NCBI GenBank assembly: GCA_947311115.1
Contig: CAMZKE010000044.1
Coordinates: 1 to 42,094 of the forward strand
Direction of reading: 5' to 3'
Length of the DNA: 42,094 bases
Source of the DNA: an uncultured Bacteroidales bacterium
Lineage (GTDB): Bacteria > Bacteroidota > Bacteroidia > Bacteroidales > JAFGXI01
Positions 1 through 42,094 of this stretch are shown here, piece after piece; within the stretch, counting starts at the first letter, position 1, and the number at the start of each line of letters is the position of its first letter. Under the pieces are notes generated by a model. It searched no databases. It saw only the letters and a list, made by a program, of their open reading frames with translations, and had not been told where the DNA came from. The translations under genes and the position numbers were made by a program.

Positions 1-69
1 AAAAAATAGCTAACTAAATTTTGATAAATACCATATTGGTGATATTCAGAATTTTACCAATTTAGTTAG
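1..69 (-). terminator. Hairpin with T-tract at left window edge
   Basis: An 11-bp perfect inverted repeat lies at 10-20 and 59-69. A second inner pairing (TTGGT at 36-40 with ACCAA at 56-60) extends the structure. Read on the minus strand, the hairpin is followed by CTATTTTTT, which is the order expected of an intrinsic terminator for leftward transcription. No leftward gene is recognisable between 70 and 300, so what it would terminate is unclear. Confidence 0.4.
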
Positions 70-307
70 ATGGAATTATTCATGCTTTTTTCTTTTTCTG
101 AGACGAGGCATCGAACCATGGCTGTATACGAATACTGCATTCTTATATAGGCTCAAACATGCCTTTACTGTTCTTCTTTGTGTAATTACAATTTTAACAA
201 CTTTTAATTTAGACATATTCAAAATACTCTTATCTTTGCAAATGCTTTAAATCAACAATTAATTAATAGAGCATTTTTAACACTTTAACAATATAAAAAT
301 AAAAAAT
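70..307. other. Intergenic region upstream of trxB
   Basis: I see no ORF or RNA gene here. The stretch at about 100-150 is less AT-rich than its surroundings but does not fold as a tRNA. The only assignable element is the trxB -7 box at 231-238. Confidence 0.4.
231..238 (+). promoter_or_regulatory. trxB promoter, -7 box
   Basis: TATCTTTG matches the Bacteroidota -7 consensus TAnnTTTG. Transcription would start near 244, giving a leader of about 64 nt before the ATG at 308. Confidence 0.55.
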
Positions 308-1294
308 ATGGCATTATTTCAAGCAATGGGTAACATAGGTGAGCCCGAAGAAAAAAAGGAGATAACAGGCGAAGCAGAAAAAGTAAAGGTTTTAATAATC
401 GGCTCAGGTCCCGCAGGATATACAGCTGCTATTTATGCTGCACGAGCTAATCTAAGCCCTGTAATGTATCAAGGTTTAGAACCAGGAGGGCAGCTAACTA
501 CAACTACTGAGGTTGAAAACTTTCCGGGTTATCCCGAAGGAGTTACCGGCCCCGTAATGATGGAAGATTTAAAAGCTCAAGCAGAGCGTTTTGGTACCGA
601 TTCTAGATGGGGTATTATATCTGATGTTGATTTGTCGCAACGACCTTTTAAAGCTATAGTTGATGGTACTAAATTAATTGAAGCAGAGGCAATAATTATT
701 GCAACAGGTGCAACTGCAAAATATCTTGGATTAGAATCTGAAGAAAAATTTAAAGGCTCAGGTGTATCGGCTTGTGCAACTTGCGATGGCTTTTTCTATA
801 AAGGAAAAGATGTTGCTGTTGTAGGTGGCGGCGATACAGCTGCTGAAGAAGCTCATTATCTTTCAGGTCTTTGTAATAAGGTATATTTAATTATTCGCAA
901 AGATTATATGCGTGCAAGTAAGGCAATGATTGAAAGAGTGGAGAAAACTGAAAATATTGAGATCTTATACGAGCATGTTACAAAAGAAATTACCGGAGGT
1001 ATGGGCGTTGAAGGTGTAACTCTCGACAATAAAGGAAAAGAAGTTAAAATTAAAGTCGATGGTTTTTTTGTGGCTATTGGTCATTCACCTCAATCACAAC
1101 TGTTTAGTAAGTGGGTGGATACTGATAATGAAGGTTATATTAAAACTATTGCTGGTACATCAAAAACTAATGTTGATGGTGTTTTTGCTTGTGGCGATGT
1201 TATGGATAGCACATATAAACAGGCAATTACAGCAGCAGGTTCTGGTTGTAAAGCAGCCTTAGATGCAGAGAAGTTTTTAGCAGCTCAAATGTAG
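308..1294 (+). CDS. trxB: Thioredoxin reductase
   Basis: This FAD- and NADPH-dependent cytosolic enzyme reduces thioredoxin. The 328-residue product has an FAD-binding GSGPAG motif at residues 32-37, a redox-active CATC at 156-159 followed by DGFF, an NADPH-binding GGGDTA at 173-178, and the C-terminal ACGDV FAD motif near residue 297. This is the order of a low-molecular-weight bacterial TrxB. About 25 extra residues, charged and Glu/Lys-rich, precede the first beta strand. The ATG at 308 is kept because the -7 box at 231-238 gives a sensible leader, although a start closer to the FAD fold cannot be excluded. The gene is monocistronic: a strong hairpin follows at 1302-1360. No thioredoxin gene is adjacent. 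Confidence 0.95.
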   Translation: MALFQAMGNIGEPEEKKEITGEAEKVKVLIIGSGPAGYTAAIYAARANLSPVMYQGLEPGGQLTTTTEVENFPGYPEGVTGPVMMEDLKAQAERFGTDSRWGIISDVDLSQRPFKAIVDGTKLIEAEAIIIATGATAKYLGLESEEKFKGSGVSACATCDGFFYKGKDVAVVGGGDTAAEEAHYLSGLCNKVYLIIRKDYMRASKAMIERVEKTENIEILYEHVTKEITGGMGVEGVTLDNKGKEVKIKVDGFFVAIGHSPQSQLFSKWVDTDNEGYIKTIAGTSKTNVDGVFACGDVMDSTYKQAITAAGSGCKAALDAEKFLAAQM

Positions 1295-1301
1295 TTAAAA
1301 C

Positions 1302-1360
1302 TTGTAAGTTACAAGTTGAAAGGTTTAGCTTTAATCTTCAACTTGTAACTTATAACTTTT
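1302..1360 (+). terminator. Intrinsic terminator after trxB
   Basis: A 16-bp perfect inverted repeat (1305-1320 with 1337-1352, loop of 16 nt) can be extended to 19 bp with one G-U pair. It is followed by a T-rich tract at 1354-1360. It separates trxB from asd. Confidence 0.8.
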
Positions 1361-1381
1361 TTAACCTTTTAACTAATTTTA

Positions 1382-2371
1382 ATGAAAATAGCAATAATAG
1401 GAGCAACAGGACTTGTAGGAACAAAAATATTACAAGTATTAGCAGAGCGAAATTTATCGATATCACAAATAATACCGGTTGCAAGTTATAAAAATGTAGG
1501 CAAAACAGTTAAATTTAAAAATAATAACATTACAGTTGTTGATATTAATGAGGCTGCTAGTTTAATTCCTGATATTGCAATATTTTCGGCAGGAAGTTAT
1601 ATATCCTTAGAATACGCTCAAAAATTTGCAGATAAAGGCACTTTTGTTATTGATAATTCGTCAGCCTGGCGAATGGATAAAACAAAAAAACTAATAATTC
1701 CTGAAGTAAATGCAAATGAGATAACTGAGTTTGATAAAATTATAGCAAATCCGAACTGCTCTACTATTCAAATGCTAATGGTTTTAGCACCATTACATAA
1801 AAAATATGGAATAAAGCGATTAATAATCTCTACATATCAATCTATTACTGGGACAGGGGTTAAAGCCGTAAAACAAATGGAAGACGAGCGAGCAGGTGTT
1901 AATAGTCAAAAGCTTTATCCATATCAGATAGATAAAAATTGCTTGCCTCATTGTGATGATTTTACCGAAAATGCTTATACAAAAGAAGAAATGAAATTGG
2001 TAAACGAAACCCGTAAAATACTAAACGATAATAGCATTCGCATATCAGCAACAGCAGTACGAGTACCTGTTGTTGGTGGACATTCTGAAGCCGTAAATAT
2101 TGAATTTGATAAACAATATAATATTGATGAAGTAAAACAAATTTTGGATAATACTGAAGGCGTTATTTTACAAGATAATATTTCAAAAAATATTTATCCG
2201 ATGCCAATAACTTCTTACAATAAAGATGATGTTTTTGTTGGACGTATTCGACATGATTTATCACACGATAATGCAATAAATTTATGGATTACAGCTGACA
2301 ATATTAGAAAAGGAGCAGCTACAAATGCAGTACAGATTGCCGAATATTTAGCAAAACACTTTTTTAATTAA
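1382..2371 (+). CDS. asd: Aspartate-semialdehyde dehydrogenase
   Basis: The enzyme makes aspartate semialdehyde from aspartyl phosphate with NADPH, the branch point to lysine/diaminopimelate, methionine and threonine. The 329-residue protein starts with the nucleotide-binding motif IGATGLVG (residues 6-13). It has the catalytic cysteine C126 in NPNCSTIQ and the substrate-binding histidine region VVGGHSEA near residue 235, followed by RIRHDLSHDNA. Length and motif order fit the bacterial family. It lies 87 bp behind trxB, beyond a terminator, so it is probably transcribed separately, although I see no clear -7 box. No other lysine or threonine pathway gene is adjacent. Confidence 0.95.
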   Translation: MKIAIIGATGLVGTKILQVLAERNLSISQIIPVASYKNVGKTVKFKNNNITVVDINEAASLIPDIAIFSAGSYISLEYAQKFADKGTFVIDNSSAWRMDKTKKLIIPEVNANEITEFDKIIANPNCSTIQMLMVLAPLHKKYGIKRLIISTYQSITGTGVKAVKQMEDERAGVNSQKLYPYQIDKNCLPHCDDFTENAYTKEEMKLVNETRKILNDNSIRISATAVRVPVVGGHSEAVNIEFDKQYNIDEVKQILDNTEGVILQDNISKNIYPMPITSYNKDDVFVGRIRHDLSHDNAINLWITADNIRKGAATNAVQIAEYLAKHFFN

Positions 2372-2393
2372 GTTTATAATTGACATAAAATTA

Positions 2394-2521
2394 GTGCATT
2401 CGTGGCAATAATATTATAAATAAACAATATATATAGCAAAAAAAACATTCGTGCATTCGTGGCAATAATATTATAAATAAACAATATATATAACAAAAAA
2501 ACATTTGTGCATTCGTGGCAA
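2394..2521. repeat. 57-bp tandem direct repeat, 2.3 copies
   Basis: Two nearly identical units start at 2394 and 2451 (periods 57 and 56). A third partial copy at 2507-2521 carries only the conserved head GTGCATTCGTGGCAA. The rest of each unit is very AT-rich. It sits between asd and the ECF sigma gene. It has no CRISPR-like spacers and no palindromic repeat, so it is called a plain tandem repeat. Confidence 0.85.
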
Positions 2522-2587
2522 ATAAAATAAAATTAAACCAAATCAATAAAATAAAGTCTAACTAAAGTTGACAAATAAATAAAGTAA

Positions 2588-3133
2588 ATGAAAGAATTTT
2601 CCGACAGCCAAATATTTGAACTATATCAGACTGATAAGGAAAAAGCTTTTAATATATTAGTTAGAAAATATCAAGAAAAGTTATATTGGCATATCAGAAA
2701 AATAGTATTAACACACGATAATGCCGACGATGTATTACAAAATACATTTATGAAAGCTTGGAAAGGATTAAAAAAATTTAACAATAACTCAATGCTTTAT
2801 ACTTGGTTGTACCGGATAGCAACAAACGAAGCACTAACTTTCATTAAAAAAGATAAATCGCGACAAAATATTTCATACTCAAATACCGACGAAAATAACA
2901 TAATAAATTTATTAGAGGACGATGTTTATTTTGAAGGAAGCGAATTTGAAAAGAAATTTCAACTAGCATTAGCAACTTTGCCAGAAAAACAAAGATTAGT
3001 GTTCAATATGAAATATTTCGACGAAATGAAATACGAACAAATTTCCGACATATTACAAACTTCGGTTGGAGGGCTAAAAGCATCGTATCATCACGCAGTA
3101 AATAAAATAAAAGAATTTTTAAAAGAAGATTAA
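2588..3133 (+). CDS. ECF-type RNA polymerase sigma factor
   Basis: This 181-residue protein has the two-domain layout of an ECF (group 4) sigma factor. Region 2 covers roughly residues 22-88, with the ADDVLQNTFMKAW motif that binds core and the -10 element. Region 4 covers roughly 127-178, with a helix-turn-helix beginning LPEKQRLVFNMKYFDE. There is no extra N- or C-terminal domain. The next two genes, a small membrane protein and a Spy-like periplasmic protein, follow at gaps of 34 and 12 bp and are probably co-transcribed. This suggests a regulator of envelope stress. The target promoters cannot be read from this window. Confidence 0.93.
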   Translation: MKEFSDSQIFELYQTDKEKAFNILVRKYQEKLYWHIRKIVLTHDNADDVLQNTFMKAWKGLKKFNNNSMLYTWLYRIATNEALTFIKKDKSRQNISYSNTDENNIINLLEDDVYFEGSEFEKKFQLALATLPEKQRLVFNMKYFDEMKYEQISDILQTSVGGLKASYHHAVNKIKEFLKED

Positions 3134-3167
3134 ACCTTTTGCAACTAACATAGTCAAACTAAATAAT

Positions 3168-3569
3168 ATGGACGAATTTAATGACATAAAAAATAAAACA
3201 GGTTTTAAAGTTCCTGACGGATATTTTAACAATTTTGCCGATAAAATGGCAGAAATGATAAAAGAAGAACCTGAACCTAAAGTGAAAACGTTTTCATTAA
3301 AGCCAATTCTGTCTATGGCGGCAATGTTTATAAGCGTATTAATAATTTCGTGGACTGTTTTTTCATACTTTAATAAATCAAGCAAACAAATTACCAATTC
3401 TGATGCACTTGCATACTTAGAATGTAATATTGATGATATTTCTGATGATTTACTATACGAGTCGTACGAAGATGATATAATTTCTAGCCAAACATATACA
3501 TCTGACGAAATAGATTATTTGGAAGAAGAATTAACAGATGACGAAATAATTGATAACTTAGACTTTTAA
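3168..3569 (+). CDS. Small single-span acidic membrane protein, possible anti-sigma factor
   Basis: The 133-residue product has a cytoplasmic-type N-terminus of about 40 residues containing GFKVPDGYF (12-20), one hydrophobic span at about 46-68, and a very acidic C-terminal tail (residues 88-133, mostly Asp/Glu with several Tyr). The N-terminal motif resembles that of small proteins encoded after ECF sigma genes in Bacteroidota. No zinc-type HxxxCxxC anti-sigma motif is present. An anti-sigma role is therefore inferred from position and topology, not from a recognised domain. It lies 34 bp after the sigma gene. Confidence 0.6.
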   Translation: MDEFNDIKNKTGFKVPDGYFNNFADKMAEMIKEEPEPKVKTFSLKPILSMAAMFISVLIISWTVFSYFNKSSKQITNSDALAYLECNIDDISDDLLYESYEDDIISSQTYTSDEIDYLEEELTDDEIIDNLDF

Positions 3570-3581
3570 AATTTTATTACT

Positions 3582-4043
3582 ATGAAAACTTTAAATAAAT
3601 ATATAATTGTTTTAGCTGCTGTTTTATTTTTTAATTTATCATACTCACAACAATGTGATAAATTTAGCCAACACAAAGAAAAAATGGAAGCTGAAAAAGT
3701 AGCTTTTATAACTAAAAAGTTAAACCTTTCAGTTGATGAGGCACAGAAATTTTGGCCAATATATAACGAAATGCAAGACAAAAAAAATGCACTTCATAAG
3801 CAGAAACGAACTTTAATGAAGGAGTTTCACAAAGGATTCGATTCAATGAGTGATAGCCAAATAGAAAAAGATTTGGATAAATCTTTAAACATTGACTTAA
3901 AGGTAAATAAATTACGAATAGAGTATAATACAAAGTTTAAAAAAGCTATTGGTATAAAGAAAACAGCTTTGTTTTACGAATCGGAACGTGAATTCAGAAA
4001 AACGCTTTTACGTGATATAAAGAAAAGACATTGCGAGAAATAA
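3582..4043 (+). CDS. Spy/CpxP-like periplasmic protein
   Basis: The 153-residue product begins with a clear signal peptide (about residues 1-22, ending SYSQQ) followed by a charged, fully helical domain. The motif ITKKLNLSVDEAQKFWPIYNE (about 43-63) resembles the LTxxQ-type helices of Spy/CpxP and heavy-metal-sensor proteins, which bind unfolded or metal-exposed envelope proteins. It is third in the sigma-factor cluster, so it may be the sensor or the effector of that response. It ends 9 bp before the convergent pcm gene. Confidence 0.65.
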   Translation: MKTLNKYIIVLAAVLFFNLSYSQQCDKFSQHKEKMEAEKVAFITKKLNLSVDEAQKFWPIYNEMQDKKNALHKQKRTLMKEFHKGFDSMSDSQIEKDLDKSLNIDLKVNKLRIEYNTKFKKAIGIKKTALFYESEREFRKTLLRDIKKRHCEK

Positions 4044-4052
4044 ATAATATTT

Positions 4053-4700
4053 TTACTCTTTGCCGGGCAACATAGGTACAAAACTAAATTCACCAAACGA
4101 TTTGCTCTCAAAATCCTTTTCAGAAAGTTTTATTATACGTAACATTTGTTGAGTCTTTCCTTTATCTAAAGGAATAATCATAACTCCTCCAATTTTTAAC
4201 TGCAAAAGTAATTTTGTTGGTATTTCCGGAGCTCCTGCTGTAATTAATATTTTATCGAAAGGAGCAATATCTTGCAAGCCAACAAATCCATCACCATAAA
4301 ACGTATTAATTTTTAATTTTAACTCTTTTAATATTTTTGTAGCAGATATATACAAATCTTTATGCCGTTCAATAGAATATACTTCAGCACCAATTTTTGC
4401 AAGTATTGAGGCTTGATATCCCGAGCCTGTGCCAATTTCAAGTACTTTGTCTTTAGGTTTAATATCTAACAACTCTGTTTGAAAAGCAACAGTATAAGGT
4501 TGCGATATAGTTTGGTCTTTTTCTATACGTAAAGCTTTGTCAATATATGCATGATTTACAATACTTTTATCAATAAAACAATGACGAGGGATAGTGTTTA
4601 TAGCATTTAAAATATTTTTATCAGTAATGCCTTTATCTGAAAGCTTTTTTACAAGTTGAGCACGTTTTCCTGCTAATGTATAAGTGTCGTAAATCATCAA
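4053..4700 (-). CDS. pcm: Protein-L-isoaspartate O-methyltransferase
   Basis: The enzyme methylates L-isoaspartyl residues with S-adenosylmethionine, starting repair of damaged proteins. The 215-residue sequence has the family's SQPYTVA segment (66-72), SAM-binding motif I VLEIGTGSGYQ (86-96), and the later ILITAGAPEIP and GGVMIIPL segments. Length is normal. The start could be either of two adjacent ATGs (4700 or 4697). A minus-strand -7 box at 4719-4726 supports transcription just upstream. It is convergent with the Spy-like gene. Confidence 0.93.
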   Translation of the reverse strand: MMIYDTYTLAGKRAQLVKKLSDKGITDKNILNAINTIPRHCFIDKSIVNHAYIDKALRIEKDQTISQPYTVAFQTELLDIKPKDKVLEIGTGSGYQASILAKIGAEVYSIERHKDLYISATKILKELKLKINTFYGDGFVGLQDIAPFDKILITAGAPEIPTKLLLQLKIGGVMIIPLDKGKTQQMLRIIKLSEKDFESKSFGEFSFVPMLPGKE

Positions 4701-4718
4701 TTATTTTTATTTGTCGTA

Positions 4719-4726
4719 CAAAAATA
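4719..4726 (-). promoter_or_regulatory. pcm promoter, -7 box
   Basis: Read on the minus strand the sequence is TATTTTTG, matching TAnnTTTG, 18 nt upstream of the pcm ATG. Confidence 0.45.
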
Positions 4727-4833
4727 TAAATTTATTTCACACTCTACCAGACTATTATTATTTCGAATCAATCTAAACAAGTTTATATGTCTAATAATAT
4801 TTTTTAAAATTTCTTAATATAAATTAACATATA

Positions 4834-4841
4834 TATATTTG
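4834..4841 (+). promoter_or_regulatory. nhaD promoter, -7 box
   Basis: TATATTTG matches the Bacteroidota -7 consensus. The predicted leader before the ATG at 4893 is about 45 nt. Confidence 0.55.
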
Positions 4842-4892
4842 CAAATTATTTAATAACATATTTTTGTTTAACTAATTAAAATACAGTGTATT

Positions 4893-6422
4893 ATGTTTAT
4901 ATTGATGGTAGTAATTTTTGTTTTAGGCTATACAATGATAGCTCTAGAGCATCCACTAAAAATTGACAAATCAGCTTCAGCTTTGCTGATTGGAGTATTA
5001 ACTTGGACAGTCTATGCTTTAAATAGTGTAGATATTTTAAGTTTAGGTCATAGTGTTGAATGGAATAATCTAATGAGTGGAGTAACTCTAGGTTCAGAAA
5101 ATTTACACGAAATTGCATCTCACTTTGTGAAGCATGAGTTAGGTCATCACTTGACTGAGATTTCAGAAATTTTATTTTTCCTTTTGGGAGCAATGACTAT
5201 TGTTGAAGTTGTAGACCATCATCAAGGATTCAAATTAATTACTGATAAAATTACAACAACAAACAAAGTTAAGTTAATGTGGATCTTAGGTCTTCTAACA
5301 TTCTTTATGTCTGCTGCTTTAGATAACTTAACTACTACTATTGTAATGGTAACATTACTTAAAAAATTAATTGAAGACAAGAAAACACGTTGGGTTTTTG
5401 CCGCAATAGTTGTTTTAGCTGCTAATGCCGGAGGTGCTTGGTCTCCTATTGGTGACGTAACCACTATTATGCTTTGGATTGGCGGACAGGTTACTGCTGG
5501 TAATATTATTATGATGGTTTTCCTTCCGTCTTTGGTTTCTATTGTGGTTCCTTTAGTAATACTTTCTTTCTCTATGAAAGGCGTAATTACTCGCCCTGAA
5601 GTTGGTGGTGGACACGAAGATTTAACAAGCGATGGCGAAAAAAAGTTGCTTTTAGCTGTTGGCGTTGGAGCGTTATTATTTGTGCCTGTATTTAAAACAA
5701 CTACACATCTTCCTCCATACATGGGAATGTTGTTAGGTTTAGGTGTTATTTGGACTTTAACAGAAATTATTCATAGAAAAAAGCCTATTGAAACAAGAGG
5801 TAAGTTGTCTGTAGTTAGTATTCTAACTCGTGTTGATGTTCCTACAGTATTCTTTTTCTTAGGAATTTTAACTGCTGTTGCTTCTTTACAGTCTGCAGGT
5901 CATTTGGCTTTAACATCAGCGTGGTTAGATAATGCAACCGGACAAAATATTTATGTGATTGATACATTAATCGGGATATTCTCTTCTATAGTTGATAACG
6001 TACCTCTTGTAGCAGGTTCTATGGGTATGTATGAAATTGCTCATCATGGTGCATTTGCTGTTGACGGTGTATTTTGGGAATTGTTGGCATATACAGCTGG
6101 TACAGGTGGTTCAATATTAATTATTGGTTCTGCTGCCGGTGTTGCTGCAATGGGAATGGAAAAAATTGATTTCATATGGTATATGAAAAAGATGTCTATT
6201 CTTGCGTTAATTGGTTATTTTGCAGGTATTGGTACTTATTGGGCACAAGAGCATATAGTTGGTGCTGAAGAAGAGGCTGATAATAGTAATATTACTATTG
6301 TTGAAGAAAAAGCAGAAGGTACAATAAGCGACGAAACAAAAGTTAATCTTGATGCAGAATTGTTTATTGGAACTACAATAGTTAAAGAGGGAGAAACTTC
6401 TGAAGAAGCTCATGAAGAATAA
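4893..6422 (+). CDS. nhaD: NhaD-type Na+/H+ antiporter
   Basis: This 509-residue polytopic inner-membrane protein belongs to the NhaD/ArsB ion-transporter superfamily. NhaD proteins expel Na+ in exchange for protons. Diagnostic segments are the His-rich loop around residues 70-92, ALDNLTTTIVMVTLLKKL near residue 145, AANAGGAWSPIGDVTTIMLW near 180, and SIVDNVPLVAGSMGM near 370. About 60 residues of acidic, non-membrane tail follow the last helix. It has its own promoter box and a strong terminator, so it is monocistronic. A Na+-extruding pump fits a marine or saline habitat, though this is inference. Confidence 0.9.
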   Translation: MFILMVVIFVLGYTMIALEHPLKIDKSASALLIGVLTWTVYALNSVDILSLGHSVEWNNLMSGVTLGSENLHEIASHFVKHELGHHLTEISEILFFLLGAMTIVEVVDHHQGFKLITDKITTTNKVKLMWILGLLTFFMSAALDNLTTTIVMVTLLKKLIEDKKTRWVFAAIVVLAANAGGAWSPIGDVTTIMLWIGGQVTAGNIIMMVFLPSLVSIVVPLVILSFSMKGVITRPEVGGGHEDLTSDGEKKLLLAVGVGALLFVPVFKTTTHLPPYMGMLLGLGVIWTLTEIIHRKKPIETRGKLSVVSILTRVDVPTVFFFLGILTAVASLQSAGHLALTSAWLDNATGQNIYVIDTLIGIFSSIVDNVPLVAGSMGMYEIAHHGAFAVDGVFWELLAYTAGTGGSILIIGSAAGVAAMGMEKIDFIWYMKKMSILALIGYFAGIGTYWAQEHIVGAEEEADNSNITIVEEKAEGTISDETKVNLDAELFIGTTIVKEGETSEEAHEE

Positions 6423-6443
6423 ATTGTAATAAATATAAAATTT

Positions 6444-6477
6444 AAGAGCTGTTCATTTTTGAACAGCTCTTTTTTTG
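6444..6477 (+). terminator. Intrinsic terminator after nhaD
   Basis: AAGAGCTGTTC (6444-6454) pairs perfectly with GAACAGCTCTT (6461-6471) around a 6-nt loop. A continuous T-run extends to 6476. It is a textbook rho-independent terminator 21 bp after the stop codon. Confidence 0.93.
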
Positions 6478-6595
6478 CAATAAAATACTGAATTTATACG
6501 TTTATCTGATGTTAACATATGAATGTTGATAAAATTTACACTAAGCAAAAACAAGTAAAACTAAAACCCTTTACTTTAGTAAAAAAATACAAAAT

Positions 6596-7300
6596 ATGTG
6601 GTACATAAATTTATTACAGGTTACATTAGCTGATACAACAGGCACAGCTGCAAGTACAGGGGAGGCTGCTTCTGAATTAACATTGTCGTTTTTCGATTTA
6701 GCATTAAAAGGTGGCTGGATAATGATTCCAATTGCTATTTTAATGGTTTTAGCAGTTTATATTTTTATAGAAAAATATATTGCTTTAAAAGACGCAGCAA
6801 AAATTGACCCTGCATTTATTGATAAAATTAAAACCGAAATTCAGGCAGGGAAAATTAATGAAGCAAGAACTATTGCTCAAAGTACTAACGGTCCATTGGC
6901 ACGTATGATTGATACAGGTATTAGCAGAATAGGTAAACCACTATCAGATATTAACGTAGCAATTGAAAATATTGGCAAACAAGAAGTATCGAAGTTGGAA
7001 AAAAACCTAGCAATGTTGGCTACAGTTTCCGGAGGAGCTCCAATGATTGGCTTCTTAGGAACTGTAATGGGAATGATTCGTGCTTTCTACGATATGGCTG
7101 CGGCTGGTAATAATATCGATGTTTCTTTACTTTCTAATGGTATTTATACTGCAATGGTAACTACTGTTGCTGGTTTAATAGTAGGTATTGTTGCTTATTT
7201 TTCTTATAATATTTTGGTGGCAAAAGTAGATAATTTAGTAAATATGTTAGAAGCTAAAACTACCGAATTTATGGATTTATTAAACGAGCCAATTAAATAA
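6596..7300 (+). CDS. exbB: MotA/TolQ/ExbB-family proton channel protein
   Basis: The 234-residue inner-membrane protein forms the proton channel of a TonB-type energy-transduction complex. It has a span at about residues 40-60 (WIMIPIAILMVLAVYIFIEK), a cytoplasmic helical region, and the two conserved pore helices at about 140-165 (GAPMIGFLGTVMGMIRAF) and 182-205. The N-terminal 35 residues are probably periplasmic. The exbD and tonB genes follow at gaps of 19 and 30 bp, so the three form an operon. The complex would drive outer-membrane receptors. Confidence 0.92.
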   Translation: MWYINLLQVTLADTTGTAASTGEAASELTLSFFDLALKGGWIMIPIAILMVLAVYIFIEKYIALKDAAKIDPAFIDKIKTEIQAGKINEARTIAQSTNGPLARMIDTGISRIGKPLSDINVAIENIGKQEVSKLEKNLAMLATVSGGAPMIGFLGTVMGMIRAFYDMAAAGNNIDVSLLSNGIYTAMVTTVAGLIVGIVAYFSYNILVAKVDNLVNMLEAKTTEFMDLLNEPIK

Positions 7301-7319
7301 TTACAAAAACTTTTAAGTT

Positions 7320-7727
7320 ATGGCAATACGTTCACGAAATAAAGTTGATGCTAGTTTTAGTATGTCATCTATGACAGATATAGTTTTTTTATTACTGATA
7401 TTTTTCATGGTAACATCAACTCTTATTGCTCCTAATGCACTTAAATTATTGTTGCCAAAAAGTAGTCATCAAACTAAGGCAAATAAACCTTTAACTACAG
7501 TTTCAATAACCGCAGATTTGCAATTTGCAATAGAAAAAGATATAGTACCTTTTAATCAATTAGAGCGTCAACTACGTATAAAAGTAGGACGTGTAACTAA
7601 TGTTGAAGATGCACCAACCATATCGTTACATGTAGATAAAAGTGTACCGATGGAAGAGGTTGTAAAGGTAATGAATATAGCAAAAGATAATAAATATAGA
7701 CTTATTTTAGCAACGAGTGCAAAATAA
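7320..7727 (+). CDS. exbD: ExbD/TolR-family protein
   Basis: The 135-residue product has a short cytoplasmic N-terminus and one membrane span at about residues 19-38. The conserved proton-carrying aspartate (D20 in MSSMTDIVFLLLIFFM) lies at the start of the span. The periplasmic domain ends in the usual LHVDKSVPMEEVVKVMNIAK segment. It partners the ExbB protein encoded 19 bp upstream. Confidence 0.93.
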   Translation: MAIRSRNKVDASFSMSSMTDIVFLLLIFFMVTSTLIAPNALKLLLPKSSHQTKANKPLTTVSITADLQFAIEKDIVPFNQLERQLRIKVGRVTNVEDAPTISLHVDKSVPMEEVVKVMNIAKDNKYRLILATSAK

Positions 7728-7757
7728 ACTAACGATTAGTCTCGTTAAAAATAAAAT

Positions 7758-8516
7758 ATGAAATTAAAAAAAGAAAATAAACGAGGATTAGTAGGAACCA
7801 TTATTGTAAATGTGTCAATAATTATACTATTATTTTTTTTAGGATTTCATACACCATTACCTTTGCCGGAAGAAGAAGGTATTTTGGTCGATTTTGGATA
7901 TAACGAAACCGGATTAGGCGAAATAGAACCTGAAGTAATAAAGCAACAGCCTCAAGAACCCGTAGAAGTATCGAGTAGCGAAGAAGAAATTGTTACTTCC
8001 GAACTAGATAATACACCTGAAGTTGTTGTACATAAAGATAATAAAACTGAAAAAAAAGAAGAGCTTGTTGATAAAGAAGAAAAAAAAGTTGAAGAAAGAG
8101 TAATAAACCCTAACGTATTGTTTCCTCCAACAGATAAATCTAACAATAGCCATTCGCAAGGAGTTGCCGGAGGTAAAGGTAACCAAGGTAAGCCTGATGG
8201 CGGCGATTCTGATAATTATACAGGGAATGGTCAAGGAAATTCAGGCATATCGTATAGCTTAAAAGGAAGACATCATAAAGGATTGCCAAAACCTATATAT
8301 ACCGGGAACGAAGAAGGGAAAGTTGTTGTGGAAATAACTGTAAATCGCGATGGCATAGTAACTTCTGCCACTCCTGGAATAAAGGGAACAACAACTTCAG
8401 CTTCAAACTTATGGGCAGCAGCAAAGAAAGCAGCTTTAAAAACAAGATTTGATAAAAGTTCAAGCTCACCAAAAATGCAAACAGGTACAATTGTTTATCA
8501 TTTTGTTTTAAGATAA
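7758..8516 (+). CDS. TonB-like energy transducer
   Basis: The 252-residue product has one N-terminal membrane anchor (about 11-29), then a long Glu/Pro/Lys-rich linker (about 35-110), a Gly/Asn-rich stretch (about 130-165) and a compact C-terminal domain (about 172-252). The C-terminal domain contains GKVVVEITVNRDGIVTSA, typical of TonB C-terminal folds. Position as third gene after exbB and exbD confirms the role: it would span the periplasm to push TonB-dependent receptors. The linker is acidic rather than Lys-Pro repeats, as is common in Bacteroidota. No receptor gene is adjacent. An 8-bp AT-only inverted repeat at 8531-8550 may act as a weak terminator. Confidence 0.85.
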   Translation: MKLKKENKRGLVGTIIVNVSIIILLFFLGFHTPLPLPEEEGILVDFGYNETGLGEIEPEVIKQQPQEPVEVSSSEEEIVTSELDNTPEVVVHKDNKTEKKEELVDKEEKKVEERVINPNVLFPPTDKSNNSHSQGVAGGKGNQGKPDGGDSDNYTGNGQGNSGISYSLKGRHHKGLPKPIYTGNEEGKVVVEITVNRDGIVTSATPGIKGTTTSASNLWAAAKKAALKTRFDKSSSSPKMQTGTIVYHFVLR

Positions 8517-8552
8517 TTATTAAAAACAACATAAAATATCATTATTTTATAT

Positions 8553-8560
8553 TATCTTAG
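8553..8560 (+). promoter_or_regulatory. Possible promoter of the TPR hybrid kinase
   Basis: TATCTTAG is an imperfect match to TAnnTTTG. It lies 28 nt before the proposed TTG start at 8589. Confidence 0.3.
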
Positions 8561-8588
8561 TGGTGTAAAAACAAACACTTAATTTATT

Positions 8589-11147
8589 TTGATAAATAAA
8601 TATTCTATATTTCTTATCTTAGTACTGATTGTAACCACTACATTGGCTACGGAGCATAATACCTATCAAAAAACAGATTCTATAACAAAATCAAACGTAA
8701 AAAGTTATTTTTCATTAGCTGAAAAATATTTGAAAAAATCACCTGATACTGCAATAATAATTTTAAAAAAAATAATTAAAGTAACTACCAATAAGGAATT
8801 ATTGAATAACATATTTCAAAAGCTTGGGAAAGCATATTATTATAAATCTAATTATAGCAAATCAATAGATTATTATAAACGGAGTTTAAATTATTATAAA
8901 GAAACAGGAGATAAAAGTCAGGAAGCTAAATTGCTAAATTCAATAGGAAGTATATATTATACTTGGGGTATTAACGATAAAGCTTTAGAGTATTTTTTTG
9001 CATCGATAGAAATTTATAACGAACTTAACGATAAAGCATTAATTGGCTCGTTGTATAATAATGTAGGCTTATGTTATAGAGATTTAGGGAAAGACAAATT
9101 AGCTCTCGATTTTTATAGAAAATCATATAAAATAATTAAACAAAACGATTCCTTAAGTTTAGGTTTTATAGCCAATAATCTAGGTTCTGCTTATGTAAAT
9201 ATTGCAAAATACGATTCTGCAAAATATTTTTTCGATGAATCAGTAAGGATAAAAAAGAAGAATAATAACGAATTAGGTTTAGCTCATTCTTACGGCAATT
9301 TAAGCGATATGTATTTTGAATTAAAGGATTATGAAAAAGCACTTTCATATTTAAAAAAGGTACGATATATTAGTGAAAGGCATGATAATTTGGTAATTAA
9401 GGCGTTAGTTAATTCTAGTTTAGGTAGAGTTTATACAAAATTAAAAATTTACAATTTAGCCGAAGATTATTTAAATCAAGCAATGGTTTATGCAAATCAG
9501 CTTAAATCTAATCAAATTGCATTAGAAATAGCTAAAAATTTTTCTGATTTGTATATAGAAACAAAAAATTATGAAAAAGCAACATCGTATTTAAATAAAT
9601 ATATTTCAATTAAAGATAGTATTTTTTCTGAAGAAAATATAAAAAAGATTTCTGAGTTGCAAGTAGCCTACAATATGGAAAATAGCCAGAAAGAAAATGA
9701 AATGTTAAAAAAGTTAAATAAATTAAACGAACAAAAATTACATAGTTACAAAAATGTTAAACATTACTTTATTATAATATTAATTTTAATATTTTTATTA
9801 CTTATAGTTGCGTATAGTAGAGTGAAAAATAATATAAAAAACACTAAAATTATTAAAGACAAGAATAATCAGATTAAAGAAATAAATAATCAATTATTAG
9901 AAGCAAACACGCAGTTAAAAAACAAAATTGATAAACGAACTGAAGCCTTGTTTAAAGAAATTGAAGAAAGGAAAACTATTGAAAAAGAATTGCAAGTTTC
10001 GTTAGAAAAAGAACAAAAAGTAAATACATTAAAAGATAGATTTTTATCAAATATTAGTCACGAAATAAGAACACCTTTAAATGCAATATCCGGCTTAGCA
10101 TCTTTATTAAATATAAAAGTTAAGAACGAGGAGGTTTCAGAATATGTTTCAGGTATTTACCAAAACAGTAATAGATTATTAAATTTGTTAAATAACATAA
10201 TCGATTTCAGTAAAATAGAATCAAGTGAATTAAAATTAAATGTAGAAAGTATTAATTTAAATGAAATTATAAATAATGTTATACAATTATATAAGTTTAG
10301 AATTAATGAGAAGAAACTTGATTTGCTAGTTGAAATGGATGAAACATTAAAGGTTTTTGTTGATAAGGTGTATATTAGTAAAGTTTTAAATGAAATTATC
10401 GATAATGCTGTTAGATATACAAAAAAAGGTTTTGTGAAAATTTCTATTGGTAAGCTAAGTGATGCAGAGGTTTATATTAAAGTGATGGATTCTGGTATTG
10501 GTATAGAAACACAGTATTTACCACAAATTTTCGATTCGTTCACTCAAGAAAGTCAAGGTTATAAAAAGAAATTTCAAGGTGTTGGCTTAGGATTACCTTT
10601 ATCAAAAAAGTTTATTGAAATGAATAATGGGAGAATCGAAGTTTCTTCTAAAAAAGATAAAGGAACTATTGTTTCAATTGTTCTTCCTGCTGATAAAAAT
10701 TCTAAATTAACAACAAATAAAGAACATAGCATTGTTATATCTGATGCCTTATTTAAGCAAAAGGAGTTTCAAATATTCTTAATAGAAGATGACTATTTTA
10801 ACAGATTAATGCTTGAAACAATATTAGATAATATAGGTATAGTTACTTCTGCATCAGGTGGTAACGAAGCCATAGAACTAATAGATAAAAAGCATAATTC
10901 AGGCGAGGAGTTTGATATAATGATTATTGATATTAATTTACCTGATGGATGGGACGGAATAAGTTTAATGCATAAAATTAGAGAAAAATGGCCTTTATAT
11001 AAAGATGTCATTTTTATAGCTCAAACAGCTTATGCAAATACTGAAGATAAAAAACGTTTCTTAGATAATGGTTTTAACGAATACATTACCAAGCCAATTG
11101 ATAGTGATAAACTTATAAATTTAATAAAATATAGATTGATGTCTTAA
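8589..11147 (+). CDS. TPR-sensor hybrid histidine kinase with receiver domain
   Basis: The 852-residue protein has a signal peptide (about 1-20) and a periplasmic array of TPR repeats (about 75-345, with repeated Y-Y/A-Y patterns). These are followed by a membrane span (about 393-410), a coiled coil (415-480), a HisKA domain with phospho-acceptor H491 in SNISHEIRTPLNA, and a HATPase domain (N-box EIIDNAVRY 602-610; G-boxes DSGIGI 634-639 and GVGLGLP 664-670). The C-terminal receiver has D781 in IIDINLP and K835. There is no output domain, so phosphate must pass to another protein. The start is a TTG: a stop codon lies 7 bp upstream in frame, and no ATG precedes the signal peptide. The SiaB/SiaC-like genes follow 65 bp downstream. 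Confidence 0.9.
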   Translation: MINKYSIFLILVLIVTTTLATEHNTYQKTDSITKSNVKSYFSLAEKYLKKSPDTAIIILKKIIKVTTNKELLNNIFQKLGKAYYYKSNYSKSIDYYKRSLNYYKETGDKSQEAKLLNSIGSIYYTWGINDKALEYFFASIEIYNELNDKALIGSLYNNVGLCYRDLGKDKLALDFYRKSYKIIKQNDSLSLGFIANNLGSAYVNIAKYDSAKYFFDESVRIKKKNNNELGLAHSYGNLSDMYFELKDYEKALSYLKKVRYISERHDNLVIKALVNSSLGRVYTKLKIYNLAEDYLNQAMVYANQLKSNQIALEIAKNFSDLYIETKNYEKATSYLNKYISIKDSIFSEENIKKISELQVAYNMENSQKENEMLKKLNKLNEQKLHSYKNVKHYFIIILILIFLLLIVAYSRVKNNIKNTKIIKDKNNQIKEINNQLLEANTQLKNKIDKRTEALFKEIEERKTIEKELQVSLEKEQKVNTLKDRFLSNISHEIRTPLNAISGLASLLNIKVKNEEVSEYVSGIYQNSNRLLNLLNNIIDFSKIESSELKLNVESINLNEIINNVIQLYKFRINEKKLDLLVEMDETLKVFVDKVYISKVLNEIIDNAVRYTKKGFVKISIGKLSDAEVYIKVMDSGIGIETQYLPQIFDSFTQESQGYKKKFQGVGLGLPLSKKFIEMNNGRIEVSSKKDKGTIVSIVLPADKNSKLTTNKEHSIVISDALFKQKEFQIFLIEDDYFNRLMLETILDNIGIVTSASGGNEAIELIDKKHNSGEEFDIMIIDINLPDGWDGISLMHKIREKWPLYKDVIFIAQTAYANTEDKKRFLDNGFNEYITKPIDSDKLINLIKYRLMS

Positions 11148-11188
11148 TAATGTCGTTAAAATAGATTGCAAAGACTAACTATCTTTTA

Positions 11189-11196
11189 TATATTTG
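11189..11196 (+). promoter_or_regulatory. Promoter of the first SiaB-SiaC pair, -7 box
   Basis: TATATTTG matches TAnnTTTG exactly, 16 nt before the ATG at 11213. It would give a leader of about 11 nt and allow expression independent of the upstream histidine kinase. Confidence 0.5.
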
Positions 11197-11212
11197 AAGT
11201 CAATTTAATTCT

Positions 11213-11731
11213 ATGAACAAAAGCCTAAATATAGTAGATTTCTCTTTTATTGGTCATTTAAATGAGCAAAAACTTGAAGTACTACTTGTTGAAGTTAAAA
11301 GGTTTTTAGAGAATAATATAGATGATTTAAGAATTAAAAGACGTGTTTATATTGTTGCTGTAGAGGCTCTTGAGAATATCTTCAGACATACTGATAGCGA
11401 ATTACGTAAACAGAATAAAATAAAATTTTCTATTAAATTTGAAAATAATAGCTACATTTTAGAATTTGTTAATTTAGTTTTCTGTAAGAATTCTGAAAAA
11501 ATCAAAAAAATATTATTTAATATAAAAAATAAATCGAAAGAAGAAATTAAAGAATTATATAAAGCTACTATTACAAAAGCGCAAATCTCACAAAAAGGAG
11601 GTGCAGGGCTTGGACTAATTGAAATTGCAAAAATTTCAGATAATAATATTGACTATAAGTTTAAAGATATTGGTGCCGATATATGTGAATTTATTTTAGA
11701 AGTAAAATTTGACATGAAAACTATAAAGTGA
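11213..11731 (+). CDS. SiaB-family protein kinase (DUF6272-like), copy 1
   Basis: The 172-residue soluble protein has a GHKL/HATPase-like fold without a HisKA domain. An N-box-like segment EALENIFRHT (51-60) and a glycine loop KGGAGLGLIEIAK (128-140) are visible. In the Pseudomonas Sia system, SiaB is a kinase that phosphorylates SiaC, and the layout here matches. The next gene encodes a SiaC-like protein and its start overlaps this stop by one base (TGATG). A second, divergent copy lies at 35476-36015. The name SiaB is by family; substrate and output are inferred. Confidence 0.8.
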   Translation: MNKSLNIVDFSFIGHLNEQKLEVLLVEVKRFLENNIDDLRIKRRVYIVAVEALENIFRHTDSELRKQNKIKFSIKFENNSYILEFVNLVFCKNSEKIKKILFNIKNKSKEEIKELYKATITKAQISQKGGAGLGLIEIAKISDNNIDYKFKDIGADICEFILEVKFDMKTIK

Positions 11732-12153
11732 TGAGCAAAATAGTAATTGAAAAAACAGACAGGACTCCAGAAGTAATTATCGATATAGATAATGGTTTTT
11801 TTAGTATGCAGTACGATAGCAGGCCTGAAGATGTTAGGAAGTTTTATTATCCAATATTAGAAAAATTAAAATCTATTAAAGAGGAAGTTGTTCAAGCAGG
11901 TAACTTATCTTACTTTAAAGAAAAACCATTTGTGTTTACATTTAAATTAGGTTATTTTAACTCATCATCTGCAAAATTTATTTTAGATATTTTAAATATT
12001 GTTAAGTTATTTAAAGAAAGTGGAATAAATGTAGAAGTTAATTGGTATTACTTTGAAGATGAAGATGATATGAGAGAGGCTGGCGAAGATTTTTCTGAGT
12101 TTTGCGAAGTGGGATTTAATTATTTTATAATGGAAGACGACGATGACGAATAA
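11731..12153 (+). CDS. SiaC-family regulatory phosphoprotein (DUF1987-like), copy 1
   Basis: The 140-residue cytosolic protein carries the SiaC signature YFNSSSAKFILDIL (75-88), with S78 where the Pseudomonas protein has its phosphorylated threonine. A second conserved block is the acidic VNWYYFEDEDDMREAGEDF near the C-terminus. A GTG at 11728 is in frame, but the ATG at 11731 is preferred, overlapping the upstream stop by one base. It has about 10 extra residues between the N-terminal strands and the phospho-loop compared with the copy at 35084-35464. It should be the substrate of the SiaB-like kinase encoded immediately upstream. Confidence 0.82.
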   Translation: MSKIVIEKTDRTPEVIIDIDNGFFSMQYDSRPEDVRKFYYPILEKLKSIKEEVVQAGNLSYFKEKPFVFTFKLGYFNSSSAKFILDILNIVKLFKESGINVEVNWYYFEDEDDMREAGEDFSEFCEVGFNYFIMEDDDDE

Positions 12154-12159
12154 AAATAA

Positions 12160-12167
12160 TATATTTG
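12160..12167 (+). promoter_or_regulatory. fabG promoter, -7 box
   Basis: TATATTTG, an exact match to TAnnTTTG, begins 6 bp after the SiaC-like stop codon and lies 30 nt before the fabG ATG. Confidence 0.55.
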
Positions 12168-12197
12168 TCATTAAATAAATTTTTATAACAATTATAT

Positions 12198-12944
12198 ATG
12201 GGATTATTAAAAGACAAAGTAGCAATTATTACCGGAGCTTCTAGGGGAATAGGTAAATCAATTGCTCTTACATTTGCTAAAGAAGGTGCAAATATTGCCT
12301 TTACTGATTTAAAAGAAGATGATAATTTTATCGCTTTAGAAAAAGAATTAAATGCAATGGGAGTAAAGGCAAAAGGCTATACCTCAAATGCTGCCGATTT
12401 TCAAAATTGCCAAGATACTGTTGACCAAATAGTAAAAGATTTTGGAAGAGTTGATTCACTTATCAATAATGCAGGTATTACACAAGATAATCTTTTAATG
12501 CGTATGACTGAACAACAGTGGGACGCTGTTATTAATGTCAATTTGAAATCAGTATTTAATATGACTAAAGCAGTACAACGTACAATGCTTAAACAACGCT
12601 ATGGTTCAATAGTAAATATGAGTTCGGTTGTTGGTGTTGGTGGTAACGCAGGTCAAGCAAATTATTCTGCATCAAAAGCAGGCATTATAGGTTTTACAAA
12701 AAGTATAGCTAAAGAATTAGGCTCACGTAATATTCGTTGTAATGCAATTGCTCCGGGTTTTATTGTTACCGAAATGACAGGTAAATTACCTGAGGAAGTT
12801 GTAAAAGCTTGGTACGAAAAAATTCCTTTGAAACGTGGAGGCACACCTGAAGAAGTTGCAAATACAGCCTTATATTTTGCGTCAGACTTATCAAGTTATG
12901 TTAGTGGACAAACAATTAATGTTTGTGGTGCAATGCAAACTTGA
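12198..12944 (+). CDS. fabG: 3-oxoacyl-[acyl-carrier-protein] reductase
   Basis: This short-chain dehydrogenase/reductase catalyses the NADPH-dependent keto-reduction in fatty acid elongation. The 248-residue product has the cofactor motif TGASRGIG (12-19), NNAG (90-93) and a catalytic set of N114, S142/S143, Y156 and K160 in NYSASK. It also has the FabG-typical C-terminus beginning PLKRGGTPEEVAN and ending SSYVSGQTINVCGA. Length and motifs fit FabG well, although other SDR reductases share them and no acpP or fabF is adjacent. It has its own promoter box and is followed by a hairpin terminator at 12963-13009. Confidence 0.9.
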   Translation: MGLLKDKVAIITGASRGIGKSIALTFAKEGANIAFTDLKEDDNFIALEKELNAMGVKAKGYTSNAADFQNCQDTVDQIVKDFGRVDSLINNAGITQDNLLMRMTEQQWDAVINVNLKSVFNMTKAVQRTMLKQRYGSIVNMSSVVGVGGNAGQANYSASKAGIIGFTKSIAKELGSRNIRCNAIAPGFIVTEMTGKLPEEVVKAWYEKIPLKRGGTPEEVANTALYFASDLSSYVSGQTINVCGAMQT

Positions 12945-12962
12945 TTTTAACCAAATGTGTAT

Positions 12963-13009
12963 AAAAATTCCAATTTTCAGTAAATTATTATTGAAATTTG
13001 GAATTTTTT
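12963..13009 (+). terminator. Terminator after fabG
   Basis: Arms at 12963-12979 and 12992-13008 pair over 17 bp with one mismatch and a 12-nt loop, ending in a T-run. The 3' arm overlaps the -33 region of the next gene's promoter. Confidence 0.8.
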
Positions 13010-13022
13010 GTTTTTAAGAACT

Positions 13023-13030
13023 TACCTTTG
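13023..13030 (+). promoter_or_regulatory. Promoter with probable leaderless start
   Basis: TACCTTTG ends only 5 nt before the ATG at 13036. A TTTG at 12997-13000 lies 22 nt upstream as a possible -33 element. The transcript would begin at or next to the start codon. Confidence 0.55.
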
Positions 13031-13035
13031 CGAGT

Positions 13036-15117
13036 ATGCCGAGTATTATTATAGATTATTCATATTGGTGGTTAGTTGGTATTGTTGTATTAGCCGGGCT
13101 GTATTCGTTTATTCTTTATCGAAAAGATAAAAATTTATCAGAAGTAAACAGGTATGTTTTATTTGTACTTAGGGCTTTTCGATTTTTATCAGTAGTAATA
13201 CTATTGTTTTTATTATTAAATCCGTTACTTAAAATTATAAAGAAACACACCGAAAAACCTATTATTGCAATACTTCAAGATAATTCATCTTCAATATTAT
13301 ACAACAAAGATAGTTTGTATTATAAAACGGAATATCTTAAAAAAATTAATAAACTAAAAGCTGACTTGTCATCAGAATTTGAAACTGTTTTATATACTTT
13401 TGGCAATAAAATAGAAAAAACAGATAGCATAAATTTTAAAGCCAATAAAACCAATATCTCAAAAGCTATTGAAACAATAAACGATTTATATATAAACAGA
13501 AATTTAGGTGCAGTTATACTTGCGTCAGATGGTATTTACAATACCGGTAAAAATCCTGAGTATATTAATAAACAGTTAAATACAACTATTTATACTATTC
13601 TACTTGGCGATACTTCAATTAAAAAAGATGTAAAAATAAAAGATGTAATTTTTAATAAAGATGTTTTTTTAGCTAACAGTTTTCCTATAAATGTAACTGT
13701 ACAATCAACAAAATTAGAAGGCGAAAAAGCTAATATTAAGATAATTAATTCGGATAAAATACTTTCTGAAAAAGAGATAATTCTTTCCAAAACAAATAAA
13801 ATTAATTTTGTTTTAAATGCAGAAAAGAAAGGTCAGAACAGGTATAAAATTGAAATTACACCTGATTTAGTAAAAGAGGAAAATACAATAAATAATATAA
13901 CCGAAATAGTTGTTAATGTTATTGATAGTAGAAAAAAGATTTTATTACTGGCTAATTCGCCTCACCCGGATATTTATGCAATAAAAAATTCACTAGAAAA
14001 TAATAGTTTCTATAAAATATATTCTCAGATTTTTAATGGCGAAGTTGATAATTTAAAAGATTATGATTTGGTAATTTTTCATCAATTACCATCAAAAAAT
14101 AAACCTATAATAAATATTTTAGAAAAACTTAATAGATATAATATCCCATCAATGTATATTATTGGTGCACAAACTAATATTGATAAGTTTAATAAGCTAA
14201 ATACAAGTTTTAGTATAATAGTTCAAAAAAAATCGTTTGAAGAAACTGCACCTAATTTAAATAAAAAGTTTTCTTTATTTACTCTTAACGATGATTTTGA
14301 AAACTATATAAACGAATTGCCACCAATAATTTCATATTTCGCAAATTATACTTCAAAAACAAAGACTAATATTTTATTTAATCAAAAAATTAGAAATATA
14401 AATACCGACCGACCATTATTTATGTTTGCCGAACAAAATTCAAAGCGAAGTGCATTAATTTCAGGTGAAGGTATTTGGCGATGGCGTATGTACGATTATA
14501 TGCAAAATAAATCGTTCGATAATTTTAATACACTTATTAATAAAACCGTTCAGTTTTTAACCGCGAACTTAAAGGATAATCCATTAAATTTAACATACAA
14601 TAAAATATATCAAACAAACGACGAAATAATTATAAATGCACAATTTGTGAACGAAAGCTTCGAATTAATAAATACTCCGGACTTACTTTTGCAATTACAA
14701 GACGCAAACGATATAAATTACAACTATTCGTTTGATAAATATAACGACAAATATAGATTAAAAATATCAGGCTTAGAAAAAGGAGATTATTCGTTTAAAG
14801 CTATGCTTAAATTTGCAGGGAAAACCTATGTTGTTACAGGTAGTTTTAGCGTGTTAAACAAAAATTTAGAAAATATTAATACTGTTGCGAATCATAATTT
14901 ACTAAGACTTATCTCAAAACAAAGCCATTCAAAAGCATTTTCAATTAATGATATTGGTAAAATAAAAGACGTAATTACTCAAAATACTAATATTACAAAA
15001 GTTAATTATTATCAAACTAGTTTATCGGAATTAATAAACAATGTTTGGATATTCATATTTATAATATTTCTTATATCATTAGAGTGGTTTATTCGTAAAT
15101 ATTCGGGAGGATATTAA
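13036..15117 (+). CDS. Membrane protein with VWA-like and amidotransferase-like domains
   Basis: The 693-residue protein has two N-terminal membrane spans (about 9-27 and 42-62) and a von Willebrand A-like region. That region has a MIDAS-type DNSSS motif at 82-86 and a second metal-loop candidate, ASDG, near residue 160. A middle segment beginning KKILLLANSPHPDIYA (about 297) resembles the class I glutamine-amidotransferase fold without a visible catalytic cysteine. A last span lies at about 670-686. Similar membrane-anchored proteins occur widely in Bacteroidota with no firmly assigned role. No MoxR or Bat-type gene is adjacent. Function is unknown; an extracytoplasmic binding or scaffold role is only a guess. 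Confidence 0.75.
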   Translation: MPSIIIDYSYWWLVGIVVLAGLYSFILYRKDKNLSEVNRYVLFVLRAFRFLSVVILLFLLLNPLLKIIKKHTEKPIIAILQDNSSSILYNKDSLYYKTEYLKKINKLKADLSSEFETVLYTFGNKIEKTDSINFKANKTNISKAIETINDLYINRNLGAVILASDGIYNTGKNPEYINKQLNTTIYTILLGDTSIKKDVKIKDVIFNKDVFLANSFPINVTVQSTKLEGEKANIKIINSDKILSEKEIILSKTNKINFVLNAEKKGQNRYKIEITPDLVKEENTINNITEIVVNVIDSRKKILLLANSPHPDIYAIKNSLENNSFYKIYSQIFNGEVDNLKDYDLVIFHQLPSKNKPIINILEKLNRYNIPSMYIIGAQTNIDKFNKLNTSFSIIVQKKSFEETAPNLNKKFSLFTLNDDFENYINELPPIISYFANYTSKTKTNILFNQKIRNINTDRPLFMFAEQNSKRSALISGEGIWRWRMYDYMQNKSFDNFNTLINKTVQFLTANLKDNPLNLTYNKIYQTNDEIIINAQFVNESFELINTPDLLLQLQDANDINYNYSFDKYNDKYRLKISGLEKGDYSFKAMLKFAGKTYVVTGSFSVLNKNLENINTVANHNLLRLISKQSHSKAFSINDIGKIKDVITQNTNITKVNYYQTSLSELINNVWIFIFIIFLISLEWFIRKYSGGY

Positions 15118-15126
15118 AGCTGTAAC

Positions 15127-15155
15127 TTAACATTAACTTAACATTAAGGTAACAA
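15127..15155 (+). promoter_or_regulatory. Pho-box-like direct repeats
   Basis: Three direct heptamers repeat at exactly 11-bp spacing: TTAACAT (15127-15133), TTAACAT (15138-15144) and the degenerate GTAACAA (15149-15155). A 7-bp unit with a 4-bp spacer is the architecture of PhoB binding sites. The block ends 30 bp upstream of the -7 box of a phosphate-porin-like gene. The regulator is inferred, not shown. Confidence 0.5.
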
Positions 15156-15185
15156 TATCAAAATAGAAGTTTGTTTTTTCGTATA

Positions 15186-15193
15186 TACATTTG
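15186..15193 (+). promoter_or_regulatory. Porin promoter, -7 box
   Basis: TACATTTG matches TAnnTTTG. The ATG at 15229 lies 35 nt downstream, leaving a leader of about 30 nt. The direct repeats at 15127-15155 sit where an activator would bind. Confidence 0.55.
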
Positions 15194-15228
15194 CCTACGA
15201 AATAATTAAATAATATTAAATTCACCTT

Positions 15229-16245
15229 ATGTTAAAAAAGTACTTATTATTTACTTTAATCGTATCTGTTTCTATTGTTGGGTTTTCACAAGAAAATAAT
15301 GTTAAAAACGAAGAAAAATCACAAACCGAAACATTTAAACCTAATGGAGGAGCATTAGTTAAAATTTTCGCAAATTATCACACAAATTTTAATGATGTTT
15401 CTGTTATGCAAATAGAACGTGCATATTTGGGATATAATTATAACTTTTCCGAAAATTATTCTGCTAAAATTACACTTGATGTTACCGGAACCGATTTTTA
15501 CGGAAAAAAGCGTTACGATGCTTTTTTAAAAATTGCACAATTACAATATAAGAAGAACAAAACAACTATAAAAGTAGGTCTTATTCCTACAAAACAATTT
15601 AAAACACAAGAGCATTTCTGGGGATATAGGTATTTAATGAAATCTTTTCAAGATATTTACAAAATGAACGGAAGTGCCGATTTAGGAGTTAGTGTCGATT
15701 ATCATTTATTCGACAATCTATGTTTCGATGTAATAATACAAAACGGTGAAGGCTATAAAAATATATCGCCGACAGGTACTTACAGAGGTGGCTTAGGAAT
15801 TACTTATATGCCGGTAAAATCTTTAACCTTAAGAGTTTACTCTGATGTTAGCTCAAAACCTGATGTGAATCGTTCAAATTTTGCAGGGTTTGTGGGGTAT
15901 AAATTTAAACATAAATTTAAAATAGGAGCAGAATATAATTTACAGATAGGAAACAAATTTGTTCAAGAAAAAGAATACTCCGGAATTTCAGTATATACAA
16001 CAGTATTTATAAATAAGAAATTTAATGTTTTTGCAAGATATGATATGCTTCAGTCTAATACTTTAGAAGGCGATGCAGAAGCTTGGTATTACAAAAAAAA
16101 TGGAAGCGGACCTGTTGCAGGATTTGAGTACAAACCAGTTAAAGGAGTCAAGGTTTCTGCTAATTACAGAGGCTGGCAAAGCTATAATAACGATGTAGAT
16201 TACGAAAATATGCTTTACATAAATTTTGAGTATAGCTTTAAATAA
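15229..16245 (+). CDS. Outer-membrane porin, phosphate-selective porin O/P-like
   Basis: The 338-residue product has a signal peptide (about 1-20, ending VGFSQ), a short polar stretch, and then alternating amphipathic strands typical of an outer-membrane beta barrel. It ends with an aromatic-rich last strand (YINFEYSFK). Segments such as AYLGYNYNFSENYSAKITLD and GFEYKPVKGVKVSANYRGWQ resemble the OprO/OprP-type porin family seen in Bacteroidota. The 11-bp-spaced repeats upstream suggest phosphate control, which would fit an anion or phosphate channel. No pst or pho genes are in the window. Substrate is inferred. Confidence 0.7.
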   Translation: MLKKYLLFTLIVSVSIVGFSQENNVKNEEKSQTETFKPNGGALVKIFANYHTNFNDVSVMQIERAYLGYNYNFSENYSAKITLDVTGTDFYGKKRYDAFLKIAQLQYKKNKTTIKVGLIPTKQFKTQEHFWGYRYLMKSFQDIYKMNGSADLGVSVDYHLFDNLCFDVIIQNGEGYKNISPTGTYRGGLGITYMPVKSLTLRVYSDVSSKPDVNRSNFAGFVGYKFKHKFKIGAEYNLQIGNKFVQEKEYSGISVYTTVFINKKFNVFARYDMLQSNTLEGDAEAWYYKKNGSGPVAGFEYKPVKGVKVSANYRGWQSYNNDVDYENMLYINFEYSFK

Positions 16246-16288
16246 ATTATTTTTTATTGTTTGATGCTTGTGGTATTAGTAAAATAAA

Positions 16289-16296
16289 TACTTTTG
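16289..16296 (+). promoter_or_regulatory. Nitroreductase promoter, -7 box
   Basis: TACTTTTG matches TAnnTTTG. A TTG at 16268-16270 lies 18 nt upstream as a possible -33 element. The ATG at 16309 follows 12 nt after the box. Confidence 0.5.
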
Positions 16297-16308
16297 TAAA
16301 AAAAATTA

Positions 16309-16977
16309 ATGAACAATAAAACAGCAGAACATCTAATAATTAAAGATTTGTTATGGAGGCGTACAGCAAAAAAGTACGACACTTCAAAAAAGATTTCAAA
16401 AGAAAACCTTGATATTATATTTGAATCATTGAGGTTATCTCCCTCTTCTATAAATTCACAACCATGGAAATTTATAGTGCTAGACAGCCAAGAATCAAAA
16501 CATAGAATGTTTAATACTTTTGATGACAGATGCCGGTTTAATCAACCACATATTTTTGAAAGTTCGCTAGTTATATTATTTGCATATAATCCTAACTATA
16601 CAATAACTGATCATGCAAAAGTTGTTGACAAAAGTATAGTTGATGGTCGATTAAATCTGGAAGATAGAGAAAATGGTTTCAGAGCTTTTGTTTTTGCTGA
16701 GTTAAATACAGATAAAAATGGGTATAATGCTAATTGGACAAAAGCTCAACTATACATTGCTTTAGGTAATTTATTACATAGCTTGGCACGATTAAGAATT
16801 GATGCAACTCCAATAGAAGGTATTGTTACTGAGCTAGTAAATAAAGAGTTTTCAAACGAGCTTGACGGGTATCAATGCGATTTATTATTGGCTATTGGTT
16901 ATAGTCATGAAGATGATGTTAACAAAAAACTGCCTAAATCAAGGTTGTCGAGAGAAAGTATTATTAAATTTATTTGA
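16309..16977 (+). CDS. NAD(P)H-dependent nitroreductase family protein
   Basis: The 222-residue cytosolic flavoprotein is of the NfsB/dihydropteridine reductase type. The FMN-binding N-terminal pattern RRTAKKYD (17-24) and SLRLSPSSINSQPWKFIV (about 45-62) is clear. A second block QLYIALGNLLHSLARLRIDATPIEG follows at about 147-171. Length fits the family (about 215-220). Such enzymes reduce nitroaromatics, quinones or pteridines, and the natural substrate cannot be told from sequence. The gene stands alone behind its own promoter box. Confidence 0.88.
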   Translation: MNNKTAEHLIIKDLLWRRTAKKYDTSKKISKENLDIIFESLRLSPSSINSQPWKFIVLDSQESKHRMFNTFDDRCRFNQPHIFESSLVILFAYNPNYTITDHAKVVDKSIVDGRLNLEDRENGFRAFVFAELNTDKNGYNANWTKAQLYIALGNLLHSLARLRIDATPIEGIVTELVNKEFSNELDGYQCDLLLAIGYSHEDDVNKKLPKSRLSRESIIKFI

Positions 16978-17054
16978 TTAACTTTTAAAATGTGCACAGA
17001 TTATCTGTAAGAGGTATTTTTGTATATATTCTTCAACTTTTAATTTGTAATACT

Positions 17055-17062
17055 TAACTTTG
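17055..17062 (+). promoter_or_regulatory. Promoter of the thioredoxin-fold protein gene, -7 box
   Basis: TAACTTTG matches TAnnTTTG, 18 nt before the ATG at 17081. Confidence 0.5.
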
Positions 17063-17080
17063 CGTTACTAATTCATACAA

Positions 17081-18448
17081 ATGAAAAAACAAGTATTTAC
17101 CATATTATTTTTTGTTACTTATATTTTAAACTATGCACAAGTTACAGTTAAACTTGAATTGCAAAACAACAAATATAAACAAGCATATTTTTGTTCGGTT
17201 AATGGAAGTAAAATAAAAGTTATTTCAGAATCAGCATTTAAAAACAATAATTTAATATTTCAATTTACTGATATAGATTTAGGCTTATATGAAATATTAT
17301 TTCCTGATAATAAAGAAATAAATATTGTTATCGGTTCAGATAAAAACATCTTTTTAAAAGCAAATTATAACACTCTTCCCAATAATATTGAGGTTTTATC
17401 AGGCAATGAAAATAAAACATATTATGATTTTATAAAATTCAGAAAATCACAAATCTATTTATTAAACAAACTAACTAAATCGTTAAAAAAGAGTAATCAA
17501 TCAAGCGAGCGAATAGGCTTTTATAAAGGAGTAAGTACATATAAAATTCAGCATTTTGCCGATAGTTTATATGCGGTTGATACATCGTTGTTTGTTGCAA
17601 AATTAATAAAGTCGCAGGTAATACCCGATTTAAACTTGTATAGTATAAAACATTTTAAAGAAGCTCAAAAATATAAATATGATATAGAATTTTTGATGCT
17701 TCATTTTTTTGATAATATAGATTTTTCTGATGAAAACTTAATACACACTGACATTCTTTATAGAACAATAAAATCGTATATCGGGAAAATAGTTTTACCC
17801 AGAAACGAAACAGGTTTTAATTATGCTAACGATTTTATTATAGGCAAGATACATAATCAAAAGGTGAAAAATGCCGTTGTTTATGAGTTGTTAAAAATAT
17901 ACGAAAAATCAAGACTTGAAACAGTATATTTAAAATTGTATAATGATTATATTAAGAGTAACAAAGTTATGTTACAACAAAGTGATTTAGCCGAGTTTCA
18001 GCAAAAAAACAGAATAATTAAAAAAACAAAACAGGGTTTAAAAGCTGTAAATTTTACATATATCGACAATGCAAAAAAAACATATAAGTTACAGGAGCTA
18101 AAATCAAACTTTAATGTGTTGGTTTTCTATAAACACAGCACTAATAATATAAAAAGTACTATTAAACAACTAAACGACATTTATAAAAATTATCATAAAA
18201 ATGGAGTTAATATTATAGCAATATCTTTAGATTCTGATTTTGATGTGTGGAATAAGTTTTTACAAAAAAACAAAATAAATTTCCCTAACTATTTAATAAA
18301 AAAAGACCAAATTAAAATAGTTAACGAAAGCTATAATACATGGTCGCTTCCTTCTATTTATATAATAAACAAAGAGCTTACTATTACAGCAAAGCCAATA
18401 AATGTTGATTATGTTAAAAAAGAATGTGAAAAAGTATTTGAAAACTAA
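17081..18448 (+). CDS. TlpA-like thioredoxin-fold envelope protein lacking the CxxC
   Basis: The 455-residue product has a signal peptide (about 1-19, ending NYAQ). Its N-terminal part resembles the DUF4369-type domain that precedes many Bacteroidota TlpA-like disulfide reductases. The C-terminal thioredoxin fold (about 325-455) is recognisable from VLVFYKHSTNNIKS, NGVNIIAISLD and the SLPSIYIIN cis-proline segment. Where active members have WCxxC, this protein reads STNNI (353-357), so it has lost both redox cysteines. It should therefore bind rather than reduce substrates. It ends 11 bp before the promoter box of the large T9SS cargo gene. A link between the two is possible but unproven. Confidence 0.72.
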   Translation: MKKQVFTILFFVTYILNYAQVTVKLELQNNKYKQAYFCSVNGSKIKVISESAFKNNNLIFQFTDIDLGLYEILFPDNKEINIVIGSDKNIFLKANYNTLPNNIEVLSGNENKTYYDFIKFRKSQIYLLNKLTKSLKKSNQSSERIGFYKGVSTYKIQHFADSLYAVDTSLFVAKLIKSQVIPDLNLYSIKHFKEAQKYKYDIEFLMLHFFDNIDFSDENLIHTDILYRTIKSYIGKIVLPRNETGFNYANDFIIGKIHNQKVKNAVVYELLKIYEKSRLETVYLKLYNDYIKSNKVMLQQSDLAEFQQKNRIIKKTKQGLKAVNFTYIDNAKKTYKLQELKSNFNVLVFYKHSTNNIKSTIKQLNDIYKNYHKNGVNIIAISLDSDFDVWNKFLQKNKINFPNYLIKKDQIKIVNESYNTWSLPSIYIINKELTITAKPINVDYVKKECEKVFEN

Positions 18449-18459
18449 GTGATTTTACG

Positions 18460-18467
18460 TATATTTG
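18460..18467 (+). promoter_or_regulatory. Promoter of the T9SS cargo gene, -7 box
   Basis: TATATTTG matches TAnnTTTG exactly, 16 nt before the ATG at 18484. Confidence 0.55.
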
Positions 18468-18483
18468 TATCACCTACTTAGTA

Positions 18484-21400
18484 ATGAGAAAACTTATATA
18501 TAAAATTATTCTGGCACTTTTGGTGTTTTCGGGTTTTTATTCATATTCGCAAAACACTGTAATCCATGATGTGCCTTGGCATTCCGATACAATTGGAGTA
18601 TGGGGGTCGGGTTCTACTGCATGGAGTATAAACAGAGTAGATACCCTTGCCGATGTTACTGTTGGTCCATATTCCGACCAATATTCTGCTGTTTATAATA
18701 TTCCTTTTCCTATTAGCGATTCGGTTGGTGTTATTTTTGACTACGGAGCTTACGCAGATTTACAGCTAATTTTTGCAATGACAGGCTGGGACGGTGGAGC
18801 ATCAAAAATTAATTATCCTACAAGAATAACTATGGATTTCCCGCCAAACGGTTCGTTCCAAAACGGAAGTTGGGAAACAATTCCGTCTGAATATAGAGAA
18901 CAAGATACTATTGTTCATCCTTCTACAGATTACGATAATTGGGATATTTATGCAGATTGGCCTGATGCAGGTAGAATAGAACTTTTCCTTAATATGGATG
19001 TTGAGGCTCATGCCGATTTAATTTATTCTGACCCAACAGACCCATTTAATATTACATGGGATACACTGCATGTTTTCGATCCTATTGATATTCATCTAGA
19101 CACCTTTGATATATTTTTAGCTGATTTGGTTAATAATGAATATGTTATTCCTTGGGTTGACTATCATACCGACCCAATTACAGGACTTACTGTTATTGAC
19201 TCTGTGTATTTCTTACACGATTCTATTGGTTGGCCAATGCAGTTCCCCGCAATTTTTTACGATTTAATTGGTATTAGTGGTGATATTTCAATTCCAAATA
19301 TTCAGAACTATGTTAAATGGATTGAAAACGAGCAACGCCTTTATACGTGGGGTAGCGATGAGTATATGCACATTAATTTAGATATAGTAAAATTTGTTCA
19401 GGTTACCACTCACTATTTATCTAATATACCGTCTTTTCAGGGGTTGGCAGCTGTTAGTCAGGCTCTTGAATACGAAGAAGGTGATACGAGTATTTACATT
19501 TTTACTGACCCAATATCAGGCGAAGACTTTACGGCAGATTTAACTTGGGATTTAATTGATGCTGAGTTGATGTTCACAAACTCTATGAACCAAACTCTTA
19601 GCTTTGAAGATAACCAAGAATATACATTTTTTGGCATACCTATTCCACCTGACCATTATCCTAATGTGTGGAATGTTTTTGAATTTCCTTTTGATGTAGA
19701 TTATAAAGTTTTAGATACTCTTGGTGTTGAAATAGAAGCTGGAACTACCGATAGTATAAGGTTTTGTGCCGATTATGACTTGCAATTACGATTACCTTGC
19801 AACGACCTCGATACACTTCCTGTAACAATAACTCATACAATAGACCCTTGGTTTACTAATATGGTTAGAGATAGTATAGATGTAGATTTTTATTTAAAGG
19901 TGTTAGAAATTGCATACAGTATTGGAACACCTTCAAATCCTGTAATATCCGGTAATTATTTATTGTTTGAAGACACATTTAACCTTGGAACTTTTGCAGG
20001 GCCACCTCTATTTGGTCCACCACTATTTATGCCTTGGCAAATTGATGGTTTCTTTATTGATACTACTTTTGTTCCTGATGTAAATATTGTACCCGATAAT
20101 AACCCGTTAAGCGATTCAATTTATTTTTCTGATGTGCTTTGTTATGGTACAACTACAGGAACGGCAACAATTGTTGGTATTGGTGGTGTCCAGCCATATA
20201 CTTATATTTGGGAAGATACAGCAGGGATTGTAATATCAACAAACTCGACAATAAATAATATTGGAATAGGAGATTATTATGTTACTATTACCGATGATAA
20301 TGGCTGTCAAATAGAAGATTCGTTATCAATAATAAACACAAATACCGAAATAGTTGTTTCTCACAACGTAACAGATGTATTATGTTTTGGCGATAGCACA
20401 GGTGTGATAACCGAAAATGTTTCAGGTGGAACTCCGGGCTATCAATATACTTGGAACAATAATGCTCCTAATTCATCAACAATTACAGGTTTAAATGCTA
20501 ATACTTATTATTTAACCGTTACCGATAATGTTGGGTGCGTAGCTCTTGATACAATTGAAATAATTAACCTAAATCCGCCTCTTGTAATAACAACTCTTGC
20601 TACCAACAATATTACTTGCTATAGTGGAAACGATGGCTTAATTGACATTGATGTAACAGGAGGTGTTGCAAATTATTCATACTGGTGGTCAAACGGTCTA
20701 AACACTCAAGATGCTGTTGATGTAATAGCAGATACATTTACTGTTATAGTTACCGATAATGTTGGTTGTACAATTTCAGATACATGGGAATTAACTCAAC
20801 CTGATGAAATAATTATAAATAGTCAGTTCCAAAATGTGAGTTGCTATGGTGGAAATAATGCGGCAATACAAGTTGATGTAACCGGAGGTGTTGCAAATTA
20901 TACATATACTTGGCAAACAAGCAATGGTTCAGGGCTTGTTGCAGGACAACAAAATCAAACAGATTTAACAATTGGTACATATAATTTAACTGTTACTGAT
21001 GCCAATAATTGCACAAAAACTGAAACCTGGACAATTACTCAACCTGATGTTTTACAAATAATTACAGATAATACTCAAAATATAACCTGTTTTGGTGGTA
21101 ACGATGGGCAAATTAATATTAGTGTTATAGGAGGTGTTGGTTCTTACGTTTATAATTGGCAAACTGTTGATGGTGGAGGTTTAGAACAAGCACAACAAGA
21201 TCAGCCGAATTTAATAATAGGCACGTACAATTTAACTGTAACAGATGGTAATAATTGCACCATATCCGATAATTGGACTTTAATTCAACCTCCACTACTT
21301 GAAGTATTCACAAACCCAATAAATATAAGTTGTTTTGGTGAAACTGATGGCGAAATTAGTATAAGTACAAACGGAGGAGTGCCTCCATATACTTATAATT

Positions 21401-22797
21401 GGGAAACAAATAACGGAACAGGATTGGTTAATACAGACCAAAATCAATCAGATTTAACCGCAGGAACATATTATTTAACAGTAACCGATTCGCATAATTG
21501 CACAAACCTAAACGAAATAGAGGTTATTGAGCCAAATAAGTTGATAATAAGTGTTACCGAAAATCAAACAATTTGTAAAAACTCTTCTGCAACTGTTACC
21601 ATAAGTGCAATTGGTGGCACACCACCTTACTCATATTATTGGAATAATATTTTATCAAATTACCAGATAAATGTTAGTCCTATTTCTGATACAACAATAA
21701 TAGCATCGGTTATCGATTCAAGAGGTTGCGTAAGTAATACAGAAAGTACTACAATAAGCATTGCAAAAGATGTTCAGCTATCTTTATCACAAAATTTAGA
21801 CGAAGTTTGTGCCGGTGATGAAGTTGCTATTAACGCAGATATTACAGGAGGCGTTCAACCTTATGTATTAACCGATAATTTAGGAAATACATTAACACAG
21901 CCAATTATTTATGTGCCGGAACAAACAGGCTATTATAATATTACAGTTTCTGATGCCTGTAATTTAAAAAGCTCTGACGAAGTTTATATAACAGTTAATC
22001 AGTCTCCTAATATAAGCATTAGTGCTGATAAAAATTCAGGCTGTAGTCCATTGCTTGTAAATTTTGTAAATAACAGTACATCAACAACCGATACGTATAT
22101 TTGGAATTTTGGTGATAATATTACATCTACATTTAGTAACCCATTACACGTTTACAAACAATCCGGCACTTTTAATGTAGAGTTAACAGCAATTTCTGAC
22201 AAAGGTTGCGTTACAAATAAAACATTAACAAACTACATTAACGTATGGCCTAATCCAAATGCAAAATTTGAATATTTGCCGTTAGTTCCAACATTTATAA
22301 ATTCTAATGTTTCGTTTACTAATTTATCAGAGGGTGCTAGTGCTTATTTATGGAGTTTTGGCGATGGAGCAACATCTAATTTGGTAAATCCAAACCATAC
22401 ATATGGTTCATCGGGAACTTATTTGGTTAATTTGGTTGCTTTATCATCGTATGGTTGTAAAGATACAGTATTGTATTCTATTGAAGTTAAAGATGGTATG
22501 ACATTTTATGCTCCAACAGCTTTCTCACCTGACCACGATGATATAAATAACGATTTTTATATTTTAGGTACCGGAATACAGGAAGATGGATTTGTATTAA
22601 CTGTTTATGACAGATGGGGCGAAATTGTTTGGCAAACAACAAAGTATAACGCAGATACAAAAATGTCTGCCAAATGGAATGGCGTAGCTAAAGATAATTC
22701 GGTAGTAGAATCAGGCGTATATAAATGGCTGGTTAATTATAAAGATATAAATGGCATATCTCACGAAGAATCGGGTAATGTAACCGTTATTAAATAA
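18484..22797 (+). CDS. T9SS type B cargo protein with SprB-like repeats and PKD domains
   Basis: This 1437-residue cell-surface or secreted protein starts with a signal peptide (about 1-22, ending YSYSQ). A unique region follows to about residue 540. Then come six Cys-containing SprB-like repeats starting near 549, 630, 708, 782, 864 and 946, each reading roughly CxGxxxGxIxxxVxGGxxxYxYxW. Two more divergent repeats start near 1027 and 1106, then two PKD domains (about 1176-1255 and 1256-1335, with YIWNFGD and YLWSFGDGA). The last 90 or so residues are a gliding-motility-type sorting domain (FYAPTAFSPDHDDINNDFY, VYDRWGEIVW, GVYKW). That domain directs export through the type IX secretion system. 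The repeats suggest an adhesin. The N-terminal ligand, if any, is unknown. Confidence 0.9.
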   Translation: MRKLIYKIILALLVFSGFYSYSQNTVIHDVPWHSDTIGVWGSGSTAWSINRVDTLADVTVGPYSDQYSAVYNIPFPISDSVGVIFDYGAYADLQLIFAMTGWDGGASKINYPTRITMDFPPNGSFQNGSWETIPSEYREQDTIVHPSTDYDNWDIYADWPDAGRIELFLNMDVEAHADLIYSDPTDPFNITWDTLHVFDPIDIHLDTFDIFLADLVNNEYVIPWVDYHTDPITGLTVIDSVYFLHDSIGWPMQFPAIFYDLIGISGDISIPNIQNYVKWIENEQRLYTWGSDEYMHINLDIVKFVQVTTHYLSNIPSFQGLAAVSQALEYEEGDTSIYIFTDPISGEDFTADLTWDLIDAELMFTNSMNQTLSFEDNQEYTFFGIPIPPDHYPNVWNVFEFPFDVDYKVLDTLGVEIEAGTTDSIRFCADYDLQLRLPCNDLDTLPVTITHTIDPWFTNMVRDSIDVDFYLKVLEIAYSIGTPSNPVISGNYLLFEDTFNLGTFAGPPLFGPPLFMPWQIDGFFIDTTFVPDVNIVPDNNPLSDSIYFSDVLCYGTTTGTATIVGIGGVQPYTYIWEDTAGIVISTNSTINNIGIGDYYVTITDDNGCQIEDSLSIINTNTEIVVSHNVTDVLCFGDSTGVITENVSGGTPGYQYTWNNNAPNSSTITGLNANTYYLTVTDNVGCVALDTIEIINLNPPLVITTLATNNITCYSGNDGLIDIDVTGGVANYSYWWSNGLNTQDAVDVIADTFTVIVTDNVGCTISDTWELTQPDEIIINSQFQNVSCYGGNNAAIQVDVTGGVANYTYTWQTSNGSGLVAGQQNQTDLTIGTYNLTVTDANNCTKTETWTITQPDVLQIITDNTQNITCFGGNDGQINISVIGGVGSYVYNWQTVDGGGLEQAQQDQPNLIIGTYNLTVTDGNNCTISDNWTLIQPPLLEVFTNPINISCFGETDGEISISTNGGVPPYTYNWETNNGTGLVNTDQNQSDLTAGTYYLTVTDSHNCTNLNEIEVIEPNKLIISVTENQTICKNSSATVTISAIGGTPPYSYYWNNILSNYQINVSPISDTTIIASVIDSRGCVSNTESTTISIAKDVQLSLSQNLDEVCAGDEVAINADITGGVQPYVLTDNLGNTLTQPIIYVPEQTGYYNITVSDACNLKSSDEVYITVNQSPNISISADKNSGCSPLLVNFVNNSTSTTDTYIWNFGDNITSTFSNPLHVYKQSGTFNVELTAISDKGCVTNKTLTNYINVWPNPNAKFEYLPLVPTFINSNVSFTNLSEGASAYLWSFGDGATSNLVNPNHTYGSSGTYLVNLVALSSYGCKDTVLYSIEVKDGMTFYAPTAFSPDHDDINNDFYILGTGIQEDGFVLTVYDRWGEIVWQTTKYNADTKMSAKWNGVAKDNSVVESGVYKWLVNYKDINGISHEESGNVTVIK

Positions 22798-22849
22798 AAT
22801 TATATAATAAAAATATAATATTTTATTAAGCTCAGTATAAAATAATAAG

Positions 22850-22857
22850 TATCTTTA
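22850..22857 (+). promoter_or_regulatory. Possible promoter of the urea transporter-M23 gene
   Basis: TATCTTTA matches TAnnTTTG except for the last base, 19 nt before the ATG at 22877. Confidence 0.35.
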
Positions 22858-22876
22858 AAATCTCTTTAAAATACTT

Positions 22877-25057
22877 ATGAATAGCAAGCAAAAATTAATT
22901 AATACAAAAAATGCAGTGTTAAATTCTTATTCTCAGATTTTCTTTTCTGATAATAAATTATTTGCAGTGTTGTTATTAATAGTTTCGTTTATCGATTTTT
23001 ACGCAGGAATTTCAGGATTAATTGCTTTACTTTCATCAATATTTGTGGCTGATTTCTTAGGATTTAACAAAACTAAAATTATTTCCGGTGTTTATGGTTT
23101 TAATCCTTTAATGGTTGGTTTGGGCTTAGGTATTTATTTTCAATTTTCGTTAGTATTAATTCTAATAGTGATAATTGTTTCAATTTTTACATTATTTTTA
23201 AATATTGCTTTAGAAGGCGTAATTGGTAAATATTATCTGCCGTACTTAAGTATTCCATTTTTAATATCTATATGGGTAATTACACTGGCAGGGCAAGAGT
23301 TTTCATCAATGGGAGTTAGCGAGCGAGGCATTTATTTACTTAACGATTTATATTCGATAGGAGGCGATTGGCTTGTTAATAGTTATAATTTCTTTAACGA
23401 TTTACCTATATATACATCAGTAAAAACCTATTTTATTTCGTTAGGTGCAATATTTTTTCAATATAATTTACTTGCAGGTATATTAATTGCCATTGGTATA
23501 ATTTTCGTTTCACGAATCTCGTTTATTTTGTCTGTTTTGGGTTTTTTTTCGGCCTTTGTTTTTTACCGAATAATAGGTTCCGATATTTCAAATGTAACAT
23601 ATAGTTATATAGGGTTCAATTATATATTAACATCAATTGCGTTAGGTGGATTTTTTTTAATACCAAGTAAGAAAACATATTTTTGGGTTGTTTTATTAAT
23701 TCCTCTTGTTGCAATTTTAACAATAAGTTTAAGTAAGATTTTTGGAGTTTTTGGTCTGTCAATTTTTTCTTTGCCGTTTAATATTACTGTTTTGTTATTT
23801 TTATATATCTTAAAATTAAGAATTAAGCCGGATAAAGAATTAACAGAGGTTGTAGTTCAGCAAAATTCGCCGGAGAAAAATTTATATTCCTTTTTAAATT
23901 ATGATAATAGATTTAGCAATTTGTTAAATAACGTACCGGTTAGGTTGCCTTTTTGGGGAGAATGGACTGTTTCGCAAGGACATAATGGAGAGCATACACA
24001 TAAAGATGAGTGGAGGCATGCTTGGGATTTTATTATTACCGATATTCATAATGAGCAACATCAAAATACGGGAGAGAAATTACAAGATTATTATTGTTAT
24101 GATAAAGCTGTATTATCGCCATTTAATGGTTATGTGGTTGAAATTGAAGATGGAGTTGAAGATAACAAAATAGGTGAGAAAAACCTTGATAAAAATTGGG
24201 GGAATACAATTATTATTAAGTACTCTGAATATTTATATGCAAAACTATCTCACTTAAAAGTAGGTAGTTTTTTGGTTGAAAAGGGCGATTATGTTACAAG
24301 TGGTCAAATACTGGCAAATTGTGGCAGTTCAGGTAATTCGCCTGTTCCTCATTTGCATTTTCAGTTACAAACAACTCCTTATATTGGCTCAAAAACTTTG
24401 GAATATCCAATATCATATTTCTTACTTAAAAACGCAGATAAGCCCGAACTTAAATCGTTTAAAATCCCGAAAAAAGATGATATTGTTTATAATTTAGAAA
24501 AAAATGACATAATTGAAAATGCATATAATTTTATAGCAGGTCAAGATATTTATTTTAAAAATAATACTGAAAGTAATAGTATAATAGTTGGTAAATGGAG
24601 TGTTGTTGCTGATATTTATAATAATCAATATTTATATTGTAAGAAAACAAACTCTTATGCTTATTTTACAAAAGATGATAATTTCTTTTATTTTAATAAT
24701 TTTGTAGGCGATAAAAATTCGTTACTGTATTATTTTTATTTAGCAAATTATAAAGTCAATTTTGGCTTCCTCAAAGATTTAAAAATAACAGACTCTATAA
24801 ATCCGCAAACTTTGTTTCCTAAATATAAAATGGTTTTTCAAGATGTAATTGCACCTTTTTATATTTATCTTAAAGCTAATTATAAACTAAAGTATATATC
24901 ATTAGATAGCGATTTTACATCTTCAACAATAGAATTAAATTCCGAGATTATTAAGCAAGGTAAATTGTTGTATCAATTTAAAATAGAAATAAACGAAAAA
25001 GGAATATCAAAATTTGTTGTAATAAAAGATGAGGAAGAGTGTGTTTTTAATAATTAA
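22877..25057 (+). CDS. Urea transporter-like membrane domain fused to M23 peptidase
   Basis: The 726-residue product has three parts. Residues about 20-315 form a polytopic membrane domain that resembles bacterial urea transporters: NSYSQIFFSDN at 16-26 and the helix-entry motif GVYGFNPLMVGLGLG at 71-85 are characteristic. Residues about 355-525 are an M23 metallopeptidase (LytM-like) domain. Its zinc-ligand candidates H381 and D384 lie in HAWDF, and H492 and H494 in HLHFQ, so the active site looks intact. Residues about 540-726 have no family I recognise. M23 enzymes usually cut peptidoglycan peptides. No urease or nickel-transport gene is nearby, so the transported solute is inferred from the fold alone. 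Confidence 0.82.
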   Translation: MNSKQKLINTKNAVLNSYSQIFFSDNKLFAVLLLIVSFIDFYAGISGLIALLSSIFVADFLGFNKTKIISGVYGFNPLMVGLGLGIYFQFSLVLILIVIIVSIFTLFLNIALEGVIGKYYLPYLSIPFLISIWVITLAGQEFSSMGVSERGIYLLNDLYSIGGDWLVNSYNFFNDLPIYTSVKTYFISLGAIFFQYNLLAGILIAIGIIFVSRISFILSVLGFFSAFVFYRIIGSDISNVTYSYIGFNYILTSIALGGFFLIPSKKTYFWVVLLIPLVAILTISLSKIFGVFGLSIFSLPFNITVLLFLYILKLRIKPDKELTEVVVQQNSPEKNLYSFLNYDNRFSNLLNNVPVRLPFWGEWTVSQGHNGEHTHKDEWRHAWDFIITDIHNEQHQNTGEKLQDYYCYDKAVLSPFNGYVVEIEDGVEDNKIGEKNLDKNWGNTIIIKYSEYLYAKLSHLKVGSFLVEKGDYVTSGQILANCGSSGNSPVPHLHFQLQTTPYIGSKTLEYPISYFLLKNADKPELKSFKIPKKDDIVYNLEKNDIIENAYNFIAGQDIYFKNNTESNSIIVGKWSVVADIYNNQYLYCKKTNSYAYFTKDDNFFYFNNFVGDKNSLLYYFYLANYKVNFGFLKDLKITDSINPQTLFPKYKMVFQDVIAPFYIYLKANYKLKYISLDSDFTSSTIELNSEIIKQGKLLYQFKIEINEKGISKFVVIKDEEECVFNN

Positions 25058-25085
25058 TGGCATTAATTTATTCTGAAAATTCCGT

Positions 25086-25697
25086 TTAATTTAGCTCGCC
25101 TTTTCCTTCACGAATAATTTGTATATCGCCATCAGAGCAATCAACAACAGTTGATGGTGTATTATCGCCATATCCTCCATCAATAACTATATCTACTTTG
25201 TCAGCATAATTATCGTAAATTAGTTCAGGGTCTGTAGTGTATTCAATTATTTCATCATTGTCGTAAACAGAGGTGGTAAGTATTGGGTTGCCAAGTTCTT
25301 TAACTATTTCAAGAATAATATTATTGTCAGGTATTCTAATTCCGACAGTTTTTTTGTTGTTTTTAAACAATTTAGGTACTTGACTGTTTGCTTTTAAAAT
25401 AAAAGTAAATGCACCCGGTAAATTTCTTTTTAATACTTTAAAAATAGGCGTGTTTATTGCTAAGGTATATGACGATAAATGGCTTAAATCGTGGCAAATA
25501 AAAGAGAAATGAGCTTTCTTTATATTCAAGCCTTTTATTTGAGCTACTCGCTCAACAGCTTTTGGGTTAGTAATATCGCATCCTAAACCGTAAACAGTGT
25601 CGGTAGGGTAAATAATTACACCTCCTTTTTTTAAAACATCAACAATTTTTTTTATTTGTCGTGAATCAGGATTATCATTATATAATTTTATTAGCAT
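25086..25697 (-). CDS. Sua5/YciO/YrdC/YwlC-family protein
   Basis: The 203-residue product has the YrdC fold: GGVIIYPTDTVYGLGCD (25-41), the LPGAFTFILK core near residue 92, and VGIRIPDN near 118. Members of this family make threonylcarbamoyl-AMP for the tRNA t6A modification (TsaC/Sua5), and a sister group, YciO, is less well defined. The segment KGLNIKKAHFSFICHDLSHL, in place of a canonical KGRP-type loop, leans toward the YciO-like branch, so I give no gene symbol. It lies downstream of the aldolase gene but beyond its terminator, and is convergent with the urea transporter gene. Confidence 0.85.
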   Translation of the reverse strand: MLIKLYNDNPDSRQIKKIVDVLKKGGVIIYPTDTVYGLGCDITNPKAVERVAQIKGLNIKKAHFSFICHDLSHLSSYTLAINTPIFKVLKRNLPGAFTFILKANSQVPKLFKNNKKTVGIRIPDNNIILEIVKELGNPILTTSVYDNDEIIEYTTDPELIYDNYADKVDIVIDGGYGDNTPSTVVDCSDGDIQIIREGKGELN

Positions 25698-25714
25698 GGC
25701 GTTTGTATTTCAAT

Positions 25715-25755
25715 AAAAAAGCCCTTAAAGTTAATAAAATTAACAATAAGGACTT
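25715..25755 (-). terminator. Terminator after the transaldolase-like gene
   Basis: On the minus strand AGTCCTTA pairs with TAAGGGCT around an inner TTAAT/ATTAA stem, followed by a run of six T. It lies between the aldolase stop and the YrdC-family start. Confidence 0.75.
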
Positions 25756-25780
25756 GTATTTTCAATATGCTGTTAAACAA

Positions 25781-26440
25781 TTATTTTTTTGCAGCTTTTG
25801 CGTGGTCTGCAAGAAATTGAGCTAAGCCAATATCTGTTAAAGGGTGTTTTAATAAACCTTTAATTGCTGAAAGTGGGCAAGTTGCAACATCTGCACCTGC
25901 TTCTAAACACTTAATTATGTGCATTGTATGACGTATTGATGCAGCTAAAACCTCTGTTTCAAAACCGTAGTAGTTAAAGAAGTCAACAATTTGTTTTATC
26001 AATTCAACACCATCAGTAGAGTTATCATCTAAACGACCAATAAATGGTGAAACATATGTAGCACCTGCTTTTGCTGCTAAAAGAGCTTGACCTGCCGAGA
26101 AAATTAAAGTACAGTTTGTGCGAATATTTTTACTTGATAAGTATTTTATTGCTTTAATACCATTTTCGGTTACTGGTACTTTTACAACAATTTGAGGGTG
26201 TAAAGCTGCAAGTATTTCACCTTCTTTAATCATTCCTTCGTAATCGGTAGAAATTACTTCTGCACTAACATCACCTTCAACAATTTCACAAATTGCCTTA
26301 TAATGATTTATTACATTTTCTTCGCCACTAATACCTTCTTTTGCCATTAAAGATGGATTTGTTGTAACCCCATCAAGGATTCCCATAGCTTGAGCTTCTT
26401 TTATTTGCTCTAAATTTGCTGTATCAATAAAAAATTTCAT
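25781..26440 (-). CDS. Fructose-6-phosphate aldolase/transaldolase-like
   Basis: The 219-residue product is a short transaldolase (TalC/FSA subfamily). It shows [13 protein letters not shown] (4-16), [13 protein letters not shown] (24-36) and the Schiff-base lysine K87 in VVKVPV. It also has [20 protein letters not shown] (about 107-126) and the SPFIGRLDD phosphate-binding region. The short length separates it from classical TalB-type enzymes. It may act as transaldolase in the pentose phosphate pathway or as a fructose-6-phosphate aldolase; the sequence alone does not decide. It is monocistronic, with a minus-strand -7 box 17 nt upstream and a terminator downstream. Confidence 0.92.
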
Positions 26441-26457
26441 AGAATTATTTTTTTTTG

Positions 26458-26465
26458 CAAAAGTA
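26458..26465 (-). promoter_or_regulatory. Promoter of the transaldolase-like gene, -7 box
   Basis: On the minus strand the sequence is TACTTTTG, matching TAnnTTTG, 17 nt upstream of the ATG at 26440. Confidence 0.5.
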
Positions 26466-26498
26466 CAATAATAAGTTGAAAGTTTATCAATAATTTTC

Positions 26499-26524
26499 TT
26501 TGTCTTTATTTATTCATATCTTTA
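26499..26524 (+). promoter_or_regulatory. Possible promoter of the DUF5723-like gene
   Basis: TTTG (26499-26502) and TATCTTTA (26517-26524) resemble the -33 and -7 elements. The 14-nt spacing is shorter than usual and the last base deviates. Confidence 0.35.
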
Positions 26525-26542
26525 TTAAAAATTTAAAATAAA

Positions 26543-27832
26543 ATGAGTAAAAGTATATTTGTAATATTATTTACTATATTAACTATAAATGGTGTTTTTT
26601 CTCAAATTAATGATGTAAACAGTTATAGTCGGTTACATTTGCAATATAATGAGTATAATTCAATTGTTGGCTTTAATGCCGATATTTACACTGGCTCTAA
26701 TTCATTAAAAAACACATTTGTAAATTCGTTTTTAACCAATTCGTTTATTACTGATGAATTAAAACAGGCAAATAATTTACACGATAAAAACTATTTTGGA
26801 TTTAAAAATCAGTTAAATATTTATTATTCTACACTAAAAGATACTTTGTGGAATATTGCAAATATGGGATATAAAATTTCTGTAAATAGTTATTCATTTC
26901 AAAACATGCAGTTTTCACGCGATTTTTATAACATTGCAATGTTTGGTAATAAAATGTACGAAGGTAAAACAGCAAATATTAGCGGTTTAGATATTAATTA
27001 TTTAACATTTCAATCGGTAGAATTTGGCTTGTTTAAACGATTTAAAGAACCTACAAATGGGTATCATACATTGTATCTTGGTTTAAGTTTTATTAAAGGG
27101 CAAGATTATAAATATATGTATTTAAACAATGCTAATATGTTTACAGCTAATGATGGCGAATTTATTGATTTAGAGATTAAAGGTTCGTATTTTGGCTCAG
27201 ATAGTGTTGCGTCAAATTTTGCTACTGTTGCTGGGTTAGGAGCATCTTTAAATTTTTATTGGGCTTACGAAGATGTTAAACATAATGCACGTTTCGAGAT
27301 TTCGTTTACCGAGCTTGGTTTGGTTTCGTGGTATGATAATCCGCTAAATTATAATGCAGATACAACAATTAGGTTTGAAGGTGTTGAAGTAAATAATGTG
27401 TTAAACTCTACAAATACTACTTATAATAATATTTCTAAAGACAGCGTAATAAATACTGTTTTCTCACAAAAAGATAATACTACTTTTAATAAAGCGTTAC
27501 CAAAACAATTTAATATATCTTATACAAAAATAATGTTAGATAGAAAATATGAACTTAAATTAGGGGTAGGTTATATTTTTAATGCTAACCAATTTATGCC
27601 TGCCTTATATGCTAATAATAAATTTGTTTTAGACCCTAATTTTAACATATCGTTGCTTATTGCTTATGGGGGGTATTCAAATTTTAATCTAGGATTAGGA
27701 ACAAATTTTAGAATAAAAAAACGATTTGTGGGGTACGTTGGTACTACTAATATTTTAGGATTTATTTTACCTGAAAAAACATATTCGCAAGCGTTATTTG
27801 TGAGTTTAGCATATTTGTTTGGCAAAAAGTAA
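26543..27832 (+). CDS. Outer-membrane beta-barrel protein, DUF5723-like
   Basis: The 429-residue product has a signal peptide (about 1-20, ending GVFSQ) and a body of alternating hydrophobic/polar strands rich in Asn, Tyr and Phe. This, and the general layout (a long barrel ending SLAYLFGKK), resembles the DUF5723 group of Bacteroidota outer-membrane proteins. No catalytic motif is visible and the function is unknown. A perfect 16-bp hairpin terminator follows immediately, so the gene is a single transcription unit. Confidence 0.65.
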   Translation: MSKSIFVILFTILTINGVFSQINDVNSYSRLHLQYNEYNSIVGFNADIYTGSNSLKNTFVNSFLTNSFITDELKQANNLHDKNYFGFKNQLNIYYSTLKDTLWNIANMGYKISVNSYSFQNMQFSRDFYNIAMFGNKMYEGKTANISGLDINYLTFQSVEFGLFKRFKEPTNGYHTLYLGLSFIKGQDYKYMYLNNANMFTANDGEFIDLEIKGSYFGSDSVASNFATVAGLGASLNFYWAYEDVKHNARFEISFTELGLVSWYDNPLNYNADTTIRFEGVEVNNVLNSTNTTYNNISKDSVINTVFSQKDNTTFNKALPKQFNISYTKIMLDRKYELKLGVGYIFNANQFMPALYANNKFVLDPNFNISLLIAYGGYSNFNLGLGTNFRIKKRFVGYVGTTNILGFILPEKTYSQALFVSLAYLFGKK

Positions 27833-27837
27833 TTGCG

Positions 27838-27882
27838 AAGTAGAATTAACAATTATTACATTGTTAATTCTACTTTGTTTTA
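27838..27882 (+). terminator. Terminator between barrel gene and LtaS-like operon
   Basis: A 16-bp perfect inverted repeat (27838-27853 with 27860-27875, loop of 6 nt) is followed by a T-rich tract. The next promoter's -7 box begins 2 bp later. Confidence 0.88.
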
Positions 27883-27883
27883 A

Positions 27884-27891
27884 TACTTTTG
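27884..27891 (+). promoter_or_regulatory. Promoter with probable leaderless start
   Basis: TACTTTTG matches TAnnTTTG and ends 6 nt before the ATG at 27898. The transcript is therefore expected to start at or within a base or two of the start codon. Confidence 0.55.
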
Positions 27892-27897
27892 CACTCA

Positions 27898-29769
27898 ATG
27901 ATAAAAAAAATTGCAACACCGTTTTTACTTTTAATAAGAATAATCTTGTTTTGGATATTTTTATTTGCAGTGTTACGTTTAACGTTTATTCTGTTTTATG
28001 CAGGAATAATTTCTGAAAGTTCTACTCCATTATCTGATATTGTACAAACATTTTGGTATGCAGTACCTCTTGATTTATCTATGGCAGGCTATATTGCGTT
28101 ATTGTCGTGGATAATTATTAATATTCAAATAATTATAAATACTCCTTTTGCAGATAAAATACATAAAATAGTACAATATATACTTATTGCTATTGCTACA
28201 ATTATTACTATTGGAGAAATAGGGATATATGGAGAATGGAAAACAAAATTAAATTTTAAAGCTCTTGAATATTTAAAGCACCCTTCTGAAGTAATTGAAT
28301 CAGACAAAACCTCTTTAATGATTATTAAGGTAATATTGTTTATTGTGCTAGTTAGTTTGTTAATTTTTATTTTTAATAAATTATTTTACAAAAAATTAAG
28401 TAACTCTAAAATAACTAAAATTAGCATTATACCTTTTTTTTTAATATCACCTGTATTTCTTTTTTATTTTGCACGTGGTGGTTTCGATGCAATACCAATT
28501 AGTCAAAGTTCGGTATATTTTTCTAAACATACAATTGCTAATGATATAGCTGTAAACTCGTGGTGGAATTTAATTTACGATATGTCGCATAATATGGATA
28601 TTGTAGATAAAAATATTTATGAAAGTATGCCAAAGCAAGAAGCTATAAAGATTGTTAAGCAACTTCATAAGGTAAAAAAGGATACAACAATAAGTATTTT
28701 AAAAGTACAAAAGCCTAATGTGGTAATAATACTTCTAGAGAGTTTTAGTGCCGATTTAATTGCATCGTTAGGAGGTAAGCCGGGAATAACTCCTGAAATA
28801 GAAAAATTAATCCCTGAAGGCTTGTTATTTACACATTTATATTCAAGTGGTAACCGTTCGCAACAAGGTATTGCCTCAGTTTTTGGCGGGTTTCCTGCCT
28901 TGCCTTTAACAACTTTAACTACCACACCCGCAAAAATGCATAATACACCAACAATAACAACTCGTTTTAATGATGCCGGCTATAACACCTCGTTTATATA
29001 TGGTGGACAGTTGCGTTACGGAAATATAAAAGCATATTTAATGCACAATCAATTTCAAAAAATAATGGAAGTTGATGATTTTGAAACTAAGTATCCGAAA
29101 GGAAAATTAGGAATACACGACGAGTTTATGTTAAGCGAGTTATTAGAACAGAGCAATAAGAAAAAAGAACCGTTTTTCTCTGTTCTTTTTACATTAAGTT
29201 CTCATTCGCCATACGACCAACCATTGCAAAATTCAATAAATTGGGGCGATAGTGAAGACCAATTTTTAAGCTCCGCTTATTATACTGATAAAAGTTTAGG
29301 TGATTTTTTTCGCAAAGCAAAAAAAACAAATTGGTATAAAAATACTTTATTCATTTTGGTTGCAGACCATTCGCATAATACTTATAGGCACTGGGCTATA
29401 AACCAAAAAGAGTACCGTCATATACCAATGTTATTTTTGGGCGATGTGTTAAAAGATGATTATAAAGGTGCAAAGTATAATAAAGTTTGTTCGCAGACAG
29501 ATTTAACAAAAACACTTTTAAAGCAATTGAAATTAGATGCTACAGGTTTTTCATGGAGTAAAGATTTATTTAATCCTTACACTCCTGAATTTGCCTATTT
29601 TGAATTAAATCAAGGGTTTGGATGGATAACTCCTGGTGGCTACTTGTCATACGACCACTTTAATAGCCGATATTTTCAGAATACATATACAGATTCGTTA
29701 AAAACCGAAAAACAAAAAGAAGGTGCAGCGTATTTGCAGGTATTGTTTCAAGAATTTATAGATTTGTAG
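27898..29769 (+). CDS. LtaS-like sulfatase-fold phosphotransferase
   Basis: The 623-residue inner-membrane protein has about five N-terminal spans (to about residue 200) and a large extracytoplasmic sulfatase-type domain. Metal and catalytic candidates follow the LtaS pattern: E281 in LLESFSADL, nucleophile S321 in SGNRSQQG, and D490-H491 in VADHSH. The family moves phosphoglycerol or phosphoethanolamine onto glycans or lipids; Ser in place of Thr as nucleophile is compatible. The TTG at 27889 is in frame but lies inside the promoter -7 box, so the ATG at 27898 is chosen. It starts an operon with a GT-C glycosyltransferase (1-bp gap) and a small barrel protein. A role in modifying a surface glycolipid is inferred. 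Confidence 0.87.
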   Translation: MIKKIATPFLLLIRIILFWIFLFAVLRLTFILFYAGIISESSTPLSDIVQTFWYAVPLDLSMAGYIALLSWIIINIQIIINTPFADKIHKIVQYILIAIATIITIGEIGIYGEWKTKLNFKALEYLKHPSEVIESDKTSLMIIKVILFIVLVSLLIFIFNKLFYKKLSNSKITKISIIPFFLISPVFLFYFARGGFDAIPISQSSVYFSKHTIANDIAVNSWWNLIYDMSHNMDIVDKNIYESMPKQEAIKIVKQLHKVKKDTTISILKVQKPNVVIILLESFSADLIASLGGKPGITPEIEKLIPEGLLFTHLYSSGNRSQQGIASVFGGFPALPLTTLTTTPAKMHNTPTITTRFNDAGYNTSFIYGGQLRYGNIKAYLMHNQFQKIMEVDDFETKYPKGKLGIHDEFMLSELLEQSNKKKEPFFSVLFTLSSHSPYDQPLQNSINWGDSEDQFLSSAYYTDKSLGDFFRKAKKTNWYKNTLFILVADHSHNTYRHWAINQKEYRHIPMLFLGDVLKDDYKGAKYNKVCSQTDLTKTLLKQLKLDATGFSWSKDLFNPYTPEFAYFELNQGFGWITPGGYLSYDHFNSRYFQNTYTDSLKTEKQKEGAAYLQVLFQEFIDL

Positions 29770-29770
29770 A

Positions 29771-31264
29771 ATGATTGAGAGTATAAAACAATATTACAAG
29801 CAAAGTCCTTTATTGTCAATAACTTTTGTCGGACTAATTTTGCGACTTGTAGCAGTTGTGTTTTCAAAAGGTTATGGAATGCACGACGATCATTTTCTTA
29901 TTATTGAAGCAGCACAGTCGTGGGTTGATGGTAACGATTATAATAATTGGTTGCCCTGGAATATGAAAAATCCCACTCCGTCAGGACATAGTTTTTTTTA
30001 TGTTGGTATTCATTATTTATTATTTATGTTTTTTAAGTTATTAGGTATTACAGAGCCTGATACAAAAATGTATTTAATACGTTTTATTCATGCAATATAT
30101 TCATTATTAATAATATCATTAAGCTATAAGATTACAAATAAATTATCTAATTCAAAAACAGCAAAAACAGTAGCTTGGTTGTTGGCAGTAAGTTGGTTTA
30201 TGCCATTTTTAAGTGTACGTAATTTAGTTGAAATTGTATCTATACCGCCACTACTTGCAAGTGTTTGGATAATAATTAAAGATAAAAAACATAACTTTCT
30301 TAAATACTTTTTAGCCGGTTTTATAGGTGCATTAGCATTTTCAATCAGGTTTCAAACATCGTTATTTATTGGAGGTATAGGATTAGCACTGCTTTTTCGA
30401 AAAGAATGGAAAGAAGCTATATATTTTGGAGTTGGGGCTGTTTTGTCTATGGTAATAATTCAGGGAGGTATTGATTTATTTATCTGGGATAAACCATTTA
30501 CCGAATTTGGAGAATATGTTAGATATAATTTAACACATAAAAATGATTATGGAAGTGGTGCATGGTACACATATATTTTGGTTCTGTCAGGTTTAATGAT
30601 TCCTCCATTTGGTTTGCTGTTATTTTTAGGAAGTTTAAAAACTTCGAAAAAACTTTTAATAATTTTTATTCCAACACTTATATTTTTTGCTTTTCATTCA
30701 TATTTCCCAAATAAACAGGAACGCTTTATTTTTCCTGTTCTTCCAATGTTTTTGATATTGGGTAGTATTGGTGTTGATAATTTGCTTAATGGTGTTTTAA
30801 ATAGTAAAATTTGGCATAATATTTATAAATATAGTTTGTATTTCTTCGTTATTGTAAACATAATTTTACTTCCATTTACAACTACTGTATATTCAAAAAA
30901 AGCACGTGTAGAAGCAATGTTATTTTTAAAAGATAAGAAACATAATCAATATTTTATTCACGATGCAACAAATAAAAATGGAGGAAAAATGTTGCCTCGT
31001 TTTTATTTAAACAGATGGGATATTCATAACGATTATATAGCTACATCTAAAGAGTATTACAAGTGTATTAATTTTAAAGGTAAATATGTTTTGTTTTTTG
31101 GTAACGATAATCTCTCGACTCGTATTGATAGTGTTGAAAAATATATAGGGGAAATTAAACCTGAGTATAAAGCTGCTCCAAGTTTTGTCGATTATGTATT
31201 AAACAAAATGAATAGGCATAACGCTAACGATACTATTTTTATTTATTCTAAAATAATAGAATGA
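29771..31264 (+). CDS. GT-C family glycosyltransferase, GT22/Alg9-like
   Basis: The 497-residue polytopic protein has about ten membrane spans. An acidic motif in the first external loop, HDDHF (38-42), is typical of GT-C enzymes that use lipid-linked sugars. A second block, NKQERFIFPVLPMFLILG (about 313-330), resembles the HKExRFI segment of GT22 mannosyltransferases such as Alg9 and PIG-B. The donor would be a polyprenyl-phosphate sugar. It lies 1 bp after the LtaS-like gene and overlaps the next gene by 4 bp, so the three are translationally coupled. Sugar and acceptor are unknown. Confidence 0.75.
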   Translation: MIESIKQYYKQSPLLSITFVGLILRLVAVVFSKGYGMHDDHFLIIEAAQSWVDGNDYNNWLPWNMKNPTPSGHSFFYVGIHYLLFMFFKLLGITEPDTKMYLIRFIHAIYSLLIISLSYKITNKLSNSKTAKTVAWLLAVSWFMPFLSVRNLVEIVSIPPLLASVWIIIKDKKHNFLKYFLAGFIGALAFSIRFQTSLFIGGIGLALLFRKEWKEAIYFGVGAVLSMVIIQGGIDLFIWDKPFTEFGEYVRYNLTHKNDYGSGAWYTYILVLSGLMIPPFGLLLFLGSLKTSKKLLIIFIPTLIFFAFHSYFPNKQERFIFPVLPMFLILGSIGVDNLLNGVLNSKIWHNIYKYSLYFFVIVNIILLPFTTTVYSKKARVEAMLFLKDKKHNQYFIHDATNKNGGKMLPRFYLNRWDIHNDYIATSKEYYKCINFKGKYVLFFGNDNLSTRIDSVEKYIGEIKPEYKAAPSFVDYVLNKMNRHNANDTIFIYSKIIE

Positions 31265-31926
31265 GAGTTGTTTATTTATTATTATTATTATTAATAGTTA
31301 AAATATTATTTGCACAAAGAGAATATTTAATTGAAAAAAAAAATAGTATTTTGTTTAATGAGTTTTCTATTTCAGTAAATAGAACTGATTTAGGTAAGTA
31401 TTCATCTAATAACAAAACAGGGTTTGGGTTTAGTACCTTATTTACAGCTCGTTCAGCAAAACGTATTAACATATTGTTTGGCATTGAATATAATAATACA
31501 AAATATTACGCTAATTTAATAGGTATAAGCCATTTTTCATATGTATCAGATGCTACTTATTCAATTAATACATTATCAATTCCATTTTTTTTAAGAACAA
31601 ATTTTGGTAAAAAAATAAAGTTGTTTGTTGAATTAGGAGGTTTTCTTGATTTCAATCTTTTTTGTTCAAGCAGAGGTGTTGAACATACATATTATCCAAA
31701 TAATAATAATCAAATAAAATATTCAGAAAGAAATTATTATGCTGTATCTTCATCGGTTACAGGCTTTAATTTTGGACCGTCATTAGGGGTAGGTATTAAT
31801 ATACCAATAAGTAAATATAGCTTTATTTTAAAAACTGATTACAAACTTGGAATTAGAGAATTATTTATTGAAAGAACTAGTTTATATAACCAATATATTA
31901 GATTAATAATTGGAGTTAAAATATAA
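31261..31926 (+). CDS. Small outer-membrane beta-barrel protein, PorT-like
   Basis: The 221-residue product has a signal peptide (about 1-18, ending LFAQ) and a predicted eight-strand-type barrel with Gly-rich turns (for example GFNFGPSLGVGINIPIS near 165) and a terminal IRLIIGVKI strand. It resembles the PorT/outer-membrane-beta-barrel family of Bacteroidota, but the match is general. Its ATG overlaps the glycosyltransferase stop codon (ATGA), which indicates coupling. Function is unknown; it could be a surface partner of the glycan made by the two upstream enzymes. Confidence 0.65.
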   Translation: MRVVYLLLLLLIVKILFAQREYLIEKKNSILFNEFSISVNRTDLGKYSSNNKTGFGFSTLFTARSAKRINILFGIEYNNTKYYANLIGISHFSYVSDATYSINTLSIPFFLRTNFGKKIKLFVELGGFLDFNLFCSSRGVEHTYYPNNNNQIKYSERNYYAVSSSVTGFNFGPSLGVGINIPISKYSFILKTDYKLGIRELFIERTSLYNQYIRLIIGVKI

Positions 31927-31938
31927 GAAATAATTTAT

Positions 31939-31946
31939 TACATTTG
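31939..31946 (+). promoter_or_regulatory. tRNA-Leu promoter, -7 box
   Basis: TACATTTG matches TAnnTTTG and ends 12 nt before the first base of the mature tRNA. Confidence 0.5.
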
Positions 31947-31958
31947 CAAACTATTATT

Positions 31959-32042
31959 GCCCGGGTGGTGAAATTGGTAGACACGCCAGCTTGAGGGGCT
32001 GGTGACCGCAAGGTCGTGCAAGTTCGAGTCTTGTCCCGGGCA
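31959..32042 (+). tRNA. tRNA-Leu (anticodon GAG)
   Basis: A complete cloverleaf is visible. The acceptor stem is GCCCGGG with CCCGGGC (32035-32041). The anticodon stem is CCAGC/GCTGG around the loop TTGAGGG, giving anticodon GAG at 31993-31995. A long class II variable arm containing GACC/GGTC marks it as leucine. The T loop is TTCGAGT. The discriminator base is A at 32042 and CCA is not encoded. It reads CUC and CUU codons. Confidence 0.97.
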
Positions 32043-32079
32043 CTCTCTAAAAAGCCGTATGTAATTGGTTATTATCGTT

Positions 32080-32104
32080 TTATAATAAGCGTAATTTATT
32101 ATAA
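32080..32104 (+). repeat. AT-rich inverted repeat after tRNA-Leu
   Basis: TTATAATAA (32080-32088) pairs with TTATTATAA (32096-32104) around a 7-nt loop. No T-run follows, so it may be only a weak processing or termination signal for the tRNA transcript. Confidence 0.4.
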
Positions 32105-32153
32105 TAAAATAGATACTTTGTTAAAAACCAAATTTATTTATAACTATTTTATT

Positions 32154-32161
32154 TAACTTTG
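32154..32161 (+). promoter_or_regulatory. Promoter box in front of a possible small RNA
   Basis: TAACTTTG matches TAnnTTTG. A transcript from it would start near 32167, where the first of two direct repeats begins. Confidence 0.4.
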
Positions 32162-32165
32162 TTAC

Positions 32166-32284
32166 ACTGAAAGAAGGCATTTGCGATTCTTTGAACCGAT
32201 GTCTATCTTGTGTAGGGAAAAGCTAAGCTTTTTCCTACTTTTTACTGAAAGAAGGCTAAGCTTCATCATTACCCGATGTCTATC
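32166..32284. repeat. Pair of 41-42 bp direct repeats beside the IS110 gene
   Basis: Copy A (32166-32207) and copy B (32244-32284) share the head ACTGAAAGAAGGC and the tail CCGATGTCTATC but differ in the 16-17 bases between. They start 78 bp apart. Copy B runs into the transposase stop codon. A hairpin (32212-32238) lies between them. The arrangement may mark the IS end or its non-coding RNA region. Confidence 0.7.
32167..32243 (+). ncRNA. Candidate small RNA, about 77 nt
   Basis: A promoter-like box (32154-32161) lies just upstream. The 5' part is repeat copy A, which can fold through AAAGAA/TTCTTT. The 3' end is a hairpin GTAGGGAAAAGC/GCTTTTTCCTAC (32212-32238, one G-U pair, 3-nt loop) followed by five T. 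This is the structure of a small RNA with an intrinsic terminator. It runs opposite to the adjacent transposase gene. No known RNA family is recognised. The hairpin could instead be only part of the IS end. Confidence 0.35.
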
Positions 32285-33302
32285 ATGCAACTTTCTCTTT
32301 TTTATAGTTTTCAATATATACAGTATCATTTTTCCAAAGAGTATACAATAATCCTAGAATTTTACGTTGCATAGCAACAACCCCCGCCATTTTATAATCT
32401 TTTCTTTCATTAATTCGTTTGTAGTTAGCTTTAAAAGTATCAGAATACCTAACAACAGATAGCGTTGGCATGTATAATAAACGTCTTATATGACTATTTC
32501 CCTTTTTAGATATTTTAGTTTTACCTTTCCATAGACCAGACTCTTTTTGAACTACATCTAAGCCACTATAACTAGTTAATTGTTTTATACTTTTTACATT
32601 TACAAAACCTGCCGTTTCTGCAATTATCCCAACAACAGTAAAGAAACTCACACCTGGTATTGTTGATAATTTACTCACTTTTTCTGAAATGTTACTGTCT
32701 GAATTAACTAGTTTTCTCAAATCATTCTCAACAGCGTTAATTTGTGTATTAATATATTTAATCCTACGCTTATACCTAGTAACAACCTTTTTAAGTGGTT
32801 GTGCTGCATACTCCTCCGCATGTAATTTATTTTTAACGGATGTCCTTTCGTTTATTAACTGTTCCTTTTCCCTTGTTAATGTTCTTAAATGTCTATAAAT
32901 TTTAGAATGCAGTACCCATGGGGTTAAATTTCTTTCTAAACCCATTTGTCCAATATTTTTAGAATCTACCTTATCTGTTTTGGTTTTGATGTTCAAATTT
33001 TCAAAATACTTTTTCGCGGTGCTTGGTAACAATACATGTACTACAACATCTTCTATGTCATAAAGAGAATAGGCTAAGCTTTCATAATAAACCCCGGTAG
33101 CTTCCATAGTTATATGTAGTTCTAAAGAATTGCCTTTTGTTTTATTAATCCATATAAGGAATTCTTTTACACCTTTTGTTGTATTTGCGAACTTTCGTGT
33201 TCTTTTAATTTTAATTACTTGCCCTGTTAAAAGGACCGTAAAAGCAGCGTCAAAAGTATCTTTTGACACATCAATTCATACATTTTGTTTTAATAGTTCC
33301 AT
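32283..33302 (-). pseudogene. IS110-family transposase interrupted by one in-frame TGA
   Basis: Read from the ATG at 33302 the protein begins MELLKQNV, stop, IDVSKDTFD; the TGA at 33276-33278 stands where the family has glycine in VGIDVSKD. The rest is intact: an N-terminal DEDD-type (RuvC-like) domain including TMEATGVYYESLAY and KTDKVDSKNIG, a coiled coil, and the C-terminal Transposase_20 domain with LSTIPGVSFFTVVGIIAETA and GNSHIRRLLYMPTLSVV. A GTG at 33269 could restart translation at VSKDTFD, but this would drop the first catalytic aspartate (in IDVSK), so the product should be inactive. IS110 elements lack terminal inverted repeats, so the element's ends cannot be fixed here. Confidence 0.88.
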
Positions 33303-33490
33303 CTGTTTTTTTAATTTTATTGTCGGTATTTTCTTCACAGTTTTCACTCGTCTCTTTATCCGAGATTGATGTTAAAAATATCATCCCTAAACACTTAGTC
33401 CAAACTTGCAAAAAAATAGAAGGAAATGACTATTTGTTAAACAAATAAACGAATAAGCGAATGATGTATAAATTCGAATACATTAAAGAT
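33303..33490. other. Non-coding region upstream of the IS110 gene
   Basis: No gene is visible. In IS110-group elements the targeting (bridge) RNA is encoded upstream of the transposase, so part of this stretch may be the IS left end, but I cannot draw its fold confidently. A 17-bp palindrome, TATTTGTT-A-AACAAATA, lies at 33431-33447 and could be a protein-binding site for the lipoprotein promoter. Confidence 0.35.
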
Positions 33491-33521
33491 TTTGTTCTTT
33501 TTATAATAAATTGTACTTTTA
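33491..33521 (+). promoter_or_regulatory. Promoter of the lipoprotein-recR unit
   Basis: TTTG (33491-33494) and TACTTTTA (33514-33521) are separated by 19 nt, the expected Bacteroidota -33/-7 spacing. The last base of the -7 box deviates from consensus. Confidence 0.55.
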
Positions 33522-33549
33522 GGAAATAAAATATATTAATCGTTTAACT

Positions 33550-34404
33550 ATGAAAAAATTAGTTTTTCCTATTTTGTTAATGTTTATTCTTTTGTCTTGC
33601 ACTAAAGAAGAAGAACCAAATTACTCTACAGATAGAACAATGACAGCAAAATTAGATGGTAACTTATGGAGAGCTGTTACTCCTGAAGGAGCTGTTAAAT
33701 CGGGTTTATATGTAATTTCCGGAGAATCTAAAATTGGGCATAAAATTAATTTATATATGACAGCAGTTTATGAAGGTGATTTTATTCTTGCCCCCACCTC
33801 TACCTCTTATGCCGAGTATATTTCTGCTGATGAGAATGATGGAAAATATACAACTCAAAATACTGATGGAACTAGTGGTAAAATAACAATAAAATCATTG
33901 AATACTGCCAACCATACTGCAACAGGCACTTTTTATTTTAAGGCAAATAAGTCTGGTACACATTTGTTAAAAACAATTTCAAGTGGAGAATTTACCGACA
34001 TGCCCTATACCGATTTGGCTCCAGACCCTTCTAATAACGTAATGACTGCCAAAACTAACAATAATCAATGGGTAGGAACAAGCGTAACAGCCTCTGCTTT
34101 TATGGCATCAAATCAGTTAAAAGTTTCGGGCACAGATGGATTAGAAACTATTGAGCTTATTATGCCTGCTAATGTTGTAAATGGCACCTATGCTATTGAT
34201 AACACTTCGTATTCGGGTAGTTATACGCAAGGAGTTGAAGGTTTTTCTGTTATTTCGGGAAGTATTACTGTTACTTCCAATAATACAAGTACAAAAACTT
34301 TAACCGGCTCATTTGCATTAGAAACCCAAAAAAATAGCGATACTTCTATTGAAGTTTCAATAACTGAAGGTACATTTAGCGTTGTATATACTACTTATAA
34401 TTAA
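33550..34404 (+). CDS. Lipoprotein with two DUF6252-like domains
   Basis: The 284-residue product has a type II signal peptide with lipobox LLSC (C17), so it is probably lipid-anchored in the outer membrane. Two similar beta-rich domains follow: one begins [12 protein letters not shown] (about residue 31) and the other [12 protein letters not shown] (about residue 168). Each has a NxW-like motif and a GTYxI/GxF strand pattern, as in the DUF6252 group. The domain pair looks like an internal duplication. Function is unknown. The stop codon overlaps the recR start by one base, so the two are coupled although functionally unrelated. Confidence 0.75.
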
Positions 34405-35015
34405 TGAATAATACCGAATATCCTTCTAAGTTACTCGAAAACGCTGTAAATGAATTTTCTAAACTACCGGGTATTGGTAGTAAAACAGCTATGCGTTTAG
34501 TTTTACACTTGCTTCGTCAAAATGAGAACGAAGTTACTAACTTTGGCGAATCTATAATAAAACTAAAAAAAGAAGTAACATTTTGTGAAATTTGTAATAA
34601 TATCTCAGATAATAAAATTTGTAATATCTGTGCTGATAATTCAAGAACAAAAGATATTGTTTGTGTTGTTGAAAATTTAAAAGACGTTATTTCTATTGAA
34701 AATACAGGACAATATAGGGGCGTTTATCATGTTCTAGGTGGTATTATTTCTCCAATTGACGGATTTGGACCAAACGACATAAATATTTCTAGCTTAGAAA
34801 ACAGAGCAAAACAAAATAATATTAATGAAATAATTTTTGCTTTACCAACTACAATGGAAGGAGATACTACTAATTATTATATACATAAAAAAGTAAAAAA
34901 ATACATTTCCTCTTTTTCTGTTTTAGCACGAGGAGTTGCTATAGGCGATAAATTAGAATACACAGATGAAATAACACTTGGGCGTTCTATTTTAAACAGA
35001 ACAAGTTTTTTGTAA
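34404..35015 (+). CDS. recR: Recombination mediator protein RecR
   Basis: RecR works with RecO and RecF to load RecA at single-strand gaps. The 203-residue product has a helix-hairpin-helix [12 protein letters not shown] (21-32), a four-cysteine zinc finger (C61, C64, C73, C76), and a Toprim domain starting [10 protein letters not shown]. Near residue 112 is the GxYHVLGGxxSPxxGxGP signature. Length is normal. Its ATG shares one base with the upstream lipoprotein stop, and it has no promoter of its own in sight. Confidence 0.96.
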
Positions 35016-35031
35016 ACTTTTTAGTAAAAAC

Positions 35032-35061
35032 ACAAAAACCCGCTTTTCTATAAAAGCAGGT
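35032..35061 (-). terminator. Terminator after the second SiaB-SiaC pair
   Basis: On the minus strand ACCTGCTTTT pairs with AAAAGCGGGT (one G-U pair, 4-nt loop), followed by five T. The pairing is complete only for the minus-strand RNA, so it terminates the SiaC-like transcript; it may also serve recR on the other strand. Confidence 0.75.
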
Positions 35062-35083
35062 AATGTATATTAAAAAAAGATTT

Positions 35084-35464
35084 TTATTCTTCTATTTCAA
35101 TCATTTTGAAAGGAAGCTTAATTATTGACTGATAATCTTCGCCAGCTTCTAACATATCCTCATCATCTTCTTCGTAAAACCAGTTAACTTTAACATCGCT
35201 ACCAGCTTTCGCAATAACTTCTAATTTCTTGAATACATCAAGAATACATTTAGACGAGCTTGTATTAAAATATTCTAATTGAATATTAACCTCAGTTGTT
35301 GGTTTAGCATTTCCAGAATACTCTTCTAGCCATGCTATTAAAGGATTGTAGAACTCTATAGAGTTTTCAGGAATTGATCTTCCTTTAATTTCAACTTTTC
35401 CTGCTTCAGCATCAAATTCAATTGATGGAGTTTTTTGTGTACCATCTCTTACAATCGATTCCAT
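35084..35464 (-). CDS. SiaC-family regulatory phosphoprotein (DUF1987-like), copy 2
   Basis: The 126-residue protein is a close match to the SiaC pattern: TPSIEFDAEAGKVEIKGRSI, PENSIEFYNPLIAWLEEY, and the phospho-loop YFNTSSSKCILDVF (65-78). T68 stands at the residue number phosphorylated in Pseudomonas SiaC. The C-terminal acidic block WFYEEDDEDMLEAGEDYQ is shared with copy 1. It lies 11 bp after the SiaB-like gene and ends before a terminator. Compared with copy 1 it is shorter and closer to the classical family. Confidence 0.87.
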   Translation of the reverse strand: MESIVRDGTQKTPSIEFDAEAGKVEIKGRSIPENSIEFYNPLIAWLEEYSGNAKPTTEVNIQLEYFNTSSSKCILDVFKKLEVIAKAGSDVKVNWFYEEDDEDMLEAGEDYQSIIKLPFKMIEIEE

Positions 35465-35475
35465 ATTAATAAATT

Positions 35476-36015
35476 TTAGTTTATATTAATCATTAATTCA
35501 AAAAATATATAATCTTCATCAATCGGATAAAAATTATATTCATATTTAGAGCCTGTTTTACGGGCAATATCAATCATTCCTAATCCTCCACCACCTTTTT
35601 CTGAAAATTCTTTATTATTAAGAATCATTTTATAAAGCTGTTTCAATTCGTCTTTCGATAAAGAATTTATCTGCTCAATGCGGTCAGTTAAAAATCTTTC
35701 ATTATCACTTTGTGTATAATTACCTAAAATTAATTTAAAAGATTCTCCTACTTTTAACAGTAAAGCAGCACCAAAAACTGCACCTTGCTTATCAATATCT
35801 ACTTTACAACTATGATGAAATAAATTTTGAAGTCCTTCTACTAACGAATTATATATTTTCTTTCTTATTTTCGATGGGGTAGCAACTTCATCTAACCTAG
35901 ATTCCGAAACATCTAAAAGGTTTGTAATCAATTCAGGAGTAAATTCACCTTTGTACTCCATTATTACTTCACCTTTCCTATGAGCTGTATACCAATCGTC
36001 TATAACAAATTTCAT
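35476..36015 (-). CDS. SiaB-family protein kinase (DUF6272-like), copy 2
   Basis: The 179-residue cytosolic protein has the same GHKL-like signature as copy 1: an N-box-like LVEGLQNLFHHSC (58-70) and a glycine loop KGGGGLGMIDIARKTG (140-155). It is expected to phosphorylate the SiaC-like protein encoded 11 bp downstream. It is transcribed divergently from a TPR histidine kinase, with 153 bp between the start codons, which suggests shared control. Identity with copy 1 is limited outside the motifs, so the two pairs are old paralogues or separately acquired. Confidence 0.82.
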   Translation of the reverse strand: MKFVIDDWYTAHRKGEVIMEYKGEFTPELITNLLDVSESRLDEVATPSKIRKKIYNSLVEGLQNLFHHSCKVDIDKQGAVFGAALLLKVGESFKLILGNYTQSDNERFLTDRIEQINSLSKDELKQLYKMILNNKEFSEKGGGGLGMIDIARKTGSKYEYNFYPIDEDYIFFELMININ

Positions 36016-36050
36016 AATCCTTAATAGAATTCTTTACAATTTTTTAAATA

Positions 36051-36058
36051 CAAATATA
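36051..36058 (-). promoter_or_regulatory. Promoter of the second SiaB-SiaC pair, -7 box
   Basis: On the minus strand the sequence is TATATTTG, an exact match to TAnnTTTG, 35 nt upstream of the ATG at 36015. Confidence 0.5.
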
Positions 36059-36168
36059 ACTAAAAAAAAATATTATTATAGGTTATTAGTTAAGTTTTCT
36101 TTCAAATTATGAATTAATTATTGTTTTTTTGCAAGTAATTGTAATTAAGTTTTATTTAATCGTAATTA

Positions 36169-38583
36169 ATGAAAATTATCTTTTTCTTATTATTAATTAT
36201 TAGTTTATCATTATTTAGTCAAGAAAATAATTTTTTAAAAGAGTTTGATGTTTATAGGGCTAATAATAAGCAATTAAAAGAACTATCAAATTATTGTGAT
36301 AGTACTATTTTAAAAAAAGAAGGGCTTAGTAAAACCGAATTTAAGTATCTGTCAGAAATAAATAATTTTTTAAATATAGATTCAATTAATTACAGAATAC
36401 TAGTTTTAATAGCCGATTATTATTACTATAATGAAGATTTTTCAAACGCAATTAAGGTACTAAAAAAAGCTATTTCATTATCTCAAAAAAACAATTATGC
36501 ACTTTATTATCATAATATTAATAATAGTAGTGGTGTTTGTTATTATCAGTTAGGTAAATACGATTTGGCTTTAGATTATTATTATAAGGCTCTTAAATAC
36601 GACTCTGATAATAATATTATTAGAAGTAAATTTGATGTGTATCAAAATATTGGATTGTTATTCTTAAAATCTGGTGACTCTGAAAAAGCAAATTACTATT
36701 ATACAAAAGCTTACGAATTAAAAGACTCAATAAAAGATGATAATTTTATTGCCGGATTACTAATAAATATGGCGAGTATGTATAAATACTACAATTACCG
36801 GGTTGACACATCGTTAGAATATAATAAGCAAGCATTAGTATATTATAAAAGAGCCGATAATAATTTAGGAATAGCTAGTGTTTACAATAATATTGGCGAT
36901 ATTTACGAATCAGAAAATAATTATAAAAAAGCGATAGATTATTATAACAAAGCCAACGGTATTTTTTCTAAAATTAACTACAAATATGGTATATGTGTTA
37001 CATATTTTAATATAGGCTCAATATATTTTTCTCTTAAAAATTATTCAAAATCTTTAAAATATTTAAACTTAAGTTTAAACTATGCTGATAGCTTAAAAAA
37101 CATTGAAATGCAACGCAATATATATAAAAAATTATCAGATATATCTTATGTAAAATTAAATTATAAAAATGCTATTGATGAATATAAATTATATGTTCAA
37201 CTAAAAGATTCTATTTTAAATACAAAAAAACTCAAAAAGCTAAAAGATTTAGAAATAAAACACAAAAAATTACAAACAGATAAACAAATTACTAAATTAA
37301 AAGAAGCTCGTATTATTGAACAGCTCAATTTACTAAAAAAGAAAGATGAGTTATCAAAGCAACGTTATGTAATAATAATATTTATTTTATTATCAATAAT
37401 TTTATTATCGATAGTGTTTTTTGTTTTCTACAGGTATAAGAGGTTAAATAGTAATTTTATAACTAAAGAAAAAGAAATAAAGAACACACAGAATTATTTA
37501 AAAACAAGTGAAGCACGTTTTAAAATTTTATTTGAAGAATCGCCTGATGCAATTTTTGTTGAAAATTCAGAAGGAATAATTTTAGATGTAAATAATGCTA
37601 CAAGCAAGTTATACAAGAAAACAAAAGAGCAAATAATAGGAAAAAACATTAAAGATTTATCGCCAAGTATTGAGAAAGATAATATTATTACCGATTTAAA
37701 TTACTGGATAAATAGAAAGGAAAAAACATTTAGAAGCTATGCACACCTCGATAATGGCGACAAAATACCTATTGATATTAAATTTTCGGTTATTGATTTT
37801 GATGGCGAAAAAGCCGGATTATTTATTGTTAGAGACATATCAAAACAAATTGAAATTGAAGAAAAATTAAAAGCTGAGAAAATAAAATTTGTTAAAGCTG
37901 ATAGTTTAAAAAGCTTATTTTTATCTAATATCAGCCATGAAATTAGGACCCCAATGAATGCTATTATAGGGTTTTCTGACCTACTAAAAAACAATAAATT
38001 ATCTAATGATAAAATTAATTATTATTCAGAAATAATAATTAATAATAGCGAAATCCTAATAAAAAGTATTGAAGATATTATTGATGTTTCTAAACTTGAA
38101 TCAAATAGTTTATCAATTAATTATTCCAATTGCAACCCCAAAATAATGTTTAATGAAGTGTACGATAGTTATTTAACCAAGGCGAAAGTAAAAGATATAG
38201 AATTAAACTTATTAATTGATGATAACTATACTGACAAAATAATAACTGACCCATATAGGTGTAAACATATACTTGAAAACTTGCTTGGTAATGCAATAAA
38301 ATTTACTGAAGTTGGTAAAATAGATTTTGGTTATATTTTTAAAAATAATAGTATAGAAATATTTGTTAATGATACAGGAATAGGAATACCTGAAGATAAA
38401 ATGGAGTATATTTTTGACCCGTTTTATCAAATACAATATGAAAATAATTTAAATTATGGTACGGGTTTAGGTTTACCAATAATTAAAGGAATTACCGAAT
38501 TAATGGGCGGTAGAATAATAATAGATTCTAAAATTGGAGAAGGAACTAAAATTACCTGTATCTTTCCAATAAAAAAAGATTAG
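36169..38583 (+). CDS. TPR-sensor histidine kinase with PAS domain
   Basis: The 804-residue protein has a signal peptide (about 1-17, ending LSLFSQ) and a periplasmic TPR array (about 70-345, with motifs such as NNIGDIYESENNYKKAIDYY). A coiled coil, a membrane span (about 400-423), and a PAS domain (about 448-565, beginning ARFKILFEESPDAIF) follow. HisKA has H590 in SNISHEIRTPMNA, and the HATPase shows N-box LENLLGNAIKF (about 700) and G-boxes DTGIGIP and GTGLGLP. Unlike the kinase at 8589-11147 it has no receiver domain. No response regulator gene is adjacent. It is divergent from the SiaB/SiaC pair and overlaps the convergent GT87 gene by 4 bp at the stop codons. Confidence 0.92.
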   Translation: MKIIFFLLLIISLSLFSQENNFLKEFDVYRANNKQLKELSNYCDSTILKKEGLSKTEFKYLSEINNFLNIDSINYRILVLIADYYYYNEDFSNAIKVLKKAISLSQKNNYALYYHNINNSSGVCYYQLGKYDLALDYYYKALKYDSDNNIIRSKFDVYQNIGLLFLKSGDSEKANYYYTKAYELKDSIKDDNFIAGLLINMASMYKYYNYRVDTSLEYNKQALVYYKRADNNLGIASVYNNIGDIYESENNYKKAIDYYNKANGIFSKINYKYGICVTYFNIGSIYFSLKNYSKSLKYLNLSLNYADSLKNIEMQRNIYKKLSDISYVKLNYKNAIDEYKLYVQLKDSILNTKKLKKLKDLEIKHKKLQTDKQITKLKEARIIEQLNLLKKKDELSKQRYVIIIFILLSIILLSIVFFVFYRYKRLNSNFITKEKEIKNTQNYLKTSEARFKILFEESPDAIFVENSEGIILDVNNATSKLYKKTKEQIIGKNIKDLSPSIEKDNIITDLNYWINRKEKTFRSYAHLDNGDKIPIDIKFSVIDFDGEKAGLFIVRDISKQIEIEEKLKAEKIKFVKADSLKSLFLSNISHEIRTPMNAIIGFSDLLKNNKLSNDKINYYSEIIINNSEILIKSIEDIIDVSKLESNSLSINYSNCNPKIMFNEVYDSYLTKAKVKDIELNLLIDDNYTDKIITDPYRCKHILENLLGNAIKFTEVGKIDFGYIFKNNSIEIFVNDTGIGIPEDKMEYIFDPFYQIQYENNLNYGTGLGLPIIKGITELMGGRIIIDSKIGEGTKITCIFPIKKD

Positions 38584-39770
38584 TTATTTAATTTCCATGT
38601 TCTTTTATCGAGAATGTATGTAGTAATTAGAGTAATAATAAAAATAAGGTTAGCAATACCTACCCAGCCCCAGAATTTTATTTTTAATGTTAATTCTTTT
38701 CCAACAAGATCTTGTGAATTTCCACCAAACATAAATACGATTAAAACAAATACAGCTATCCATAAATAGTTTTTCTTATTTTTTAGGTAGAGTATTAATA
38801 TTGCAATTATTGGAAGCGAAAAAATAAAATGCTCTACATCAGTAATCAACACACTAGGTATTAGCGCTATAATAATAAAAAATCCTAAAATTAACGATTT
38901 ATTTTTCTCGTCATTATTATAATTTTTTGAAGTGAACCAGAAAGAAATAGAGATTAATAAAACTAAAAAACCTAATAAAATAAATGTAAAACTTTGAGGA
39001 ATTGTCATTCCTAAATAATAATCTAATAAATACGTAATAGTATATGGACTATATAAATAATCTGAATGAGCAAGCATTGCATTAAACCATCCCAAATGTA
39101 AATTATAACTATGTGTAAAACCTAGTATTGCACCTGTAAATAAGGTAAATACAACACCCGCTGATACCATCGAAATTAAGGTATGTTTTTTATTAAAAAG
39201 AAATAAAATAATGGTTAAAACTATAAAATATGGTTTTAAAAGAATAACTAAGGCAAATAATATTCCTGCAGCTATTTCTTTAGACTCAAGAATTAATTTT
39301 ATAATTAAAATAAAAATAAAAATAATTATCGTGTTTGTATTCCCCATATGTAGATCTCTTACAACATGTAAAATCACACTAAATAGTATTAAAAAAGATG
39401 TAATAACCCTTCGTTTATTGTTAGTAAAAAGATATTTATTGACAAATTGTTCTAAAATAATAATTGAAAATATTGCTGCTATTGAGCTTAAAATAAAATG
39501 AATTATAGCTGCTATTTTAAATGAAAATAAAGTATATCCAGAAAAAATAAATAACATAAAAGGTGAGTATTTATAAAATCCTGTACTAAGTCCAAACGAA
39601 ATTCCGTAAACCTGGTCGCCACTTAGCATAGCTTTTGCAGCCATATAAAAAACCTTGAAATCCTCGGTACTAAATTTACCATTTTTTGTTTCTATTACTA
39701 CCATTAAGGCAAATAATATAACCGATACACTAATAAAAATAATGTAATCTTTTAGTTTTAATAATGCCAT
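38580..39770 (-). CDS. GT87-family (DUF2029) polyprenol-linked glycosyltransferase
   Basis: The 396-residue polytopic protein has about ten membrane spans. The GT87 signature is visible: TEDFKVFYMAAKAMLSGDQV (35-54), with the candidate catalytic aspartate D37, then FYKYSPFMLFIF (65-76). GT87 enzymes transfer mannose or related sugars from polyprenyl phosphate to lipid or glycan acceptors outside the membrane. It lies 17 bp after the HAD gene, third in the pyrG operon. Its stop codon overlaps that of the convergent histidine kinase. Donor and acceptor are not identifiable. Confidence 0.8.
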   Translation of the reverse strand: MALLKLKDYIIFISVSVILFALMVVIETKNGKFSTEDFKVFYMAAKAMLSGDQVYGISFGLSTGFYKYSPFMLFIFSGYTLFSFKIAAIIHFILSSIAAIFSIIILEQFVNKYLFTNNKRRVITSFLILFSVILHVVRDLHMGNTNTIIIFIFILIIKLILESKEIAAGILFALVILLKPYFIVLTIILFLFNKKHTLISMVSAGVVFTLFTGAILGFTHSYNLHLGWFNAMLAHSDYLYSPYTITYLLDYYLGMTIPQSFTFILLGFLVLLISISFWFTSKNYNNDEKNKSLILGFFIIIALIPSVLITDVEHFIFSLPIIAILILYLKNKKNYLWIAVFVLIVFMFGGNSQDLVGKELTLKIKFWGWVGIANLIFIITLITTYILDKRTWKLNN

Positions 39771-39787
39771 ATGAAAAGTGTTTTGGT

Positions 39788-40198
39788 TTAGCCAAATATT
39801 CGTTTAAAAAACGATTTTTTTTGTTTCTTTTTAAATTCTTCCTCTATGTTTTCTAGGCTTTCTTGGGTTATTAACTCCCATATTTTAGACCAACCTAGAA
39901 ACCCACCAATATTTTTATCATCAATATAAATATCGGCATTAATTTTTCTACTTATTTCGCCTTCAACATACTCTTCTTCAGGATAATTTTTATTTATTGC
40001 ATAAAATTCAACACCATTTTCTTTACAAAACTCAACAGCCTCATCTAGCTCTTTACCGGCTCTATATGTCCATAATATAAGCCTAAAACCTTTTTCTTGC
40101 AAAGCTTTAAGTGTTTCAAAAGCAAATAGTTTAGTCTTACCAATTGCCGGATATTCGTGTTCAACCACAGTGCCATCAAAATCTACTGCTATAATCAT
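39788..40198 (-). CDS. Small HAD-like hydrolase
   Basis: The 136-residue cytosolic protein has the HAD motif I VDFDGT (5-10, nucleophile D6, D8) and a motif II-like ILWTYRAG (about 61-68). An acidic motif IYIDDKN (about 111-117) serves as the metal-binding motif IV. There is no cap domain. It resembles the BT0820-type HAD proteins of Bacteroidota, whose substrate is unknown. It lies 14 bp behind pyrG and 17 bp ahead of the GT87 gene, so it is co-transcribed. Confidence 0.85.
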   Translation of the reverse strand: MIIAVDFDGTVVEHEYPAIGKTKLFAFETLKALQEKGFRLILWTYRAGKELDEAVEFCKENGVEFYAINKNYPEEEYVEGEISRKINADIYIDDKNIGGFLGWSKIWELITQESLENIEEEFKKKQKKSFFKRIFG

Positions 40199-40212
40199 CG
40201 TAGTAATAGTTT

Positions 40213-42094
<1,882 letters not shown>

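Follow-up and report, generated by a model that had tools for sequence, protein, structure and literature searches.

Introduction

What does a SiaB-SiaC pair control in a bacterium whose genome lacks a recognizable diguanylate cyclase? This question is raised by a locus in a 42,094-nucleotide stretch of DNA from an uncultured Bacteroidales bacterium (referred to as the window), in which a histidine kinase gene with tetratricopeptide repeats (TPRs), HK1, is followed by genes for a SiaB-like kinase (SiaB1) and a SiaC-like phosphoprotein (SiaC1). In the published work that we found, SiaC is known to activate one class of enzymes, the diguanylate cyclases, and our literature search returned no published link of SiaC to a histidine kinase, an adenylate cyclase or a stalk. 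Only one open-access paper in this search mentioned DUF1987, the family to which SiaC belongs. The role of DUF1987 proteins in other bacteria has been raised as an open question (PMC8457831). An earlier note on the window proposed that the histidine kinase may take the place of the PP2C phosphatase SiaA as the input of the system and that SiaC acts on a target other than the GGDEF protein SiaD.

Results

A hybrid histidine kinase gene precedes a SiaB-SiaC pair

Pfam, hydropathy and PDB comparisons confirm the arrangement described in the earlier note, with a TPR kinase that carries a C-terminal receiver located 65 bp upstream of a SiaB-SiaC pair, all in line on the plus strand (Table 1). HK1 matches the Pfam families TPR_12 (in five stretches), HisKA, HATPase_c and Response_reg, and no output domain follows the receiver among its Pfam matches. 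Its hydropathy profile comprises an N-terminal hydrophobic signal and one strong transmembrane segment around residue 394, between the TPRs and the HisKA domain, which would place the TPRs outside the cytoplasm and makes a periplasmic location plausible. A coiled-coil-like linker joins the transmembrane segment to HisKA. Motif inspection showed that both the phosphoacceptor histidine H491 (10059-10061) and the receiver aspartate D781 (10929-10931) are kept, so that HK1 has all the hallmarks of a hybrid histidine kinase: HisKA with its histidine, HATPase_c, and a receiver with its aspartate. The gene starts with TTG, as it does in a congeneric species.

Table 1. Features of the window relevant to the SiaB-SiaC pairs.
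Feature	Position	Strand	Evidence
HK1, hybrid histidine kinase, 852 aa	8589..11147	+	Pfam, hydropathy, motifs, congener alignment
Promoter-like TTG-N20-TATATTTG, Bacteroidota type, in HK1-SiaB1 gap	11166..11196	+	Pattern scan
SiaB1, SiaB-family GHKL Ser/Thr kinase (DUF6272)	11213..11731	+	Pfam, NCBIfam NF038262, PDB 6KKO alignment
SiaC1, SiaC/DUF1987 phosphoprotein	11731..12153	+	Pfam, PDB 6K4F alignment, tree and alignment
SiaC2, Thr-type (YFN-T-SS)	35084..35464	-	Pfam; best SiaC match in genome
SiaB2, SiaB-family kinase	35476..36015	-	Pfam, NCBIfam, PDB 6KKO
HK2, TPR-TM-PAS-HisKA-HATPase kinase, H590 present	36169..38583	+	Pfam, motifs

The weak promoter-like element between HK1 and SiaB1, detected by a loose pattern scan that gave 10 matches on the plus strand of the 42 kb, may allow SiaB1 and SiaC1 to be transcribed without HK1. 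The congener lacks this element, and its gap measures 8 bp.

SiaB1 matches Pfam DUF6272 (E=5e-24) and passes the SiaB-family kinase model NF038262 (87.6 bits, cut-off 85). Its best PDB match is SiaB (6KKO), to which the catalytic VEALEN and GGAGLGL motifs (N-box and G-box) align and in which they are kept. SiaC1 in turn scores 103.9 bits against the Pfam SiaC family PF09345 (cut-off 24.5; E=5e-30) and is matched by the SiaC structure 6K4F at E=7.4e-10. Both proteins fall below the equivalog models for the biofilm proteins, SiaB1 with 32.7 against a cut-off of 225 (NF038264) and SiaC1 with 64.9 against 150 (NF038265). SiaC1 probably starts at ATG 11731 rather than at GTG 11728, because this codon forms a TGATG overlap with the SiaB1 stop. 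The phosphorylation site of SiaC is T68, located in the peptide LLYLNTSSIK (PMC7647112). In the alignment to 6K4F, the equivalent residue of SiaC1 is a serine (GYFN-S-SSAK, codon 11962-11964), which leaves a phosphorylatable residue at this position, while SiaC2 and three other SiaC paralogues of the genome have a threonine. Tree and alignment place SiaC1 in a Bacteroidota group of Ser-type SiaC proteins with a typical insertion of about 10 residues.

The window holds another SiaC/SiaB pair (35084-36015, minus strand), overlooked by the earlier note. SiaB2 reaches 131.7 bits with the NCBIfam SiaB-family kinase model and matches 6KKO at E=8.5e-7; again, the scores stay below the equivalog cut-offs (SiaB2, 53.6 vs 225 for NF038264; SiaC2, 103.3 vs 150 for NF038265). 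HK2, which has no receiver, is divergently oriented (head to head) with respect to this pair and starts 153 bp away from it. No histidine kinase gene was found beside the close relatives of SiaC2.

The genome encodes many SiaB, SiaC and PP2C proteins but no GGDEF domain

Profile and sequence searches of the genome identified five SiaC genes and six SiaB domains in five genes, which argues against a chance occurrence of the SiaB-SiaC pair at the locus. No GGDEF domain was detected in this 99.25% complete genome by a search that was positive in 8 of 14 control genomes, and GGDEF domains are also absent from four of the five family relatives. The prediction that SiaC has a target other than a GGDEF-type SiaD is thus supported. 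As previously noted, neither SiaA nor SiaD lies beside the pair, and there is no SpoIIE or GGDEF gene anywhere in the window, whose contig gave no SpoIIE match. The genome as a whole, however, contains approximately 26 SpoIIE/PP2C genes (29 matches, of which three are split). One of these, a SiaA-type gene, is part of a canonical SiaA-SiaB-SiaC operon on another contig (C17); the next gene combines TerB, ABC ATPase and ABC2 membrane domains. The same order is found in five genomes of the family, one of which (G001) has a contig that breaks off within the ABC gene, and in three that belong to a different family (f10). Of the PP2C and GGDEF genes that might have been present elsewhere in the genome, the former are abundant and the latter are missing.

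Among the 25 HisKA kinases of the genome, three contain TPRs, and two of these three adjoin SiaB-SiaC pairs. In a rough, post hoc estimate that assumes 10 flanking slots among an estimated 2,900 or so genes, the probability of this coincidence is about 4e-5, rising to about 4e-3 when all 25 HisKA kinases are counted. This enrichment hints at a real link between TPR histidine kinases and SiaB-SiaC pairs.

The association with a histidine kinase is confined to one genus

One congener has kept the order HK1-SiaB-SiaC-FabG; the gaps there measure 8 and 11 bp, and sequence identity is 62%/52%/65%. The congener kinase retains the receiver aspartate and the ATP-binding motifs, but its phosphoacceptor motif reads NISQEIRTP instead of NISHEIRTP, with the histidine replaced by glutamine (CAC to CAA). 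Unless the congener assembly is wrong at this one base, histidine phosphorylation is thus not a conserved part of the cassette. The next relative (G005), from another genus, has the same type of SiaC in a SiaB-SiaC pair without a histidine kinase. Neither a histidine kinase nor SiaB-SiaC genes occur at the tonB-like gene or at the 693-aa gene (a neighbour of FabG in the window's genus) in the four remaining relatives. We also surveyed the Ser-type SiaC subfamily, using the patterns PE[DN]VR[KQ]FY and YFNSSSAK and retaining the best 80 loci, a design that biases the frequency of serine but does not select for neighbours. A histidine kinase gene lies within 1.5 kb in only one of these loci, that of the congener itself, and a PP2C gene in two. 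In most of the loci, the neighbours of the Ser-type SiaC gene are housekeeping genes (RNase H, Era/Der, phosphate transporter), and often the profile used detects no SiaB gene next to it; these SiaB counts are lower bounds, given that the profile may miss divergent members. The association of the kinase with SiaB-SiaC exists in the congener but does not extend to other genera of the family; as far as surveyed, such adjacency is confined to the window's genus. This is also true of the Bacteroidota TPR hybrid histidine kinases as a group, which share the TPR ectodomain, HisKA-HATPase core and receiver of HK1 but, within the same survey, adjoin SiaB-SiaC genes in this genus only.

In other lineages, SiaC genes often precede genes for SiaD-like stalks

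In a phylum-wide survey of 297 genomes, 18 (including that of the window) carry SiaC, and we examined the neighbourhoods of the 26 SiaC loci outside the window's family. A PP2C gene lies within 1.5 kb of SiaC in 19 of them. In 16, SiaC is followed on the same strand, within 300 bp in 15 cases and at 2 kb in one, by a gene for a stalk of about 68 residues. This stalk is fused to HisKA-HATPase modules (six proteins), GGDEF domains (three), class III cyclase domains (two) or a SpoIIE domain (one), or else stands alone (four). Even within a single family (f29), it is linked to GGDEF in two genera (g93 and g96) and to a histidine kinase in a third (g80). A profile built from the GGDEF-fused stalks alone recovers the stalks fused to histidine kinases (E down to 2.5e-21), cyclases (1.6e-19) and SpoIIE (1.3e-8); among 1,909 proteins, it has only one match outside the SiaC neighbours, an OmpA-like coiled coil (1.3e-3). 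When the stalk profile was compared with 177,635 distinct PDB sequences, the top match, albeit a weak one (E=0.0059), was the SiaC-SiaD complex 7E6G, followed by de novo designed coiled coils. Both SiaD repeats in 7E6G align to the profile, and the motif covers I81, S82, D83 and Q86, residues of SiaD that contact SiaC in this complex (PMC8457831).

A similar picture emerges outside the phylum. Plasmids of Azospirillum ramasamyi and A. lipoferum carry the gene order SpoIIE-SiaB-SiaC-histidine kinase-diguanylate cyclase, with the stalk at the beginning of the last two proteins; on other proteobacterial plasmids, SiaC and GGDEF genes lie in the order already known. Together, these comparisons provide good sequence evidence that SiaC may serve as an adaptor for several enzyme classes. 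The histidine kinases associated with SiaC in other families look like outputs, being encoded downstream and equipped with a stalk.

The profile search detected no stalk protein in the window genome or in eight genomes with Ser-type SiaC. One match in the window genome (contig C51, E=0.0099) was rejected as a false positive, since it represents an OmpA-like coiled-coil protein. No match to the SiaC-binding motif appears in the linker of HK1, even when the motif is relaxed. The segment KLTSVGDS of this genome's TerB-ABC transporter resembles the motif (KITRIGDS), but was set aside because the glycine, the aspartate or both differ from one orthologue to another (VNDS, VKDS, VKES) and L171 lacks the segment. 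Without a stalk protein in the genome, the precedent of the stalk does not identify the partner of SiaC1.

Discussion

The locus shares with the SiaABCD system of Pseudomonas aeruginosa (PMC7647112, PMC8457831) adjacent genes for a SiaB-family GHKL kinase and SiaC in the same order, the conserved catalytic motifs and a phosphorylatable residue at the T68 position. It differs from this system in the serine at that position, the SiaC1 insertion, the upstream TPR histidine kinase and the scores of SiaB and SiaC below the equivalog-level NCBIfam cut-offs. Above all, two defining features of SiaABCD, a SiaA-type PP2C alongside and a stalk-bearing diguanylate cyclase SiaD, are missing, so that the locus, to judge from its sequence, may work like a partner switch but is not a SiaABCD system. 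The Bacteroidia SiaA-SiaB-SiaC-TerB-ABC operon (C17; families f1 and f10) comprises the same protein families and SiaB-SiaC order and occurs in the same genome, but unlike the locus, it has a PAS/GAF PP2C gene upstream, a transporter gene downstream and a Thr-type SiaC. The HptB-HsbR-HsbA and BgrSTUWV systems (PMC8457831) likewise employ a STAS-like phosphoprotein to control a signalling enzyme by binding, although they consist of different protein families and their described outputs are diguanylate cyclases.

Building on the gene content, motifs, lack of GGDEF, neighbourhoods and stalk homology observed directly, we favour, with moderate confidence, a partner switch with an output other than a diguanylate cyclase. 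In this model, SiaB1 would phosphorylate SiaC1, most likely at Ser79 (the T68 position; numbering from GTG 11728), and one of the SpoIIE/PP2C phosphatases, of which the genome encodes many at other sites, would remove the phosphate in trans. Unphosphorylated SiaC1 would then dock on a putative partner protein and alter its activity. HK1 may be a lineage-specific neighbour of the pair, perhaps co-regulated with it, rather than a stand-in for SiaA. SiaC itself may act as an exchangeable adaptor, which in other lineages could connect to GGDEF, histidine kinase, cyclase and PP2C enzymes by way of a helical stalk of the SiaD type, presumably by binding the stalk outside Pseudomonas as well; in Bacteroidia, the TerB-ABC transporter gene stands behind SiaA-SiaB-SiaC.

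Several other explanations compete with this model. The strongest of them, which we regard as a serious though not the leading possibility, is that the SiaB-SiaC pair merely sits beside an unrelated histidine kinase with no functional link. The housekeeping context of most Ser-type SiaC genes, often without an adjacent SiaB gene by profile, the tonB and FabG loci of other genera without these genes and the possible separate promoter before SiaB1 are consistent with this notion, but it leaves unexplained why the tight order has been retained in the congener at such sequence divergence and why the arrangement recurs with HK2 in the window. An ordinary SiaABCD system with a SiaD gene elsewhere in the genome could account for the genuine family membership of SiaB and SiaC; given the negative GGDEF search, which succeeded in the control genomes, it can already be considered refuted, save for the very slim chance of a gene in the 1% or so of the genome that the assembly lacks.

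Two further readings assign HK1 a direct role. The input role proposed in the earlier note, with periplasmic TPRs sensing a signal and HK1 setting the phosphorylation state of SiaC1, gains some appeal from the fact that the two species of the genus have these genes in one order on one strand, the congener with gaps of only 8 and 11 bp, and from the position of two of the three TPR histidine kinases next to SiaB-SiaC pairs. To our knowledge, however, His-Asp kinases have no chemistry for removing phosphate from serine, and the phosphoacceptor histidine is lost in the congener, which makes the replacement of SiaA the least supported role for HK1. Moreover, the arrangement is not conserved beyond the genus (one of the best 80 Ser-type loci, that of the congener), and with some 26 PP2C proteins available, one of them in a SiaA-SiaB-SiaC operon, the phosphatase need not be replaced at all. 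We thus deem this scenario improbable. Marginally less doubtful, by analogy, is the reverse, in which unphosphorylated SiaC1 would bind the coiled coil on the cytoplasmic side of HK1 and gate the kinase, as may happen with the stalk-histidine kinases of other families. The occurrence of such kinases after SiaC at six loci of Bacteroidota and in Azospirillum, the coiled-coil-like linker and the congener's intact receiver aspartate and ATP-binding motifs speak for it; the missing stalk motif, the reversed order, with the kinase gene upstream, and the congener kinase without its histidine speak against it. HK1 may possibly be an output or a co-regulated neighbour.

It is tempting to speculate, more tentatively than for the partner switch set out above, that SiaB-SiaC constitutes a plug-in Ser/Thr switch in which SiaC docks on a transferable helical stalk or on different partners, gating histidine kinases, class III cyclases, diguanylate cyclases, PP2Cs and possibly an ABC transporter, and which HK1 has joined in the window's genus. 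If so, the connection of SiaB-SiaC to a TPR histidine kinase in this genus would link a serine phosphorylation switch to His-Asp signalling. The portability of the stalk, taken by itself, appears considerably more secure, and we consider it quite likely. With SiaB-SiaC present in up to five copies in bacteria without a diguanylate cyclase and the stalk attached to other catalytic domains, the pair looks like a general adaptor switch rather than a dedicated biofilm regulator. The question of the role of DUF1987 can thereby be turned into directly testable pairs, such as SiaC and the stalk-histidine kinase of Azospirillum.

Stalk-bearing and other neighbours of SiaB and SiaC

In several surveyed loci, a SiaD-like stalk is joined to a domain of the histidine kinase, class III cyclase or SpoIIE type, with the fusion gene located directly 3' of SiaC (L165, L167, L168, L176, L180, L181, L186 and L187) or 2 kb downstream of it (L185). 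In Azospirillum, two proteins encoded in the siaABC operon, one a histidine kinase and the other a diguanylate cyclase, both start with this stalk. Stand-alone stalk proteins of 77-99 aa follow SiaC in L172, L183 and L188, where the phosphosite of the preceding SiaC is a serine (YLNSSS); in two of these three cases, a large protein (about 1,000-1,270 aa) comes next.

A conserved gene order in Bacteroidia (L041, L046, L052, L055 and L177-L179), accompanied by a CheR gene in the window genome, runs from a CheB-like gene through GAF, PP2C, SiaB and SiaC to a TerB-ABC transporter. This transporter is a candidate target of SiaC.

SiaB and SiaC also occur as fusions and, for SiaC, as tandem genes, as listed in the table. 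The ~370-aa SiaB-domain protein adjoining SiaC comprises two tandem SiaB domains in the window genome, and the second copy in L043 has lost the GGAGLG glycines, reading DDSKKAGLGI instead. In the window, the second SiaC/SiaB pair and its neighbouring TPR-PAS histidine kinase are divergent, and their start codons lie 153 bp apart. In an orthologue of the hybrid kinase HK1, glutamine occupies the phosphoacceptor histidine position, while the receiver aspartate and ATP-binding motifs are intact.

Coordinates of the features within the window or the respective surveyed locus
Locus	Position	Feature
L041	8289-17128	CheB-like, GAF, PP2C, SiaB, SiaC, TerB-ABC transporter
L232	5303-7017	Azospirillum siaABC operon
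L233	5303-7011	Azospirillum siaABC operon
Window	35084-38583	Second SiaC/SiaB pair, TPR-PAS histidine kinase
L043	10206-11330	~370-aa SiaB-domain protein
L048	2295-3422	~370-aa SiaB-domain protein
L059	2672-3781	~370-aa SiaB-domain protein
L154	2625-3533	SiaB-SiaC fusion
L182	8162-10039	PP2C-SiaB fusion
L129	1241-2530	Three tandem SiaC genes
L044	9096-11651	HK1 orthologue
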